In this document: positions 1 to 64,000 of the stretch, in pieces
Position numbering within the stretch: the first letter of the stretch is position 1
How the letters are laid out: the number at the start of each line of letters is the position of its first letter
The notes under the pieces: generated by a model
Seen by the model: the letters and a program-made list of their open reading frames with translations, nothing else
What the model was told of the DNA's origin: nothing
Databases searched by the model: none
Origin: Cytobacillus sp. NCCP-133
GTDB taxonomy: Bacteria > Bacillota > Bacilli > Bacillales > Cytobacillaceae
DNA: 64,000 bases
Assembly: GCF_026011715.1 (NCBI RefSeq)
Contig: NZ_BRVM01000009.1
Span: 62,001-126,000 of the forward strand
Reading direction: 5' to 3'
Program-made: the position numbers and the translations under genes

Positions 1-331
1 ATATGGCCCATGAGAAAACAACATACCGCAAAACCTTCTTCCCTATTAAAAGTTTAAAAGAAATCTTTCCTTTGGATTAACTAATATTTATAAGATTAGC
101 GATTGACGTTCAGGTTTCGTTGTTGCTTATTCCCCTTTGTACACAATGCCGCATTCGACCAAACAATAGAAAAGACTCCCCTTGCCTAGTCATTTTAATC
201 CTTTAAGTAGCCCCTTCCATTATAACCCTATAGCTGGCCCTCAACTGCCAGCTTTTCAGCCTTTGCCTTTCCTTCAAAAATGGAAAGAAGCACGATTCTT
301 CTTCCGTCTATTACAAAGGTTTCCTTACTAG

Positions 332-460
332 AATAAGAAAAGCGCAAGCGCCTTGCCCACCCCCGACAAGCACAAGACGAGCCTCCCGGAAAGGCGTTCT
401 TTGCCTTTTTGGGAGGCTTGGCTTGTGACCTCGAGGGGGTAGCGCTGGAGCCAGACAGTT
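332..460. repeat. Dispersed stem-loop intergenic element, copy 1
   Basis: Begins with AAGAAAAGCGCAAGCGCCTTG and ends with AGCGCTGGAGCCAGACAG, with a GC-rich inverted repeat inside (GCCTCCCG at 391 against GGGAGGC at 411). The same start and end motifs recur near 39577-39862 and 48309-48500, so this is one member of a dispersed family. It contains no plausible gene. The rest of 1-650 shows only AT-rich sequence and the promoter of the next gene. Confidence 0.7.
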
Positions 461-569
461 ATCGACGTTCAAAAATTATATACTTTCTTATCCTTTAAAA
501 AGAAAAATTCACCATTGAAATTCTGTATGCTTTACTATATGTTCATTAAGAAGTTAAGCTTTTTAAAAT

Positions 570-598
570 TTGCTGGCATAAAGTGAATTCCATATAAT
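570..598 (+). promoter_or_regulatory. Probable sigma-A promoter of the LCP gene
   Basis: TTGCTG at 570-575 and a perfect TATAAT at 593-598 are separated by 17 nt, about 50 nt ahead of the start codon at 651. Confidence 0.6.
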
Positions 599-650
599 AA
601 AAAGCATATGGATAACATTTCAAAAGGGAACTGAAACTAGGGGTGAATCT

Positions 651-1580
651 GTGAGGAAAGAAAAGAAAAAGAAAAGGAAATGGCTCCGAATAATCGGCAT
701 CATTTTTCTTCTTTTATTACTGGGGGTTGCGGGCTACGGATTTTACATTTATTATTCTGTAACATCCGCAGTAGATACCATGCATGTGCCCATTAAACGC
801 GAAAAATCAGATAAAAGAGAACAAACCATAACACTTGAGAAAAAAGATCCTTTCACCGTTCTGATGCTGGGGGTTGACGAACGCGAGGGAGATAAAGGGC
901 GGTCTGACACCATGATCGTTCTCGCAGTAAACCCGCAAACCGAATCGGTAAAAATGCTGAGTATACCTCGTGATACAAGGACGGAAATAATAGGCCGGGG
1001 ATCCGAAGATAAAATCAACCACTCCTATGCTTTTGGCGGTGTAGAGATGGCGATGGAAACGGTTGAAGATTTTCTTGATATCCCTATTAATTATTATGTG
1101 AAAATGAATATGGAAGGTTTTCAAGACATTGTGGATGCCGTAAACGGGGTGGATGTTTATAATGACCTGGCATTCAGAGCCGGGATGAACCAATTCAGCA
1201 AAGGTAACATCCATTTGGACGGAGAAGAAGCATTGGCTTTCGTGCGAATGAGAAAAGATGACCCCAATGGTGACTTTGGGCGTCAGCACAGGCAGCGCGA
1301 AGTGATCCAAGGAGTCATTGACAAAGGAGCCAGCTTCAGTTCTCTGACCCGTTTGGATGATATCCTTGCGGCTCTAGGCAAAAACGTGAAAACAAACATT
1401 ACCTTTAGTGAAATGGTTGATATGCAAAAAAACTATAAAGATACAGGCAAAAACATCGATCAGCTTTCCATCGAAGGCGATGGCCAATATATAGGAGACA
1501 TTTGGTATCTAATCGTGCCGGAAGAAGAACAGCTGCGCGTTCAAACTGAGATGAAACAGCAGCTGCAAATGAATAGGTAA
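651..1580 (+). CDS. LytR-CpsA-Psr (LCP) family cell-wall glycopolymer ligase
   Basis: LCP enzymes move undecaprenyl-linked wall polymers such as teichoic acid onto peptidoglycan outside the cell. The protein has a very basic N-terminus, one membrane segment at about residues 12-34, then the LCP domain. Visible LCP motifs are LMLGVDER, GRSDTMIV (D86) and SIPRDTR (R107), then DxxGxGVDV-like and RMRKDDPNGDFGRQHRQ, the basic phosphoprenyl-binding part. Length of 309 aa is normal. The GTG start at 651 follows AGGGGTGAATCT. It stands alone, with its own promoter. Bacilli carry several paralogues (TagT/U/V, LytR), and I cannot say which this is. Confidence 0.9.
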   Translation: MRKEKKKKRKWLRIIGIIFLLLLLGVAGYGFYIYYSVTSAVDTMHVPIKREKSDKREQTITLEKKDPFTVLMLGVDEREGDKGRSDTMIVLAVNPQTESVKMLSIPRDTRTEIIGRGSEDKINHSYAFGGVEMAMETVEDFLDIPINYYVKMNMEGFQDIVDAVNGVDVYNDLAFRAGMNQFSKGNIHLDGEEALAFVRMRKDDPNGDFGRQHRQREVIQGVIDKGASFSSLTRLDDILAALGKNVKTNITFSEMVDMQKNYKDTGKNIDQLSIEGDGQYIGDIWYLIVPEEEQLRVQTEMKQQLQMNR

Positions 1581-1635
1581 CAAGTCCTCTTAATTTGCCT
1601 GCAAAACAGAGGACTAGCCTCCATAAAAGGTAAAA

Positions 1636-1683
1636 GTGTCAGCCGCCAGCCAAAGACTATAGTCCTTGGCTGGCGGCTGACAC
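1636..1683. repeat. 48-bp near-perfect palindrome downstream of the LCP gene
   Basis: Arms start GTGTCAGCCGCCAGCCAA and return as its complement; the inner 10 bp GACTATAGTC is also palindromic, leaving only one mismatched pair. There is no T-run directly after it, so it is not a classical terminator, although an RNA hairpin this stable could protect or end the transcript. Confidence 0.7.
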
Positions 1684-1720
1684 CTGCTTTACTGGAAACC
1701 CATAAAATTTAGCAAATCCG

Positions 1721-1960
1721 CTAATTTCCCGCAGCTGACTGGTATTCTCCGCTTTTTACATTTCCAGTAGCGAAAATAAGATTATTTAAACATTGTTTCC
1801 TTATCCTCTCATCGCAAACAAAGTCGTATAAAAGTTCCGTTTTAAGCTTTGAAGTGATAATGGATAATTGTTCTTCCGAAGCATCCTCCATTTTGTGATC
1901 AGTTAAATATTCTTCAATTTCTCTTTCAAAGTATTCAACTGAACCAAATAACACTGTCAT
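1721..1960 (-). CDS. Small conserved-looking hypothetical protein (79 aa)
   Basis: An acidic 79-residue soluble protein with no signal or membrane segment; I do not recognise the family. It is supported as a gene by AGAGGTGGAGAAGAT directly before the ATG, a good ribosome binding site, and by a normal-looking helical composition (EYFEREIEEYLTDHKMEDASEEQLSII). The C-terminus (NVKSGEYQSAAGN) is polar. It lies alone between the LCP gene and an empty region. Confidence 0.6.
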   Translation of the reverse strand: MTVLFGSVEYFEREIEEYLTDHKMEDASEEQLSIITSKLKTELLYDFVCDERIRKQCLNNLIFATGNVKSGEYQSAAGN

Positions 1961-2457
1961 ATCTTCTCCACCTCTCTTGTTTGAAATATTGGTCTTTAAA
2001 GGTTCTCATGTCAATGGCTATGAGAGCAAAAAGACCCTCCAAAATGTGGCGGACCCAGCTAGTAAACAATCAAAATACGTTTCCAGGTAATAACCGTACA
2101 ATTTTGGCAGCCCGACGATCATAGTCCATGACCTTAGACTCGCGGCTTTGCGTCCTTATTTTTCAATAAATTTGCCTTTTTCTAATTCCTACCATAATAA
2201 TAGAACTTTTGTATTTAACTTTCAACAATTTTCAGCATTTTACTACAGGTATCTCCTGCTTTTCGCATGCGACATTGTGCCTTGCTTCTGGCTGGCTGTT
2301 GAAACATTTATTTCCGCCTTAAATGATCTGTTCCCCATCCTCGGTTAAAAAAACGCAATTTTCTAAATACAGTAGGCACCATTCTGCCCACAGACATGTT
2401 TCCAGGACGGAATGAATATTCTTTTAAAGACAGCCATAAAAAGAGGGGATCTTTTCC
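1961..2457. other. Intergenic region without a supported gene
   Basis: AT-rich spacer. One 66-codon open frame (2148-2348, plus) is rich in Phe/Ser/Cys, lacks a ribosome binding site and is not credible. I see no convincing repeat or RNA. Confidence 0.5.
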
Positions 2458-2916
2458 ATGAGACGCAAACATTCGGGGAAACTTTTACTTGCCATAATTG
2501 TACTCGCGTTAGCTGCTATTCTTCTGCTAAATAGTTTATTCTCTTCCCCTGATCAGCATGCTATAAATACAGTGGATGAGTTTTATTCTTACGAGCAGCA
2601 GGGCGAGTTTTCTTCTTCATGGCGAATGTTCCATCCATGGATGAAACAGAAGTTTTCGAAAGGCCATTATATCCAAGACCGAGCCCACGTGTTTATGAAT
2701 CATTTTGGAGTCGATACGTTTTCTTTTAGCCTAAGTGAACCAGAAGAATTGAAGAACTGGAAACCTGCAAAAGAAGGTCCAAGTTTTAAAAAGATTTTTA
2801 AAATAAAGGTCACTCAAACCTTTAAAGGAAAATATGGGAACTTTGAAATCCACCAAGAGGTATTTGCTGTGAAGGATATGGATGAATGGACCATTCTCTG
2901 GGATTATAATAAATAA
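2458..2916 (+). CDS. Membrane-anchored hypothetical protein (152 aa)
   Basis: Unrecognised protein with a basic N-terminus and one hydrophobic segment at residues 9-29 (LLLAIIVLALAAILLLNSLF), then an extracellular part of about 120 residues. The start follows AAGAGGGGATCTTTTCC. The outer part (AINTVDEFYSYEQQGEFSSSW then WTILWDYNK) has the pattern of an NTF2-like/DUF4878-type fold: an N-terminal helix with F-Y-x-Y followed by strands ending in a W-x-I-x-W motif. That fold is an inference. The gene is followed by a terminator shared with the convergent hydrolase. Confidence 0.7.
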   Translation: MRRKHSGKLLLAIIVLALAAILLLNSLFSSPDQHAINTVDEFYSYEQQGEFSSSWRMFHPWMKQKFSKGHYIQDRAHVFMNHFGVDTFSFSLSEPEELKNWKPAKEGPSFKKIFKIKVTQTFKGKYGNFEIHQEVFAVKDMDEWTILWDYNK

Positions 2917-2926
2917 TAAAAGAACT

Positions 2927-2952
2927 AGCCGGGACTCAGCCCGGCCTCTTTA
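2927..2952. terminator. Bidirectional terminator between convergent genes
   Basis: GCCGGG-actcag-CCCGGC stem followed by CTCTTTAT, with an A-rich flank on the other side. It sits between the stops at 2916 and 2955. Confidence 0.7.
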
Positions 2953-2954
2953 TG

Positions 2955-3575
2955 CTAATAGGCAAAAGTGTGGTTGCCGATTCGCTTGATCACTGTACGA
3001 GTGAAAATCCACTGATCTGTAACAAGGTTTGGATTATAGTAGTATACGGCCCCGCCAGTAGGGTCCCAGCCTAAAAAGGCATCTTTTACCGCCTGGTATG
3101 CGGTATTTCCTGGAAGCAGCCTGTATTGTCCATCATTAATCGCCGTAAAGGCATTTCTTTGATAGATAACTTGATTAATAGCATCTGGAAATTCATTCGA
3201 TTCCATGCGGTTTAAGATGACGGCGGCAACGGCAACCTGCCCTTCGTAGCTTTCTCCGCGGGCTTCTCCGTTTACAATGTGCGCCATTGTGTCGACATGA
3301 TAAATCATATTGGCTGTTTCAGTGCCGGTGACCCCATCCACTCTTAGCCCAAAATCACGCTGGAACTCACAAATCGCTTGAGCTGTAACCGGGCCATAAT
3401 AGCCAGTTGTTTCTGTTTCAAAATAGCCAAGCTTCTTCATAAAATCCTGCACAAATGTAACCTCGGAGCCGGCAGACCCCTCTTTTAAAAGCTGGGAAGC
3501 CTTTGCCTCCGATTGAGTGTAGCCAGCTAAGAAAATAAACATCCATGCTGCTGTTATGTACTTCATTAATCGCAT
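2955..3575 (-). CDS. SleB-like spore-cortex/cell-wall hydrolase
   Basis: Secreted peptidoglycan hydrolase. A signal peptide (residues 1-25) is followed by a peptidoglycan-binding domain at about 30-90 (LKEGSAGSEVTFVQDFMKKLGYF...YYGPVTAQAICEFQRDFGLRVDG). A Hydrolase_2/SleB catalytic domain follows at about 100-206 (HIVNGEARGESYEGQVAVAAVILNRM, with the catalytic E of NGEARGE). SleB is a lytic transglycosylase acting on muramic-lactam cortex during germination. At 206 aa this is shorter than B. subtilis SleB (about 300), so it may be a CwlJ/SleB-type paralogue. The ATG follows AGGAGAAGTGTA. It is monocistronic. Confidence 0.85.
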   Translation of the reverse strand: MRLMKYITAAWMFIFLAGYTQSEAKASQLLKEGSAGSEVTFVQDFMKKLGYFETETTGYYGPVTAQAICEFQRDFGLRVDGVTGTETANMIYHVDTMAHIVNGEARGESYEGQVAVAAVILNRMESNEFPDAINQVIYQRNAFTAINDGQYRLLPGNTAYQAVKDAFLGWDPTGGAVYYYNPNLVTDQWIFTRTVIKRIGNHTFAY

Positions 3576-3724
3576 TACACTTCTCCTCTACAATATGTAT
3601 TTCTGCTATGCTCACCTTAGTATCATCGGCGGCTTTTTATAGCACCCTTTTGCTTTACCCTAGTAAACACCATAGAAACTGATTCAAAAGTCGGCTTTTC
3701 CTATAGAGGCAATTTTTCACACAT

Positions 3725-3775
3725 AAAAAGACAGCACCTCTGAAAACTCCGCTTCTTCAGAGGGTACTGTCTTTT
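3725..3775 (-). terminator. Terminator of the TRAP/dehydrogenase operon
   Basis: The inverted repeat AAAAGACAG...CCTCTGAA / TTCAGAGG...CTGTCTTTT sits a few bases after the stop of the ALDH at 3781. In the minus direction it ends in a U-run. Confidence 0.8.
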
Positions 3776-3780
3776 AAACA

Positions 3781-5238
3781 TTAATATTTCAATGCCACAT
3801 TTTTCACCTGCGTATAATTCCGCAGCGCTTCCAAGCCTTTTTCCCGCCCAAAGCCGCTATGCTTATAACCGCCGAACGGCTGGGTGATGCCGCCGCCGGC
3901 TCCATAATGATTGATGAAGACCTGGCCGCATTCGAGCGCGCCGGCAACTCGGTGGGCACGGCTGGCGTTTTCAGTCCAAACGCCTGCAACAAGTCCGTAA
4001 GCTGTGCCGTTTGCGATTTCGATGGCTTCCTCTTCTGTTTCAAAAGTGGTAACGGTGAGAACCGGACCGAAGATTTCCTCCTGGGCGAGATGGTGGTTCG
4101 CTGGAACATTGTCAAAAATCGTCGGCTGCAGGTAATAGCCTGATTCGCATCCTTCTACCGGCTGGCGCTTGCCGCCTGCTGCCACGCGGATTCCGTCGTC
4201 CTCAGCCTCCTGCAGGAAGCCTTGGATCCGTTCGAATTGCTTTTGGTTTAACACGGGTCCGAGGTCCGGATTATTGATTCCCGGCCCAATGGTCAGCTCC
4301 TCCATGGCAGCTGCCAGCTTTTGCACAAATTCCTCCTTGATCGATTTCTCGATGACCAAGCGGGAGCCCGCTGAACAGGTTTGGCCTGCATTTTGCACAA
4401 TCGACTTCAATACCCACTCCAATGCTATTTCTTCATTGCAGTCAGCAAACACCACATTCGGTGACTTGCCGCCAAGCTCAAGGGTGACTGGGATAATATT
4501 CTTGGCTGCTGTTTCCATGACTCGCTTTCCTGTTTCGACTGAACCCGTAAAGGTAATATGGTTAACACCAGGATGAGCAGATAAGGCGGCTCCTGCCTCA
4601 TGGCCATAGCCTGTTACCACATGGAGGATCCCTTTTGGCAGTCCGAGGCTCTCCATTAATTCCACAAGCTTCAGCGTTGAAAGCGGAGTATCTTCAGCAG
4701 GCTTTAAGACGGAGGCATTGCCGGTTGCGATTGATACGGCAATGCTCCTTGCCGCAATTTGCAGCGGGTAATTCCAAGGGATGATATGCCCGATGACACC
4801 AAGCGGTTCACGGACCGTATAATCAATGATGCCCCTCTCCACTGGAATCGTTTCTCCCATAATCTTATCTGCCACACCTGCATAGAATTCGAAATAGCGG
4901 GCAGAAATTTCAACGTCCGTTTCTGCCTGGATAAGCGGCTTTCCAACATTCAGTGTCTCAAGCCTCGCTAATTCTGCTTTGTTTTCACGGATGAGGTCGG
5001 CTGTTTTAAACAGCAGCCTTCCCCGGTTATGAGCTTGAAGTGACTTCCACTCCTCCGAACGGAATGCTTTTTTCGCAGCCTTGACAGCCCTGTCGACTTC
5101 AGCCGCACCACCGCGTGGGACTTGAGCCAAAACAGATCCATCCGCGGGATTCTTCACTTGTATTAATCTATTTTCATCGGGAACAACCCATTCTCCATCA
5201 ATATAGCAGCCTTGGATTTTAGCACCTGTTGCTTCCAC
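3781..5238 (-). CDS. Aldehyde dehydrogenase (betaine-aldehyde/ALDH family)
   Basis: NAD(P)-dependent oxidation of an aldehyde to the acid. Full-length at 485 aa, with IIPWNYPLQ (Rossmann entry), FTGSVETGK, VTLELGGKSPN (general base E) and GQTCSAGSR with nucleophile C288, then EEIFGPVLTV. The GTG start follows GGGGGATATAAGCA and is only 3 nt from the stop of the SDR, so the two are co-translated. It is the last gene of the TRAP operon. The exact aldehyde is not predictable; the context suggests one produced by the upstream SDR or decarboxylating dehydrogenase. Confidence 0.9.
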   Translation of the reverse strand: MEATGAKIQGCYIDGEWVVPDENRLIQVKNPADGSVLAQVPRGGAAEVDRAVKAAKKAFRSEEWKSLQAHNRGRLLFKTADLIRENKAELARLETLNVGKPLIQAETDVEISARYFEFYAGVADKIMGETIPVERGIIDYTVREPLGVIGHIIPWNYPLQIAARSIAVSIATGNASVLKPAEDTPLSTLKLVELMESLGLPKGILHVVTGYGHEAGAALSAHPGVNHITFTGSVETGKRVMETAAKNIIPVTLELGGKSPNVVFADCNEEIALEWVLKSIVQNAGQTCSAGSRLVIEKSIKEEFVQKLAAAMEELTIGPGINNPDLGPVLNQKQFERIQGFLQEAEDDGIRVAAGGKRQPVEGCESGYYLQPTIFDNVPANHHLAQEEIFGPVLTVTTFETEEEAIEIANGTAYGLVAGVWTENASRAHRVAGALECGQVFINHYGAGGGITQPFGGYKHSGFGREKGLEALRNYTQVKNVALKY

Positions 5239-5241
5239 TGC

Positions 5242-5982
5242 TTATATCCCCCTTCCGCCATCGACATTCAGGACAGAACCTGTCACGATCGCCGATTCTT
5301 TTGAACATAAGTACACGAGTGAATTGGCAATATCAATTGGCTGAATCAGCCTTCCTAATGGCACGCTCTTTTTAAAAATCGTATCCTTTGCTGCTTCAAT
5401 ATCAGTATCCTTTGCCGCGAACTGGCCAAGCATGCCTGTGTCTGCTGGTCCCGGATTCACGACATTGACGCGAATTCCGTACTCAGCAAGCTCAATCGCA
5501 AGGGCCTGTGAAAACGAGACGGCGGCCCCTTTGGACGCAATATACGCATTCAAACCGGGACGAGGACGCACCATCGAAATCGAAGCGATGTTCACGATGA
5601 CACCCTCTCCCTGCTTTTTCAGATAAGGTACAGCTTCACGGCAGGTGAGAAAAAGGGATGTCGCGTTGACAGCCATAATCTTCTCCCAATCTGCCAAACT
5701 CACTTCCTCAATCGGTGTTGCGGACTGGGCAATTCCGGCAATATTAACCAGACCGCTGATTTTCCCAAACTGCTCACTGGCTTCTGAAAAAACCCTGGCT
5801 ACATCTTCTTCCTTTGTTAAATCACCGGCAATCGGCAAAAGACGGTCTGTTTGTTCATCGCCTTCCACATTCAAGTCGACCGCAGCCACATAAGCGCCTT
5901 CTTCTAAAAACCGCTTAACCGTTTCTTTTCCCATCCCGCCTTTAGCACCTGTAACTACAAATACTTCATCCTTCAATCTCAT
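5242..5982 (-). CDS. Short-chain dehydrogenase/reductase
   Basis: A 246-aa classical SDR: TGAKGGMGKET (cofactor-binding TGxxxGxG), NIAGIAQ (NxAG), catalytic S in NIASISM, YIASK (Y-x-x-x-K) and a C-terminal GSVLNVDGG. D37 in VAAVDLN suggests NAD+ preference. It starts 1 nt after the stop of the dehydrogenase at 5984, so it is translationally coupled. It is part of the TRAP operon; substrate unknown, presumably a hydroxyl of the imported acid. Confidence 0.88.
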   Translation of the reverse strand: MRLKDEVFVVTGAKGGMGKETVKRFLEEGAYVAAVDLNVEGDEQTDRLLPIAGDLTKEEDVARVFSEASEQFGKISGLVNIAGIAQSATPIEEVSLADWEKIMAVNATSLFLTCREAVPYLKKQGEGVIVNIASISMVRPRPGLNAYIASKGAAVSFSQALAIELAEYGIRVNVVNPGPADTGMLGQFAAKDTDIEAAKDTIFKKSVPLGRLIQPIDIANSLVYLCSKESAIVTGSVLNVDGGRGI

Positions 5983-5983
5983 T

Positions 5984-7066
5984 TTATAACCCTTCCTTTA
6001 CTAGAAGTTTCTGCTGCAAAGCTTCGCTGATGGCTGCTCCCATTTCCCTTGTAGTTGAAGCTCCGCCAAGGTCTGGTGTGCGAACTTCCCCCTTCACAAG
6101 CACATCTTCAATGGCTTCGATAATTGCTGCACATAAATCCGCTCTTCCCAAATGCTCCAGCATAAGGGCTGCTGACCAGATTTGTGCGATCGGGTTCGCG
6201 ATTCCCTTCCCTGCGATGTCAGGCGCCGAACCATGAACAGGCTCAAACATGGATGGAAAATCTCCCTCGGGATTCAGATTCGCTGAAGGGGAAAGACCAA
6301 GCCCGCCAACCACGGCAGATCCCAGATCGCTTAAAATATCGCCGAATAGGTTGGAGGCAACGACCACATCAAATGAAGCTGGTCTTTCGACAAAATAAGC
6401 TGCAAGTGCATCAATATAGTAGCTATCCAGTTTGATAGACGGATATTGTTCAGCCACTGTGCGAATCACTTCATCCCACAGTTTCATCGAATGGACGATG
6501 GCATTCGATTTCGTCGCACTCACAACGGATTTCTTGCTATGCTTCTCGGCATATTCAAATGCAAATTTCGCTGCTTTTGCCGTGCCGATTCGCGTAATTA
6601 TCGTGTTTTGGACAGCCACTTCCTCATCAAGACCAGGATATAAACGGCCGCCGCTGTTGGAGTATTCACCCTCAGCATTTTCACGGACGATGACAAAATC
6701 AATCTCTTCACCTTCAAAGCGGGAATGCACACCTTTTAGCATTTTGACTGGCCTTAAGTTTATATACTGGCGGAATTGCTTTCGGATTGGCATGATCAGC
6801 TCCCAAACGGTTACATCATCCGGAACCCTTTTATCTCCGATTGCTCCGAACAAAATGGCATCATATTTCTTCAGCGTTTCCAGTGCGTTATCCGGCATCA
6901 TTTTTCCATGCTGGAGATAGTACTCGCTGCTCCAGTCAAAGGTTTCAAACTCCAGGTCTAACGCGGGGTCAAGCTTTTTCAATAATTCCAATACCTTTAC
7001 AGCTTCACTTACAACTTCAGTCCCGATGCCATCACCCGGCAAAACGGCGATACGTTTGCTTGTCAT
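5984..7066 (-). CDS. Tartrate/D-malate-type beta-decarboxylating dehydrogenase
   Basis: Isopropylmalate/isocitrate dehydrogenase superfamily, 360 aa. Motifs are VLPGDGIGTEVV, the substrate arginines in LRPVKML, VIVRENAEGEYS, the metal-binding SNLFGDILSDLGS and EPVHGSAPDIAGKG. The ENAEGEYSN-type loop and the length fit the TtuC/YcsA (DmlA) group, which oxidises D-malate to pyruvate or tartrate to downstream C3/C4 products, rather than LeuB. The ATG overlaps the preceding TAA by one base (TAATG), so it is coupled to the flavoenzyme. It is the best substrate clue in this operon: a 2-hydroxy- or 2,3-dihydroxy-dicarboxylate. Confidence 0.88.
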   Translation of the reverse strand: MTSKRIAVLPGDGIGTEVVSEAVKVLELLKKLDPALDLEFETFDWSSEYYLQHGKMMPDNALETLKKYDAILFGAIGDKRVPDDVTVWELIMPIRKQFRQYINLRPVKMLKGVHSRFEGEEIDFVIVRENAEGEYSNSGGRLYPGLDEEVAVQNTIITRIGTAKAAKFAFEYAEKHSKKSVVSATKSNAIVHSMKLWDEVIRTVAEQYPSIKLDSYYIDALAAYFVERPASFDVVVASNLFGDILSDLGSAVVGGLGLSPSANLNPEGDFPSMFEPVHGSAPDIAGKGIANPIAQIWSAALMLEHLGRADLCAAIIEAIEDVLVKGEVRTPDLGGASTTREMGAAISEALQQKLLVKEGL

Positions 7067-8442
7067 TAACTATGCACCTCTTCCATTTCTACGATTTTTC
7101 CAGGGTTTAAGATATTGTTTGGATCCAATGCTTTTTTGATCATTTTCATGACCGGCAAAGCCGTGCTTCGTTCTTCCTTTAAAAATTTCATCTTGCCAAT
7201 GCCGACACCATGCTCACCGGTACAGGTGCCGCGATGGTCAATCGCGAACTTTACCATTTTTTCATTAAACTCATGAAAGCGCGTCATCACATCCTGGTTT
7301 TCAGTGTCCAGCGCGAATGCCACATGGAAGTTTCCGTCACCGACATGTCCAAGAATGGCACCATCAAGCTTGTAATCATCCAGTAGCTTGCGGGTATGAG
7401 CAATGGTCACAGCCAATTGTGAAATGGGCAGACACACATCTGTCGACACAAGCTTGCAGCCAGGCTTTTTGCTAAGAATTGCCAGAGCCGCCTGATGGCG
7501 TGCTTCCCATAGTTGGGCCCGCTTCAGGGAATCATGTTCAAACTCGAACCTCACCGTTCCAGCATCCTTCATCAGTTCTTTGATAAGTGCGATTCCCTGT
7601 TCTGTTGCTTCTGCTGTTCCGCTGTACTCTAAAAAAAGAGTGGGCACTTCTTCAAAATCTGTTCCTTTAAACTCGTTAACTGCCTGAATCGTTGCTGCGT
7701 CCACAAGCTCCATTTTTCCAATACCCACGCCAGACTGAAGGACTAGCTCAGCCGCCTTTCCGGCTGCCTCAACACTCTCGAAAGACGCTTTTGCCACAAC
7801 AGTTGCTTCGGGAATTCCGGCAAGCTTCAGTGTTATTTCTGTAAAAATGCCCAGTGTTCCTTCTGATCCGACCAAAAGCTCGGTCAAGTTGTAGCCTGCC
7901 GATGACTTCACCGTTTGCCCGCCTGCTGCTGCGACACTGCCATCTGCCAGAACTGCTTGAAGTCCTAGGACGTTATGCTTCATCGTTCCGTATTTCACGG
8001 CATTTGTGCCGCTCGCATTTGTTGCGGCCATTCCGCCAATCGTGGCATCAGCACCCGGGTCAATCGGGAAAAATAAGCCATACTTTTTCAAATGCTTATT
8101 CAGCTGCATTCTCGTTACTCCCGGCTGCACCTTTACCAAGAAGTCTTCCGGATAAACGGCCACCACTTCATTCATTAGTGTAAAATCCATGCTGATGCCG
8201 CCCTTTAGCGGGAGCAGATGGCCCTCGAGGCTGCTTCCTGCACCGAAAGGAACCACAGCCACCTTATTGGCAGCAGCATATTTCACAATGGAAACAACTT
8301 CTTCCTCTGTTTTCGGAAAAACGACTACATCAGGCTTTTTCCTTTCGTGATAATCCATGCCCCCAGCATGATGCTCAAGCACAGTTTCATTGACACTGAC
8401 GCGTTCCGGATCTTTTAACATGTCCAATAACTCTTGATACAT
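7066..8442 (-). CDS. FAD-binding 2-hydroxyacid dehydrogenase (GlcD/D-lactate dehydrogenase-like)
   Basis: FAD-linked oxidation of a 2-hydroxyacid to the 2-oxoacid. The FAD-binding type 4 domain (about 35-210) shows VVPFGAGSSLEGHL, IDPGADATIGGMAATNASGTNAVKYG and GSEGTLGIFTE. The FAD-oxidase C domain (about 210-455) ends with HVGDGNFH, the metal/substrate histidines, and GTCTGEHGVGIGK. Length 458 aa is that of GlcD/YitY/LDHD proteins. GlcE/GlcF partners are absent, so it may work alone like mammalian LDHD. The ATG follows AGAGGTGAAGGAAA. Confidence 0.9.
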   Translation of the reverse strand: MYQELLDMLKDPERVSVNETVLEHHAGGMDYHERKKPDVVVFPKTEEEVVSIVKYAAANKVAVVPFGAGSSLEGHLLPLKGGISMDFTLMNEVVAVYPEDFLVKVQPGVTRMQLNKHLKKYGLFFPIDPGADATIGGMAATNASGTNAVKYGTMKHNVLGLQAVLADGSVAAAGGQTVKSSAGYNLTELLVGSEGTLGIFTEITLKLAGIPEATVVAKASFESVEAAGKAAELVLQSGVGIGKMELVDAATIQAVNEFKGTDFEEVPTLFLEYSGTAEATEQGIALIKELMKDAGTVRFEFEHDSLKRAQLWEARHQAALAILSKKPGCKLVSTDVCLPISQLAVTIAHTRKLLDDYKLDGAILGHVGDGNFHVAFALDTENQDVMTRFHEFNEKMVKFAIDHRGTCTGEHGVGIGKMKFLKEERSTALPVMKMIKKALDPNNILNPGKIVEMEEVHS

Positions 8443-8454
8443 TTTCCTTCACCT

Positions 8455-9723
8455 CTATTTATCTAGTAAAAACAAGCTAATTGATGGCATAAAGCTTAAA
8501 ATTAGTACGTCAATAATCAGAACAATAATGAATGGCATGATCGCGCGAACGATATGCTCCAGCCGGATCTTGGCGATATTCGATGCGACGAATAGGTTAA
8601 TCCCGACTGGCGGTGTAATCATTCCAATCGCCAGGTTCACGACCATGATCACCCCAAAATGGACGAGGTCCATGCCGGCTGCCGATGCGATTGGAACAAG
8701 AATGGGAGCCATGATGACGATGGCTGCCGAAGTCTCAAGGAATGTTCCAACAATCAGGAGAATGACATTGATAATGATTAAAATCATGATCGCATTGGAC
8801 GTAATCCCAAGCATTCCTTCTGAAATTTGGGCCGGAATCTGCTCCCTTGTTAACAGGAAGCCAAAGATCGATGCACAGGATATAATGAATAGAATAACCG
8901 AAGATGTGATGGCCGAAGAAATGAAGATTTCCGGCAGGTCCTTCCATTTGATTTCCCTATAAATTAAAAGGCCTACGATCAATCCATATACAACTGCCAC
9001 AACAGAGCCTTCTGTCGGAGTGAAAATCCCGCCATATATGCCGCCAAGAATAATAACCGGCATTAATATGGCTAAAATAGCGCTCCTGAATGCTAAAGCC
9101 ACTTCCTTTATTGAGCTCTTTTCTTCCTTGCCGTAGCCCCTTTTACGGGAAATAAAATAAGCGACTAGAATGAGAGACATTCCCACGAAAACCCCTGGTA
9201 TGATTCCCGCGATAAAGAGGTCCCCAATGGAAGCCCCCGCAATCACACCGAATAAAATCAATGGAACACTCGGCGGGATCATAACGCCAATCGTACCGCC
9301 GGCAGCCTGAATGGCAGTTGAAAAGCTTTTATCATAGCCGCGCTTGACCATAGCCGGAATCAATATGCTTCCGACGGCAGCCGTGGTAGCCGCTGCAGAT
9401 CCGGAAATCGCTGCGAAAAACATGCAGGTAACAATCGATACCATTGCCAATCCGCCATGAAGGCTTCCGACCAGCGTACTCGAGAAATTAATTAAGCGCC
9501 TGGAGATCCCGCCGGATTCCATCAGCTTGCCTGCCAGTATGAAAAACGGGACCGCCATAAGTGTAAAAGAATCGGTTGACGTAAACATTTTCTGGACAAT
9601 CACCATCAGCGGAACATTGTCCTGAACCATTAACACAATCATGGAAGCGAGCCCAAGTGCCACCGCAACCGGAACATTAATCAGGAAAAGCATTAATAGC
9701 AATCCGAATAATAGCCATGCCAT
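8455..9723 (-). CDS. dctM: TRAP transporter large permease (DctM)
   Basis: The 12-TM ion-coupled permease subunit of a tripartite carboxylate transporter: hydrophobic throughout, with the DctM signatures GSAAATTAAVGSILIPAM and TPPVGINLFV. I place the start at the ATG 9723, which overlaps the TGA of DctQ (TGATG) and has GGAGG about 10 nt upstream, giving 422 aa. A GTG at 9747 would add eight odd residues (MEKGGGQL). Acts with DctQ and DctP, encoded just upstream. Confidence 0.92.
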   Translation of the reverse strand: MAWLLFGLLLMLFLINVPVAVALGLASMIVLMVQDNVPLMVIVQKMFTSTDSFTLMAVPFFILAGKLMESGGISRRLINFSSTLVGSLHGGLAMVSIVTCMFFAAISGSAAATTAAVGSILIPAMVKRGYDKSFSTAIQAAGGTIGVMIPPSVPLILFGVIAGASIGDLFIAGIIPGVFVGMSLILVAYFISRKRGYGKEEKSSIKEVALAFRSAILAILMPVIILGGIYGGIFTPTEGSVVAVVYGLIVGLLIYREIKWKDLPEIFISSAITSSVILFIISCASIFGFLLTREQIPAQISEGMLGITSNAIMILIIINVILLIVGTFLETSAAIVIMAPILVPIASAAGMDLVHFGVIMVVNLAIGMITPPVGINLFVASNIAKIRLEHIVRAIMPFIIVLIIDVLILSFMPSISLFLLDK

Positions 9724-10202
9724 CAGCTGCCCGCCTCCTTTCTCCACTCTGAAACCGTTATGTAGAGCAGATTAATGACAAATAAGATGCTAGCAATCGG
9801 AATGACCGTATAAACCAGTCCCATCGGCAGCTGCAGGGCCGGGGAGGTTTGCACCATGCTTCGCTCGATAAAAACGAATGAGTTGACGATTATTTGATAA
9901 AAGAAAAAAACAACTAAAACCGCCGATAACAGCAGCATCCCTTTTCTCACCGCTTGATTGGCTTTTTCAAAAAGCAGCTCAATGCTCGGATGCGCTTTAA
10001 CGCTCACGGCATAGCCCGCTCCCAAAAAAGTGATCCACACAAGCAGGTAGCGTGATAATTCCTCCGTCCAGGCAAGCGGCTGATCCAGCACAAACCGGAA
10101 GAGCACCTGCAGGAAAACCACGATAACCATAATGAAAAAGAGAAGGATCAGTATCCATTTGATTAAGGCATTCAATGAATCTACCATTTTTTTTACCACC
10201 AT
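9723..10202 (-). CDS. dctQ: TRAP transporter small permease (DctQ)
   Basis: A 159-aa four-helix membrane subunit bridging the binding protein and DctM. The family motif LAWTEELSRYLLVWITFLGAGYAV is visible near residue 45-70. The start at 10202 follows AAGGGGAAGTCT; an upstream in-frame extension to 10244 lacks such a site. The stop overlaps the dctM start. Confidence 0.9.
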   Translation of the reverse strand: MVVKKMVDSLNALIKWILILLFFIMVIVVFLQVLFRFVLDQPLAWTEELSRYLLVWITFLGAGYAVSVKAHPSIELLFEKANQAVRKGMLLLSAVLVVFFFYQIIVNSFVFIERSMVQTSPALQLPMGLVYTVIPIASILFVINLLYITVSEWRKEAGS

Positions 10203-10279
10203 AGACTTCCCCTTATGTGTAAAAAACCTGGTCTGTGCCGGCATCTATTGTCCGGCACTCGCCAAGTTTCCCTGTTTTG

Positions 10280-11314
10280 TTATTTTGTGTTTAAAATGGC
10301 GTCAAGTTTTTCCTTGCCGAATTGGGATTCATATTTTTCATATACAGGCTGGATCGCTTCACGGAAAGGCGCAACATCCACTTCTTCAACGATTTCCATT
10401 CCCTGTTCCTTCAGTACCTTTAAGGATTCTTCATCAGACTTTGTAATCAGTTCGCGGATCTGGTCGCCGGCCTTTTTGGATTCCTCTTTTAAGATATCCT
10501 GATATTCTGCAGGAAGCGTATCCCATACAGATTTACTGAACATGATGACAGCCGGTGAATACAAGTGGCCCGTCAAAGTCATGTACTTTTGGTTTGCTTC
10601 ATAAAGCTTGTACGTATCTGCTACAACGATTGGGTTTTCCTGTGCATCAACCACTCCCTGCTGAAGAGCTGTTAACGCTTCAGTCCAAGCCATTGGCGTT
10701 GGCTTAGCACCTAATGCATTAAATGCATCAAGGTGAATAGGGTTTTCCTGCGTACGGATTTTTAAGCCTTTTAGATCTTCAGGCTTATGGATTGGCTTCT
10801 TCGCATTTGTGATATGGCGGAAACCATTTTCCCCCCATGCAAGACCGACAATTCCGACATTCTCCATCCCTTTTAAAAGCTCCTGACCGATTTCTCCATC
10901 CAGAACCTTGTAAGCGTGTTCACGTGATTCAAATAAGAAAGGCATGTCCACGATCCCGATTTCCGGATAGAAGTTCGCAATGGGCGCTGTGGAAGAAACA
11001 GACATATCAGCTGTTCCAAGCGTAAGAGCCTCAGTCAATTCTCTTTCTGCTCCAAGCTGGCTTAAAGGGAATACTTCGATCTTCACCTTGCCATCTGTGC
11101 GCTCCTCAACATTCTTAGCTAGCGCCAACAAACCGATATGGTACGGATGGTCCTCTGTTAAGGAGTGGCCCGCCTTCAGACTAAACGTCTTGCCGCTATC
11201 CTTTTCCCCCGAATCACCTTCACCGCTTGTCGAACTGGAGCCGCCGCCTCCGCAAGCTGACAAAATCAGACTCAATACCAGCATCGGCACCAGCCATAAA
11301 AATCTCTTTCTCAT
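10280..11314 (-). CDS. dctP: TRAP transporter solute-binding lipoprotein (DctP)
   Basis: Lipoprotein of 344 aa: signal peptide with lipobox LSAC (C21) followed by a Gly/Ser linker, then the DctP fold (FSLKAGHSLTEDHPYHIGLLALAKNVEERTDGKVKIEVFP). The ligand-organising arginine region LKIRTQENPIHLDAFNALGA is present, and TALQQGVVDAQENP is the usual second signature. In TRAP systems this arginine binds the carboxylate of the ligand, so the substrate is an organic acid. First gene of the operon, 78 nt before dctQ. Confidence 0.92.
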   Translation of the reverse strand: MRKRFLWLVPMLVLSLILSACGGGGSSSTSGEGDSGEKDSGKTFSLKAGHSLTEDHPYHIGLLALAKNVEERTDGKVKIEVFPLSQLGAERELTEALTLGTADMSVSSTAPIANFYPEIGIVDMPFLFESREHAYKVLDGEIGQELLKGMENVGIVGLAWGENGFRHITNAKKPIHKPEDLKGLKIRTQENPIHLDAFNALGAKPTPMAWTEALTALQQGVVDAQENPIVVADTYKLYEANQKYMTLTGHLYSPAVIMFSKSVWDTLPAEYQDILKEESKKAGDQIRELITKSDEESLKVLKEQGMEIVEEVDVAPFREAIQPVYEKYESQFGKEKLDAILNTK

Positions 11315-11360
11315 CTCTAAATCCCCCTTTAATCTTAAAAACTATTAGAATATACAGGCA

Positions 11361-11369
11361 ATTATAACA
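11361..11369 (-). promoter_or_regulatory. Extended -10 promoter of the TRAP operon
   Basis: On the minus strand TGTTATAAT (extended -10) lies about 47 nt before the dctP start; no good -35 is visible. A 15-bp palindrome AAACCAA-A-TTGGTTT at 11534-11548, further upstream, could be an operator. Confidence 0.5.
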
Positions 11370-11568
11370 CCTTTTTCGCTTTTATGCGGTAAATTTTTTG
11401 TGAATTTTTAGAATTATGTGTATGCAGGTATGCTTGAATTTTGTCAAATATAAAATAAGCAGATGATAAAGCCCTAACTTTAAAATTAACTGGAAAGAGA
11501 ATCCCAACAGAAACGGTTTTAGGGCTATTCATTAAACCAAATTGGTTTGCATTCTCATTTTCCTGCGC

Positions 11569-11707
11569 TAATTTGTGAACTTTGCAAATAGAATGGTCAT
11601 TTCTGCAAATAGAGTGTTAGATTTTGCAACTAGAACTGCCTAACCCGCAAATTGGACAATTGATTTTGCAAATAAGACCATTATTTTTGCAAATAGACCT
11701 GCGTCAA
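11569..11707 (+). repeat. 21-nt periodic intergenic array, locus 1 (TTGCAAATAG family)
   Basis: Six units start at 11582, 11603, 11624, 11645, 11666 and 11687, exactly 21 nt apart. Each has a core TTGCAAATAG-like decamer and 11 variable bases. A leader AATTTGTGAACT precedes the first unit, matching loci 37998-38175 and 60444-60509. The array lies between dctP and pbpC in otherwise empty DNA. It has no long identical repeats, so it is not a CRISPR. Confidence 0.85.
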
Positions 11708-11742
11708 TGCCCGGTCATAGGTCTTAGAGAGGGGCACATGTA

Positions 11743-11781
11743 AAAAAATGTCTGCCCCTTTTTCAGGATGCAGACACTCTT
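11743..11781 (-). terminator. Terminator of the PBP gene
   Basis: In the minus direction GTGTCTGC...GCAGAC is followed by a run of seven T, immediately after the stop codon at 11783. Confidence 0.8.
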
Positions 11782-11782
11782 A

Positions 11783-13789
11783 TTAAAACCTCCCTTTATT
11801 CTCTTCAAAGACCTTCTTCACTTTCTCTACTACCACCTTCGACCCTCCGCTGTTTTCAACGCCCTCCATCATCATTGCTATCAAAAGCTTAGGAGATTGC
11901 GGATTGTACGCAACAAACAGTCCGTTTTCCTGCCCCTTTTCATCTGCGCTTTTCTTCAGCTCGGCAGTTCCCGTCTTGCCGGCCAGCGGGTAGTCTTTCA
12001 TATAGGCAGCTCGGCCTGTTCCGCCTGGTGCCTGGATGACTTTTTCCATCATTTTTTCGATTGTATCAGCTGTCTCCTCGCTCATCACGCCTTCTTTCAG
12101 CACCTGTCCTTTTTCCTCTTCTTCTATTAATACAGGCTTAATCATCGAACCCTTGTTGATGAAAGGCGTATAAGACGCTGCAAGATGAACCATGCTCATT
12201 TCTACCTGTCCCTGGCCGTAGCCGGAATCTGCAAGGAGTATTTCAGTGTCCAGACCGCCAATTTTGGATTGTTCAAGCGGAAATGCGTATGGAATTTCCT
12301 CTTCGAATGCAAACTTCTTGAGCCCTGCTGCAAACCGTTCTTTGCCAAGTTCGAGTGCCTCCTGGGCAAAGAAAATATTATCCGAGTACATCATCGCCTT
12401 TTCAAAGTTCACTGGTCCTCCTGGATCTTTTACCCGCGTAACTTTGTAGCCTCCCCAAGCGCTTCCTTTTTGCCACTGAAGGCCCTTTACATTAATCGTT
12501 TCATCCAATGTTAAGGTTCCTTCCGTCAACCCGATTGCACTTGTCAGAGGCTTCATTACAGATCCAGGCGCATAGGTTTGCTTAAAGCGGGTCAAGAGCG
12601 GCATGTCCTTATTTTCTTCTATCGACTTCCACTCATCAGCGGTAAAACCAAGTGATGCCTGATTCGGGTCAAAGCTTGGGCTGCTGACGAGCGCCAGCGT
12701 ATCTCCAGTCACTGGATCCATCGCAGCAGCTGTTCCCGGCTTTCCTCCCAGTTCTTTATAAAGGGATTGCTGCAGATTCATATCGATTGTCAGCTGAATA
12801 TTTTCCCCATTCTCAACCGGCTTCTCTGCCAGCATGACTTCAGAGCCATCTTTCTTTTGGATGCCGATTTTGATCCCGTTCGCCCCTTTTAGCCGTTCTT
12901 CCAGCACCTGCTCAAGTCCTCTTTTGCCAATCATATCCGTGCTTGAATAGCCATCATGCTCCTTCATTTCTTCCGCTGTAATGGACCCCACATAGCCGAT
13001 CAGGTGTGCAGCTGCTTCACCCATTGGATATACTCTTCCTTTGACATCCTGCTTTAAAACGCCTTTCAATGCAAAGACTTTATCCAGCTTATCTTTATCA
13101 TCAGGGGAGACTTTTTTAATTGGAACAAAATATCCCGGCTGCACCCAGCTGGCATTTAAGCTTTTATGAATCTGTTCCTCTGATACCCCTAGTGCCTCAG
13201 ATAGCCCTTTAATGGTCTGTTCCTTTTGAGCGCCCATCTGTTCAGGAACGACACCGATTTCGTAAAGGGTGCCATTTAGAGCAAGCGGGTCCCCGGTACG
13301 GTCCACAATATCGCCGCGCTTAGCTGGAATGGTTGAGTAGTTTATTTTATCCTCCGGACCAAGCTCTGGAAAAATATAAGTCGTGTCCCAGGCAACAAAC
13401 CAATTTTCTTTTTCTTCCGTTTCTTCCCTCACAAGCTTGGCATCATGGGTGAACTCAATCTTCCCGGCAGCACTGTCCATGCTTGCAGAAAAAGGAAAAC
13501 TGGCACTCTCTTCCTTCTTATATTCCTTCTCCATATCCGGCTTGTATGTAATCTCCAGATTATTTATCTCTAAATCCTTATAAACCTTTTCATAGCGGCC
13601 AGCATAATCCTCTTTGCTGATGGACTGCTTCGCATCCTTCGACAGAAAGTCATACATCTTCTCAAACTCCTGCTTATTCCAATGCTCCACATACTGCGCA
13701 AAACGATCCTGCGGCTTAACTTCCTTATTGCACCCGCTCAAAGCGGCCAAAACCAGGACAGCAAAAACGGCAAACATAACCTTTCTCAT
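11783..13789 (-). CDS. pbpC: Class B penicillin-binding protein, PbpC/MecA type
   Basis: Peptidoglycan transpeptidase anchored outside the cell. Lipoprotein-type signal LAALSGC (C20), then an NTF2-like MecA N-terminal domain (about 28-145, DRFAQYVEHWNKQEFEKMYDFLS), a PBP dimerisation domain (about 155-320) and the transpeptidase domain (about 340-660). The catalytic motifs are complete: S410-V-M-K, S469-D-N and K605-T-G. Length of 668 aa equals that of B. subtilis PBP3. Monocistronic. Relatives of this type have low beta-lactam affinity; that property is known for the family, not seen here. Confidence 0.93.
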   Translation of the reverse strand: MRKVMFAVFAVLVLAALSGCNKEVKPQDRFAQYVEHWNKQEFEKMYDFLSKDAKQSISKEDYAGRYEKVYKDLEINNLEITYKPDMEKEYKKEESASFPFSASMDSAAGKIEFTHDAKLVREETEEKENWFVAWDTTYIFPELGPEDKINYSTIPAKRGDIVDRTGDPLALNGTLYEIGVVPEQMGAQKEQTIKGLSEALGVSEEQIHKSLNASWVQPGYFVPIKKVSPDDKDKLDKVFALKGVLKQDVKGRVYPMGEAAAHLIGYVGSITAEEMKEHDGYSSTDMIGKRGLEQVLEERLKGANGIKIGIQKKDGSEVMLAEKPVENGENIQLTIDMNLQQSLYKELGGKPGTAAAMDPVTGDTLALVSSPSFDPNQASLGFTADEWKSIEENKDMPLLTRFKQTYAPGSVMKPLTSAIGLTEGTLTLDETINVKGLQWQKGSAWGGYKVTRVKDPGGPVNFEKAMMYSDNIFFAQEALELGKERFAAGLKKFAFEEEIPYAFPLEQSKIGGLDTEILLADSGYGQGQVEMSMVHLAASYTPFINKGSMIKPVLIEEEEKGQVLKEGVMSEETADTIEKMMEKVIQAPGGTGRAAYMKDYPLAGKTGTAELKKSADEKGQENGLFVAYNPQSPKLLIAMMMEGVENSGGSKVVVEKVKKVFEENKGRF

Positions 13790-13840
13790 ACATCACCCTC
13801 CCTTCCAATAGTTTACCATTTAATTGAAGGATTTACCTAG

Positions 13841-13867
13841 TGACAGGTGCTACCCGAATTTCTTTGA
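13841..13867 (+). repeat. Dispersed motif (CACC-ACCCGAATTT family), copy 1
   Basis: ACAGGTGCTACCCGAATTTCTTTGA resembles CACCACCCGAATTTTGTCG found near 17918, 25430 (minus), 31835 (minus) and 45186 (minus). It lies in the spacer between the PTS terminator and pbpC. Confidence 0.5.
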
Positions 13868-13878
13868 AAAACAAATAA

Positions 13879-13908
13879 GGGGATTCCACTTCAAAGTGAA
13901 ATCCCAAG
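13879..13908 (-). terminator. Terminator of the PTS operon
   Basis: GGGATTTCACTT-tg-AAGTGGAATCCC hairpin on the minus strand followed by CTTATTTGTTTTT, just after the IIC stop at 13921. Confidence 0.8.
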
Positions 13909-13920
13909 TAAATACATTGC

Positions 13921-15183
13921 TTAAGAGAATAGTTTAATAAAGAAACTTAATAGAATTCCCACAATCCCAAAGTCGGAGTCTCCGAATGTAGTCCCCTCAA
14001 ATCCAAGGGATCCCAGAACCGGCAGCAATAAGGCCGGCAAAAAGGAGATTAATAGACCATTGGCAAATGCTCCAATCATCGCCCCTCTTCGTCCGCCAGT
14101 GGCATTTCCGAAGACCCCTGCCGCTGCACCTGTGAAGAAGTGCGGGATCAGGCCAGGCACTATGACTTTTAATCCGAATAACGGAAGCAGGAACATCGAA
14201 ATCAACCCAGCCACGAAGCTAAATAAGAATCCGATAATAACTGCATTAGGGGCAAACGGGAATACTGCTGGACAGTCCAAAGCAGGCTTGGCATCTTTAA
14301 CCACTTTATCCGCAATCCCCTTAAACGCAGGTACGATCTCTGCAATAAGCATACGGACACCTGCAAGGACTACATACACACCTGCAGCAAACGTAATCGC
14401 CTGCATCAGTGAGAACACAAGGAAGTTTACCCCGCCGCTAAGCTCCGTTTCCACATACCCTTTGCCAGCGATCGGAGCTACGACCAAAAAGAGAATGGTC
14501 ATAGTCAAAGACATTGCAACTGATGTATCACGCAGAAAGCCGAGTGATTTTGGAACCTTAATATCCTCAGTAGAATTAGATTTATCTCCTACACGCTTTC
14601 CAATAAAACCTGCTGTAAAATAGCCAATAGATCCAAAGTGGCCAACAGCAATGCTGTCATTGCCCGTAATTTCCCGGACATACGGCTGGACGAGTGCAGG
14701 CATGAATACCATCAGCAAACCTAGAATAATAGATCCGATCATAATCAATGGCAGCCCTGTTACCCCGCCAGTTGCAAAAGCGGCTGAAATCAAGCATGCC
14801 ATAAATAATGTATGATGCCCAGTTAAGAAAATATATTTGAATGGTGTAAAGCGGGCAATTACAATGTTCATAACCATTCCGAAAAGCATAATCATAGCTG
14901 TTTCCTTGCCAAATGTTTGCTGGGCAATCGCTACAATCGCTTCGTTATTCGGAATGACACCCTGAATATGAAAAGCCTTCTCAAACATTTTGCCAAAGAT
15001 ATCAAGCGAACCAATTAAGATGGTTGCTCCTCCGTTCAGGATGAGGAAGCCCATGATTGTTTTTAAAGTACCTGAGATCACATCGGCAATTCCTTTCTTT
15101 TGAAGAAGCAAGCCGAACAATGCAAATAAACCAACCAGGATTGCAGGTGTACCCAATAGATCATTCATCAGAAAATCAAACAT
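13921..15183 (-). CDS. PTS permease subunit IIC, ascorbate/SgaT (UlaA) family
   Basis: Membrane transport subunit of a phosphotransferase system, with about 10-12 TM helices. The family is recognised by DVISGTLKTIMGFLILNGGATIL near the N-terminus, GHHTLFMACL, and TGAAAGVFGNATGGRRGAMIGAFANG near the C-terminus. I use the ATG at 15183 (AAAGGAGGGGTAAAG upstream), giving 420 aa; a longer frame to 15252 lacks a ribosome site. The partner IIB is at 15343. No lactonase or other Ula catabolic gene is nearby, so the sugar need not be ascorbate. Confidence 0.9.
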   Translation of the reverse strand: MFDFLMNDLLGTPAILVGLFALFGLLLQKKGIADVISGTLKTIMGFLILNGGATILIGSLDIFGKMFEKAFHIQGVIPNNEAIVAIAQQTFGKETAMIMLFGMVMNIVIARFTPFKYIFLTGHHTLFMACLISAAFATGGVTGLPLIMIGSIILGLLMVFMPALVQPYVREITGNDSIAVGHFGSIGYFTAGFIGKRVGDKSNSTEDIKVPKSLGFLRDTSVAMSLTMTILFLVVAPIAGKGYVETELSGGVNFLVFSLMQAITFAAGVYVVLAGVRMLIAEIVPAFKGIADKVVKDAKPALDCPAVFPFAPNAVIIGFLFSFVAGLISMFLLPLFGLKVIVPGLIPHFFTGAAAGVFGNATGGRRGAMIGAFANGLLISFLPALLLPVLGSLGFEGTTFGDSDFGIVGILLSFFIKLFS

Positions 15184-15299
15184 CTTTACCCCTCCTTTTA
15201 AAATAGAACCTTTTTTATCAGTCTCTTTATCTATTTTTGAGAGAAAAATCATTCACACTGAAGCATTTCTCAAGTTATACTATAATTGTCTTTTTTATT

Positions 15300-15332
15300 T
15301 TTCAGCGGGCGATTTTTCGCCTGCTCTTTTTA
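15300..15332 (+). other. Stem-loop between IIB and IIC genes
   Basis: AGCGGGCGA-ttt-TCGCCTGCT with T-run CTTTTTAT on the plus strand, opposite to the genes. On the operon strand it lacks a U-run, so it may be a processing or stability hairpin, or block antisense transcription. Confidence 0.4.
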
Positions 15333-15342
15333 TATATATCTA

Positions 15343-15612
15343 TTATGATAAATGTGATTCTAATGCTGCTTTTAGCTCGTCTTGGTCAAGGATATTGGTC
15401 AATCCGATAATCGTTCTTGTTCCATCGTCCAAAGTTGAGATTAAATCTTTTGACCCCAGGTAAATATCCGCTTTCTCCGATTTGGCAGTGGTTAAGTCTG
15501 TATGGGAAACATCAGCTTCTACTCCCAATTGCCCCAACACTGTCTTTACATTCATCTCGACAATAAAACTGCTTCCAAGTCCATTTCCGCACACAACTAG
15601 AATCTTTTTCAT
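15343..15612 (-). CDS. PTS subunit IIB, SgaB (UlaB) type
   Basis: A cytosolic 89-aa phosphocarrier. The phospho-cysteine P-loop VVCGNGLGSSF (C9) is at the N-terminus, typical of lactate/ascorbate-type IIB. The start follows AAGGAGGAAATAAAG. It sits between the regulator and IIC with about 160 nt before IIC. Its phosphate donor is probably the EIIA domain at the C-terminus of the regulator encoded just upstream. Confidence 0.9.
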   Translation of the reverse strand: MKKILVVCGNGLGSSFIVEMNVKTVLGQLGVEADVSHTDLTTAKSEKADIYLGSKDLISTLDDGTRTIIGLTNILDQDELKAALESHLS

Positions 15613-15625
15613 CTTTATTTCCTCC

Positions 15626-17743
15626 TTAGTCTTTTGAATATAGATTAATAATCTCTAAAACTTCTGCTGCTGTCTCTGCACTTTGCAGCTTTTCAAGATT
15701 CTCCCCATTTGAAAGCATTTTGGAAAGCTGGGATAATGCCTTTAAATGTGTTTCATTATCAATCGCTGCCAGAACAAAGAACAGCGTTACCTGGTGCCCG
15801 GATTTTTCTGAAAAAGAGCAGCTTTCCTTTAATTGCAGAAAGCTCATTCCAAGTTTGTTCACTCCTGCCTCAGGACGTGCATGCGGAAGGGCAATACCTG
15901 GAGCTATTACAATATAAGGCCCCATTTTCTTCACATTCTCAACCATTGCATCTATATACTCCTGGCTGATTGAATGGTCAGCCAATAACGGCTGCGACGC
16001 CATTTGCAAAGCTTCCTGCCAGCTATTTGCTGAATCTGCAAATTGAATTTTGTCTGGGGTCAGTACTTCATGTAGCATCGGCTTTTGGTCCACCTCACTT
16101 TTCATTTCCTTAATCGATTGATAGTAGGTTTTTAATTCCTGGAAAAGCATGCCTTCGTTTTTTATGTCAGCATGCTTCCTGATTATGCTCATAAGAGCGT
16201 CTATATTTTCCGGTCTTGGTGTTATTTTAGCTGTTTGAACCTGTTTGAGCAGCGCTTCCTTTTCAGAAGGATTCAAAATGGGATTCACAATAAAAACCGG
16301 AATGTTTTTCTCGGATACTGGTGTTGTAGAGATAACAAAATCCACATCGGCAAGGAAGGCTTTTTCATACTCGCGAACCGTGAACACATTTGTTACATCC
16401 ACTAGCGGCATAAGATCTTCCACTTGTTTCTGGAGTATTCTTGAGGTTCCAATTCCGCTTGCACAAACGACAACAGCCTTCTTCCTTGCTTCCACTTTTA
16501 CGCCCTCTTTGTCAATCCATCCTCCGAAGTGCATGGCAATATAGGCCACTTCATCATCGGAAACAGATTTCCCGAGAACATATTCAAAGTGATGCACCAC
16601 TTTTTTCGTAAGAATAAACAGATCCTGATACGAATCCTGCACAGATTTGGATAAAGGATTCTCCAGCTCAATGCCATATTTGATCCTGAAATAGGCAGGT
16701 TTTAAATGAATAAGCAGATTCCGTTCCAGTTCAATCCGGTTTTGAAAAAATACACAGGCGTATTTTTCAAAATCATCCACCATTCGGGATACTATTTGTT
16801 TCAGATTCCTAAGCTCCTTGTTCTCCCATTCAGTTCCCTGGTAGTCACTAATTTTGGAACTCAGCAAATAGGTGGCAATATAGCAGGCTTCGTCTTCAGG
16901 AATCCTTACATCGAAACCGCTTTCAATTCTTTGGCAAATAAATTGGGCGGAACTGTACTCTTTTGTTTTTTTAATGACTTCTTGTTCAATGGGATCCATT
17001 TGAATGTACTTTCCCTGAGTAAACCTTTTAATAAGCAAAAATAATTGGGCGCTTAACGTCTCGATTACTTCATCCGTATAGCGGACTTCTGAATAAGACT
17101 CACTTTCACTCAAGATGCAGTAAATCGCGTCCAAATCTGAACGCTGGAACAATTCAGGAGATAATTCCTGCTTATCCTGAATCGTTAACTGAATTTCCGA
17201 TAAGAGATCGTTCCATCCGCGATTGGTCAAAACCTGTGACAGAAAATAAATCAGCATCTTTCGTTTATCCTGCTCTTCACCGTCAATGAAATAGCCTGAG
17301 GTTTTATGAGAATTCAACTCAATTTGAAAATGGGCAAGCTGCCTTTTCAAGTCCCTTATATCTGCTAAAAGAGTACTTCTGCTCACGCCAAGCTGATCCA
17401 TAAGATCCTGAAGGAACACTGCTTTTTCACGGGTCAGTATTATGATTGCAGCCCAGGCAATCCTCTCTTTTTTGGAAAACTCATAACCCGTTTTTTTATC
17501 AAAAGAGCCTAAGGCCTGTTTAATCTGCTGCTTGCCCTTCTCACTGAGAAAAAAACCGGCAGTCCGTACATAACCAAGCTCTTCCAATCCTTTTTCTTTT
17601 AGCCAGCTATTAATTTTTTCAATATCATAATAGACTGTCCGCTTTGAAACATTCAGAACCTCTATTAACTCCTGTGGTGATACATGCGATGGAGTATGAA
17701 CCATTTTCGTCAAAATTGTCATACAGCGATGGCCTAGAATCAT
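15626..17743 (-). CDS. PRD-containing BglG/MtlR-type regulator fused to EIIA
   Basis: DNA-binding activator controlled by PTS phosphorylation. Order: N-terminal winged HTH domains (about 1-150, VSPQELIEVLNVSKRTVYYDI), two PRD domains (about 170-390, H-containing LIHLKPAYFRIKYG and YIAMHFGGW), a IIB-like domain (VVVCASGIGTSRILQKQ, about 400-490), and a EIIA fructose/mannitol-type domain (about 550-700, GIALPHARPEAGV with the phospho-histidine). I choose ATG 17743, preceded by AAAGGAGGGAG; a TTG at 17773 would lengthen it by ten residues. No separate EIIA gene exists in the operon, so this domain probably also serves IIB/IIC. Confidence 0.9.
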   Translation of the reverse strand: MILGHRCMTILTKMVHTPSHVSPQELIEVLNVSKRTVYYDIEKINSWLKEKGLEELGYVRTAGFFLSEKGKQQIKQALGSFDKKTGYEFSKKERIAWAAIIILTREKAVFLQDLMDQLGVSRSTLLADIRDLKRQLAHFQIELNSHKTSGYFIDGEEQDKRKMLIYFLSQVLTNRGWNDLLSEIQLTIQDKQELSPELFQRSDLDAIYCILSESESYSEVRYTDEVIETLSAQLFLLIKRFTQGKYIQMDPIEQEVIKKTKEYSSAQFICQRIESGFDVRIPEDEACYIATYLLSSKISDYQGTEWENKELRNLKQIVSRMVDDFEKYACVFFQNRIELERNLLIHLKPAYFRIKYGIELENPLSKSVQDSYQDLFILTKKVVHHFEYVLGKSVSDDEVAYIAMHFGGWIDKEGVKVEARKKAVVVCASGIGTSRILQKQVEDLMPLVDVTNVFTVREYEKAFLADVDFVISTTPVSEKNIPVFIVNPILNPSEKEALLKQVQTAKITPRPENIDALMSIIRKHADIKNEGMLFQELKTYYQSIKEMKSEVDQKPMLHEVLTPDKIQFADSANSWQEALQMASQPLLADHSISQEYIDAMVENVKKMGPYIVIAPGIALPHARPEAGVNKLGMSFLQLKESCSFSEKSGHQVTLFFVLAAIDNETHLKALSQLSKMLSNGENLEKLQSAETAAEVLEIINLYSKD

Positions 17744-17872
17744 GGGGAGCGCTCCCTCCTTTACACGATCCAAAAACTGATTCCCTAGATTAAAAAGTGC
17801 AAAGATTAGACCTTTAAATAAAAAGGAAAACCTTATTTATTGCTATTATACTCCCCCTTTACACAAAAAGAA

Positions 17873-17910
17873 GTCCGAATATTGTGAGCATAACATTGCA
17901 ATATTCGGAC
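17873..17910. repeat. 12-bp inverted repeat upstream of the PTS regulator
   Basis: GTCCGAATATTG and its exact complement CAATATTCGGAC are separated by 14 nt. It lies ahead of a TATAAT-like box for the regulator gene (minus, 17845-17850). It may be a terminator stem for an antisense transcript or an operator. A further dispersed motif CACCACCCGAATTTTGTCG follows at 17924-17942. Confidence 0.55.
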
Positions 17911-17962
17911 CGATGCAGCACCAGACACCACCCGAATTTTGTCGAATACTCACCTCGAAAAT

Positions 17963-17984
17963 TTCAAACAAACGTTTGATTGAA
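17963..17984. promoter_or_regulatory. 22-bp operator-like palindrome, copy 1
   Basis: TTCAAACAAAC followed by GTTTGATTGAA, one mismatch from perfect symmetry. It matches a perfect 22-bp copy at 60544-60565 and lies about 105 bp before the activator at 18091. The shape suits a TetR-family dimer site; no such regulator is in the window. Confidence 0.55.
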
Positions 17985-18090
17985 TGTGAATTTCCCTTCC
18001 GGCAGTAGTACAATCTCTCTATTTACCGTATAATTTAAATATTCAGTAAATAAAGCGCGACGGTGAATTTTTATAAAGGGAGCTGAGAGA

Positions 18091-19461
18091 ATGCATACAG
18101 AAAGCCAGAAGGTCGGGTGGCTGAAAGGGATTATAGAGGCGGTTCACGATGGCATACTTGTGATTGACCGTGAGGGAATTGTTCAGCTAATTAATGATGA
18201 ATATACAAATATAACAGGCGTAAAAAAGGAGCAGATTATCGGGAAGCCCTTGCTCGAAGTCCGTCCTGGCGCAATGCTGCCATCTGTACTAAAAGATGGG
18301 AAGCCTCGTGCAGGCGTTTTTCGAAAAGAGAATAAGATGGAGTATGTAGTGGATATGGCTCCTGTTTTTGAAAACCAGGAAATCATAGGGGCTGTATCTG
18401 TTTGCAAAAGCATTCCTGAGGTATTCCTGCTCACGAAAGAGCTGAAAAAGAGTAGGAAGCGGGTTAGCCAGCTGGAAAAAACGTTTGGAAGAATCCATCA
18501 GGCAAAATACACGTTTTCAAATATTATTGGAAATAATGAACGGCTAAAAAAAATAATTGCCCAGGCCAGGAAGGCTGCCGCTTCAGAATTGAATATTCTT
18601 TTAACCGGGGAATCCGGTACGGGAAAAGAGCTTTTTGCACAGGCCATACATAATGAGAGCGTGCGCAGTTCCTCCCCTTTTGTCCCAGTTAATTGTGCAG
18701 CCATTCCCAACTCACTCTTGGAGAGCGAATTGTTTGGCTACGAAGAAGGCTCTTTTACAAACTCAAAGCGGGATGGAAAAGTCGGTTTATTCGAACTGGC
18801 CAATCAGGGAACTCTTTTTCTGGATGAAATCGGGGACATGCCGCTTGATCTTCAGGCGAAACTTCTGCGTGTGCTGCAGGAAGGGACTTTTAGGAAAATC
18901 GGGGGACTTGAGGAGCAAAACGTGGATGTCCGTGTGATTGCAGCCACAAACAAGGACCTGCTGAGCATGGTTCAGAAGGAGCGATTCCGGGAGGACCTTT
19001 TTTACCGGATCAACACTGTGCACCTTTCTATTCCTCCTCTCCGGGAACGGAAGGATGATCTGCCAGATCTCATTTCCTTTCTGCTGAACGAGCAAAAAAG
19101 CAATCCGGACGCCCGGATTAACCGAGAAGCAATGAATATACTCCAGCAGTATGACTGGCCCGGAAATATCCGGGAATTGAAAAATACAATTCATTACGCC
19201 ATTAGCATGTGTGAAGGAAATGAAGTAAGGAATGAACATCTCCCAGATACGATTAAAAAACGTTTCATTCCGGCCGGCAAAAAGGCAAAGCCGTTCCAGC
19301 CCCTGGAAGAGCTTATCAGGGAGACTGAAAAGAAAGCGATCATGAAAGTTCTCGAACAAACCGGAGCAAGTGTGAAAGGCAAGAAAGAGGCAGCAAAACT
19401 CTTAGGCATCTCACTCGCCTCTTTATATAACAAAATAACAAAGCTTCACATTCCGCTGTAA
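18091..19461 (+). CDS. PAS-containing sigma-54-dependent activator
   Basis: Enhancer-binding protein of 456 aa with a PAS domain (about 10-110, ILVIDREGIVQLINDEYTNITGVKKEQIIGKP) and an AAA+ domain (about 140-370). The AAA+ domain shows Walker A GESGTGKE, Walker B GTLFLDEIGDM and R-finger region REDLFYRINTVHLSIPPLRER; a Fis-type HTH (about 415-455) follows. The sigma-54-contacting loop reads G220-S-F-T-N-S instead of GAFTGA. The PAS domain is probably the ligand sensor. It stands directly upstream of a sigma-54 promoter with three inverted repeats, so it very likely controls the CitMHS/AtuA genes. ATG start after GGGAGCTGAGAG. Confidence 0.92.
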   Translation: MHTESQKVGWLKGIIEAVHDGILVIDREGIVQLINDEYTNITGVKKEQIIGKPLLEVRPGAMLPSVLKDGKPRAGVFRKENKMEYVVDMAPVFENQEIIGAVSVCKSIPEVFLLTKELKKSRKRVSQLEKTFGRIHQAKYTFSNIIGNNERLKKIIAQARKAAASELNILLTGESGTGKELFAQAIHNESVRSSSPFVPVNCAAIPNSLLESELFGYEEGSFTNSKRDGKVGLFELANQGTLFLDEIGDMPLDLQAKLLRVLQEGTFRKIGGLEEQNVDVRVIAATNKDLLSMVQKERFREDLFYRINTVHLSIPPLRERKDDLPDLISFLLNEQKSNPDARINREAMNILQQYDWPGNIRELKNTIHYAISMCEGNEVRNEHLPDTIKKRFIPAGKKAKPFQPLEELIRETEKKAIMKVLEQTGASVKGKKEAAKLLGISLASLYNKITKLHIPL

Positions 19462-19462
19462 A

Positions 19463-19571
19463 TTTCTAAAAATTTAGAAATTTGATAAATCCTTCTAAGT
19501 TTTTAGAAACCCTTGTTAGGCGTATCCTGAGGATAGTTATTTCCAATAAATGTTTCTACTATTCTAGAAAC
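19463..19571 (+). promoter_or_regulatory. Three upstream activator sites (TTCTA-N6-TAGAA)
   Basis: Inverted repeats at 19465-19480 (TTCTAAAAATTTAGAA core), 19493-19508 (TTCTAAGTTTTTAGAA) and 19554-19569 (TTCTACTATTCTAGAA) all share TTCTA-N6-TAGAA with identical spacing. They lie about 50-160 bp before the -24 box, the usual place for sites bound by a sigma-54 activator. Confidence 0.85.
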
Positions 19572-19621
19572 CTCCCCTTCCCTCTTTTCCAGAAAGCCTT
19601 TCCTATCAAGGCTTTTTATTT

Positions 19622-19638
19622 TTGGCACAGGAATTGCA
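19622..19638 (+). promoter_or_regulatory. Sigma-54 (-24/-12) promoter for the CitMHS/AtuA operon
   Basis: T-TGGCAC-AGGAA-TTGCA matches the sigma-54 consensus TGGCAC-N5-TTGCW with no mismatch. Confidence 0.9.
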
Positions 19639-19649
19639 TCTACTAATTG

Positions 19650-19663
19650 TGAAAGCGCTTTAA
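19650..19663 (+). promoter_or_regulatory. Probable cre (CcpA) site at the transcription start
   Basis: TGAAAGCGCTTTAA differs from the cre consensus TGWAARCGYTWNCW at one position. It begins about 12 bp after the -12 element, so it would overlap the start of transcription and allow glucose repression by road-block. Confidence 0.6.
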
Positions 19664-19684
19664 AAACATGAAGGGGGTTTTGCA

Positions 19685-20977
19685 TTGCTAGCTTTAATGG
19701 GCTTTTTAACAATCGCCATATTTTTGTATCTTATTCTATCAAAAAGAGTTTCCGTAATTGCCGCCTTAATCCTGGTGCCAGTGGTATTCGGCCTTTTCAC
19801 CACTGATATCAAGAGTTTAGGAACCATGATCCTCGATGGGGTTACAGGAGTTGCTCCTACAGGGATCATGCTCGCTTTTGCCATCTTGTTTTTTGGCCTT
19901 ATGAGCAAAGCTGGCCTTTTCGATCCCGTCATATCAAGGATTCTGAAATTAGTTAAAGGAGATCCTTTAAAAATTGTCATCGGCACAGCCATCATTGGCA
20001 TGGTGACCCACCTTGACGGGTCCGGGGCTTCAACATTCCTGATTACCATCCCGGCTTTGCTGCCGCTTTATGAACGGCTGGGAATGAGCCGCCTTGTGCT
20101 GGCCGGGGTGGTGACCCTAAGTGCCGGCACCATGAATATCGTTCCTTGGGGAGGGCCGACCGCCCGTGCAGCCAGCGCTTTGGGCATCGACGCGGCAGCC
20201 CTGTTCAACCCGCTGATTCCAGCGATGATTGCAGGCTTAATTTGGGTTCTGTTTGTCAGCTATATTCTGGGAAAAAGAGAACGAAAGCGCCTCGGAATCC
20301 AGGATTTCCAGTATGACTTTAACCAGGAATTAAGCGAGGCCGACGCAAAAGCCAGAAGGCCCAAACTGCTTTGGCTTAACCTCCTCCTTACCATCGTGAC
20401 CATTATCGCTCTGGTAAAGGTATGGCTGCCGCTTCCAGTTATTTTTATGGTTGCCTTTGCGATTGCTTTGGTTTTGAATTATCCAAATCCGAAGGAGCAG
20501 CAGGAACGGATTACCGAGCAGGCAACCGGAATGGTGGCCGTTGTTTCTATCATTTTTGCAGCTGGCATATTCACTGGTGTCCTCTCCGGAACGGGGATGA
20601 TTGAAGCAATGGCGAAAACGCTCGTTGACTTCATCCCGGAAAGCACGGGGTCCTTTATGTCCCTGATTGTTGCCATAACCAGTATGCCGCTTAGCCTGGT
20701 CTTTACTCCTGATGCCTATTACTTCGGCGTACTGCCAGTATTAAGCGAAACGGCCAGCGCCTATGGCGTTGATCCGGTAAATATCGGGCGTGCAGCCATC
20801 CTGGGGCAAATGACGACAGGCTTCCCTTTAAGCCCGCTTACGGCCTCTACCTTCCTTCTGATCGGCCTGGCGAGAGTTGAACTGGCTGACCATCAGCGCT
20901 TTATCTTCATATGGGCGTTCGGAACAACCATCGTCATGGCCCTTATTGCCTTTATTACAGGAGCCATTGCCATTTAA
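19685..20977 (+). CDS. CitMHS family metal-carboxylate/proton symporter
   Basis: Importer of the citrate-Mg2+:H+ symporter family, 430 aa with about 12 TM helices. Signatures are DGSGASTFLITIPALLPLY and NIVPWGGPTARAASALG, and near the C-terminus SPLTASTFLLIGLARVEL. I accept the TTG start at 19685 because AAGGGGG lies 8 nt upstream; the next ATG (19697) is too far from it. First gene of the sigma-54 operon. The family transports citrate or related complexes; here the ligand is probably another tricarboxylate or branched acid used by the AtuA pair. Confidence 0.9.
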   Translation: MLALMGFLTIAIFLYLILSKRVSVIAALILVPVVFGLFTTDIKSLGTMILDGVTGVAPTGIMLAFAILFFGLMSKAGLFDPVISRILKLVKGDPLKIVIGTAIIGMVTHLDGSGASTFLITIPALLPLYERLGMSRLVLAGVVTLSAGTMNIVPWGGPTARAASALGIDAAALFNPLIPAMIAGLIWVLFVSYILGKRERKRLGIQDFQYDFNQELSEADAKARRPKLLWLNLLLTIVTIIALVKVWLPLPVIFMVAFAIALVLNYPNPKEQQERITEQATGMVAVVSIIFAAGIFTGVLSGTGMIEAMAKTLVDFIPESTGSFMSLIVAITSMPLSLVFTPDAYYFGVLPVLSETASAYGVDPVNIGRAAILGQMTTGFPLSPLTASTFLLIGLARVELADHQRFIFIWAFGTTIVMALIAFITGAIAI

Positions 20978-20999
20978 CTAGCAAAAAAAAGGAGTGTTT

Positions 21000-22310
21000 A
21001 TGTTGCTGCGAATCGGATCAGGTGCAGGCTTTGCGGGTGACCGGATTGAACCTGCTAAAGATTTAGTAGAAAAAGCGAATTTAGACTATCTTGTTTTAGA
21101 AGGGCTGGCCGAGCGGACCATTGCCCTTGCGCAAAAACAAAAAAGAAGGGATCCTCACCTGGGCTACAACGAATATTTAGAAGATCGAATACGCTTGCTC
21201 CTGCCTTCACTGGTAAAAAATAAAGTCAGGCTTATTACAAATATGGGTGCTGCCAACCCAATCTCTGCAGCTAAAAAAATCAAGGAAATAGCAAATGAAA
21301 TGGGATTAACGTGCAAGGTTGCCGCGGTAACCGGAGATGATGTAACGAAGAAAATCAGCATAAGCAGCAGAGTGCTAGAAAGCGGAAAAAGTCTCGAACA
21401 TTATGAACCGATCATTTCCGCAAATGCCTATCTTGGGGCTGAAGCCATCCTGCCTGCATTGGAGACTGGTGCAGATATTATCGTAACTGGAAGAGTTGCC
21501 GACCCCTCCCTCTTTCTGGCGCCTATCATCCATCATTATAAATGGAATCTGGAAAACTATGAGTTAATCGGACAGGGGACAGTAATCGGGCATTTATTAG
21601 AATGTGCCGGACAAATTACAGGAGGATATTTCGCTGATCCAGGATTAAAAGACATCGAAGGGCTGGCAGATTTGGGCTTCCCTTTTGCCATCGTGGAAGA
21701 GGACGGAACCGCCATCATCACCAAGCTTCCTGATACCGGCGGGGCTGTCACTCTTCAGACTGTAAAAGAACAGCTTTTATATGAAGTCCATAATCCTGAA
21801 AGCTATCTTACTCCGGATTGCATCGCCAATTTTACTGCTGTTCATTTAAAAGAAATCGAAAACAGCCAGATACGGGTTCAAGGAGCCACCGGAAAAAAGA
21901 AGCCCGATACGTTAAAGGTTTCAATCGGCTATCATGCTGGCTTTTTAGGCGAAGGGGAAATCTCCTATGCCGGTTCAACTGCACTAAACAGAGCAAAATT
22001 GGCGGAAAGCATTTTAAAAGAAAGATTAGCAGGACAGCATCCTGATGTAAGAACCGACCTGATCGGAGTCTCTTCCCTCCACCATAGCCAATTTGGAGAT
22101 TATACACCATATGAAGTAAGAGTCCGGGCGGCTGCATTATGCAAGCATATTGATGATGCCAGGCAAATCGGCCACGAAGTGGAAGCTTTGTACACGAACG
22201 GTCCTGCCGGCGGGGGCGGAGCCAGAAAAAGAACGGAGGAGGTCATCGGGATCGTTTCTTCCCTGATAGACCGGTCAGCGATTACCATAAAGACGGATAT
22301 TTTGGAGTGA
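21000..22310 (+). CDS. AtuA-like (DUF1446) protein, large component
   Basis: Unknown-function enzyme family named after AtuA of acyclic terpene utilisation. Family signatures are IGSGAGFAGDRIEPA at the start, LVLEGLAERTIALAQ, TNMGAANP, ETGADIIVTGRVADPSLFLAP and GGYFADPG. ATG at 21000 is 5 nt after GGAG; the GTG six bases upstream is less likely. It overlaps nothing and is followed by the small AtuA-related subunit with the stop inside its Shine-Dalgarno region. In many AtuA proteins the two parts are one chain; here they are split into 436 and 106 residues. Confidence 0.85.
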   Translation: MLLRIGSGAGFAGDRIEPAKDLVEKANLDYLVLEGLAERTIALAQKQKRRDPHLGYNEYLEDRIRLLLPSLVKNKVRLITNMGAANPISAAKKIKEIANEMGLTCKVAAVTGDDVTKKISISSRVLESGKSLEHYEPIISANAYLGAEAILPALETGADIIVTGRVADPSLFLAPIIHHYKWNLENYELIGQGTVIGHLLECAGQITGGYFADPGLKDIEGLADLGFPFAIVEEDGTAIITKLPDTGGAVTLQTVKEQLLYEVHNPESYLTPDCIANFTAVHLKEIENSQIRVQGATGKKKPDTLKVSIGYHAGFLGEGEISYAGSTALNRAKLAESILKERLAGQHPDVRTDLIGVSSLHHSQFGDYTPYEVRVRAAALCKHIDDARQIGHEVEALYTNGPAGGGGARKRTEEVIGIVSSLIDRSAITIKTDILE

Positions 22311-22315
22311 AAACT

Positions 22316-22636
22316 ATGAAAAAGGTAAAATTAATCGATATCGCTCACAGCCGCACTGGGGACAAGGGCAACACGCTTAATTTCTCGTTAATTCCTTATA
22401 ACGAAAAACACTACCACACGCTTGCAGACCAAGTCACAGCAGAAACAGTAAAAGACCATTTAAATCATATTGTGAAAGGAAGCATTACCAGGTACAATTT
22501 GCCAAACATTAAAGCTTTTAACTTCGTATGTGAAGAAGCGCTCCTCGGCGGTGTCACAACCTCCCTGGCAATCGACACTCATGGAAAAAGCCTCAGCAGT
22601 GCTGTCCTGGAGATGGAAATTATGATAGAGGATTAA
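22316..22636 (+). CDS. AtuA-related small component
   Basis: 106 aa, matching the C-terminal part of long AtuA proteins (LIDIAHSRTGDKGNTLNFSLIPYN, then SITRYNLPNIKAFNFVCEEALLGGVTTSLAIDTHGKSLS). The ATG at 22316 is 8 nt after GGAG that lies across the end of the large subunit; a GTG at 22307 in the same frame overlaps the previous stop but has no ribosome site. It is probably a complex partner of the large component. No other catabolic gene follows before the transposon remnant, so the pathway may be cut here or completed elsewhere. Confidence 0.8.
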   Translation: MKKVKLIDIAHSRTGDKGNTLNFSLIPYNEKHYHTLADQVTAETVKDHLNHIVKGSITRYNLPNIKAFNFVCEEALLGGVTTSLAIDTHGKSLSSAVLEMEIMIED

Positions 22637-22716
22637 CGGGAACCCAAAAGGCAGAGAGTTGTGTTTATCAAGACCTAAATTAAAAAAATCTTAATAAATA
22701 AAGGACGATACATATT

Positions 22717-23931
22717 TTATATGACCCCCGCGCCGCTTTTGTGTCGAATTTTGCTTAGCGTACAAAATTTCCGAAATGTTGGCTGTACCCCCTTGTGTAA
22801 TTCGTTTATGTTAGCGAATAGTTGCTCTAATACAAAGTCAGGAATGAAATCAATTTGATCAATTGATTTCTTCCTAAGTCTTGGCCTGTCCTCTGGAAAA
22901 AGTAAAAGTCTCATATGAGTTTTAGGAGCGATGGTATATTCGTATCGTTGAATATCCTCAAGGAATTTTCCAACTATGGATAAACCATACGAAATATACT
23001 TTTCGGGATGGGAGTTTCTTTGTCTTAAATTATTTTTAGCATATTCGTGCAGCCATTGAATGTATTGCTCCATGTGAGAACGCTTAAATTCCTTTAAATC
23101 GCTCCATGTAGGTTCCAACATGAAAACAAAAGAAAAGAATTTCGGTAAATACCTATGATACCTTAGAGCTGAGCCCCATGTGAAATTGTTTTTGTTTAAG
23201 AGGCGTTGCTTCATATACTTTTTCACTTGCTCACGTATTCCTATCTGTTGGATCTTGGTAAAGTTTATATAATAATCAGTTGTGCTTTTGTTATATTCAA
23301 TTCCACATTTGTCATACAAAACCCGTACATCCCAACGGTCTTTCTCCCATTCCTCACGAGTATCGATAAGATCAAAGAAAGTAGAATGGATATTCCGAAG
23401 GAAATTTGCCAAGGCTGTTCTCTGTTTATACTCTCCATAAATCAAATCTCGTATTGTTTTTTGTGTCGCTAGCCCTTGCTAATTCAACCAAAACCACCAT
23501 TCTCGTTCTGTATTATCTATATCTATATCAAGGAGGGAGGAGAGTTTCGGATACCTTTCGTTTAGAAACTCTGTTAGCCTTCCCAAAAATGCGACTTGAC
23601 CGGAAAAAGTTGTAGTCAGCGTCCATTTTTCATGGAATAATTTCTGATACCATACATACTTAACCTCTAGATTCACCGAAGGGTTTTTGATTCGAAAATG
23701 GTTATTCCGGTTTGTACCTTTATACTTGTTCACCATAACCTGAAACTGTGGTATGCCTTCTAAAAAGGTGAGACTCCAAATGTCGTTGATTAGGAAGTAA
23801 GGATTCTGTTGTTGTTGGACAATTAGTGAGCCATTCGCTTGCACCATCTTTACTGGGTAGCTTGACAATACAAGCTGTATTCGTTCATGAAACCCAAGTT
23901 GTTCTAAATCTAAATTTATTATTTGCTTCAT
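22717..23931 (-). pseudogene. tnpB: tnpB-like recombinase, interrupted and truncated
   Basis: TnpB is the larger of two tyrosine-recombinase-family proteins of Tn554. The frame runs from ATG 23931 to an in-frame TAG at 23479-23481 (WWFWLN stop), then continues unchanged (QGLATQKTIRD, then IYGEYKQRTALAN) to 22717. About 404 codons are present, against about 630 in intact TnpB, and the C-terminal catalytic part is absent. The start overlaps the end of tnpA by 47 nt, the coupled arrangement of Tn554. Confidence 0.75.
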
Positions 23932-24994
23932 TCTCTCCCACCGTTCTTTTGTTGTATTTGGAACACTTCTTGAGCCTTTTCCAATCCTTACGGATGTCTT
24001 CTACCGAAGGATGAAGGTAAAGGTTCATGGTTGTTTGAATTTGCGAATGTCCCAGACGCTCTTGCAATTGTTTTATATCCTTTGTTTCTTGGTAGTACAT
24101 CGTTGCGTGTGTGTGGCGGAAAAGATGTGGATGTATATCAATACCTGTTTTCTGCCGTAACCGCTTGAATAAAGCTTCCACATCACTATATGTCATTGGT
24201 TTTCCTGCATTCTTGCCACGCAGTTTAACGAATAAAAAATTCGTCTCCATATCCAGGTCATCAATGACTTCGTATAAATAATCGTCATACAAATCCATGA
24301 GAGATTGCGACATAAAAATTTCCCGTTCACCAGTTTTCAGTTTTGCTCCGTTCTCCAATTCCCCACGGTCAGTTAAACGAATTCGATGCCCTTTTCCATG
24401 ATCAAATTTGAAATCCTCCAAGAAGAGGGAAAGAGCCTCTCCAATCCGTAACCCCGTCTCAAATAGAAGTTGAATTAAGAAAGTGTCCCGGCTATTTGTG
24501 GTAGCCCCTACGATTTGTTGTACTTGCTCCTTTGTGAGTATTTGAATTCTCTTTCGAGGTTCCTTCACCTTCAACACATTCCGAATGGACGACTTATCTT
24601 GGATAATGTGATGAAGAAAACTCTTATATCGTGTTCTCCACCTGTGAACACTTGTCGCATCAGTTTTTCCCCCATGTCTCGGGGAAGTTCTTCATTACGA
24701 TAAAGGTAATCATAGAAATTTGTAACAGCCGTGACCGTCAGGTTCACAGTCTTCTCTGTTTTCTTTCCCTTTAACAGGGGATAGGGACGTTACTTTAGTA
24801 CTCTCGTATGGCCTTCGAAGTTAGCCTATAAACTCCACCAAATCCTCTAAACGTACCTCTCGGTAATCTTTCGTTGTTTCCAGTAAATATGTAAAATATT
24901 GCTTTAACGCATAACAGTAAGTTTTCTGTGTATTACTGCTTTTCCCTGTCCTATCTAAATACTTTAAGTATTTAACCACTGGAATTATTGGCAT
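23885..24994 (-). pseudogene. tnpA: tnpA-like tyrosine recombinase, frameshifted
   Basis: The C-terminal 230 codons (24577-23885) are a clean tyrosine-recombinase catalytic domain: R of TGLRIGEALSL, HPHLFRHTHA (H-x-x-R), LGHSQIQTTMNLYLH (H and Y). The N-terminal core-binding part (MPIIPVVKYLKYLDRTGKSS, from about 24994) stops at 24821. Between 24820 and 24580 it continues only in other frames (KTVNLTVTAVTNFYDYLYRN, then RYKSFLHHIIQDKSSIRN), so at least two frameshifts separate the parts. It cannot make an active enzyme as it stands. Confidence 0.75.
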
Positions 24995-25032
24995 TCCTCC
25001 TCCTATGGAATTATTGGCATTCCTCCTCCATC
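24981..25032 (-). repeat. 26-bp tandem duplication at the tnpA start
   Basis: GGAATTATTGGCATTCCTCC plus six bases occurs twice with no gap (24981-25006 and 25007-25032). It includes the ribosome site and ATG of tnpA, duplicating the start. Replication slippage in a dead gene is the simplest explanation. Confidence 0.7.
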
Positions 25033-25093
25033 GATTAACATATATCTCTTTCCATGCTCCAGTATTACTTCTTGTACACGTATAATCCACCAC

Positions 25094-25588
25094 TCCTAAA
25101 AAAAATTCACACTCGGTCTACGACCTCACTACGCCTCCCGCTGTGGGCTACGTCCCCCTAAACCAAAAAGCCAAGTACTAACACATTTTATTCATACAAT
25201 ACTATTTTTTCAAACTCTTATTAATAATTATTAAATGAATGAAAAAAGAGGATCTACGCCCTCATATTGGACATAGTATCCTCTTCTAATTATAGTATGG
25301 TTAACTTTGCTCCCTGCCTTTTTATCTCACTAAAATATCAGAAATACCTGATGCTAAAATAACCGGAAAGCAACCCAATGATTTAGTTAGCGTATCTCTT
25401 TTGTGGCACAGTGCTGGCGAAAATCTGGTTTATTCGGCAAAATCCGGGTGGTGCCTAGTACCTGTGCGCTAATCTTTTCCCTCTTTTTGCTGACCATAAA
25501 ATCATCGATATACCCGGTCCCCAGCACAACCCCAGATACAATAAACAAAAACCCGATGATTTGCTCAAGCAGGATGGTCTCTTTCAGT
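25094..25588. other. Intergenic region with decayed sequence
   Basis: AT-rich spacer with a GAGGAT...ATCCTCTTC hairpin around 25249-25286. A motif of the CACCACCCG family lies on the minus strand at 25428-25458. The DMT transporter remnant below is the only coding trace. Confidence 0.5.
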
Positions 25589-25600
25589 TTAATGAGAAAT
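25387..25600 (-). pseudogene. C-terminal fragment of a DMT/EamA-type transporter
   Basis: Reading the minus strand from about 25600 gives FLIKLKETILLEQIIGFLFI, then VSGVVLGTGYIDDF and a polar tail ending at TAA 25387. The E-x-x-x-x-x-Q-I-I-G-F-L-x-I-x-S-G-V-x-L-G pattern is that of the last helix of EamA transporters. It has no start and merges out of frame into the end of the symporter gene, so it is a remnant joined to the symporter by a deletion. Identification rests on one motif. Confidence 0.45.
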
Positions 25601-27118
25601 CGTCTTACTGTCAGGTACAGCCATTTCTGTTCCGTAAATATTGTCTATAAACTCTTTCGGCATCGGCTTCGTCAGCAAAGTGACCAAAATCATAACAGGG
25701 GCCGCAGCTAAAATCGAGTAGCCGGAAGCTGCGAAAGGATTTGTGATGGCTTCAAGGCCTGGAATCCATCCCATATACAGCACCGCATAACTGATTACAC
25801 CCACACAAAAAGAAGAGATGGCCCCTTGTTTGTTGGCGCGCTTCCACAGAGCTCCAATTGCAAGCGGACCCGCAAGACCCGATACCATTCCTCCAACACC
25901 AATCCATAAGAACATGGCTAGAGATTGAGGAGGATTATACGCAAGGAGAATTCCCAAACCAAGACAAGCAACAACCGCGACCCGGCCAATGATTAAGGAG
26001 TTCCTTTCCACCTTCTCTTTATCCGGATTGTTTTTCGCAAATGTTTTACGGTAAAGGTCATTGGCGAAAATTTGCGAGAATGAAACGACCAAGCCATCAC
26101 CTGTAGAAAGAATGGCCGATAACACGACAACGGCCATCAGTGCTGCAGCAAATGGCGGGAACACTTCAATAAACAAGGCCGGTATGACGGCGTCTGAACT
26201 TTCCAGCGTACCCGGAATAACGGCTGCACCCAGAAGTCCGCCAAGTGCCATCATTGGCAAGAGAGCACCACCAACGATACAAAAGCTTAAGAACACCTTC
26301 ATTTGCTTTCCATTTTTAAGAGCGAAGAACTTGTTCCCGATATGCGGCAGCACGCCGAAAGGAATATGGGCGATTAAAATAAGGAACACAAGCCATGCAC
26401 TGCCATAAGTATTATGCCCTTCAATAAACAGTGTGTCCCATCCGCCCTGAGGATTTTTGGCTGTGATTGCATCATTAACAGCAGTAACTCCGCCATCTAC
26501 GCCAAATCCGGTAAAAAACATAACCGTGATCATCACGGCAATTATTAACATGAGGAAGCCTTGAACAGCATCCGTTAAAATATCAGAATGCGATCCGCCG
26601 AGCACCAGATAAATGCCCAGGACAATAGCTGTCAGCCAAAGCCCCGCTTGATAGCTTAAACCCATCATCGTTTGGAACATCAATGCGGCTGCGACCAGCT
26701 GGGAAACAATATAGAAAATAAGAAGTAAAGAGAGCAGCGCCAGCCCGACCCGCAGAAATTCACTGTTAAAACGTTCCCCAACAATCTCGGGAATGGTGCG
26801 GTTGCTAAATTTGTCGCCCATTTGCTTAACCATTTTCGCTGTTAAAAGCATCCCTCCATAGATGCCTATCGGATAGATCATCGGATACCATAAGCTTGGG
26901 AAACCTGAGGTATAGGCAGTACCTGGAATCCCCATAAATGTGGCACCTGATGCAGTTGTAGCACAGACTGCAAGCCCCAGTGCAATTGGGCCGTAGCTTG
27001 AGCGTGCCGTTGCAAAGTCATCTGCGTTTTTTGTTTTCTTCATTCCTGCATAGCCGAGATAAAGCATCAGCCCAATAAAGAACACCATTAATATCCATGA
27101 CCAAGCGATTACTGACAT
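25589..27118 (-). CDS. Sodium:solute symporter (SSS family)
   Basis: Na+-coupled importer with about 13 TM helices, 509 aa. SSS signatures: FATARSSYGPIALGLAVCATTASGATFMGIPG, GGSHSDILTDAVQGFLM, and AVVVLSAILSTGDGLVVSFSQIFANDLYRK. The TASGATFMGIPG sequence resembles monocarboxylate or pantothenate symporters (PanF/MctP-like). ATG follows AAGGGGGTCTGTTT. A 31-aa membrane peptide is encoded 23 nt upstream. The cluster with ALDH and ADH suggests an organic acid or alcohol-derived acid as substrate. Confidence 0.9.
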   Translation of the reverse strand: MSVIAWSWILMVFFIGLMLYLGYAGMKKTKNADDFATARSSYGPIALGLAVCATTASGATFMGIPGTAYTSGFPSLWYPMIYPIGIYGGMLLTAKMVKQMGDKFSNRTIPEIVGERFNSEFLRVGLALLSLLLIFYIVSQLVAAALMFQTMMGLSYQAGLWLTAIVLGIYLVLGGSHSDILTDAVQGFLMLIIAVMITVMFFTGFGVDGGVTAVNDAITAKNPQGGWDTLFIEGHNTYGSAWLVFLILIAHIPFGVLPHIGNKFFALKNGKQMKVFLSFCIVGGALLPMMALGGLLGAAVIPGTLESSDAVIPALFIEVFPPFAAALMAVVVLSAILSTGDGLVVSFSQIFANDLYRKTFAKNNPDKEKVERNSLIIGRVAVVACLGLGILLAYNPPQSLAMFLWIGVGGMVSGLAGPLAIGALWKRANKQGAISSFCVGVISYAVLYMGWIPGLEAITNPFAASGYSILAAAPVMILVTLLTKPMPKEFIDNIYGTEMAVPDSKTISH

Positions 27119-27141
27119 AAACAGACCCCCTTAATGAATCA

Positions 27142-27237
27142 TTAATCGATTTTAAACATATCCGTTTTAAAAATTAGAAAGCCCAGGACTACCCAGGAAC
27201 CCAAAATATATATGGCACCGTAATGCAACACAGTCAT
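27142..27237 (-). CDS. Symporter small accessory protein (31 aa)
   Basis: A complete mini-gene: GGGGAGGTGAAAAT then ATG, 31 codons and TAA, giving one membrane helix (HYGAIYILGSWVVLGFLIFK). It ends 23 nt before the SSS symporter ATG. Short single-helix peptides in this position are known companions of SSS symporters (annotated as symporter small accessory protein). It is too short for ordinary ORF calling. Confidence 0.7.
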   Translation of the reverse strand: MTVLHYGAIYILGSWVVLGFLIFKTDMFKID

Positions 27238-27285
27238 ATTTTCACCTCCCCAAAAAGGGTAAAAATGACAACGCTTTCAAAATAA

Positions 27286-27870
27286 TCAGCTATTGCGTTT
27301 TGCCATACTCTCCAGCCACGAATACAATTCCTTCATTTTTCGGGCTTCGGCCGTAACTCCGGTTAATGCTTCGGTTACCATTAACGTTTGCTTGCCTCGT
27401 GAACACTCATAGAAAACATGATACGGCAGATAAATCCTTTCCTTCCGGTTTAAATGATAAATAGGCAGCTTTACTGGCCGCATTGACTTAAAAACGTAGT
27501 TTTCAAGTGCCCGCCTGCATTCATCGTCGGCTGACTCTTTTGCAACCCTAATCGGCAGGCAGTTCTCCGGTTCAGCCTGCACGCTTTCACCATCAGGCCA
27601 AATATCGGTTTGCGCCGCAACATTCGTCAAGCCGTTTACACCAATGCGAATAAGGGCTTTTCCGTCCCTAAACATAAATCTGGGAACGGTAACCTTCCAT
27701 TCATAAAACATATAAGGATAATAAAAAGTAAACACCGGATCGGCACGCTGACCGGCTGAGGAACTAAATAGCGTCCTTTTTCCCGGCTTCTTTATGATGT
27801 CTTCAAGAGTCAGCCCCCCCTTCGCGGCCTGAATCGCAATGGAAGATACATTTTTAATAGCCTGGGTCAT
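27286..27870 (-). CDS. Hypothetical protein in the ADH/ALDH/symporter cluster (194 aa)
   Basis: Soluble, no signal peptide. I do not recognise the family. It has an aromatic-rich middle (DPVFTFYYPYMFYEWKVTVP) and a basic stretch (PVKLPIYHLNRKERIYLPYH). ATG follows AAGGAGGCTAGACG, an excellent site, so it is real. It lies between an ALDH and the symporter peptide on the same strand, 48 nt from the latter, which suggests a joint transcript. It may bind a ligand or act as an accessory of the oxidation pathway; that is speculation. Confidence 0.7.
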   Translation of the reverse strand: MTQAIKNVSSIAIQAAKGGLTLEDIIKKPGKRTLFSSSAGQRADPVFTFYYPYMFYEWKVTVPRFMFRDGKALIRIGVNGLTNVAAQTDIWPDGESVQAEPENCLPIRVAKESADDECRRALENYVFKSMRPVKLPIYHLNRKERIYLPYHVFYECSRGKQTLMVTEALTGVTAEARKMKELYSWLESMAKRNS

Positions 27871-28147
27871 CGTCTAGCCTCCTTCGAAAAAATATCTTTT
27901 GCCCTGATAAGTTGGTTTCCGCTAGAGGCAGTATGTGAATCGCGGGCGGTGCGGGAGCCACTTTGGCGCATAACGCGCCTGTTGGGACTCCTTTTTTTCC
28001 GCACTGCCGCAGGACATTGCATGTTCTCCCTTTGATTCGGCACTCCCGCAGGACATTGATTCACCATGCCTGAAAGTGCGAATTCATTTTTCCAGAAGCC
28101 CTCCATTTCCGCTTCAACCAACGGAACTCCATGCGTTTTAAAACAAC
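27871..28147. repeat. Repeat-rich spacer (CCGCAGGACATTG family)
   Basis: Two copies of a short unit (ACTGCCGCAGGACATTG at 28003-28019; ACTCCCGCAGGACATTG at 28042-28058) with related copies at 31523-31545 (CTCCCGCTAGACATTGAATCG). An 84-codon open frame over it has a repetitive, low-complexity composition and no ribosome site, so I do not call it a gene. Confidence 0.5.
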
Positions 28148-29587
28148 CTATAAATTAATGATGACAGTTTTCAGAAAAGTCATCTCTTCAATCGCATAAC
28201 GCGGACCTTCTTTACCGATGCCACTATCCTTAATTCCGCCGTATGGCATAGCATCCGCCCTGAACGTGGAAGCATCATTGATAATGACTCCGCCCGTTCT
28301 AAACTTTTTAACTGCCTTCATGGCTGTATTGATGTTGGTTGTAAAAATCCCCGACTGGAGACCATAGTTCGAATGGTTGGCCTGCTCGATGGCATCATCA
28401 ATATCCTCAAAAGGCATCACCGTTATAACTGGTCCGAAAATTTCCTGGCAGACCACTTTCATCTCATGGTTCACATCGCTTAAGATCGTTGGCGTTATAA
28501 TCGCCCCATCCTGTTTTCCGCCGATGACCACTTTGGCCCCCTGCGAAACAGCTTCATTGATCCACGCCATCACACGATCCGCTTCTTTTTTACTGATCAG
28601 CGGCCCAATATTTGTTTCTGCATCAAGCGGATTACCTATCTTTAACAGCTCTGTTTCGGCTTTTAGCTTATCAAGGAATTGGTCATATACCTGTGAATGA
28701 ACCAAGATGCGCTGAACAGAAATACAAGCCTGGCCTGCTGTATTGAAGCCTTTTAGCACACACATTTTTGCAGCCAGATCCAGGTCTGCGTCATGGTGAA
28801 CGATATTAGGGGAGTTATTTCCAAGTTCAAGCGAGACAGGGCGCAGTCCGCTGTTTTCCTTAATGTGGCGGCCAACTTCTGCACTTCCGGTAAACGTATA
28901 TTTGGCAATTCGCTCATCCTCAAGCAGCCACTGGCCGACCTCCGATCCTGAACCGCAGACAAGGTTTATATAGCCGGAAGGCAGCCCTGCTTCTTGTAAA
29001 ATATCAATTAAATGATAAGCGGAAGTCGCCGTATTGGAAGCCGGCTTCCATACAACCGTATTGCCGGAAGCAATCGCTGGGCCGACCTTATGGCAGGCTA
29101 GGTTAAACGGAAAGTTAAATGGAGTAATCGCCCCTATGACCCCAAGCGGTGCCCGGACTGCATAGCCCATGCGATTTTCCGCCCCGGGGCTTGCCGAAAT
29201 TGGAATCACTTCTCCGTCAATCCGTTTGGCTTCCTCTGAAGATAAAGTGAGCGTCTGGATGGCGCGGTCTACTTCTCCCCGGGCGTCGGTAATGGTTTTC
29301 CCGACTTCCCTTGATAATGTAAGAGCCACTTTTTCTTTTCGCTCCTTTAAAATCTCAGCAGCACGCTTCAGAATTTCATACCGCTGATAAGGAGTCAGCT
29401 GATCTTGATCAAAGGTTTTTTGAGCAATCGATACCGCCTGATGAATATGCTCCTTGCTCGCCTTTGCCACATTGGCAATCACTTCACCAGTGTATTTATC
29501 CAGTACAGCAAACTCTGAATCTGTGAAAATTTCCTGGCCTCCAATGATTAGGCCTTTTCTTTCTGCTGTTGTTTGATCTGTTGGCAT
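28148..29587 (-). CDS. Aldehyde dehydrogenase (lactaldehyde/succinate-semialdehyde type)
   Basis: 479-aa NAD(P) ALDH. Motifs: ITPFNFPFNLACHKVGPAIASGN, FTGSAEVGRHIKE, VSLELGNNSPNI (E, with LGNN instead of LGGK) and GQACISVQRI with nucleophile C288. The -FNFPFNL and SVQRI features recall the GabD/glyceraldehyde-3-phosphate (YwdH/YcbD) and lactaldehyde groups. Start ATG after AAGGGGGAATTCGT. It probably oxidises the aldehyde formed by the Zn-ADH encoded upstream. Confidence 0.9.
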   Translation of the reverse strand: MPTDQTTAERKGLIIGGQEIFTDSEFAVLDKYTGEVIANVAKASKEHIHQAVSIAQKTFDQDQLTPYQRYEILKRAAEILKERKEKVALTLSREVGKTITDARGEVDRAIQTLTLSSEEAKRIDGEVIPISASPGAENRMGYAVRAPLGVIGAITPFNFPFNLACHKVGPAIASGNTVVWKPASNTATSAYHLIDILQEAGLPSGYINLVCGSGSEVGQWLLEDERIAKYTFTGSAEVGRHIKENSGLRPVSLELGNNSPNIVHHDADLDLAAKMCVLKGFNTAGQACISVQRILVHSQVYDQFLDKLKAETELLKIGNPLDAETNIGPLISKKEADRVMAWINEAVSQGAKVVIGGKQDGAIITPTILSDVNHEMKVVCQEIFGPVITVMPFEDIDDAIEQANHSNYGLQSGIFTTNINTAMKAVKKFRTGGVIINDASTFRADAMPYGGIKDSGIGKEGPRYAIEEMTFLKTVIINL

Positions 29588-29718
29588 ACGAATTCCCCCT
29601 TAAATAGTAAATAATTTAAGCTCAGTGATTTCCGCTCCGCATACTGGGTTTCCGCGGGCTGTCAGGAAGTCCCTTGGCGTCTTCTTGCACCAGCAGAGTC
29701 TCCCTTTCCAGCCTCAGA

Positions 29719-29870
29719 CGACCTTTTTCCTCTGGCTCGCTTCTTTTACGGCTTCATGAACCCTTCATGGCGACCTTTTTCCTCTGGCTCGCTTCTTTTG
29801 AGGCTTCATGAGCGCTTCATGGCGACCTTTTTCCTCTGGCCTACTTTAGTTGCGGCTTCTTGAGGGTTGC
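29719..29870. repeat. 52-bp tandem repeat in the ADH-ALDH spacer
   Basis: The block CGACCTTTTTCCTCTGGC begins at 29719, 29771 and 29823, exactly 52 nt apart, with the third copy diverging after 25 nt. It includes GGCTTCATGA..CTTCATGG short repeats. The rest of 29588-30019 holds GC-rich, non-coding sequence without a promoter that I can recognise. Confidence 0.75.
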
Positions 29871-30019
29871 CACTTCCAATGCACATTGAATCGGCACCCT
29901 TGAATAAACCGCAGCAGCTGAAGAAAGCGGATTCATTTTTTAGCACTTACACGCCTCCCGCTGCAATTAACGGTGCTAAAACCAATGGCAGCGCAGCTTA
30001 AGCGGATTCTATTACTCTC

Positions 30020-31126
30020 TTACTTTTCTGCTCCTACCACAACCGGAAGCACAATAGAAGCACGTGTTACTTCCCTCGAAGCTGACTTATCCAGTGCCTC
30101 CTGGATATTTTCAAATTCAAATTCGCCATCCATCATATGGGCAAACGGATATTTGTCGATATTCTTGGACATGAATTGCAGCGCCTTCTCCAAATACCAA
30201 GGATCATAGCGAACAATTGCCTTGATTTCGATTGATTTGCGTGTCAGGAAGCCAGGATCAAAGTCCGTGTACTTACCTGGGGATACGTTACCAATCGTTA
30301 CATATTTACCGCCGCTTCGAACCAGATGGATTCCTTCATGGAAGGCAGCTGGAACACCGCTTAACTCGATTCCTACATCAGCACCAAGTCCATTTGTCAG
30401 CTCGCGGACAGCTGCTGCCCTTTTTTCCGTTGTATCGTATTCCGCTATGCTAATCGTATGGTCCGCACCGAATTTTTTAGCCATTTCCAATCTGGACTCT
30501 ACCGCATCAATAATAATGACAGTGGCTCCTTTTTCCTTTGCAACAGCTGTTGCGTTTAATCCCAGGCCGCCGGCACCCTGAATGACAAGCGTATCGCCAT
30601 AGGAGATGCCGGACTTATCAAGGCCGAAGTACACCTGTGACAGAGCACAGTTTGCACTGGCTGCCGCAATATCAGGCACATTGTCCGGAACTTTATAAAA
30701 GAACATATCCGGGTGGATATAATAATGGGAAGCAAAAGTTCCATGGAAATGAGGCGATTCCTCCGGATCTTTATTCCAGAAATTATAGGCGTTTTCACAA
30801 AGGTGGAAATGCCCCTTCAAACACATATTGCATTTCCGGCAGGTAACATAATAAACCGTTGCAACCCGATCGCCCTCTTTAATCGGGCGTCCCGCAAAGT
30901 CGGTCGTGACACCTTCGCCAAGCTTCTCTACAACCCCTACCATTTCATGGCCCAACACACCTTTTCTCTTCGTAGGATGCTCACCGCGCCAAATATGCAG
31001 TTCAGATCCGCAAACATTTGTACGAGTGACACGCAGCAATACCGCTCCTTTGTCCGGCTCAGGCAAATCAAATTCGCGAAACTCCATTTTCAACGGCTCA
31101 ACCATTACAGCAACTTTCCCTTTCAT
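30020..31126 (-). CDS. Zinc-dependent medium-chain alcohol dehydrogenase
   Basis: NAD(P)-linked MDR oxidoreductase, 368 aa. Catalytic zinc ligands in NVCGSELH and GHEMVG, structural zinc cysteines in CRKCNMCLKGHFHLC, and Rossmann motif GAGGLGLNATAVAKEKGATVIIIDA. I use ATG 31126 (AAGGGGATTTATTG upstream) rather than 31144. It is driven by a predicted sigma-54 promoter and three upstream sites. The pair ADH + ALDH suggests oxidation of an alcohol to the acid; the symporter may import a related compound. The alcohol is unknown. Confidence 0.9.
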   Translation of the reverse strand: MKGKVAVMVEPLKMEFREFDLPEPDKGAVLLRVTRTNVCGSELHIWRGEHPTKRKGVLGHEMVGVVEKLGEGVTTDFAGRPIKEGDRVATVYYVTCRKCNMCLKGHFHLCENAYNFWNKDPEESPHFHGTFASHYYIHPDMFFYKVPDNVPDIAAASANCALSQVYFGLDKSGISYGDTLVIQGAGGLGLNATAVAKEKGATVIIIDAVESRLEMAKKFGADHTISIAEYDTTEKRAAAVRELTNGLGADVGIELSGVPAAFHEGIHLVRSGGKYVTIGNVSPGKYTDFDPGFLTRKSIEIKAIVRYDPWYLEKALQFMSKNIDKYPFAHMMDGEFEFENIQEALDKSASREVTRASIVLPVVVGAEK

Positions 31127-31174
31127 CAATAAATCCCCTTTCATCAGAAAAATTTTTAAGCTATTTTTAAAGAA

Positions 31175-31190
31175 TGCAAGTATCGTGCCA
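31175..31190 (-). promoter_or_regulatory. Sigma-54 (-24/-12) promoter of the Zn-ADH
   Basis: Minus strand TGGCAC-GATAC-TTGCA, a perfect consensus match, about 50 nt before the start codon. Confidence 0.88.
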
Positions 31191-31230
31191 ACAGGGAAAA
31201 TCAGGTTATATGGGATTTTGGATACAATTA

Positions 31231-31350
31231 ATATTGCAAAAATACAATATATTGTTAATATTCAGAATTATAAACAGGATAAAATGTTATGGTACAGGCA
31301 TTTAAATACAAAGTTGCACAAATGCAACCTGTGTTGCAAAAGTACAACAG
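31231..31350 (-). promoter_or_regulatory. Three activator sites (TTGCA-N4-TRCAA) upstream of the Zn-ADH
   Basis: Inverted repeats ATTGCA-AAAA-TACAAT (31233-31248), GTTGCA-CAAA-TGCAAC (31313-31328) and GTTGCA-AAAG-TACAAC (31333-31348). The last two are exactly 20 bp apart. They differ from the sites of the other two sigma-54 operons here, so a different activator is expected, and none with matching position is in the window. Confidence 0.75.
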
Positions 31351-31379
31351 CCTACGCCAATGGATCCCAGGCCATTAAA

Positions 31380-31735
31380 GCAAAATGACATACAGCTAAT
31401 TATCTATTTTTATAAGCAATGATATTTTGTCTGTTGATTTCCGCTAAAAAAACTCAAGCTGCAGCGGGCGAACAGAAGCCCCTCCTTGCACTCGAGCCTG
31501 CGGGATCTCCCTTAATCATGCGCCTCCCGCTAGACATTGAATCGCATCATCGAATAACCTCCACATGAATAAGGCACTTTCACGGGATTAGCGTCTTCCA
31601 CTCTCAGCAGACCACTAAAATCAACATTGTACTTTAACAAAGCCAATATAAAAAAGAGAAGTTCCTCAACGAAGCCGCTGAAAAAGTGTTCACTTTGAGT
31701 AATTAGCCAGCACTTTCATCAACATACAGCAAATA
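31380..31735. other. Spacer between Zn-ADH regulatory region and mmsA terminator
   Basis: No gene. Contains short GC-rich repeat units (CTCCCGCTAGACATTGAATCG near 31523) related to 27871-28147. A dispersed motif of the CACCACCCG family lies further on, minus strand, at 31828-31858. Confidence 0.4.
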
Positions 31736-31738
31736 AAA

Positions 31739-31780
31739 GAAGTTGATTACCTACATATAGTAGGTAGTCAACTTCTTTTT
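31739..31780. terminator. Bidirectional terminator after mmsA
   Basis: GAAGTTGATTACCTAC-atata-GTAGGTAGTCAACTTC, a 16-bp stem with a single G-U pair, flanked by T-run on the plus strand and TTTTATTT on the minus strand. Confidence 0.8.
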
Positions 31781-31861
31781 TCTCTTTAAATGGACTTTTT
31801 CAGTGCCCTCGCCTCAACACTTCTCTTTTTCGACAAAACCCAGGCGGTACCTGGTACTCAT

Positions 31862-33322
31862 TTATGACCAGCGGGCAGTCAGCATCTTCCTTCTTGTGTA
31901 GAATTCCACGCCGTCTGTTCCATTGGCATGAAGGTCTCCGTAGAAGGAGTTTTTCCAGCCGGAGAATGGGAAGAAGGCCATTGGCGCTGGGACGCCGATG
32001 TTAACACCGAGCATGCCGACTTCGATGTTTTCTCTGAAGTAGCGGACACTGCTTCCGCTTTGTGTGAATAGGCATGCGCCGTTTCCGAAATCGGATTTGT
32101 TTGTAAGCTCAATCGCTTCTTCCAGGCTCTTCACTCGTACAATGGAAAGAACCGGAGCAAAGATTTCTTCTTTCCAGATTTTCATGGATGGATCCACATT
32201 GTCAAAGATCGTTGGCCCGATGAAGTATCCGTTTTCGTGGTAAGCTTCGTCTTTACGGCCATCGCGGACAAGGGAAGCTCCTTCTTTTTCGCCAATTTCA
32301 ATATAATGGCTTGTGCGCTCCTTGTTTTCCTGGCGGATAACCGGCCCAAGGAACACATCCTCATCCAAACCGTTTCCAATTGTCAGCTGGTTCGCCTGCT
32401 CATTCAATTTCGCCACTAGCTCGTCAGCAATGGAATCAACAGCTACCACAACGGAGCAGGCCATACATCTTTCGCCCGCTGATCCGTAAGCGGCAGCAAT
32501 AATTTCCTTAACCGACTCATTAAGCTCTGCATCAGGCATAACGATCGAGTGGTTCTTTGCACCCGCAAGCGCCTGAACGCGTTTGCCGTTTGCCGCTGCA
32601 GACTTGTAGATATACTCGGCAACAGGCTGGGATCCAACGAAAGAAATAGCCGGTACATCTTTATGGTCAATCAGGCTGTTTACCACGTCATGGGCACCAT
32701 GAACAATGTTGAATACTCCTGCTGGAAGACCTGCTTCTGTGAAAAGCTCTGCCAGGCGGTTAGCCAGAAGTGGGGTTCTTTCAGATGGCTTTAAAACGAA
32801 TGTGTTTCCGCACGCAATCGCAAGCGGGAACATCCAGCAAGGAACCATCATTGGGAAGTTGAAAGGCGTAATCCCGCCAATGACGCCGACAGGATAGCGG
32901 TACATGCCGGATTCAATATTCGTCGCAATGTCCGGAAGCTGCTTGCCCATCATAAGGGATGGAGCGCCTGCAGCGAATTCCACACATTCAATACCGCGCT
33001 GAACCTCACCGTAAGCTTCTTTATAGTTCTTTCCGTTTTCCTGCGTAATCAGCTTCGCAAGCTCATCCCAGTTATCGACTAAAAGCTGCTGATATTTAAA
33101 AAGAATTCTGGCTCTCTTTGGAACCGGCGTTTTGCTCCATGTTTTAAAAGCTTCCTTCGCTGCCTGAACCGCATGATCGACATCCTCGCGAGTGGAAATC
33201 GGTGTGCGTGCAAGCTCTTCCCCAGTTGCAGGGTTTGGAACCATTTCGAATTTTTCCGTATTTGCATCTACCCATTCACCATTGATATAGTTCTTTAATA
33301 CCCTTGTTGTTGTCGTTGTCAT
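31862..33322 (-). CDS. mmsA: CoA-acylating methylmalonate-semialdehyde dehydrogenase
   Basis: Oxidatively decarboxylates (methyl)malonate semialdehyde to propionyl- or acetyl-CoA with NAD+ and CoA. 486 aa, close to IolA/Mms[63 protein letters not shown] (the MmsA version of the ELGGK motif, lacking the usual base E), [13 protein letters not shown] with C286. ATG after AAAGGAGTTTTTACTG. Last gene of the Fe-ADH operon; no myo-inositol gene is nearby, so it acts on semialdehyde produced by that ADH. Confidence 0.93.
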
Positions 33323-33368
33323 CAGTAAAAACTCCTTTCAAAATTAGAAATCTATTAAACTCGGACTT

Positions 33369-34718
33369 TTAAAAAATCGAATATAAGATGACTGCCAGGA
33401 TTAATACAACCGTTGGCATGGCCACACTCAGGATAAAAATAGGCCAGTAGGCACGTTTATGGGTTTCCCCGCATATCGCCCGGATTGTCGTCACAACATA
33501 GCCATTATGCGGAAGCGAATCCAGTCCGCCTGAAGCCAGTGCTGAAATCCTGTGCATCGCGCCAGGATCCAAACCCTGTGCCATATACATTGGCGCCAGA
33601 ATCGGTAGGGCAATCCCCAAACCGCCTGATGCCGATCCGGTAATCCCGCAAATCAGCGTAACTGCTATTGCCAGGCCCATTAACGGCGGGCCCGGAATAT
33701 TGACCAGCGCATCCACAAATGTATCAAAAGCGGCGACCTGGGCAGCAACGCTTCCGAATCCAACTACAGCACACGTATTGGCAGCGGCTACTAATGCATC
33801 CTGGGCGCCCTTTGCAAGTGCTTCCCAGAATCCAGCCAAATATTTAATCATCAATACACAGGCCAAAACGATTCCGCTGGATAAAGAAATCAATGCTGCA
33901 GCTGTTGATGAAGTGAAGTTGGCAGCTGTGTTTAAAATCGCAATAACGGCCGCCAGCGGCAGGATGGCCAAAATCACATGCGGATAGTCCTTCCCAGCTG
34001 GAGCAGCATCCGGCCTTTGCATAGCCAGCTCTGAATCAAGTGCAGCTGCCGACTCTTTGGCACTGGACGGGTGATTCGGCAAGGAGAATACCTCGCCATT
34101 TTGAACCGCTTTTTTCACCATTCGGCTGAGTAAAATACCGCCTGTTACCATGATCAAAAGTGCCATTAACACCCCGATGATTCCGCCCGCTGTCGGCTTC
34201 GTTCCGAAGAACTCGGTCGGAATCAAGTTTTGAATTTCAGGTGACCCCGGTGCTGTCATCGTAAAGGAGATCGATCCGAATACCAAGGCTGCCGGGATAA
34301 ATCGATGCGGCAGATTAGCCACTTTAAATAGTGAAACAGCAATTGGATAAACGGCGAAGCCTACAACAAACAAGCTGACGCCCCCGTATGTCATGATCGC
34401 TGCTGCCGCTACGACCGCAAATACCGCTCTTGACGGGCCAAGCGTATCCTTCACCCAATTCGCAATACTGTCAGCCGCTTTGGTTACCTGCATGATTTTT
34501 CCGAAAATCGCTCCCAGCAAAAAGATCAGGAACCAGGAGTAAAAATACTTTGTAAAGCCTGTCATATAGTGCTCAGTCAGGGCGGCCTCCAGATTTAATC
34601 CCCCTGTAAGAGCTACCACAACCGCACTAATGATGGCTGCAATGATGATATTGATGCCTTTCATAGTCAAATACATTAATAGAAGCAGTGAGGCAATTAA
34701 CCCAAGCATTCCGATCAC
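33369..34718 (-). CDS. GntP-family hydroxyacid permease (1)
   Basis: Gluconate:H+ symporter family, 449 aa, about 12-14 TM. Family signatures: SWFLIFLLGAIFGKIMQ, ALVFGSISFTMTAPGSPEIQNLIPTEFFGT, LICGITGSASGGLGIALPILAP and LASGGLDSLPHNGYVVTTIRAICGETHKRAYWP. GTG start after GGGGGACATTCAG. Members carry gluconate, 3-hydroxybutyrate or other hydroxyacids. It sits between Fe-ADH and mmsA, so an importer of the acid oxidised by them is likely. A second paralogue is at 38252. Confidence 0.9.
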   Translation of the reverse strand: MIGMLGLIASLLLLMYLTMKGINIIIAAIISAVVVALTGGLNLEAALTEHYMTGFTKYFYSWFLIFLLGAIFGKIMQVTKAADSIANWVKDTLGPSRAVFAVVAAAAIMTYGGVSLFVVGFAVYPIAVSLFKVANLPHRFIPAALVFGSISFTMTAPGSPEIQNLIPTEFFGTKPTAGGIIGVLMALLIMVTGGILLSRMVKKAVQNGEVFSLPNHPSSAKESAAALDSELAMQRPDAAPAGKDYPHVILAILPLAAVIAILNTAANFTSSTAAALISLSSGIVLACVLMIKYLAGFWEALAKGAQDALVAAANTCAVVGFGSVAAQVAAFDTFVDALVNIPGPPLMGLAIAVTLICGITGSASGGLGIALPILAPMYMAQGLDPGAMHRISALASGGLDSLPHNGYVVTTIRAICGETHKRAYWPIFILSVAMPTVVLILAVILYSIF

Positions 34719-34733
34719 CTGAATGTCCCCCTA

Positions 34734-35930
34734 TTAAACTTTCTCTGTTTCAGAGGAAAACTGATAATCATAGCAAACATGGTAGAGCTCTTCCAGTTCG
34801 CTCTGGTCCGGCACTCTTGGATTGTTGCCCGGGCTGCCGCTGTCAATTGCATCCGTAGCCATTTTTCCAACAGCATTCTTAAACGCTTCCTCGTCAATTC
34901 CCCATCCTCTTAAGTTAGGAATATTTAATTTCAGGCACAAATTTTTAACAGATTGCACCGCAATCTCTGCCGCTTCCTTGTTGGAAAGGTTTTCATTTTC
35001 AGGCTGAAAAATTCGGCCGATATCCGCCAGGCGATCCACACAAGCTTCCTGGCTGAATTCCAGAACAGCCGGCAAAAGCATGGCATTTGAGATTCCATGC
35101 GGCACATGGAATAAGGCTCCAATCGGACGGCTCATGCCGTGGACAAGGCATACGGATGCGTTTGAAAACGCCATGCCAGCCTGAAGGGATCCAAGGCTCA
35201 TGGCCTCACGGGCATCGACATTTTCACCGTCATTGTAAGCGGTTAAAATATGGTTCACAATCAATTTCATAGCCGAAATGGCCATTGTGTCTGTCATCGG
35301 ATGCGCTTTTTTGGATAAATAAGCTTCAACCGCATGGCTCAGCGCGTCTACACCTGTTGCGGATGTGACAGTCTTCGGCGAAGAAATGGTCAGCAGCGGA
35401 TCCACAATCGCTACGCTTGGCATGAAGGCTGGCTGCTTAATCATCATTTTGACATCATTGGTTGAGTTCGTAATAACGGTTACATCCGTCGCCTCAGAGC
35501 CAGTGCCTGCCGTCGTCGGTATGGCAATGTGAGGAACCGGTGCCTGCTGGGCTAGCTTCTTTCCGCCCATATAGTCGCCGATATATCCGCCGTTTGTCGC
35601 AAGCACCGCGATGGCCTTTGCCGTATCGATGCAGCTTCCGCCTCCTACAGAGATAACCAGGTCACATCGCTCTTTTTGAAAAAGCTCCAATGCTTCTGCT
35701 ACATACTCGTCAGTCGGCTCGGATGCTACCCCAAGATAAACCTCGCTTAGAACGCCAGCTTCCTGAAGATAGGTTCTGCATTCGCTTACATACCCAAGCT
35801 GGTCCATCACTTTATCACTGATCATTAAGGCCTTTTTCCCTCTTAACGCCGCTTCAGGCCCAACCTTTTCTAAAGAGCCTCTTCCATAAAAAATTGCTTC
35901 CGGCACACGGAAAACTGCTGGTTTCTCCAT
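34734..35930 (-). CDS. Iron-containing alcohol dehydrogenase
   Basis: Group III Fe2+/Zn2+-dependent, NAD-linked dehydrogenase, 398 aa from ATG 35930 (GGGGTGGAATGTTCA upstream). NAD site VISVGGGSCIDTAKAIA; TTAGTGSEAT; metal ligands in VDALSHAVEAYLSKKAHP and the HGMSRPIGALFHVPHGISNAMLLP histidines. With GntP and MmsA the logical substrate is a 3-hydroxyacid such as 3-hydroxypropionate or 3-hydroxyisobutyrate, giving the semialdehyde used by MmsA. That assignment is inference. Its promoter is sigma-54 type. Confidence 0.9.
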   Translation of the reverse strand: MEKPAVFRVPEAIFYGRGSLEKVGPEAALRGKKALMISDKVMDQLGYVSECRTYLQEAGVLSEVYLGVASEPTDEYVAEALELFQKERCDLVISVGGGSCIDTAKAIAVLATNGGYIGDYMGGKKLAQQAPVPHIAIPTTAGTGSEATDVTVITNSTNDVKMMIKQPAFMPSVAIVDPLLTISSPKTVTSATGVDALSHAVEAYLSKKAHPMTDTMAISAMKLIVNHILTAYNDGENVDAREAMSLGSLQAGMAFSNASVCLVHGMSRPIGALFHVPHGISNAMLLPAVLEFSQEACVDRLADIGRIFQPENENLSNKEAAEIAVQSVKNLCLKLNIPNLRGWGIDEEAFKNAVGKMATDAIDSGSPGNNPRVPDQSELEELYHVCYDYQFSSETEKV

Positions 35931-35976
35931 TGAACATTCCACCCCTTTTATTCTGTTACTGCTACACTTATATGTT

Positions 35977-35992
35977 TGCAAGGAGCGTGCCA
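35977..35992 (-). promoter_or_regulatory. Sigma-54 (-24/-12) promoter of the Fe-ADH operon
   Basis: Minus strand TGGCAC-GCTCC-TTGCA, perfect consensus match, 47 nt before the start codon. Confidence 0.9.
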
Positions 35993-36034
35993 ACTTTGAA
36001 ATCCAGTAAAATCAGTGTTTGTTGTCTGCAAAAG

Positions 36035-36052
36035 TGTAGTTATTTCACTACA
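36035..36052 (-). promoter_or_regulatory. Activator site of the Fe-ADH operon (TGTAGT-N6-ACTACA)
   Basis: Perfect inverted repeat TGTAGTTATTTCACTACA. Further half sites (CTACAGTTGTAG at 36048-36059, CACTACACTACA at 36077-36088) follow toward the activator gene. Located about 45-100 bp before the -24 box. Confidence 0.75.
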
Positions 36053-36089
36053 GTTGTAGATTTTTTATAGCGAAACCACTACACTACAT

Positions 36090-37898
36090 TTACGAAATGC
36101 CATGCTTTCTCAGCTTCTGATAAAGGGTTGTCCGATGGATGCCCAGCAAATCGGCGGCCTTGGATTTATTCCCGCCGGCCTTTCTTAGAGCATGAAGAAT
36201 CAATTCCGATTCTCTTTGGTTGCCCAGTAACTTGGCTTCTTCGATGGATCCGGCTGCGGATGGCGCTTTCTTTCCTTTTTTAACGGAAGGGCCCGCCCCC
36301 TTCAGCATATCCGGCAAATGCCGATAATCAATGACCTTCCCGTCCACCAGTGTCACAAGCTGCTCCACCGTATTCACCATTTCACGGATATTCCCTCGCC
36401 ACGGGTGATGGACAAAAGCATTTACCGCCTCAGATGTAAATAGTTTTCCAGGTATCTTGTACCGATCACAAATTTCTCTCAGATAATGGACCAGCAGGAC
36501 GGGGATGTCTTTTTTCCGTTCACGGAGCGGCGGAATGTGAAGCTGGATGATGTTCAGCCGGTAATACAGATCCTCACGGAATTCCCCATCCTCGATCATT
36601 TGCTTAAGGTCACGGTTTGTCGCTGCGATGACTCTGACATTAATTTGATATTTTTTCACACTGCCGACTCGTTCTGCTTCTTTTTCCTGAAGGACCCGCA
36701 GCAGCTTGGTTTGCATGACTAGGGGCATCTCTCCGATTTCATCGAGAAAAATGGTGCCATTGTCGGCCAGTTCGAATTTCCCCGGCTTGCCGCCTTTTTT
36801 CGCGCCAGTGAATGCTCCTTCTTCATAGCCAAACAGCTCGGACTCGAATAAATGCTCTGGGATCGCCCCGCAGTTTACACTGATGAACGGACCCGTAGAA
36901 AAGGGGCTGAGATGGTGAATGCTTTTGGCGAACATCTCTTTGCCTGTTCCGCTTTCGCCCGTAATCAGGACAGTAGCCGCCGTTCTTGCTGCCTTCCGGG
37001 CCAGCCGCTTCACCTCTGTAATTCCCTCGCTTGTCCCAATGATCTGATCAAGCGTAACCCGGCTGTCGCTCTCTTTTTTCTTTGTAAAAAGATCAGGATT
37101 TGCGGTTTGATTTTCCTGCAGCTTTTCATAGATTTTATAAACCTCTGTGACCCCTTCAAAAATCAGCATCCCGATCGCGCCGACAATCCGGTCTTCCTTC
37201 CAGATCGGAATCCGGTGCACCACCATATCATGGCCCTGGATATTTTGAAGAACCCCGCGTTCTGCCATGCCAGTCTTCACCGTTTCATGGAGATGAGTGT
37301 TATCAATCACCTCTGTTACATGCCGTCCAATTGCATCCTCCCGCTTAATTCCGGTAAAACGGCTATACGCCTCATTAAATTCCTGCAGGATGCCATTTTC
37401 ATCGACAACAGCAATGCCCTCATAGGCACTTTCCAAAATGGCGCCAAGAGCACCGGTGGAATTATGCTGCTGCTTCAGCTTGTAAATATACTTGGAAAGC
37501 CCATCAAGGATATCCCTCGCTGTCAGGATGCCAAGCAGCTTTCCATCCTCCCCCATAACCGGCAGCTGATCATACGGAAGCGAAAACACATCAAGAATGG
37601 AATCATCCGGCCTGATGGCAGCCAGATTTGCCTTAGGTATGCTGCCGATCAGATCGTCTCCTTGATTGCCCTGTGCAAAATAGTTTATGAGCTTTCTCGA
37701 CGTAATCATCCCAATCAGCCGATTGGTCTCATCCACCACCGGCAAACTGTCAAGGTGCAGCTGCACCATCATTTGAGAAGCCTCCCTTAATGTCTGCCCC
37801 GGCTGAATGCAATAAGGGCTGGGTGTCATCCAGTTCTTCACATGAAAGAGTTCATCGCTATGCAGTTCTTGATTCTTATCAGATACAGCTTGAGACAA
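36090..37898 (-). CDS. CBS-PAS sigma-54-dependent activator
   Basis: Enhancer-binding protein of about 602 aa. Order: two CBS domains (about 25-145, MTPSPYCIQPGQTLREASQMM and SILDVFSLPYDQLPVMGED), a PAS domain (about 160-260), AAA+ (about 290-520: GESGTGKEMF, LFGYEEGAFTGAKKG with an intact GAFTGA, GTIFLDEIGEM) and a Fis HTH (about 560-600). CBS pairs often bind adenine nucleotides, so it may read energy state as well as a ligand. I prefer TTG 37898, six nt after GGAGGGG; an ATG at 37913 in frame has no site. Placed directly before its probable target operon. Confidence 0.92.
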   Translation of the reverse strand: MSQAVSDKNQELHSDELFHVKNWMTPSPYCIQPGQTLREASQMMVQLHLDSLPVVDETNRLIGMITSRKLINYFAQGNQGDDLIGSIPKANLAAIRPDDSILDVFSLPYDQLPVMGEDGKLLGILTARDILDGLSKYIYKLKQQHNSTGALGAILESAYEGIAVVDENGILQEFNEAYSRFTGIKREDAIGRHVTEVIDNTHLHETVKTGMAERGVLQNIQGHDMVVHRIPIWKEDRIVGAIGMLIFEGVTEVYKIYEKLQENQTANPDLFTKKKESDSRVTLDQIIGTSEGITEVKRLARKAARTAATVLITGESGTGKEMFAKSIHHLSPFSTGPFISVNCGAIPEHLFESELFGYEEGAFTGAKKGGKPGKFELADNGTIFLDEIGEMPLVMQTKLLRVLQEKEAERVGSVKKYQINVRVIAATNRDLKQMIEDGEFREDLYYRLNIIQLHIPPLRERKKDIPVLLVHYLREICDRYKIPGKLFTSEAVNAFVHHPWRGNIREMVNTVEQLVTLVDGKVIDYRHLPDMLKGAGPSVKKGKKAPSAAGSIEEAKLLGNQRESELILHALRKAGGNKSKAADLLGIHRTTLYQKLRKHGIS

Positions 37899-37997
37899 GT
37901 CGGACCCCTCCATCAGTCTTAATTTTCTAAATTATAACACTTCTTAAGAACGGCAAAAACTAGCGGTTGTTGACAGATTCGAAAACCGGATGTGTTG

Positions 37998-38176
37998 CGG
38001 CCAATTGTGAACTTTGCAAATAGAACATCGAAACCTGCAAATAGGGAGCGTAATTTTGCAAATAGGGAGCGTAATTTTGCAAATAGGGAGCGTAATTTTG
38101 CAAATAGACTGTGGGAACCTGCAAATAGAATGACCTATTTTGCAAATAGAACCGGAAAACCTGCAAATAGACCACT
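37998..38176 (+). repeat. 21-nt periodic intergenic array, locus 2 (TTGCAAATAG family)
   Basis: Leader CCAATTGTGAACT (38001-38013) then eight units starting at 38014, 38035, 38056, 38077, 38098, 38119, 38140 and 38161. The three units from 38035 are identical (spacer GGAGCGTAATT), a recent duplication. An open frame on the minus strand through it just repeats YLQNYAP and is an artefact of the 21-nt period. Confidence 0.9.
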
Positions 38177-38205
38177 CCGAACAACGAATGCCATCAAATT
38201 TATAA

Positions 38206-38240
38206 AAAGAAAGACAGAGAGCACTCCCCTCTGTCTTTCC
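38206..38240 (-). terminator. Terminator of the LacI-controlled operon
   Basis: Minus-strand GAAAGACAGAG...CTCTGTCTTTC followed by TTTTTAT, after the permease stop at 38252. Confidence 0.8.
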
Positions 38241-38251
38241 GCCAATACCAT

Positions 38252-39562
38252 TTAGAAAATCGAGAACAGCACAACGGCCAGAATGACACCCAGGATCGGC
38301 ACAACAACTGTCAATGCACCAAATGCAGGGTATGCATCCTTATGGGATTCACCGGCAATCGCACGAATGGTCGTAACAACGTAGCCGCCATGCGGCAGAG
38401 AATCAATAGATCCGGAAGAAATCGCCACAACACGGTGAAGCTCACTTGCATTAACACCCATATCCAGATAATGCGGGGCAAGCAGCGGCAGCGCGATGGA
38501 TTGCCCGCCGGATGCGGATCCAGTCAGGCCGGCAATAACAGATACTGCGAGGGCTCCTCCGATTAATGGGCTTCCCGGAATGCTTGTCATTACATCAACC
38601 GCACTGGCAAATGCAGGTGTCGCTTTGGCCACCCCGCCAAAGCCTACAACGGCAGATGTATTGGCAATCGCGATCAATGCGCCAATCGTTCCTTCAGACG
38701 CGGCTCCCCATACATTGGTAAAGTACTTCCGGTTAAGAATATAAGTTGCAAAGCAGCCGCTCAATAAGGCAATGATCAGGGCTGACTGTGCTAATGAATC
38801 ATGGAAGATAAATGAAATCACTAGCACGACCAAAAGCGGAATCATACTTAACAGAGGGCTTGGCAGATTTTCACGAATCAAGGTAGAATCCGTTTCCCTT
38901 GCCTCAAATTTCTCCCCATTGCGGACAGCTTTATTGATCATCTTCTTAAGCCACCAATAACCAAATGCCATCATAAAGACAGCAACAATGAAGCTGACCT
39001 CCCAGCCTGCATACGGAGAAGTTCCCAGGAACTCAATCGGAATCCAGTTCTGGATTTCCGGTGAACCAGCTGATGTCATGGTAAATGTAGTCGAACCGAA
39101 GGCAAGAGCTGCCGGTATAAACCTTCTTGGCAGGTTAGCTTCCTTAAATAGACTCAATGCCATTGGATAAACGGAAAACGCCACGACAAACAGACTCACG
39201 CCGCCATAGGTTAAGACCGCACAGGCAATCACTACCGCTAAAGCCGCCCGCTTCATGCCAATTTTATCGATAATCCATTTCGACACACTGTCTGCAGCTC
39301 CGCTGTCTTCCATTAACTTTCCGAAAATGGCCCCAAATAAGAACATCAAATACCAGGATGTGATAAATCCGGCAAATCCGTTCATGTAATTCGTTAAAAA
39401 ATTGGCTTCCCCTTCGGCCGCCACCTGCGGAAAAATTGGCAATCCGCTAAATATTGCAACAATAAAAGCTGCAAGAGGGGCAGCAAGCAGCAGGTTCATC
39501 CCTCTCATCGTCAAGTAGATGAGCAGGATTATCCCCCCAAGCAATCCAATCATACTAAGCAT
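38252..39562 (-). CDS. GntP-family hydroxyacid permease (2)
   Basis: Paralogue of the permease at 33369: same signatures SWYLMFLFGAIFGKLMED, ALAFGSTTFTMTSAGSPEIQNWIPIEFLGT, GLTGSASGGQSIALPLLAP, SSGSIDSLPHGGYVVTTIRAIAGESHKDAYP. 436 aa; ATG follows AGGAGGATTCT. It ends the HisD-like/SDR operon and presumably brings in its substrate, a hydroxy acid or a sulfo-/sugar acid. Confidence 0.9.
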   Translation of the reverse strand: MLSMIGLLGGIILLIYLTMRGMNLLLAAPLAAFIVAIFSGLPIFPQVAAEGEANFLTNYMNGFAGFITSWYLMFLFGAIFGKLMEDSGAADSVSKWIIDKIGMKRAALAVVIACAVLTYGGVSLFVVAFSVYPMALSLFKEANLPRRFIPAALAFGSTTFTMTSAGSPEIQNWIPIEFLGTSPYAGWEVSFIVAVFMMAFGYWWLKKMINKAVRNGEKFEARETDSTLIRENLPSPLLSMIPLLVVLVISFIFHDSLAQSALIIALLSGCFATYILNRKYFTNVWGAASEGTIGALIAIANTSAVVGFGGVAKATPAFASAVDVMTSIPGSPLIGGALAVSVIAGLTGSASGGQSIALPLLAPHYLDMGVNASELHRVVAISSGSIDSLPHGGYVVTTIRAIAGESHKDAYPAFGALTVVVPILGVILAVVLFSIF

Positions 39563-39576
39563 AGAATCCTCCTATC

Positions 39577-39862
39577 CGAAAAGCGTAAGGCGCCCGCCTA
39601 TAAGAACGCAGACTAAAACCGCTACGTCCTGTGGCAACGTCTGCATGACCCGCATCCTCGCAAAAGCTGCCGCTTTCGGTCGTGCGGTGCTTATCCTCAA
39701 AAAAAGCTACCGCTTTTTACTTCGTGCCAAAAGATTTGCTGACGAAGCCTTCCTATTCCTGCGGGCCTCAAGCATAAGACAAGCCGGATGAAAGGTTGTA
39801 CTTTAACCTTTTGGACGGATTGGCTTAGACCCGAGAGCCGATGGCGCCTGGAGCTAGACATT
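39577..39862. repeat. Dispersed stem-loop intergenic element, copy 2
   Basis: Starts with GAAAAGCGTAAGGCGCC and ends with GGCGCCTGGAGCTAGACA. It shares long segments with copy 3 at 48309-48500: GTCCTGTGGCAACGTCTGCATG and CCTTTTGGACGGATTGGC..ACCCGAGAGC. It fills the spacer between LacI and GntP genes; I see no gene in it. Confidence 0.75.
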
Positions 39863-39892
39863 AATCAAATTTCAAAGGCACTAAAATCGGAT

Positions 39893-40912
39893 TTATGAAA
39901 ACCCCTTCCTTCTGTCCTTTACGGATCCTCTTTCGACCAAATGCCCTTCTACCCGCTGGATTTCAGGGGCGTCAATGTCCCCGTTAATATGCTCCAGCAG
40001 AAGGCTGATCGAATCATTGACCATTTCATCAATCGGCTGATGCCACGTGGTTAATTCATAGGAAGACCAATCTGACATGGCTACATTGTCAAAGCCCACA
40101 ATGGAAAGATCCTCAGGAATTCGGATTCCCTGTTTTTTCAGATAGTCCATTGCACCAAAAGCGGATATATCATTTGCACAGAAGAGAGCATCTATCCTTT
40201 TATCGCGTTTCAGCAACTTTTCCGCTGCTGCAAATCCTCCTTCATATGAATAAAGACCGTTTTCCGTTAAAAAGGAAGAAATGCCGTGTTCAGCCAAAGC
40301 CTCCCGGAAGCCATTTTTTCGATCAACTGTTGTGGAAGTATTCATCGGTCCGGAGATAAAGGCGAGATTTTCATGTCCCTTTTCTATCAGGTAGTGCCCA
40401 ATCCTTTTCCCGGCAGCAAAGTTATCGCACACAACAGCACTGCTTAAGGAATCGTTCACATATCGGTTAAACAGGACGACCGAGATGCCATTGCGGGTAA
40501 ACTTCTGTACAGTCGATGAGGTCAAAAGTGCATCCGTAATGATGGCTCCCTCCACACTGTACTCAATTAAATGGCTCACTTCATCCTCTTGGATCTCGTT
40601 ATTCTGGGAGTTGATAAACATCACCTTGTACCCTTTTTCGGCCAGCGTGCTGTAAAATTTATCGAGAACTTCCGGATAAAAAGGGTTCTGGATATTCCGC
40701 ATCACAATGCCGATGATGCGGGACTGATTGGTAATCAGGCCCCGCGCAATGGCATTCGGCTGATATCCGAGCTGTTCTGCAGCCTCCAGAATAAGCTTTT
40801 TCTTTTTCGAAGAGATACTTGAATTTTCACTAAAAGCCCTGGACACGCTCGATTGGGAAACACCCGCCAGCCGAGCGACATCCATAGCTGTCACTTTTTT
40901 ATTTTTCAACAC
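39893..40912 (-). CDS. LacI-family transcriptional regulator
   Basis: 339 aa with HTH VTAMDVARLAGVSQSSVSRAFS at the N-terminus and a periplasmic-binding-like effector domain (IGIVMRNIQNPFYPEVLDKF; GFDNVAMSDWSSYELTTWHQP). The GTG start follows AGGAGGAACAT. It lies within the operon it probably controls, between the HisD-like enzyme and the permease; matching palindromic sites (TTGAATACGTATTCAA) occur at 44048 and 42271. The effector is unknown. Confidence 0.9.
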   Translation of the reverse strand: MLKNKKVTAMDVARLAGVSQSSVSRAFSENSSISSKKKKLILEAAEQLGYQPNAIARGLITNQSRIIGIVMRNIQNPFYPEVLDKFYSTLAEKGYKVMFINSQNNEIQEDEVSHLIEYSVEGAIITDALLTSSTVQKFTRNGISVVLFNRYVNDSLSSAVVCDNFAAGKRIGHYLIEKGHENLAFISGPMNTSTTVDRKNGFREALAEHGISSFLTENGLYSYEGGFAAAEKLLKRDKRIDALFCANDISAFGAMDYLKKQGIRIPEDLSIVGFDNVAMSDWSSYELTTWHQPIDEMVNDSISLLLEHINGDIDAPEIQRVEGHLVERGSVKDRRKGFS

Positions 40913-40960
40913 ATGTTCCTCCTGCCTGAATCTAGACAGAGAAATTATAACAGATTTCGA

Positions 40961-42244
40961 TTACTTCACGAGTCTGCTGTAGAGCTTAACGCGAAGATCT
41001 GCCTGCGCCTGGTGGCCTTTAAAGCCTTCAAGGTCGCATAGACGGGATGCATATTCACCGATTTTCGCACTCGCTTCAGGAGTCGTTCTCTGGTAGGTGC
41101 AGGTTTTCAGGAATTTTCCAACCCATAGTCCGCCAGTATAGCGCGCTGCCTTTTTCGTTGGAAGGGTATGGTTTGTTCCAATAACTTTATCCCCGTAAGC
41201 AACATTTGTTTCAGGCCCAAGGAAAAGCGCACCGTAGTTTGTCATGTTTTCAAGGAAGTAGTTTGGATCTTCTGTTAAAACCTCCACATGCTCATAAGCC
41301 AATTGATCCGCTTCCGCAACTGCTTCTTCCAGGCTGTCAACTAGGATGATCGAACCGTAGTCCTTCCATGCAACACCTGCAACATCTGCAGTAGGTAGTG
41401 TTTCCAGCTGGCGCTCGATTTCTTTTACCGTTTCATTCGCTAATTTCTCTGATGTTGTAATCAGACATGCCGGAGAGTTCGGTCCATGCTCTGCCTGTCC
41501 TAAAAGGTCTGTTGCCACCATTTCGGCATCTGCTGTTTCATCCGCAATGACAAGAACCTCAGTTGGGCCGGCAAACAAGTCAATTCCGACTCTGCCGTAC
41601 AGCTGGCGCTTCGCTTCCGCCACAAATGCATTACCTGGTCCTACCAGCATATCAACCGGCTCGAAGGTTTCTGTTCCAAGTGCCATCGCACCCATCGCCT
41701 GGATTCCGCCCAGAATGTAAATTTCGTCAGCGCCGGCAAAATGCATTGCCGCAACGGTTGCAGAAGGAATTTCCCCTTTAATCGGAGGCGTGCAGGCCAT
41801 CACGCGCTTAACGCCCGCTACTTTAGCAGTCAAAACACTCATGTGGGAGGATGCAACCATTGGATAGCGTCCGCCAGGAATGTAGCAGCCGACACTGTTT
41901 ACCGGGATGTTTTTGTGTCCAAGGAACACGCCAGGAAGTGTTTCTACTTCAATGTCCTTTAGTGCTGCTTTTTGATGCTCAGCGAAATTGCGGATCTGCT
42001 CCTGAGCAAATTTGATGTCATTAATTGTTTGTTCAGGTAAAGATGCCACGATCTCCTGAATTTGCTCTTCAGATAATCTGAATTGCTCCGGTGACCACTT
42101 GTCAAACTGCTCGGAAAGCTTGCGGACCTCTGCATCTCCGTTTTCTTCGATGTTTTTTAGAACCTCACTTACCGCTTCTCTTACTTTAACGTCTGCTTCC
42201 TGTACCTCTTGATCGTTCTTGCCTTGTTTTAAGAAAGTTGCCAT
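40961..42244 (-). CDS. HisD-family dehydrogenase (not biosynthetic context)
   Basis: 427 aa from ATG 42244 (CAGGAGTGATATCAAA before it). Histidinol dehydrogenase fold: [36 protein letters not shown], then EHVEV (catalytic Glu-His), [29 protein letters not shown] and [10 protein letters not shown]. It belongs to a catabolic operon without any his gene. HisD-like enzymes also oxidise other primary alcohols to acids, e.g. sulfopropanediol 3-dehydrogenase (HpsN) in sulfonate breakdown, and I suspect such a role. This is not proven by the sequence. Confidence 0.85.
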
Positions 42245-42270
42245 TTTGATATCACTCCTGTTTTTTATTT

Positions 42271-42286
42271 TTGAATACGTATGCAA
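42271..42286. promoter_or_regulatory. LacI-type operator, copy 2
   Basis: TTGAATACGTATGCAA, one mismatch from the perfect palindrome at 44048, between the SDR and the HisD-like gene. Suggests a second control point inside the operon. Confidence 0.65.
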
Positions 42287-42300
42287 AAATTGAGAAAAAA

Positions 42301-43062
42301 TTAAATGGCTGTCCAGCCGCCATCTACTTTAATCGTATCACCTGTAATGAACTTGGATAGATTGGAAGAAAGGAATAGTGTGGCAGCAGAAACATCCTCG
42401 GCATCCGCAAGCTTCCCAAGCGGAATTCTGCTGTAAACTTCCTTTTCAAATTCCTTATCCTCGAACATCCTGGCTGTCAGTTCTGTCTCGATGAAGGTTG
42501 GAGCCACTGCGTTGACATTGATGCCATGCGAAGCCCATTCAACTGCAAGCGCTTTTGTCAGCTGCACCATGCCGCCCTTGCTTGCACAATAAGCTGCCCG
42601 TTTGTAGTAGCCGACAAAGGCCATCTGGGAAGCAATATTGACAATCTTGCCGGATTGATTGGGAATCATATATTCGGCAGCTTTCTGGCTGCAGAAAAAC
42701 GCTGCCTTCAAGTTGGTATCGAGCGTGAGATCCCAATCCTCTTCTGTTACTTCCATAGCAGGCTTAGCCCTGTTAATCCCTGCGTTATTGACCAGCACAT
42801 CGAGAGAGCCCATATAATCGACTGCTGCTTCTGTCATTCTTTTAATCTCTGAAACACTGTTCAAATCAGCTGAAACATAGAAGCTACTGCTATTTATTTT
42901 TTTAAGCTCCTCGGCTGTTTGCTGGAGAGCTTCTTTGTTTCTCCCCACAATCACAACCTTCGCTCCATTTTCGGCAAAGGAAAGGGCGATATCCCTTCCA
43001 ATTCCTTTGCTTCCGCCCGTCACGATCACCGATTTATTCTCAAGGCCGGGAAAGTTCTTCAT
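42301..43062 (-). CDS. Short-chain dehydrogenase/reductase in HisD-like operon
   Basis: 253 aa classical [51 protein letters not shown] (S, Y-x-x-x-K), [10 protein letters not shown]. The ATG follows GGAGGAATGGT. Same transcript as the upstream 3-hydroxyacyl-type dehydrogenase (21 nt) and the HisD-like gene. Probably converts a secondary hydroxyl of the operon substrate. Confidence 0.88.
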
Positions 43063-43083
43063 ACCATTCCTCCATCAGCTTTA

Positions 43084-44016
43084 TTAGATTCCTAGATCCT
43101 TCTTTAAAAAGCGGATTAGCTCAGCTTCCCTTTTCTGATTGTACTCCCTTGAAAAATCCCCGTTCCAATCGTAGTATCCTTCACCCGTTTTATCACCGAG
43201 CTTCTTTTTTGCTACAAGGTTCTTTAATGTCGGCAAGGATCCCTCTGCATTGGATAAATGCTGGAATAGATAATCCGAGATGGCCGAAAAGACATCCAAT
43301 CCGCCCATATCGGCCGTCATCAATGGCCCTGAAACAGGCAGCCTCCGTCCAATACCGTAAGTGACTGCATCATCAATATCCTCTTTGCTTGCGATGCCTT
43401 CCTCCAGAAGATACTGGGCTTCGCGGAAAAGCGCGTACTGAAGGCGGTTGCCGACAAAACCGGGCACCTCTTTTTTCACTTCGATCGGCTTTTTCTTCAT
43501 TTGCTTTAAAAGCTGAAAGGACCTTTCCACTGCCTCATCCCCAGTCTTCTCACCCCGTACGACCTCTACAAGAGGAATCAGATGGGCCGGATTCCAGAAG
43601 TGTGTCACCACTGTCCGTTCCGGATGCGCAGTTTCTGAAGCAATCTCTGTTGGACTAAGGCCGGAAGTATTGCTGGCAAGAATGACATCCGGACCGCAAA
43701 TAACGCCAAGACGCTTAAATAATTCAATTTTTAATTGAATATTCTCCGGTACAGCTTCGATCACGAAAGTTGCACCCTGGACCGCTTCTTCAACCGAAGT
43801 AGTCATTTTGATGTTACCCTGGATTTGGCCAGCCTCCGAATCAGATAAAATACCGTTATCGAGCATAACCTCCAGCTTCTTCAGCATATTGGTCCAGCCC
43901 TGTTCAAGATCGGCGTCACTGATGCCCTGCATCTTCACACTCAATCCGGCCCATGCCGCATTAAGCGCGATCGAATGCCCCATCGTGCCGCACCCAAGCA
44001 CAGCGATTCTCTCCAA
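43084..44016 (-). CDS. 3-hydroxyacyl-CoA dehydrogenase-family oxidoreductase
   Basis: 310 aa, NAD-binding GCGTMGHSIALNAAWAGLSVKM at the N-terminus, catalytic region ASNTSGLSPTEIA, THFWNPAHLIPLVEVV (HFWNPA with the catalytic His) and GFVGNRLQYALFREAQYL. This variant (HFWNPAHLIPLVEV) is that of carnitine/L-gulonate-type dehydrogenases rather than of fatty acid oxidation. TTG start (GGTGGCTAA ahead). First gene of the operon, directly after the operator-promoter region. Confidence 0.87.
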   Translation of the reverse strand: MERIAVLGCGTMGHSIALNAAWAGLSVKMQGISDADLEQGWTNMLKKLEVMLDNGILSDSEAGQIQGNIKMTTSVEEAVQGATFVIEAVPENIQLKIELFKRLGVICGPDVILASNTSGLSPTEIASETAHPERTVVTHFWNPAHLIPLVEVVRGEKTGDEAVERSFQLLKQMKKKPIEVKKEVPGFVGNRLQYALFREAQYLLEEGIASKEDIDDAVTYGIGRRLPVSGPLMTADMGGLDVFSAISDYLFQHLSNAEGSLPTLKNLVAKKKLGDKTGEGYYDWNGDFSREYNQKREAELIRFLKKDLGI

Positions 44017-44047
44017 TTAGCCACCAACTTTCTGAAATTTCTACTTT

Positions 44048-44090
44048 TTGAATACGTATTCAATATACAATGTAAACGCTATAATTTCAA
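44048..44090 (-). promoter_or_regulatory. Promoter with LacI operator and cre site
   Basis: Minus strand: -35 TTGAAA (44085-44090), 17 nt, -10 TATATT (44062-44067). The perfect 16-bp palindrome TTGAATACGTATTCAA (44048-44063) overlaps the -10 and start. TGTAAACGCTATAA (44071-44084) between the boxes matches the cre consensus with one mismatch. So repression by the LacI protein and CcpA is likely. Confidence 0.75.
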
Positions 44091-44210
44091 GCAGAAATAT
44101 TAAACTATTAAAAGTGTTTGGGAAGATTTCGGGATAAAAACAGCCAAAAATGGTGGTAAGAGAGGGGATGGTGCTGTAGAAAGAAGGCTGTCTTTTTGGC
44201 ACCACCTCAT

Positions 44211-44240
44211 AAAAAAAGCAAAACTCATCTGAGCGTTTGC
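44211..44240 (-). terminator. Terminator of the thioesterase gene
   Basis: Minus strand GCAAACGCTCA-ga-TGAGTTTTGC followed by seven T, just after the stop at 44262. Confidence 0.75.
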
Positions 44241-44261
44241 CGCATATTTTAGAAACTCACT

Positions 44262-44675
44262 CTATTCTTCCAAACTTTCATCTCCATCATATAAATGCTT
44301 TTCCAGCTCACCTCTTATATGATTGGGGATTGGTTCAGATCTTTGTGTTTTAAAATTGTAATTCACGTAAATGACCGTTCCTTTTGCACATACTTGATTG
44401 TCCTGGTAAAGCTCCTCATATAGCTCAAAGCTTGTATTGCCTATTCGTTTTACCCAAGTTCTAACTTCGGCATTCTTGCCAAAATAAATTTGGCTCGTAT
44501 ACTCGACATTCATTTTTAAAAGAATTAACTTCCAGTTATCAAAAGTATGCTCCGGCGTAAAAAGCCTGAACACTCTATTCCGTCCTGCTTCAAACCAAAT
44601 GGGAACTGTCGTATTATTTATATGGCCGACCCCATCTGTTTCAGAAATCCTTGGTTCAATAATCGTCTTGTACAT
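44262..44675 (-). CDS. Acyl-CoA thioesterase, 4HBT/hotdog family
   Basis: 137 aa single hotdog domain: TIIEPRISETDGVGHINNTTVPIWFEAGRNRVF has the 4-hydroxybenzoyl-CoA thioesterase active-site pattern (D-x-x-x-H-x-N-N), followed by VEYTSQIYFGKNAEVRTWVKRIGNTSFELYEEL. Probably hydrolyses an acyl-CoA. The ATG at 44675 follows AAAGGAGTGATATAT; a GTG nine bases earlier is less likely. It stands alone. Confidence 0.85.
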   Translation of the reverse strand: MYKTIIEPRISETDGVGHINNTTVPIWFEAGRNRVFRLFTPEHTFDNWKLILLKMNVEYTSQIYFGKNAEVRTWVKRIGNTSFELYEELYQDNQVCAKGTVIYVNYNFKTQRSEPIPNHIRGELEKHLYDGDESLEE

Positions 44676-44848
44676 ATATATCACTCCTTTTATTCAACAC
44701 CAGTTGTATTTAACTTCGATGATGGACTTCTGATTCCTGCTTTTAAGCTGATAGCATAGAGCGGCTGCAAAACTCCTTCTTCCACTATGCAGATGCAGAT
44801 TCCTCTATTTCCACTATTCTATTGGTGAAATGTTGATCCATCGCCAAG

Positions 44849-44966
44849 TGACCGATAAATTGAAATTCTGACCGATAAAATGAGAAACTGACCGATATAT
44901 CGAAAAAGTGACCGATATATGAGAATTCTGACCGATAAATCAAAAAAGTGACCGATAAAAATGACG
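44849..44966 (+). repeat. 20-nt periodic intergenic array, locus 1 (TGACCGATAAA family)
   Basis: Six units start at 44849, 44869, 44889, 44909, 44929 and 44949, exactly 20 nt apart. Each is TGACCGATAAA or TGACCGATATA followed by nine variable bases. The 89-codon minus-strand open frame over it merely repeats ILIYRSLFRYIGQF. Placed between the chemoreceptor operon and the thioesterase. Confidence 0.88.
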
Positions 44967-45138
44967 ATCCTCCTGAAGTAATGAGTAATTGCCTGATTTA
45001 TCAACCATTTTGGGGATGAAGAACTTTTTTCAAAGATTAGAATCTCAAAACGGCCCTCACAATGGAGACAAAGGACATTTTTCAGCAAAAGGACCGCTAT
45101 TTTCAGCCGCCTCCTTCCGTAAAAGCAGATTTAACAAT

Positions 45139-45172
45139 AAAAAAGCCTGCTGAACATACTCCAGCAGACTTA
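45139..45172 (-). terminator. Terminator of the chemoreceptor operon
   Basis: Minus strand AGTCTGCTGG...CAGCAGGCTTTTTT, close to the stop at 45212. A CACCACCCG-family motif lies between (45183-45212). Confidence 0.75.
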
Positions 45173-45211
45173 TCATTTAGCCTAATTCGGGTGGTACTTG
45201 GTCTGGTATCT

Positions 45212-47212
45212 CTAATTCACTTTAAACTTCTTAACAGAATCCAATAACTCCTCCGCCATTCCAGAAAGCGACGCAGCAGATGCCGCGATCTCTTCCATGG
45301 ATGCCAGCTGCTCCTCTGTAGCCGCCGACACATCCTGGCTCTCGGAAGTCGTGACAGCTGCAATTTCTTCAATGGCCGTCACAATTTCAACCACTTGGTC
45401 TGCGCCTTCAGCCATGTCCCTGATTGAAGAGGAAACCTCCGCGATTTGGCTGGACACCGTGTCTGCGAACTGCTGGATATGGCTAAATGCATCCCCGGCA
45501 TTGTTAACAAGGTCGATTCCTTTTTCAACTTCCGCCGTTCCTTTTTCCATAGAATCGATGGCTTTGCCTGTGTCTGTCTGAATGGTTGAAATGAGCTCTC
45601 GAATGCTTTCGGTCGATTTAGATGACTGTTCGGCAAGCTTTCTGACTTCATCGGCAACAACAGCGAAACCTCTTCCATGTTCACCTGCCCGGGCCGCTTC
45701 GATGGCCGCATTCAGCGCCAATAAGTTGGTTTGATCGGCAATCTCAGAAATGACATTGACAATCTGGCCAATTTCCTCGGAGCGTTTTCCTAATGTATGA
45801 ACAATCGAACCTAATTCACTAACCGTATGATTAATATTCTTCATTTGGTTGTTGGAAAGATCAATGGCAGTATTCCCTTTTACGACGACTTCATTAGTCT
45901 CACCGGCCGTCTTGGCCACAACCTCCGTGTTGAGCATAATCTGCTGAATCCGGCCTGACATCTCTTTTACAACAGCTGTACTTTCCTTTACCTTTACAGT
46001 CTGCTGTTCAGTCGCAGAGGCTACCTCCTGGATGGAGTTCGCCACCTGTTCGGTCGCCATATTATTTTGCTCTGAGCTTGCTGTCAGCTGTTCCGAAGAG
46101 GAAGCAAGATGAACGGCCTTCTCCCCTACCTGGTTGATCAAATGCTGCAGGGATCCAACCATTTTGTTAAAGCTGACGCCAAGCTTTGAGATTTCATCAT
46201 TATTCTTCACTTCAAATTTCTGCGTCAAATCACCTTCACTGACCTTATCCGTAGCCAGAACAAGCTGGTTCAGCGGCCGGGTGATCGAACGGACGATCAA
46301 ATAAGAAATAACGGCGCCTACTAAAACGAAAATCCCGACAAACAGAATCGTCGACATCATGATCGGTTTGACAGCTGCGCTGATTTCATCCAGGTTCATG
46401 GTTCCAATCACCTTCATGCCGGTCAGTCCATTGGTTGTAAAGCGCATCTCCTTGCTTACTCCATCCAGTTTGTATTGCACACTGCCTTCTTGCTTATCAA
46501 GCACATCTTTTGTCCAGCTGGCTTTAGCTTCTGTTCCTGCTTTTTCGGAAGGATGGACTAAATAACTTCCGGCAGCACTAAGAATAAAGGGATATCCGCT
46601 TTCACCGATGCTAATGTTGTCTGTCAGCTCGCTTAATGCAGACAAGCTTAAATCAATTCCGACCACTCCGGAACTGTCGCCCAATTTTTGGGCAACCGTA
46701 ATCAAAATGTTCCCGCTTACGGCATCAACATAGGGCTCTGTAATATAAGCCTGTCCCTCAGATTCCATGGCGCCTTTATACCAGGGGCGTGTCGTCGCGT
46801 CAAAGTCATCAGGCAAATCTGCCTGCGGAAAAATGACAAGGTCACCGTTTTCTGACCCTGCATAAATGGCGACCGATTCAGGATGCAGCTCCTTATATTG
46901 ACTGAAGGAAGTATAAGTCTGATCCAGCTCTTCTTCCGCGTAAAAATCCTTCTTTATTATTTCCGAAAAATAATGGGTATCCTCCATCTTTGGCTTAATG
47001 AAATTCATGATGAATGTATCAAGGATTTTTACATTTTCCTCCGCACTCATGCTAATCTGGTCTTTAATTTCTTCCTGCGCTTTTTCATACGATATGTATC
47101 CAATGGAGATGGAAGGTATCAGCAGGATAATAATAAATGAGAGAATCAATTTCTTCCGGATCGTAAATGAGAATAATGGTTTCGCTGGTTTCTTCTGTTT
47201 TTTCTTTTTCAT
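45212..47212 (-). CDS. Methyl-accepting chemotaxis protein with dCache sensor
   Basis: 666 aa membrane receptor. TM1 at about 20-40, extracellular double-Cache domain about 45-280 ([35 protein letters not shown] is its conserved strand; [28 protein letters not shown]), TM2 about 285-308, HAMP about 309-360, MA signalling domain with the invariant hairpin [44 protein letters not shown] after GGAAGGGAAATATT. Directly follows the soluble receptor gene with 18 nt between. Confidence 0.93.
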
Positions 47213-47230
47213 AATATTTCCCTTCCTCTA

Positions 47231-48190
47231 CTAAGCATTTACCGTTTTTACTTGGCTGATGGCGCCTTCAAGCTTGTCGTCCACCATCCTGGCATCGTCA
47301 ATATGTTTTTGGATCAGTCCATTCACCTCGTCAAAAATGGACTTGGTTTCGATAATCTCCTCTGCCACTTCGCGGGAATAGCCTTTTTGAACATCAATCA
47401 TGTCCATGACAGCATGAACCTCTGATTCAACAGAATGAATCAGTTCAGTGATGGAATCAATTTTACTCGTCGTTTCCTGGCTAAGATCAATCCCATCCTT
47501 TATAAGGTCCGTACTCAGCAAGGTGGACTGAAGCGTAGCGGCTATATCTGTCTGGATGTTTTTCGTCAGGGAACTGATATTAGCCGTACTAGTCGCCGTA
47601 CTTTCTGCCAGCTTGCGGACCTCATCGGCAACTACAGCGAAGCCCTTGCCTTGCTCCCCTGCCCGGGCCGCTTCAATGGAGGCATTCAAAGCCAGCAAGT
47701 TGGTTTGATCGGCAATGTCCTTAATCACTTGAACAATCAATTCAATCTCCTTCGAACGGCTGCTGAGCTGCTCCATTTTCCGGGAACTCTCATCCAATTG
47801 AACCCCAAGCTGTTTAATCAGCTGCTCGGACTTGCCGACAGACTCCCGGCCTTCTTCTGAACTCTTTACCATTTCTTTGGCTGAATCGATCAGGTTCTCC
47901 CCTTTATCCGAAAGGGCCTGGCTATTTGTAAAAGTAGCCTCACTATGGGCTTTGACGTTTTCAAATCGCTCTTTAATTTTCACAACCAGATCGCCCAGAA
48001 TATAATGCTGTCCATTTACGACTTCATGCTGGCTAATGGTGTTGGTCAGATCATCGTTAAACGATTCGATCAGCCCCCTGTAAAACTCCTCTTTCGCCTT
48101 TATCTCTTCCTTAACCGACTGCAGCTTAGCCTGCAGCTCCTTATTTCCCTCTTCCAACTGCAGCAATTTCCCTCTCCCAAACAAATTCAT
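47231..48190 (-). CDS. Cytosolic methyl-accepting chemotaxis-type protein
   Basis: 319 aa, no membrane segment. An N-terminal coiled coil (about 8-45, [27 protein letters not shown]) leads into the MA signalling domain with [41 protein letters not shown]. Lacks a recognised sensory domain, so it probably takes its signal through partners or senses internally. ATG after GGAGACGGGGCG. First gene of a two-receptor operon. Confidence 0.9.
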
Positions 48191-48308
48191 CGCCCCGTCT
48201 CCGAATTAATATCCCTATTATTATATCGACAGGAATCGGCAAACCTTGTGACCATATTCACTATTTTTTTAATTTTTTTTAGAAAAAACAGATCTTTCGG
48301 ACTATAAA

Positions 48309-48500
48309 AATAAGAAAAGCACAAGGCTCCTTGCCCACGAAGGAACGCAGACTAAGAACGCCACGTCCTGTGGCAACGTCTGCATGCCCCCCATCCCGGG
48401 GGTCTCAAGCATAAGACGAGCTGGCTGAAAGGTTGTTTTTTTACCTTTTGGACGGATTGGCTTAGACCCGAGAGCGGATGGCGCCTTTCGCTAGACAGTT
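48309..48500. repeat. Dispersed stem-loop intergenic element, copy 3
   Basis: Starts with AAGAAAAGCACAAGGC and ends with GGCGCCTTTCGCTAGACAG; shares most of its interior with copy 2 (39577-39862) but lacks about 100 nt of it. It is the main content of the 392-nt spacer 48191-48582. Confidence 0.75.
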
Positions 48501-48537
48501 TTCTAAGTTCAAAGAGATATCAATTCTGATATCACCA

Positions 48538-48571
48538 AAAAAGAGCTGCCGCATATACGGCAACTCTCCAT
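48538..48571 (-). terminator. Terminator of the SLH-nucleotidase gene
   Basis: Minus strand AGAGTTGCCG-tatatg-CGGCAGCTCT followed by six T. Confidence 0.85.
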
Positions 48572-48582
48572 ATGATTCCTAT

Positions 48583-50781
48583 TTATTCGGCTGCATCCAC
48601 AATCCGTTCTTCGATTTGTGGATCTACTGTTCCAAGTTCCGCTACATAAGTGCTGAAGATTTCCCAATCTGCAACACCAAGGTCTGTTACACGGCCCGCT
48701 TCATAAGCTTGGGCAAATACAGCATAGCTGTCTCCGCCTTTTGCTGTAAATGCGTTCGTCGCAACAGTGTAAGTTTTGCTGTCATCAAGAGCTGCAAATT
48801 CGCCAGGTGTTTCCTCTACTTCAACAGAAACAACTCTTTCTCCAACAGGCTTGCTGCTGTCGTACGTATATTTCATGCCGGACACCTGAAGGAATCCGCC
48901 GTTTTCACCAGGAGCATTGCTGACACTTTGTTCTAATGCTTCTTTAATTTCTGTACCAGTCAGATCCATAGTCGCAAGCGTATTTCCAAAAGGCATCACC
49001 GTAAGCACATCACCTAAAGTGATGGGGCCTTCATCGATTGCTGCACGGATACCGCCTGAGTTTTGGAAGGCGATCACAGTATCTTGGTTAAATTCCTTTG
49101 CTTTCTCAAGCATTCCATCTGTAATTAAATTTCCTAGCGCGGTTTCGCTGTTTCGTACACTTACATTGCTATCATCATTTACGCGCGGGTTTGGAAGTTC
49201 CTTTGCTGCAACTCCGCCTGTTTCCGTATTCTTTACTTCTTTAATTTGATCGGAATACTTCTTCAGTCTATCAGCAGCTTCGGCATCTTCTTCAAAGCCA
49301 TCAACTTCAATCAATTCGCCGGCATATCCAATAACGCTTCCTTCGTCGTCAAATTCAACGTCAAGAGTTCCAAGGTGGCCGCCATATTGGAAAGCCTGGA
49401 CAATGACTGTAGCGTCTTTTAATTCACCGTTCTCGTCTTCCTCAACAAGGACAGGTTCGGTTATTTCGGAATGGCTGTGCCCGCCTACAATAACGTCAAT
49501 GCCATCTACAAGAGCAGCTAGCTGCAGGTCATTGTCGACAGCTGCATTGTCGTCATACCCAATATGTGAAAGGGCTATTATTTTATTAACACCCTGCTCC
49601 TCAAAAGCAGCAACCGCTTTTTCAGCTTCTTCAATATAATTTTCAAACTCGACAGAACCCGGGCTTGAAATATTAGCCGTATCCTCTGTTGTTAAACCAA
49701 AGATCCCAACTTGTTCGCCATCAACTTCTTTAATGATGCCATTATAAATATTGCCTGCTTCCGGTTCATCAGTTGTTACATCTTCCTGGAAAATGCCATT
49801 GAAATGTTCATCTTTTGAAAAATCAACGTTCGCGCTCACCATTGGGAACTGAGCACCCTTGACAAAATCAGCCAAAGCTTTGTGGCCTTCAGGGCTGCTT
49901 CCTAAGTCAAATTCATGGTTTCCGAATGTCATAGCATCGTACCCCATCAGATTCATAAATTCCAAATCGGCCTGGCCTTGAAACTCATTGAAATATAGAG
50001 TTCCGGAGAACACATCGCCAGCATCAAGCAATAAAGCGCTTGGATTCAATTCCCTTAGCTCATTTACTGCAGTGACACGCTTTGCCACGCTATCCAAGTG
50101 AGCATGAGTATCATTTGTATGCATAATAGAAAGCACAAAATTCTGGTTTTCTTCATAGTGTACAAGGGCACGGTATAAGAAAGTGGCGAATGTTGCACGG
50201 TTCACCGGTGATTTCGGATCGAACGTTCCATCTTCCTTACCCGTCGTAATGCCGTTTTGCGCAAGAATCTTTACATTCTCCAAGTGAGAAGGACTTACGC
50301 GGTCTAAATCTGTAAATGGAACTTCTTCATCTGTCGCTTCAAGATCAAAGGCTCTGACTAATACAGATGCCATTTGCTCGCGGGTTACTACATCGCCAGC
50401 TCCGAATTTACCGTTAGATCCAGTGAAAATGCCGGCATCTTTCGCTGCAGCTGCACCCTCAGCAAACACAGACTTTTCGCTTACATCAGGAAAAGCCTTC
50501 AGGTCTTCAGGAATCGGAAGCCCCAATGCATTCGTTAATAGATTGGCAGCCTGTCCTCTGATTAAGCTCTGGCTTGGCTTAAACGTTCCGTCTTCGTATC
50601 CATTTATGATGCCCGCATCTACCAAGCTATAAATCTCTCCTGCTGCCCAAAAGTCCTCTTTGACATCCGAGAATGTGTTCGCTTCTTCGGCACTTGCAGC
50701 CGGTGCAACAGCAGCAGCCACAACAGCGGCAGTTGTCGCAGCTGCTAAAAATTTGCGGTAAGACTTAGGTATGTACGCCAT
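48583..50781 (-). CDS. SLH-anchored 5'-nucleotidase / cyclic phosphodiesterase
   Basis: Secreted enzyme held on the wall. Signal peptide (1-31, ending ASAEE), three SLH repeats (about 32-205, FSDVKEDFWAAGEIYSLVDAGIINGYEDGTFKP), calcineurin-like phosphoesterase domain (about 215-440) with MHTNDTHAHLD, LDAGDVFSG, GNHEFDLGS, SHIGYDD, GGHSHSE metal motifs, and a 5'-nucleotidase C-terminal domain (about 525-700, QNSGGIRAAIDEGPITLGDVL). 732 aa from ATG 50781 (GGGAGGACAAAATTCAC). Releases nucleosides and phosphate from extracellular nucleotides. Divergent from the next SLH gene. Confidence 0.92.
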   Translation of the reverse strand: MAYIPKSYRKFLAAATTAAVVAAAVAPAASAEEANTFSDVKEDFWAAGEIYSLVDAGIINGYEDGTFKPSQSLIRGQAANLLTNALGLPIPEDLKAFPDVSEKSVFAEGAAAAKDAGIFTGSNGKFGAGDVVTREQMASVLVRAFDLEATDEEVPFTDLDRVSPSHLENVKILAQNGITTGKEDGTFDPKSPVNRATFATFLYRALVHYEENQNFVLSIMHTNDTHAHLDSVAKRVTAVNELRELNPSALLLDAGDVFSGTLYFNEFQGQADLEFMNLMGYDAMTFGNHEFDLGSSPEGHKALADFVKGAQFPMVSANVDFSKDEHFNGIFQEDVTTDEPEAGNIYNGIIKEVDGEQVGIFGLTTEDTANISSPGSVEFENYIEEAEKAVAAFEEQGVNKIIALSHIGYDDNAAVDNDLQLAALVDGIDVIVGGHSHSEITEPVLVEEDENGELKDATVIVQAFQYGGHLGTLDVEFDDEGSVIGYAGELIEVDGFEEDAEAADRLKKYSDQIKEVKNTETGGVAAKELPNPRVNDDSNVSVRNSETALGNLITDGMLEKAKEFNQDTVIAFQNSGGIRAAIDEGPITLGDVLTVMPFGNTLATMDLTGTEIKEALEQSVSNAPGENGGFLQVSGMKYTYDSSKPVGERVVSVEVEETPGEFAALDDSKTYTVATNAFTAKGGDSYAVFAQAYEAGRVTDLGVADWEIFSTYVAELGTVDPQIEERIVDAAE

Positions 50782-51033
50782 GTGAATTTTGTCCTCCCTA
50801 GCTATTTTTTTGATAAAAAAACACCTACTCCACAATATTTTTTCATAATTCAGAATAGGCTCTCTTAACCTATCTTACCATGAGATACAGCGGCAAACAC
50901 GCAAAAATAGTAAGAATTTGTAGTTTTTTCGTCATTTTTTTGTAAATTTATAGATTTTTATTTTTAAAGGTATTTATTACTTATTGTGGAAATAGTCTGA
51001 TTATTAGATTATTTTCGGAAAGGGGTTACAGAA

Positions 51034-52233
51034 TTGAAAAAGGTAATGGGGCTTTTGTTTCTATGTTTCTTTGTTTTTATTGGTTCGGCTGCTGCTGAAA
51101 CCTTGCACTTCCGGGATGTGAAATCCGATCATTGGGCGAAAAACGATATCCATCAGTTATTTTACCGTGGCATCATCCAGGGCTATGATGATCAAACGTT
51201 TAAGCCCAATCATAAAGTGACGATTGCCCAATTTGTAAAAATGGCTGTGGCCGCGAATCAGCTTTCTCTTAAAGACGGAAGCCTGCCGTTTTCCGTGCCA
51301 GCGAAGCACTGGGCAAAGCCCTATCTGAGTACTGCTTATTCAGCAGGACTTCTTACAGAAGCTGACTTTGGGGCTGCCGTAAACCCCAATCATGAAATTT
51401 CCAGAGAGCAAATGGCTATTATAATGGCACGGAGCATGAAGCTAGCGCCTGTGAATCAGACGGTATTTAAGGATCAAGCCTCCATTAATAATAAGGGACT
51501 TGTTGTCGCAGCCTACAAGGCGGGCATCATTTTCGGCAAAGAGGATGGCACCTTCAGGCCAAAGGAATCTTCGACAAGGGCCCAGAGTGCTGCTGTACTT
51601 GAAAGAATGCTTCGGGTTAAAGGAGCCCCGACTCCCATGACACTAGCACAAGGTTCCCATATGATTGCAACAGCAGAGAAAAAGGTGATAGATATTCTGG
51701 GCAATGAAATCTTCGAGAACTTTCAAAGTCCGGCTCCATTTCCAACCCTCCGCCCAAAAGTAACCGTTTATTATACGGGAAAAATGACAACAGATACATG
51801 GCAAAAAGTCTATGAAGAATATCCAGGCTGGCTTTACGAACCAAACGCACTTATTCCATTTACAATGGAAAGGCTGAATTTTACCGTTAAATACGACAGC
51901 CAAACCAGCACAAAAGCCGTCCTTTCCTTTCGATCGGCAGCGGATGATGCCGGCTATGCCTCACCAGGAATCTGGACTTACACACTTGTAAAGGAAAACG
52001 GAAAATGGCTGATTGCAAATATCAATCACAATGACTACACAAGACCGTTTACAAAGTATGAGGGAAAGCTGATTATCCAGGAACAAGGCTTAAGGGAAGA
52101 GGAAAAGGGTGCCGCGGCCAATTATCTCGCGACCGATAAAAAAGGAAATTATGTCTATGGCATCTTTAAAAATGGCAAACGGATTAGTAAAAAAACATTG
52201 AATCCGGAAGATGGCTATATTTATTGGTTTTAA
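51034..52233 (+). CDS. SLH-domain surface protein of unknown function
   Basis: 399 aa: signal peptide (1-21, ending AAAE), three SLH repeats (about 22-190: FRDVKSDHWAKNDIHQLFYRGIIQGYDDQTFKPN, then VPAKHWAKPYLSTAYSAGLL, then AGIIFGKEDGTFRPKESSTR) and a C-terminal part of about 200 residues (TVYYTGKMTTDTWQKVYEEYPGWLYEPN) that I do not recognise. TTG start at 51034 with AAAGGGG 8 nt upstream. SLH repeats tie it to secondary wall polymer. Transcribed away from the SLH-nucleotidase. Confidence 0.88.
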   Translation: MKKVMGLLFLCFFVFIGSAAAETLHFRDVKSDHWAKNDIHQLFYRGIIQGYDDQTFKPNHKVTIAQFVKMAVAANQLSLKDGSLPFSVPAKHWAKPYLSTAYSAGLLTEADFGAAVNPNHEISREQMAIIMARSMKLAPVNQTVFKDQASINNKGLVVAAYKAGIIFGKEDGTFRPKESSTRAQSAAVLERMLRVKGAPTPMTLAQGSHMIATAEKKVIDILGNEIFENFQSPAPFPTLRPKVTVYYTGKMTTDTWQKVYEEYPGWLYEPNALIPFTMERLNFTVKYDSQTSTKAVLSFRSAADDAGYASPGIWTYTLVKENGKWLIANINHNDYTRPFTKYEGKLIIQEQGLREEEKGAAANYLATDKKGNYVYGIFKNGKRISKKTLNPEDGYIYWF

Positions 52234-52240
52234 GCAAGCT

Positions 52241-52276
52241 AAAACACCCGGCTATAATGGATCCAGGTGTTTTTTT
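52241..52276 (+). terminator. Terminator of the SLH protein gene
   Basis: AAAACACC...AGGTGTTTTTTT directly after the stop codon; overlaps the end of the convergent small gene. Confidence 0.7.
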
Positions 52277-52437
52277 GCTGTGTGTCTGCTAGGTTTTCTA
52301 ACGGCTATGAAAAGAATGGCTGCTGCTATCCAGGCACTGTCAAACAGAATATCGAAAAGCCGTCCATCCCGCTGGAAAAATAGTTGGAGAAACTCGGTCG
52401 AGAAGGCATAAAGCACCGATAGGATTCCTGCTACCAT
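52252..52437 (-). CDS. Short VanZ-like membrane protein, probably truncated
   Basis: 61 aa: YAFSTEFLQLFFQRDGRLFDILFDSAWIAAAILF has the VanZ pattern (T-E-x-x-Q-x-F...R-x-x-D-x-x-x-N/D...G/A). Only the last helices of a normal VanZ (about 150-200 aa) are present, yet the ATG follows GAGAGGAGGGGCAA, an excellent site. It lies downstream of the riboswitch-linked 45-aa gene on the same strand. Confidence 0.55.
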   Translation of the reverse strand: MVAGILSVLYAFSTEFLQLFFQRDGRLFDILFDSAWIAAAILFIAVRKPSRHTAKKHLDPL

Positions 52438-52546
52438 TTGCCCCTCCTCTCCGGCTCAATACTGGATTTAAAGAAAGCTAGATTGCTTTTAATCAAAAAA
52501 ATACATCGGCTTGATGCCAAAGTTATCGTACTTCCCTATGTATTCT

Positions 52547-52684
52547 CTATATTTGATTCACCAAAATTGTCACAATCGCACTAATCACAACAGCAATAAA
52601 TGGAAGAGAAAGATAAAGCAATTTCCTCTTAAACTGTTTCTTCCTAGCAATTTCCTCTGGCGTAATCCACATATGGTTTGACAT
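52547..52684 (-). CDS. Riboswitch-linked 45-aa membrane protein
   Basis: ATG after AAAAGGAGAATTTTG, then MSNHMWITPEEIARKKQFKR, one TM helix (LLYLSLPFIAVVISAIVTILV) and a stop. Too short for routine calling, no recognised family. It starts about 25 nt after the conserved end of a c-di-GMP-I riboswitch, with no terminator between, so control is likely at translation or at a more distant site. Confidence 0.7.
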   Translation of the reverse strand: MSNHMWITPEEIARKKQFKRKLLYLSLPFIAVVISAIVTILVNQI

Positions 52685-52708
52685 CAAAATTCTCCTTTTC
52701 TTTTTTGA

Positions 52709-52813
52709 TGGCAGCTGGCTGGCTTTATCGCAAAGGCATAGCCTTTTATCTACGACTCCTTTGCGATAGAAGCCCCTTTAGCTTTGCGTCATTACTTTTC
52801 AGTAATTTTGCCT
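52709..52813 (-). ncRNA. Cyclic di-GMP-I (GEMM-I) riboswitch
   Basis: On the minus strand: GGCAAA, hairpin ATTACT-GAAA-AGTAAT with the GAAA tetraloop, then the GEMM core GACGCAAAGC with its receptor (AAAGGGGCTT). A long stem TATCGCAAAGG...CCTTTGCGATA follows, then AAGCCAGCCAGCTGCC closing P1 against the initial GGCA. All main GEMM-I parts occur in order. Binding a second messenger of motility/biofilm fits the nearby chemoreceptors and SLH proteins. Confidence 0.82.
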
Positions 52814-53012
52814 TTTATTTCTCATATCGGAATCGTTTTCAACGTTTAAAGGGTTTGAAAATAAGTATTACTATTCCGAAAATAGAACAGCTAACTGCGC
52901 AAAAAGGATATACCCTCTATTGAAAATAGATAAACCTGTTTGCTTTTAAATATTGGAGATTGAATGAAAATAGTTATTCATTTTCTTATATGGTGTACGT
53001 ACTGATTAACAC

Positions 53013-53050
53013 AAAAGACCTATCCCGGAAATACCGGAATAGGTCTCTTT
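53013..53050 (-). terminator. Terminator of the M20 hydrolase operon
   Basis: Minus strand AGACCTATTCCGG-tat-TTCCGGGATAGGTCT then TTTT, right after the stop at 53055. Confidence 0.85.
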
Positions 53051-53054
53051 CGTT

Positions 53055-54347
53055 CTATTGCCCCTTCATTAAACTTTCAATATAATCCTTCAGTACATGC
53101 ACCCCATACACACAATCATTCAATGACGTCCATTCCCGCGGGTTATGGCTGATGCCGTCTTTGCTGCGGATAAACAGCATGGCTGCCGGTATTTCACTTC
53201 CGACGATCATGGCGTCATGTCCTGCGCCGCTTGGGATTGAAATCGGCTTTATATCAAATTTGGAAAGTGAATCTGCTAGTTTTGCCTGCAGTTTCTCGCT
53301 GATTGGCAAAGGCTTTATTTTTGCGTTAAGATTCATCTGCACTTCAATATTTCTTTCCGAAGCTATTTTTTGCGCTTCCCCCCGGATTAGCTCCAGCAAT
53401 TGATCACGTGTGTCCTCAAAAATATCCCGAATATCGACGATTAATTTGACTTCCTGTGCGATGACATTGATTCCATTCGGATGCACATTCAGCTGTCCGA
53501 CAGTGGCAACAGCTGTATCACTGACTTGCTTCGGAAATTGTTCAATGACCCCAACAAATCGTGAGGCTGCCACTAAAGGATCTTTGCGTCCAATCATCGG
53601 CGTGTTTCCGGCATGCCCGGCTTCTCCTGAAAAAATGACCTCAAGCCATGCCGGGCCGGCAATCCCGCTTACAATGCCCACTGGCTGATCTTCCCGCTCG
53701 AGTATCGTTCCCTGTTCAATATGCACTTCAACAAAGGCCCCAATTTCACTTCGCCCGTCTCCGGCCCTTAAGCAATCTTCTGCACTGCTGCCATACTCGG
53801 ACAGCACCTCTCTCAATGACTGGCCATTTTCATCCCGCAGGCGATCCATTTCCTCCGGCTTCATTTGTCCCATAAAAGGCCGGCTGCCTGTAAAACTGCT
53901 TTTAAATCTCGAACCCTCTTCATCTGAAAAAATAACAACCTCATAAGGCTTTTCAGGTATATATCCGGTTTCTTCCCATGCCTCGGCGACTTCCAATGAA
54001 GAAAGAACGCCAAGCGGTCCATCGAAATGGCCGCCATTGGGGACGCTGTCAACATGGGAACCGGAAACAATCGCAGCTGCACTCGTTTTCCCTTCTAATC
54101 TTCCGAACACGTTACCAGCCCCATCCGTTCTCACCGCTAAGCCGGCGCTTTTCATCCAGCCGGCCACCAGTTCTTTCGCTTCCTTTTCTTCAGGAGAATA
54201 GCCTGGCCGAATCACTCCGCCGCTCTCCTGAAGGCCTATTTTTGAAAGTTCATCAAGTCTTGCGGCAAGTCTTTCTCCATTTACACCCGAATGAGATAGG
54301 TCCGGGTTATACTCTTTTATTAGTTGCTCGTACAGGTTTCGTTGCAT
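53055..54347 (-). CDS. M20-family amidohydrolase (allantoate/N-carbamoyl-amino-acid type)
   Basis: 430 aa di-zinc hydrolase: GSHVDSVPNGGHFDGPLGVLSSLEV (first metal ligands), DEEGSRFKSSFTGSRPFMG (catalytic Glu and ligand), VEVHIEQG, a dimerisation/bulge domain in the middle, GAGHDAMIVG and ISHNPREW (H near the C-terminus). The HIEQG and EEGSRF features are those of HyuC/AllC: N-carbamoyl-L-amino acid hydrolase, beta-ureidopropionase or allantoate amidohydrolase. It is separated from the DUF3100 genes by a repeat array, so may have its own promoter. Confidence 0.88.
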   Translation of the reverse strand: MQRNLYEQLIKEYNPDLSHSGVNGERLAARLDELSKIGLQESGGVIRPGYSPEEKEAKELVAGWMKSAGLAVRTDGAGNVFGRLEGKTSAAAIVSGSHVDSVPNGGHFDGPLGVLSSLEVAEAWEETGYIPEKPYEVVIFSDEEGSRFKSSFTGSRPFMGQMKPEEMDRLRDENGQSLREVLSEYGSSAEDCLRAGDGRSEIGAFVEVHIEQGTILEREDQPVGIVSGIAGPAWLEVIFSGEAGHAGNTPMIGRKDPLVAASRFVGVIEQFPKQVSDTAVATVGQLNVHPNGINVIAQEVKLIVDIRDIFEDTRDQLLELIRGEAQKIASERNIEVQMNLNAKIKPLPISEKLQAKLADSLSKFDIKPISIPSGAGHDAMIVGSEIPAAMLFIRSKDGISHNPREWTSLNDCVYGVHVLKDYIESLMKGQ

Positions 54348-54489
54348 TGACGAATCACTCTCTTTCTTTTTTATTTTTCAGATTACGAAACTAGCTTTTT
54401 ATTTTTATTTTTGCAATCAAGGTGGAAAAAAGATGGGTTTTGATCCTATTAACACTGTGAAATTGCTGGAATGTTCATACAGCGCGAAG

Positions 54490-54848
54490 TGACCGATATA
54501 TTGAAAAAGTGGCCGATAAAAATGAAATCTGACCGATCTATCGGAAAAGTGGCCGATAAAACCGAAATCTGACTGATCTATCGGAAAAGTGGCCGATAAA
54601 ACCGAAATCTGACCGATCTATCGGAAAAGTGGCCGATAAAACCGAAATCTGACCGATCTATCGGAAAAGTGGCCGATAAAAATGAAATCTGACCGATCTA
54701 TCGGAAAAGTGACCGATAAAATCAAAATCTGACCGATCTATCGGAAAAGTGACCGATAAAAATGAAATCTGACCGATATCTGCTAAAAGTGACCGATAAA
54801 ATGAAAAGTGGCGGATAAACATGGCGAATGGCCGATATTTTTAAAAAC
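54490..54848 (+). repeat. 20-nt periodic intergenic array, locus 2 (TGACCGATAAA family)
   Basis: Eighteen units, sixteen of them at exact 20-nt steps from 54490 to 54790, then at 54809 and 54829. Units alternate between TGACCGATCTATCGGAAAAG and TGGCCGATAAAACCGAAATC, giving a 40-nt higher-order repeat. It fills most of the spacer 54348-54956. Confidence 0.9.
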
Positions 54849-54956
54849 TGGAAAAAACACGCCATCCGAAACAGGCCGTCAGCACCCAATTTAAGAAGTT
54901 TTCTCAAAACAAACAAGAAAAGCCCAGCAGATTCACACCCGCCAGGCCGCAAACAA

Positions 54957-55409
54957 TTAAATAATCCCTTGCATCCGCAAAATAATCTCCGCAATAACCG
55001 CAGATCCGATAAAGGTTCCGAAGAACACAAAGATTGCGACAATAATGCTTCTCCAGCCCAGCTTGGAAAAGTCAGCCCAGTTCTTTCCAATTGAAATACC
55101 TGCATAGGCAAGGATAGGGGTGGCAAGAGCCAGAATATTGATCTCACTCGTCCATCTGACTACATATTCAGATCCTGGAAACCATGGGATCGAAATAAGA
55201 ATACCAATTAGACCGATATACCCCACACTCGGAATATTCACAGGTACGACTTTTTCCAGCACAAGCCCCACGACACTGATCAAAATCAGCACAAGCATGC
55301 CCGGAATGGCAGCAGACGGCACCACATCATACCCAACCCAGTTGCCGACAATGGCGGATAGGCCGAATACGAGTAAAATCAGAAACCACTCAATGATATT
55401 TTTAAACAT
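54957..55409 (-). CDS. Small membrane protein partnered with DUF3100
   Basis: 150 aa with about 4-5 TM helices (FLILLVFGLSAIVGNWVGY, IPGMLVLILISVVGLVLEKVV, YIGLIGILISIPWFPGS, ILALATPILAYAGISIGK, IIVAIFVFFGTFIGSAVIAEIIL). I know no function. Its ATG overlaps the last codons of the DUF3100 gene by 8 nt, so the two are translationally coupled and probably form one membrane complex, perhaps a transporter. Confidence 0.8.
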   Translation of the reverse strand: MFKNIIEWFLILLVFGLSAIVGNWVGYDVVPSAAIPGMLVLILISVVGLVLEKVVPVNIPSVGYIGLIGILISIPWFPGSEYVVRWTSEINILALATPILAYAGISIGKNWADFSKLGWRSIIVAIFVFFGTFIGSAVIAEIILRMQGII

Positions 55410-56229
55410 TCATGTCGCCCCCTTTGCCAGCCCCTGCTGCCTTTTTCTCCTTGCGCCTCATCATAATGGAATAGAGTTTTTCCGTTAATGGCAAGCCGAT
55501 AAAGATACTCACATACAGCCCGGTTGAGAGAGAAATCAAGTTGCTTGCTCCTGCAAAGGCAACGATCTGACTTTCCAGCTCAGGAAACAACCCGATCAGC
55601 GATCCGCTGGCGGCAGCCATCATACTTCCGCTTCCGACCCCTGAAGCCATGGCAAAAGATAGAGGATGAAGAGGCGTGATTGTTGCCAGGAACCCTGAAA
55701 TCAATCCGAGGAAAACCGCTCCAAACACGGTTCCAAAAATATAAATCGCCATAACGCCCCGGCCCTCAGGCGAATCAAAGCCGAACTTATTCATAATTAA
55801 CCCGACATTCGGTTCCCGGGCTACCGAGTGAGTCATCCCAATGCTTTCTCTTTTGAACCCTAAAAGGACTGCAATCGGAAGCGCGAAGAAAATCGTTCCA
55901 AGGTTCCCCAGCTCCTGAAGCAATAAAGCAGGACCGGCTGCAATCAATGCCTCAATCTGCGGCCCGATGGTTACGCCTATTTTGGCAATCAAAAGAGTAA
56001 CCCCAAGGATGATGAGCGGCTCCGCATTCTTTGCCTGCTTTTCTTTCACTAGCGGAGAAAAATATAAGCCAAGCCCCATGAAAAAGGCATACAGCATTGG
56101 CAGCAGCAAAATGACCCCGCTGCCCACTTTAAAGCTGAACTGCCCGACAGCTTCGGTAATTCCTACAAGAATAAGAGCGATAACATGTAAGCGCCAATCT
56201 TTTAAAATTTCTGTCTTTTCATTCTTCAT
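55402..56229 (-). CDS. DUF3100-type membrane protein
   Basis: 275 aa with about 7-8 TM helices. The conserved block TEAVGQFSFKVGSGVILLLPMLYAFFMGL and ASGVGSGSMMAAASGSLIGLFPE matches DUF3100 proteins as I know them; the family has no proven function. ATG after GGGGGGAAACG. With the 150-aa partner it is the probable transport part of a purine- or amide-derived acid pathway (amidohydrolase, GarR-like and ALDH in the same operon). Confidence 0.75.
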   Translation of the reverse strand: MKNEKTEILKDWRLHVIALILVGITEAVGQFSFKVGSGVILLLPMLYAFFMGLGLYFSPLVKEKQAKNAEPLIILGVTLLIAKIGVTIGPQIEALIAAGPALLLQELGNLGTIFFALPIAVLLGFKRESIGMTHSVAREPNVGLIMNKFGFDSPEGRGVMAIYIFGTVFGAVFLGLISGFLATITPLHPLSFAMASGVGSGSMMAAASGSLIGLFPELESQIVAFAGASNLISLSTGLYVSIFIGLPLTEKLYSIMMRRKEKKAAGAGKGGDMNV

Positions 56230-56255
56230 CGTTTCCCCCCTAGATTAAAAGATTA

Positions 56256-57116
56256 CTAGATCGATCCGCACACAGCGGAGGAATCAAGCTTGCCCTTCCC
56301 TTGCTCCATTGCCTTCCCATAGATTTCGCACACGAGCTGACCCAATGGAGAATCTTCACGATAGAATTCGGCTGTCTCTTTGTATAAGTGAATATCCTTA
56401 TTCATGTGCGCCAGGCTAAACAATACATTTTCGTAGGAATCTTTAAGTATATTCTCCCCGAACACGGATAGCACCCGATTATGCGCAGACCCGCTTTGAA
56501 TAACTTCCGCAAGCTGAGACCGGCTGACACCTGCTTTTTCCCCCACTGCAAAAGCCTCCCCTAGGCCAGCAGTCATTAAAGCAACCATCATATTATGGCA
56601 AAGTTTTGCCACCTGGCCCGATCCTGAAGGGCCGAGCAGAAAAATATCCTTTCCAACGCTCTCCAGAACCGGGCGTATACCTGGCAAATATTGATCGTCT
56701 CCCCCAACCATTATGGTCAACGTGCCGGCATCAGCACCCTTAGGCCCTCCGCTTAACGGGCAGTCATAAAATTGAATGTCTCTCTCCTTCGCAGCCAGAT
56801 TTAATTCCTGCGCTGTAATTGGGTCAATGGTGCTCATATCCAGAACATAACTGTTAGGCTTTAAAGCAAGAAAGACTCCGCTTCTTCCCATCATAACATC
56901 CTTCACAATACTGGGTCCAGGCAATGAGGAAATCATTACGTCCGCTTCCTCTCCCACTTCATAAGATGAGGCTTTGGGAATTGCCCCCATCTCTTTGCAT
57001 AGATTCATGGCATCGGAGCTGGGATCATAAACAAAAACCGGATAACCATTTTTGATTAAGTTTTTAACAATTCCCTTGCCCATTGCCCCGCAGCCAATCA
57101 CGCCAATCCTTTTCAT
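56256..57116 (-). CDS. 3-hydroxyisobutyrate dehydrogenase-family protein (GarR-like)
   Basis: 286 aa beta-hydroxyacid dehydrogenase: GCGAMGKGIVKNLIKNGYPVFVYD, STIDPITAQELNLAAKERDIQFYDCPLSGGPKGADAGTLTIMVGG (substrate-binding loop), GSGQVAKLCHNMMVA (catalytic Lys). It may reduce tartronate semialdehyde or oxidise a 3-hydroxyacid to the semialdehyde for the ALDH just upstream. ATG after GGAGTGGGAGAGG. 13 nt downstream of the ALDH gene. Confidence 0.88.
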   Translation of the reverse strand: MKRIGVIGCGAMGKGIVKNLIKNGYPVFVYDPSSDAMNLCKEMGAIPKASSYEVGEEADVMISSLPGPSIVKDVMMGRSGVFLALKPNSYVLDMSTIDPITAQELNLAAKERDIQFYDCPLSGGPKGADAGTLTIMVGGDDQYLPGIRPVLESVGKDIFLLGPSGSGQVAKLCHNMMVALMTAGLGEAFAVGEKAGVSRSQLAEVIQSGSAHNRVLSVFGENILKDSYENVLFSLAHMNKDIHLYKETAEFYREDSPLGQLVCEIYGKAMEQGKGKLDSSAVCGSI

Positions 57117-57129
57117 CCTCTCCCACTCC

Positions 57130-58626
57130 TTAAGGCTTTATATAAACCGTTTTTGTATCCAGCCAAAAATCCAGCGCTGCGCTCCCCTGTTCACGCGGCC
57201 CGATGCTTGATGTCTTTTTCCCGCCAAAAGGAAGCTGGTTTTCATAATGATTGGATGGAATATTCACGTGTGTGACGCCTGTTTCAATTTTACGGACAAA
57301 ATCGAATGCTTTTTGAAGGTCGTTCGTAAAAATGGCCGATGACAAGCCGAAGTCCGTATCATTCGCAAGCTCAATCGCCTCTTCATAAGAATCCACTTCC
57401 ATTACCGCTACTACCGGCCCGAAAATCTCTTCTTGTGCGATAGTAAAATCCTTCGTGACCTTGCTGAAAACGGTCGGAGCCACAAAATAGCCTTTCGCTT
57501 GATCATCATCCGTCAGCTGTTTGCCGCCATATTCGAGAACTGCGCCTTCAGAGATCGCGCTATTCACATAATGAAGATACGTATTTAACTGATGTTTATT
57601 GGCAACAGCGCCGTTGTCAAAGCCTTCCTGGATCCCGTTGCCGACTTTAATTTGCTTCGCTTTTTCAACCAATAGCTCAATCACCTTTTTGGAGATGGAC
57701 CTTGGCACAATCACACGGCTTGTTCCTGTACAGCTTTGGCCATTATTATAAAAACCGCTGATGACCACACTCTGGACTGCCTCTTCCAGGCTGGCATCCT
57801 CCAAAATAATTGTGGCGTTCTTCCCGCCCATCTCAGCCTGCATTTTGCCGCCGTGAGCTGTCACGAGCTTTCCAAGATGGATCCCAACATCAGAGGAGCC
57901 TGTGAAAGAGACAGCTTTGATTTTCGGATTGGTTCCAAGTTCTTCACCGACAACAGAACCCGGCCCAGTAATCATATTGAGCACGCCCGGTGGCATCCCC
58001 GCTTTTTCAAACAGTTCCACAACTTTGACGGCAATAAGGGAGGTATCACTCGCAGCTTTATAAAGAATCGTATTTCCCGCAAGCATGGATGGGGCAATTT
58101 TGTAAATGGCGATGCCAAGCGGAAAATTAAATGGTGTTACAACTGCAACCACACCAAGCGGTTCCTGAATGGTACAGGCAAACGTATCCGGGTCGATAAG
58201 AGGGACCGTTTCACCTGACAGCCGATTCGCCTCGCCGCTGAAATGTTTTAGCGCCTGTACCGTTGCATCCACTTCTTTCCGCGCTGATTCAATCGTTTTG
58301 CCGACTTCCTTTGTAATAATCTCTGCTAAAGCCTCTTTTTCCTCTTGAATAAAAACGATAAGTTTAAAGAGAATATCCCCCCTGCTGATTGGGGATGTCT
58401 TTTTCCAAGCTGGAAATGCCTTCTCGGCACTTTCAATCGCTTTTTGCACATCAACGGCATTCGACTTTTGAAAGTAGCCCAATACATCTTCCGTATTGGC
58501 AGGATTCACACTCGGATACACTTCCCCTGTCACAGAGGGAACCCATTCCCCATGAATATAATTGTAAAATGTTTTTACCTGACCATTCCCGACAGCAATG
58601 CTTTGGCTATTAATCTCAGTACTCAT
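57130..58626 (-). CDS. Aldehyde dehydrogenase (NAD(P)-dependent)
   Basis: 498 aa: FFYNYIHGEWVPS-like N-terminus, VVTPFNFPLGIAIYKIAPSMLAGNTILYKAAS, FTGSSDVGIHLGK, EMGGKNATII (base E), GQSCTGTSRV with C299, EEIFGPVVAVM. YKAASDT in place of the usual KPSE/KPAE motif is unusual. ATG 58626 after AAGGAGAGATTTG. First gene of the operon that continues with GarR-like and DUF3100 genes; 110 nt behind the PucR-type regulator. Confidence 0.9.
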   Translation of the reverse strand: MSTEINSQSIAVGNGQVKTFYNYIHGEWVPSVTGEVYPSVNPANTEDVLGYFQKSNAVDVQKAIESAEKAFPAWKKTSPISRGDILFKLIVFIQEEKEALAEIITKEVGKTIESARKEVDATVQALKHFSGEANRLSGETVPLIDPDTFACTIQEPLGVVAVVTPFNFPLGIAIYKIAPSMLAGNTILYKAASDTSLIAVKVVELFEKAGMPPGVLNMITGPGSVVGEELGTNPKIKAVSFTGSSDVGIHLGKLVTAHGGKMQAEMGGKNATIILEDASLEEAVQSVVISGFYNNGQSCTGTSRVIVPRSISKKVIELLVEKAKQIKVGNGIQEGFDNGAVANKHQLNTYLHYVNSAISEGAVLEYGGKQLTDDDQAKGYFVAPTVFSKVTKDFTIAQEEIFGPVVAVMEVDSYEEAIELANDTDFGLSSAIFTNDLQKAFDFVRKIETGVTHVNIPSNHYENQLPFGGKKTSSIGPREQGSAALDFWLDTKTVYIKP

Positions 58627-58735
58627 CAAATCTCTCCTTATCTGAGTAATTTAAAATTAATTATAATATTTAGAAAATTTAATGTACATGTGTCAGCAGC
58701 CAAAGAATCCTGCTATTTTTTGTGACAAGGACCAA

Positions 58736-60331
58736 TTAAGGGGTTAAAAAATCAAAGATCTGAAAGGCAAGTACAATGGCAATCCAATCTTCCTTTTTAG
58801 TAAAATCCATATCCAATTGACTCTCAATTTTCTTCAGGCGGTATGTAAGCGTATTGGGATGGACATGCATCTCTTCTGCCGTTTTTTTGTGGCTCTTATT
58901 ATTGGCAAGGAACACCTGCATCGTTTGCAGATATTCACGTTCCATTTGTAAAAGGGGGCCAATCTTATCGGAAATGAATTTATTCAGCAAACTTCTGTCC
59001 GTATTGAGCCAAAGCCTTTCAGCACCTAGCTCTGAGTAGGTGACAAAGGTTTTGTGTTTATGGTTTTTGGCAAATGACAAGGCTTCAGTTGCTTCCTGAT
59101 ATGAATCAGCCAATTCTGATAGAGGAACCTCTCTGCCCATGCCAATAACAGCCTGATTGTTAAAAGTCATGATTCTCTGGATGTCCTCCGCCAGCTGCTG
59201 ACCATGCCTTTTCCGTTCATTAGCCAGCAAGGCCACAATTTGATCCGATTTCGTAAAAACAATGCTGGTTTCACCGTATTTCACAAGTATATCCTCCAGT
59301 GACCTGACCAATTTCTCTTTTTGGAGAATGGACGTGGACTCCCAAAGAAACCCCGACTTGCAATCAATCACCATACAGGAAACGCTGCTTTTTTCCTGTA
59401 TGCGGAATTTCTCCAGCATCCTCGCATCCAAACGAGCACCAGTCAGGAGGTCATGGAACGCTTCACCCCGCAGATGCATTTCTTTTTCAAAGAGCGTATT
59501 CTGTTTCACAAAGTCCAGTGACAAGGCGGTCGCAGCATGTTCCAAAGCGGCCTTCTGGATATTGGTTAAACGTTCAATCGGCACTTCTAAAAGGAAATAC
59601 CCAAAGAGTTCGTTGGAGCTGATAATCGGAAATGCGTTATTTTGTTGGTCGTTCGTCTCTGAATAGGTAACGGGGATCTTCAAAATTCGGCTGATGGTTT
59701 CAAGGATATATGCCGTTCCCCTCCCCTCCAGTAAAATCTTCGTAAACCTGCGGTGAATATCCAGCGAATGGCTCAGCTCTTCATTTTTACGCTTGACTTC
59801 TTCGTAAAGATTGGAGTTCATCATGGCAATCGCAGCCTGGTCCGCCACAACCTCTAATATATGAAATTCATCTTCTGTAAACTGAACATCTTTATCAAAA
59901 TTATCCACCACAAGCACGCCCATACACTCATTTTTGTACACCAATGGGACAAGGATTCCGCTTTTAACCTCCCGGCGGAAAACCCCGTTATAGAAGTGGA
60001 TAAAATTGGTTTCAGACATGCGGCTCATATGCTCCCTAAACTCATGCCCGGAAGCAATAACACCCTTCTTTGTAAGAAAAACCAGCCCTGTCAAAGATTC
60101 GCCCGGCTCGAATTTCACCTGCTGCATGAACCGGGCATCCACCCCCACACCTTGGGAGAAATGAAGCAAACCATCTTCTTTTAACTTATAAAGAATCGTC
60201 GTATCCGCATTTTCAACCAGATCAAAGGCGGCTTTGACAAGTCTTTTTAGTATCTCCTCCAGCTCAAGAGACTGGGTCAGGCTGCGATTGATTTCAAGAA
60301 GCCGGATCATTTTGTTTTGTGTAATATTCAT
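58736..60331 (-). CDS. GAF-containing PucR/CdaR-type regulator
   Basis: 531 aa. N-terminal GAF domain (about 25-175, RLVKAAFDLVENADTTILYKLKEDGLLHFSQGVG), a PucR-type middle region with GGDEF-like fold, and the PucR C-terminal HTH (about 465-525, NKSHKKTAEEMHVHPNTLTYRLKKIESQL). Such proteins activate genes for purine, sugar acid or amide breakdown. It lies immediately before the ALDH-DUF3100-hydrolase operon on the same strand and probably controls it. ATG follows GGAGCATAGCCC. Confidence 0.88.
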   Translation of the reverse strand: MNITQNKMIRLLEINRSLTQSLELEEILKRLVKAAFDLVENADTTILYKLKEDGLLHFSQGVGVDARFMQQVKFEPGESLTGLVFLTKKGVIASGHEFREHMSRMSETNFIHFYNGVFRREVKSGILVPLVYKNECMGVLVVDNFDKDVQFTEDEFHILEVVADQAAIAMMNSNLYEEVKRKNEELSHSLDIHRRFTKILLEGRGTAYILETISRILKIPVTYSETNDQQNNAFPIISSNELFGYFLLEVPIERLTNIQKAALEHAATALSLDFVKQNTLFEKEMHLRGEAFHDLLTGARLDARMLEKFRIQEKSSVSCMVIDCKSGFLWESTSILQKEKLVRSLEDILVKYGETSIVFTKSDQIVALLANERKRHGQQLAEDIQRIMTFNNQAVIGMGREVPLSELADSYQEATEALSFAKNHKHKTFVTYSELGAERLWLNTDRSLLNKFISDKIGPLLQMEREYLQTMQVFLANNKSHKKTAEEMHVHPNTLTYRLKKIESQLDMDFTKKEDWIAIVLAFQIFDFLTP

Positions 60332-60442
60332 GGGCTATGCTCCATTCTGATTGGTTCCGTTTTTTATCTATTATAGTACCAATTTCAGTTTTCAGAGGGA
60401 ACTCTTCGCATAAATTCAGCATATCAAGCCTGCCAAATGAAT

Positions 60443-60509
60443 CCATTTGCAATTTTTGCCGCTCTATTTGCAAAATCCCCCATTCTATTTGCAGAGTTCA
60501 CAATTGGCC
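60443..60509 (-). repeat. 21-nt periodic intergenic array, locus 3 (TTGCAAATAG family)
   Basis: On the minus strand the leader GGCCAATTGTGAACT (60495-60509) is followed by units beginning at 60494, 60473 and 60452, again 21 nt apart; the last is partial. Same leader and core as at 37998 and 11569, in opposite orientation. Confidence 0.8.
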
Positions 60510-60543
60510 AAAAAAACTCTACTAAAATCCCCACAGCGTTTTT

Positions 60544-60565
60544 CAATCAAACGTTTGATTGAATT
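60544..60565. promoter_or_regulatory. 22-bp operator-like palindrome, copy 2
   Basis: Perfect palindrome with arm TTCAATCAAAC and its complement, about 100 bp before the antiporter. Near-identical to 17963-17984. Size and symmetry suit a TetR-type regulator not encoded here. Confidence 0.6.
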
Positions 60566-60663
60566 AAAATATCGTTTTTTCAAAAAGGGATTGCATAAAT
60601 AATTATTTTTATGAATAATAATACATATACTCATTTTCCATATAATACTAGGAGGACATACTC

Positions 60664-62193
60664 ATGGAACATCTCGGCTGGTTATCCATCATTCCGCCAT
60701 TGCTGGCAATCATAGCGGCAATTGTAACCAAAAACGTTATCATTTCATTATTTTTAGGTTCATTTTCAGGTGTTTTAATTTTGACAAAGGGTTTGCCGCT
60801 TACAGCGACCAAGACGATGATTGGCGATTATTTGTTTGTTCAGCTGACAGACAGCTATAACGCTGGTGTGCTGGTATTGCTTGTTTTTATCGGCGGGTTT
60901 GTCGCTTTAATGGAGAAATCAGGCGGAGCTGCAGCATTTGCGGAAAAAGTAATTAAGTATTTAAACACAAAATCCAAAACGCAATTGGCCGCCTGGTTTG
61001 GCGGCATTGTTATCTTTTTCTCGGATCTTGGCACTCCTCTTTTGATTGGGCCAATTTTTGAAAAGGTATTTGATAAAGCAAAGATCTCTCGGGAAAAGTT
61101 AGCTTGGATCATCGATTCAACAGCTTCCCCTGTTGCCGTTCTTATTCCCTTTATCGGCTGGGGAGTATACATCATGGGACTCATTCAAAAAGAGTTTGAA
61201 GGACTGAGCATGGCTGAGTCAGATTGGGACGCATTCATCCAGGCAATTCCCTATCAATTCTATCCAATCCTAACCGTTCTGATGGTGCCGCTTGTTGCAT
61301 TCACAAAACTGGAGTTTGGTGCAATGGCGAAAGCGGAGAAGCGTGTAAAGGAGACCGGTGCATTATATTGGCCTGATTTAAAGCCGATGAGAAAACCGGA
61401 TCGTTTTAGCGAGTTAAAAGAAACAAAAAGCAAGCCTATCCTCATCTGGCTGCCGCTGCTTGTACTGCTTGTAACATTATTCGGAATGCTGATCCCGCTT
61501 GGATTTCCGTTCCAAAAGATTGAAGGAAGCGCCTTCCGGGTTGCTCTTACAACCGCTTATTTATTTGCTGGCATTCTGTTAATTGTCATGATGGTATTTT
61601 ACAAGGTTAAAAAGTTTGGAGAAGCCTTTGATATTTATATATCAGGCATGCAAAAAATGATGTATGTGGCTGCTACACTCGTGCTGGCTTGGTCTCTAGG
61701 CACAGTCATGAAGAATCTGGGAACGGCCAATTACATTGTAGAAATCATGGATGGAAATGTCCCTGCCTTTATCGTCCCTGCCATCTTATTCCTTGCAGGT
61801 GCATGTATGTCGTTTGCGACCGGAAGCTCATGGAGCACATTCGCCATCATGATGCCTTTGGCTATTCCAATGGCGTTCCATCTGGATGCATCAATTTACG
61901 TCTGCATTGGGGCAGTTTTATCAGGGGGATTATTCGGTGACCATTGCTCTCCTATTTCAGATACTACCATTTTATCCTCTACAGGAGCGGGCAGTGATCA
62001 CATGGACCACGTAAAAACACAGCTTCCTTACGCAATCTTAAATGGATCTGCTGCACTTGCCGCTTATCTTGTGGCTGGGCTAGTCGCAACTACCCTATCG
62101 CTTGCAGTTGCGATCGTCATCATGGTATTTGCAGTCATCTTTATATCCAAGTGGCAAAATAAGTCCAATACCGGGACACCGATGAATACGTAG
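60664..62193 (+). CDS. NhaC-family Na+/H+ antiporter-like transporter
   Basis: 509 aa, about 12 TM. Signatures: GGFVALMEKSGGAAAFAEKV, STASPVAVLIPFIGWGVYIMGL, GACMSFATGSSWSTFAIMMPLAIPMAF, GLFGDHCSPISDTTILSSTGAGSDHMDHVKTQLPYAI (the NhaC motif). The family includes Na+/H+ antiporters and malate-lactate or other organic acid exchangers (MleN), so an acid exchanger is possible. ATG after TAGGAGGACATACTC. Monocistronic, ends in a terminator. Confidence 0.9.
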   Translation: MEHLGWLSIIPPLLAIIAAIVTKNVIISLFLGSFSGVLILTKGLPLTATKTMIGDYLFVQLTDSYNAGVLVLLVFIGGFVALMEKSGGAAAFAEKVIKYLNTKSKTQLAAWFGGIVIFFSDLGTPLLIGPIFEKVFDKAKISREKLAWIIDSTASPVAVLIPFIGWGVYIMGLIQKEFEGLSMAESDWDAFIQAIPYQFYPILTVLMVPLVAFTKLEFGAMAKAEKRVKETGALYWPDLKPMRKPDRFSELKETKSKPILIWLPLLVLLVTLFGMLIPLGFPFQKIEGSAFRVALTTAYLFAGILLIVMMVFYKVKKFGEAFDIYISGMQKMMYVAATLVLAWSLGTVMKNLGTANYIVEIMDGNVPAFIVPAILFLAGACMSFATGSSWSTFAIMMPLAIPMAFHLDASIYVCIGAVLSGGLFGDHCSPISDTTILSSTGAGSDHMDHVKTQLPYAILNGSAALAAYLVAGLVATTLSLAVAIVIMVFAVIFISKWQNKSNTGTPMNT

Positions 62194-62202
62194 TAAAAAG
62201 CA

Positions 62203-62236
62203 AGCCCTGTTCCTTCCTAGGAACAGGGCTTTTATT
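62203..62236. terminator. Bidirectional terminator between antiporter and response regulator
   Basis: AAGCCCTGTTCC-ttcct-AGGAACAGGGCTTTTATTT. Confidence 0.85.
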
Positions 62237-62258
62237 TCGGAAAAATTGGATGGTCATC

Positions 62259-63647
62259 CTACTTCCTCCCCCTCCCAATCTTATATTTTCGTATCTTATA
62301 TAAAAGGCCCTGCCTGGTTATGCCAAGCACTTCTGCTGCACGCGACTGGTTGCCGTTTTCGTTTTCGAGTGCGGTTTCGATGACTTCTTTTTCTACCTGC
62401 TCCAGGTGATCCGTCAAGGAGAAATCCTCATCTAGATCCAGTGAAGCAGGTGAGTTTTCCTCTTCTTTTCCTGAGAAGTGGTTCACAACCTCCTGCGGAA
62501 AATCCTCGAGACGCAGCTGCCCGGATGGAGAGAGGACAGCGGCTCTTGAAAGGGCATTTTGCAGCTCCCGGATATTTCCGGGCCATGGATAGGTGGTTAA
62601 ATGCGTTAATAAGTCTTTTGATATGGTATAACTGCGGTTATGTTCTTCCTCAAACTCCGCCAAAAACTGTTCTATTAATAGCGGAATATCCTCTATGCGC
62701 TCCCGCAGCGGCGGCAAGGTGATCCCGATAATATTCAGCCGGTAATACAGATCCTCGCGAAATTCCCCGTTTTGCACCATTTCCCAAAGGTTTCGGTTCG
62801 TTGCTGCAATGATGCGGACATCCGAAAATTCCTCCTTGGCTGTGCCAAGCGGGGTGAAGGTTTTATCCTGGGCAAATTGCAGAAGCTTTGCCTGCACATC
62901 AAGCGATATTTCGCCAATCTCGTCCAAAAACAGGGTCCCCTTGTCTGCAGCTGCACACTTTCCTTCCTGCGATCGGACTGCACCGGTAAAAGCACCTTTT
63001 TCAAAGCCAAATAATTCGCTTTCGAGCAGGTTCGATGGAATGGCTGCACAATTCACCTTGATAAAGGGCGCTGTCCTGCGCGTGCTGTCCAGATGCACAG
63101 CGTGGGCACAGCGGGATTTCCCCGTCCCGCTTTCCCCTTCCAGTAAAATCGTGATGTCCTGTGAAGCGACGCGTTCAATCAGGGAATAGACTTCTTGCAT
63201 TTTCTGGCTTTTCCCAATCATGCCATGGAGATTGTATTTTCTTTGGACAGCCTGCTTTAGCTCTTTATTTTCTTTTTTTAACGTCTTCATTTCAAAGGCT
63301 CTTTTTATAACAGCTTTCAATTCATCGGCCTTTATCGGTTTTGTCAGGTAGTCGTAAGCGCCCATTTTCATGGCTTTGACGGCGTCCTCGATATCACCGT
63401 AGGCTGTACAGGCCACAAATACGGTCTCCGGGTAATTCGGCGACCATTTTTCAAGAAGCTTTAATCCTGTCGTATCCGGCAGGAGAAAATCCAGCAGCAC
63501 CAGGTCCACGCTTTCACTCTGCATCAGCTCTTCTGCCGCTTTCCCGGTCTCCGCTTCCATCACGTCGAAGCCTTCCTTCTTTAAGGTCAATTTTGTCAGG
63601 CGGCGGAATTTTTCATTATCTTCAACTAACAAGATCGTCTTTTTCAT
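62259..63647 (-). CDS. NtrC-type sigma-54 response regulator
   Basis: 462 aa. Receiver domain (about 1-120) with E9-D10, phospho-acceptor D53 in LVLLDFLLPD and TKPIKAD lysine; AAA+ domain (about 140-370) with GESGTGKSR, LFGFEKGAFTGAVRSQ (intact sigma-54 loop), GTLFLDEIGEI; Fis HTH (about 420-460, NQSRAAEVLGITRQGLLYKIRKYKI). Its ATG overlaps the stop of the kinase gene (ATGA), so both are made together. No perfect -24/-12 promoter lies beside it; its targets are probably elsewhere. Confidence 0.92.
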   Translation of the reverse strand: MKKTILLVEDNEKFRRLTKLTLKKEGFDVMEAETGKAAEELMQSESVDLVLLDFLLPDTTGLKLLEKWSPNYPETVFVACTAYGDIEDAVKAMKMGAYDYLTKPIKADELKAVIKRAFEMKTLKKENKELKQAVQRKYNLHGMIGKSQKMQEVYSLIERVASQDITILLEGESGTGKSRCAHAVHLDSTRRTAPFIKVNCAAIPSNLLESELFGFEKGAFTGAVRSQEGKCAAADKGTLFLDEIGEISLDVQAKLLQFAQDKTFTPLGTAKEEFSDVRIIAATNRNLWEMVQNGEFREDLYYRLNIIGITLPPLRERIEDIPLLIEQFLAEFEEEHNRSYTISKDLLTHLTTYPWPGNIRELQNALSRAAVLSPSGQLRLEDFPQEVVNHFSGKEEENSPASLDLDEDFSLTDHLEQVEKEVIETALENENGNQSRAAEVLGITRQGLLYKIRKYKIGRGRK

Positions 63648-64000
63648 TCTGAATCGCCTTTCTCATGCTTTTTCAATGAAATCAGGAAGGACGTTCCTTC
63701 ACCCATTTCACTCTCCACTTCGATTTGTCCGTTATGGGAAGAGATAATTTCATGGGTGATCCATAAGCCGAGCCCTGTGCCTTCCTGCTTGGTCGAAAAG
63801 AACGGATTAAAGATCCGCTTGATTTTCTGCTGCGGAATGCCGATTCCATCATCCTTTATTTCTATTTCAATCGTACCATGAGCGGCCGCTTTCATCGCAA
63901 CAGATATCGTTCCATTTAAAGAAACCGCTTCGATGCTATTAATAAAAATATTAATGAAGGCTTGAATCATCTGGTTTCGGTCGCCTTTAATGAAATAATC
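63644..64000 (-). CDS. Sensor histidine kinase, C-terminal part (cut by window end)
   Basis: The frame is open to the window edge; only the ATP-binding domain is visible: INIFINSIEAV (N-box), DDGIGIPQQKIKRIFNPFFSTKQEGTGLGLWITHEIIS (G1, F and G2 boxes) and GEGTSFLISL. NtrB/AtoS-like. It overlaps the NtrC-type regulator by 4 nt and is its probable partner. The sensory and phospho-histidine parts lie beyond 64000, so the signal is unknown. Confidence 0.88.
   Translation of the reverse strand, partial: DYFIKGDRNQMIQAFINIFINSIEAVSLNGTISVAMKAAAHGTIEIEIKDDGIGIPQQKIKRIFNPFFSTKQEGTGLGLWITHEIISSHNGQIEVESEMGEGTSFLISLKKHEKGDSE

Follow-up and report, generated by a model that had tools for sequence, protein, structure and literature searches.

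Helically phased direct-repeat arrays past gene ends in Cytobacillus: a candidate platform for a DNA-binding protein

Background

Three intergenic arrays of short, regularly spaced repeats in the genome of Cytobacillus sp. NCCP-133 raise the question of what kind of element they form. The stretch of DNA that was analysed, referred to here as the window, comprises 64,000 nucleotides (C9:62001-126000) of a 4.3 Mb genome in 62 contigs. An earlier note on this DNA had reported arrays of six, eight and three units at 21-nt steps behind a common leader, had judged them to be neither CRISPRs nor coding sequence, and had suggested cooperative protein binding or a processed RNA. All three arrays were found at the places given. 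The present analysis adds to that account the six-unit mode, the pairing of the units, the place of the arrays past gene ends and the existence of other core types.

Results

The three arrays of the window

Each array consists of TGCAAATAG cores at 21-nt steps with a TGTGAAC leader ahead of them. The cores occupy positions 11583-11696 (plus strand, six units), 38015-38170 (plus strand, eight units) and 60443-60493 (minus strand, three clear units), and the leaders are AATTTGTGAACTT, AATTGTGAACTT and AATTGTGAACTC, respectively. Every step separating clear units is 21 nt. A search of the window for TGCAAATAG-N12-TGCAAATAG with at most three mismatches gave 14 matches, while the mean over 100 dinucleotide-shuffled sequences was 0.07 and in no case did the count come to 14. 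All exact copies of TGCAAATAG in the window lie inside the three arrays.

Array 1 (11570-11696, plus strand) begins with its leader at 11570-11582, followed by six units with gaps of 21 nt throughout; cores 3, 4 and 5 deviate from TGCAAATAG by 1, 2 and 1 bases. It is flanked on one side by a gene for a DctP-type solute-binding protein (10280-11314, minus strand; the Pfam scan covered 10280-11290) and on the other by a penicillin-binding protein gene (11783-13789, minus strand) whose stop and the last core are 86 nt apart. A hairpin rich in G+C, which carries a run of T on the plus strand (11731-11758), was read from the sequence and separates the array from the 3' end of the latter gene.

Array 2 (38003-38170, plus strand) has its leader at 38003-38014 and eight exact cores, again with all gaps of 21 nt. 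The units at 38036, 38057 and 38078 (stretch 38036-38098) are identical, so that the array may be read as six units plus two duplications. A gene for a sigma-54 activator with CBS and PAS domains (36090-37913, minus strand) lies on the leader side, and on the other side 81 nt separate the last core from the stop of a GntP-type permease gene (38252-39562, minus strand). Between this gene and the array, 3' of the gene, a terminator-like hairpin (38210-38239, minus strand) was read from the sequence, and the hairpin is also present at the corresponding site in the orthologues displayed. An 87-aa open reading frame running across array 2 was taken as a chance occurrence and not as coding.

Array 3 (60443-60505, minus strand) has its leader at 60494-60505, three clear units and a weak fourth match at 60402-60410, 41 nt beyond. 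It sits between divergent genes, the start of a PucR-type regulator gene (58736-60331, minus strand) facing its tail and the start of an Na+/H+ antiporter-family gene (60664-62193, plus strand) facing its leader, and not at a gene 3' end, in which most arrays differ from it.

The window also holds two c-di-GMP-I riboswitches (2103-2186 and 52707-52822, both minus strand) and two Bacillaceae-1 RNAs (39597-39664 and 48336-48402, both plus strand).

The unit and the six-unit module

The unit, of which 599 examples are 21 nt and 199 are 20 nt long, is composed of TGCAAATAG, an A, a G-rich variable middle and AAYY. The 11 bases between cores, described earlier as variable, are not random, having an A after the core and AAYY before the next one. 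Similarly, steps of exactly 21 nt are the rule in the window but not among the relatives, where the two unit lengths are mixed, and because this mixing takes place within arrays it breaks any reading frame, which bears out the view that the arrays are not coding. Core-to-core distances of 20-21 nt numbered 800, against two of 30 nt and ten of 50-51 nt.

Six is the most common number of units in the genus. It was found in 59 of 91 leader-bearing modules and was the mode in 15 of 31 locus clusters for which a leader was required, although lengths of 11 and 16 also occur, and a permissive count that required no leader gave six units in 94 of 202 chains, with 4, 5 and 7 units in 26, 13 and 12, so that chains of four rank second in frequency; the module counts include orthologues and copies within longer arrays, for which the cluster count and a set of 24 modules described below attempt a correction. 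Beyond the genus, only 3 of 21 loci with related cores have six units, the rest having 3 to 20.

The pairing of units was apparent in 24 six-unit modules that share less than 70% similarity. Here a length of 21 nt was found for gaps 1, 3 and 5 in 67 of 72 cases, as opposed to 22 of 48 for gaps 2 and 4 (p=1.3e-8), and the ratio of C to T in the base preceding the core was 53:16 at cores 2, 4 and 6 compared with 13:32 at cores 3 and 5 (p=6.9e-7). The module thus looks like three pairs of units.

An A/T periodicity of 10.3 bp was found in three sets with differing cores, 23 Cytobacillus modules, 15 arrays of G011 (a genome of the same genus) and 10 arrays of G543 (a genome from another family of the order), with z values over column-permuted arrays of 5.8, 5.0 and 4.2 and 0 of 500 permutations as high in each, values that may be inflated since column permutation disrupts A/T runs. 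At 20.6 bp the corresponding z values were -2.1, 3.5 and 0.7.

Constraint on the core

In pairwise comparison of ten sets of orthologous sites, which share genomes, substitutions were found at 114 of 2019 core, 565 of 2400 spacer and 2039 of 11907 flanking positions, a change in the core about 4-fold below that of the spacer, although the ratio is biased to some degree because recognition of the core allowed up to two mismatches. Overall, then, the core is constrained relative to the spacer, as the earlier account would have it. At the degV site (four genomes) the cores did not differ at all (0/324), while the spacers differed by 19-56%. The one locus that departs from the rule is gntP, the site of array 2, where the core changed at 17 of 324 positions and the spacer at 9 of 319. 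Position 9 of the core was the most variable core position overall (32/219). The six-unit orthologous arrays of the gntP and degV sets, four genomes each, align unit by unit.

Arrays with other cores

The architecture is not tied to one core sequence. When a finder was given the period alone, intergenic arrays at 19-22 nt were detected in both G011 (16 over 400 kb) and G543 (10 over 400 kb), a density that is not representative because both stretches were picked around known arrays. At five other period ranges each of the two genomes gave a single genic array and nothing intergenic. The same finder gave no array in 200 kb of G002 and one, genic, in 200 kb of G026. In 213,867 bases of other loci from the genus it gave 20 arrays at 19-22 nt and two at 40-43 nt, TGCAAATAG arrays included, with none at seven other ranges and none after shuffling.

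The cores recovered in the survey include TTTGATAGG, AAATGATCGA, GGCGAATAAA, GGCGGATAA, GTTGATAAA and TGCAAATAAA, and two arrays of the GTTGATAAA type in G543 start with TGTGAAC. The genome from which the window comes also has a six-unit array of GCGAATAAA cores behind the same leader (L233). One G011 array that looks coding (L322:18336) was dropped from the six-unit, 3'-end and A/T-phase analyses. Six units were counted in 9 of the 15 remaining G011 arrays and 1 of the 10 G543 arrays, and the nearest gene 3' end was no more than 117 nt away for 8 of the 15 and 6 of the 10, respectively. At the hpf site of G011 there are two arrays with other cores (one AAATGATCGA-like, the other TTTGATAGG), each with six units and all gaps of 21 nt. 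Two arrays in one gap were seen twice in this genome, with differing cores behind hpf (L304:2168-2281 and 2313-2426) and with cores of the same type elsewhere (L331:4405-4787).

Placement relative to genes

Genes were predicted by a purpose-written script, and the placement counts are partly non-independent, as orthologous loci recur. Three of 58 arrays overlap a predicted open reading frame. For the remaining 55, both flanking genes run in the direction of the array in 23, in the opposite direction in 12, converge in 13 and diverge in 4, and one flank is lacking in 3. A predicted terminator was found within 120 nt of 46 of the 61 gene 3' ends that face arrays, compared with 81 of 171 comparable array-free ends. 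Sense arrays (36 of these ends) start a median of 64.5 nt past the stop codon and are shifted toward the gene end (KS p=1.3e-6), while antisense arrays (25 ends) start a median of 86 nt past the stop and their position in the gap is indistinguishable from uniform (p=0.21).

A Pfam scan of 40 proteins, 36 of which are encoded next to arrays and five of which gave no hit at the cut-off applied, revealed no common function among the 36 neighbours; they include permeases, penicillin-binding protein, the S30AE/hibernation factor (hpf), DegV, a DEAD helicase, TldD, urocanase and a fatty acid desaturase. A conserved stretch with TCTCCAGACCGAGG was observed on the tail side of the arrays of five loci (L069, L184, L197, L204 and L206), and at L184 a TldD/PmbA-type gene comes next after it.

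Discussion

A proposed explanation

We tentatively prefer, with somewhat less than even confidence, the reading that the array is a DNA site, neither a gene nor a CRISPR, that serves as a phased platform, placed where transcription units end, for a putative protein that oligomerises or wraps the DNA. In its usual form the Cytobacillus module consists of a TGTGAAC leader and six cores spaced by 20-21 bp; its length of about 125 bp corresponds to twelve helical turns, and its units are arranged as three pairs. A putative oligomeric DNA-binding protein would occupy the cores cooperatively, all from one side of the helix, and would bend or wrap the DNA of the array. Such a complex, located just past terminators, might work where the transcription unit finishes, either by insulating against or obstructing read-through or by absorbing supercoils as a topological sink. 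The 125 bp or so that would be wrapped comes close to the length wrapped by DNA gyrase, although nothing in these data names gyrase.

That a protein binds the arrays, wraps them and plays such a role is what we infer from several observed properties. The preferred number of sites, their pairwise spacing, the helical phase, the occurrence in either orientation and the combination of constrained cores with free spacers favour a protein-DNA complex over an RNA or the products of slippage, and their position behind genes suggests that they act where transcription stops.

A dispersed repeat as an alternative

An alternative that we consider unlikely, yet the most serious of those weighed, is that the arrays are selfish or neutral dispersed repeats, in the manner of REP/BIME elements or MITEs, which spread to harmless sites behind terminators and whose core is kept for a mobilising enzyme. 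Its strength lies in the patchy distribution of the arrays. They are by no means absent from relatives of the window's genome, the two-core pattern with at most one mismatch being found in 22 of 36 genomes of the genus and at least five times in 19 of 36, while a control pattern gave one match apiece in two genomes. The number of matches, however, ranges from 0 to 152, and 17 of the 36 have none or one match of the TGCAAATAG core pair, which is thus dispensable. At the level of the family, 36 of 193 genomes matched, many once only, compared with 9 for the control, and strong multiplicity beyond the genus was confined to genus g16 (G100: 89 matches). Of 397 genomes sampled across the order, 38, from 16 of 135 genera, contained a degenerate pair, GCRAATARA with a 21-nt separation (control, 5 genomes).

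The existence of several core types per genome is likewise consistent with dispersal, as is the gain of new loci, indicated by an 845-nt array in G007 at a place where G034 has some 1,046 nt of unrelated make. The G007 arrays at 0.54, 0.96 and 2.99 Mb have very similar units. Furthermore, an array with at least five recognised cores was present at 13 of 30 hpf loci of the genus (30 read out of 36 hpf matches), 11 of the 13 having six, and some relatives (G018, G032, G009 and G023), judged by eye, have the same upstream gene end without an array. The gntP site holds an array in 10 of the 16 loci read and at most one recognised core in the other 6; in two of the genomes, G029 and G015 (L243 and L245), a common G+C-rich sequence, CTCCAGGCACTCGC...GGGGTCTCCC, stands in its stead and is perhaps another dispersed repeat. 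Against dispersal, the same sites are kept across several species, the invariance of the degV cores beside diverging spacers is not expected of unselected copies, and neither a terminal inverted repeat nor a target duplication was noticed in a casual, unsystematic reading.

No match on plasmids was obtained for one long array used as query. A single match to a viral contig was set aside as a repeat within a predicted gene that looks unrelated. The pattern search gave 84 stretches, eight of which came from other organisms, were read by eye and were excluded from the counts. These eight are mostly repeats of a different make, but two contigs titled Nitrosopumilus MAG carry similar-looking, near-identical 20-nt arrays of GTGCAAATAG/A (L080:2596-2684 and L103:5524-5572). 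The L080 array is preceded by AATGTGAATTT, which resembles the Bacillus leader; convergence, transfer or a binning error may account for such arrays in an archaeal MAG. Arrays of the Cytobacillus type also occur in contigs titled Paenibacillus sp. FSL R5-0490 (L076 and others) and Pseudomonas sp. ISL-84 (L120), titles that may be wrong.

A possible RNA element

It is less probable still that the arrays function as RNA, transcribed from the minus strand, with quasi-palindromic cores (YYTGCARA) pairing to give stacked hairpins that are processed or bound by protein. The folding of 25 of 30 chosen modules, compared with shuffles, gave a mean z of -1.84 on the minus strand, negative in 25 of 25, and -0.53 on the plus strand. 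An even number of units would suit such pairing, and the freedom between C and T before the core, which corresponds to A or G on the minus strand, could be tolerated by G-U pairs. However, the complementarity of nested spacers was not significant (12-56, z=1.7, a value reached by 56 of 1000 shuffles; 23-45, z=-0.2), and a nested hairpin joining units 1-6, 2-5 and 3-4, suggested by single folds, was rejected for want of spacer complementarity. The transcript would be sense to the adjacent gene at some loci and antisense at others, and this presence of arrays in both orientations favours DNA over RNA. In addition, core types such as GACG-GCGAATAGA have no palindrome by inspection, and a search with Rfam 15 gave no match at the gathering score on the arrays of the window, the best around array 2 having an E value of 0.93, which is at the level of chance. 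Of the two possibilities raised in the earlier note, helical phasing with cooperative binding is the better supported, by the 20-21 nt spacing, the cores that are conserved overall (the gntP set apart) and the 10.3-bp A/T phase, while the processed RNA is the weaker one.

A possible chromosome-organising site, or slippage

We find it quite improbable that the arrays are chromosome-organising sites of the origin-proximal region, with a use comparable to that of polar anchoring sites near oriC. Clustering does occur. In the closed genome G007 (dnaA at 334), which is 4.98 Mb long, 11 of 18 arrays fall between 4.452 and 4.691 Mb, and 15 of 18 are no more than 1 Mb from dnaA; the pattern gave 7 arrays in G020, which lie no farther than 0.82 Mb from dnaA, with a cluster at C1 4.925-5.071 Mb; in G026 9 of 15 arrays lie in one 285-kb stretch (C1 0.342-0.627 Mb); and about eleven arrays were counted in the genome of the window, seven of them on one 163-kb contig, C9. 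These loci are largely co-inherited and are therefore not independent, other arrays of G007 are distant from the origin (2.28, 2.55 and 2.99 Mb), the orientation on the left arm is mixed, and the related-core matches of G543 are spread over 0.18-2.58 Mb among the ten matches listed (total at least 10). A replication fork trap or polar guiding sequence was rejected because both orientations are interleaved in the 4.45-4.69 Mb region of G007.

Slippage that generates tandem repeats without function is scarcely credible, for although identical adjacent units and higher-order duplications occur in the arrays (38036-38098 in the window, and in relatives), the unit number is preferred, gap lengths alternate, leader and core are conserved while the spacers are free, and the 800 kb of G011 and G543 held no intergenic array at the five other period ranges.

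Comparison with known systems

The arrays resemble CRISPRs in having a leader, a constant part and a variable part. However, CRISPRs have near-identical repeats of about 23-50 nt, whereas the arrays have a 9-10-nt core in a 20-21-nt unit, spacers of 11-12 nt with constrained ends, duplications within the array and a preferred length. The earlier exclusion of a CRISPR is thus sustained. Acquisition of units at the leader end, as in CRISPRs, was rejected on the unit-by-unit alignment of the orthologous arrays of the gntP and degV sets, and there were no cas genes among the 36 neighbouring proteins scanned, which are not all of the neighbours. A DNA uptake sequence, which occurs in single scattered copies, was rejected on account of the confinement of exact TGCAAATAG to arrays in the window.

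The REP and BIME elements of enterobacteria are small intergenic repeats that occur at gene 3' ends, avoid divergent promoters and form clusters and families, and some BIMEs are reported to bind gyrase. The arrays share with them the placement at gene 3' ends and the scarcity between divergent genes (4/55), but they have no palindromic unit, only the short TGCA centre of the core being palindromic and even this missing in some core types, and consist instead of direct 20-21-nt repeats with a leader, usually six in the genus. Plasmid iterons and centromeres such as parC are direct repeats of about 20 bp that align the bound proteins on one face of the DNA. The arrays are also helically phased direct repeats, to which a putative cognate protein may bind cooperatively, but they are chromosomal, with many loci per genome, and the 36 neighbours scanned include no rep or par, replication or partition gene.

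The BOX and RUP elements of pneumococcus are also interspersed intergenic repeats of a Gram-positive genome (PMC3049150); by description, the arrays differ from them in being phased direct repeats. More generally, the arrays matched no described repeat family within the scope of the literature searched. The case for novelty is built on these differences from known classes and on the open-access literature searched, which gave no description of such arrays.

A more general, speculative proposal, which we regard as rather unlikely, is that Cytobacillus and its relatives possess an undescribed class of phased DNA module at the ends of transcription units, in which an architecture of about 20.6 bp, with six sites in the genus, and a location past gene ends are kept while the cores vary by exchange from lineage to lineage, and also inside single genomes. 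This would imply a family of cognate DNA-wrapping proteins and a sequence-specified element of bacterial chromatin. If this reading holds, the countable architecture of this abundant intergenic element in the genus, six sites in three pairs over about 125 bp, would correspond to one defined, as yet unnamed, protein-DNA complex, and would bear on the way in which bacteria contain read-through and supercoiling between genes.
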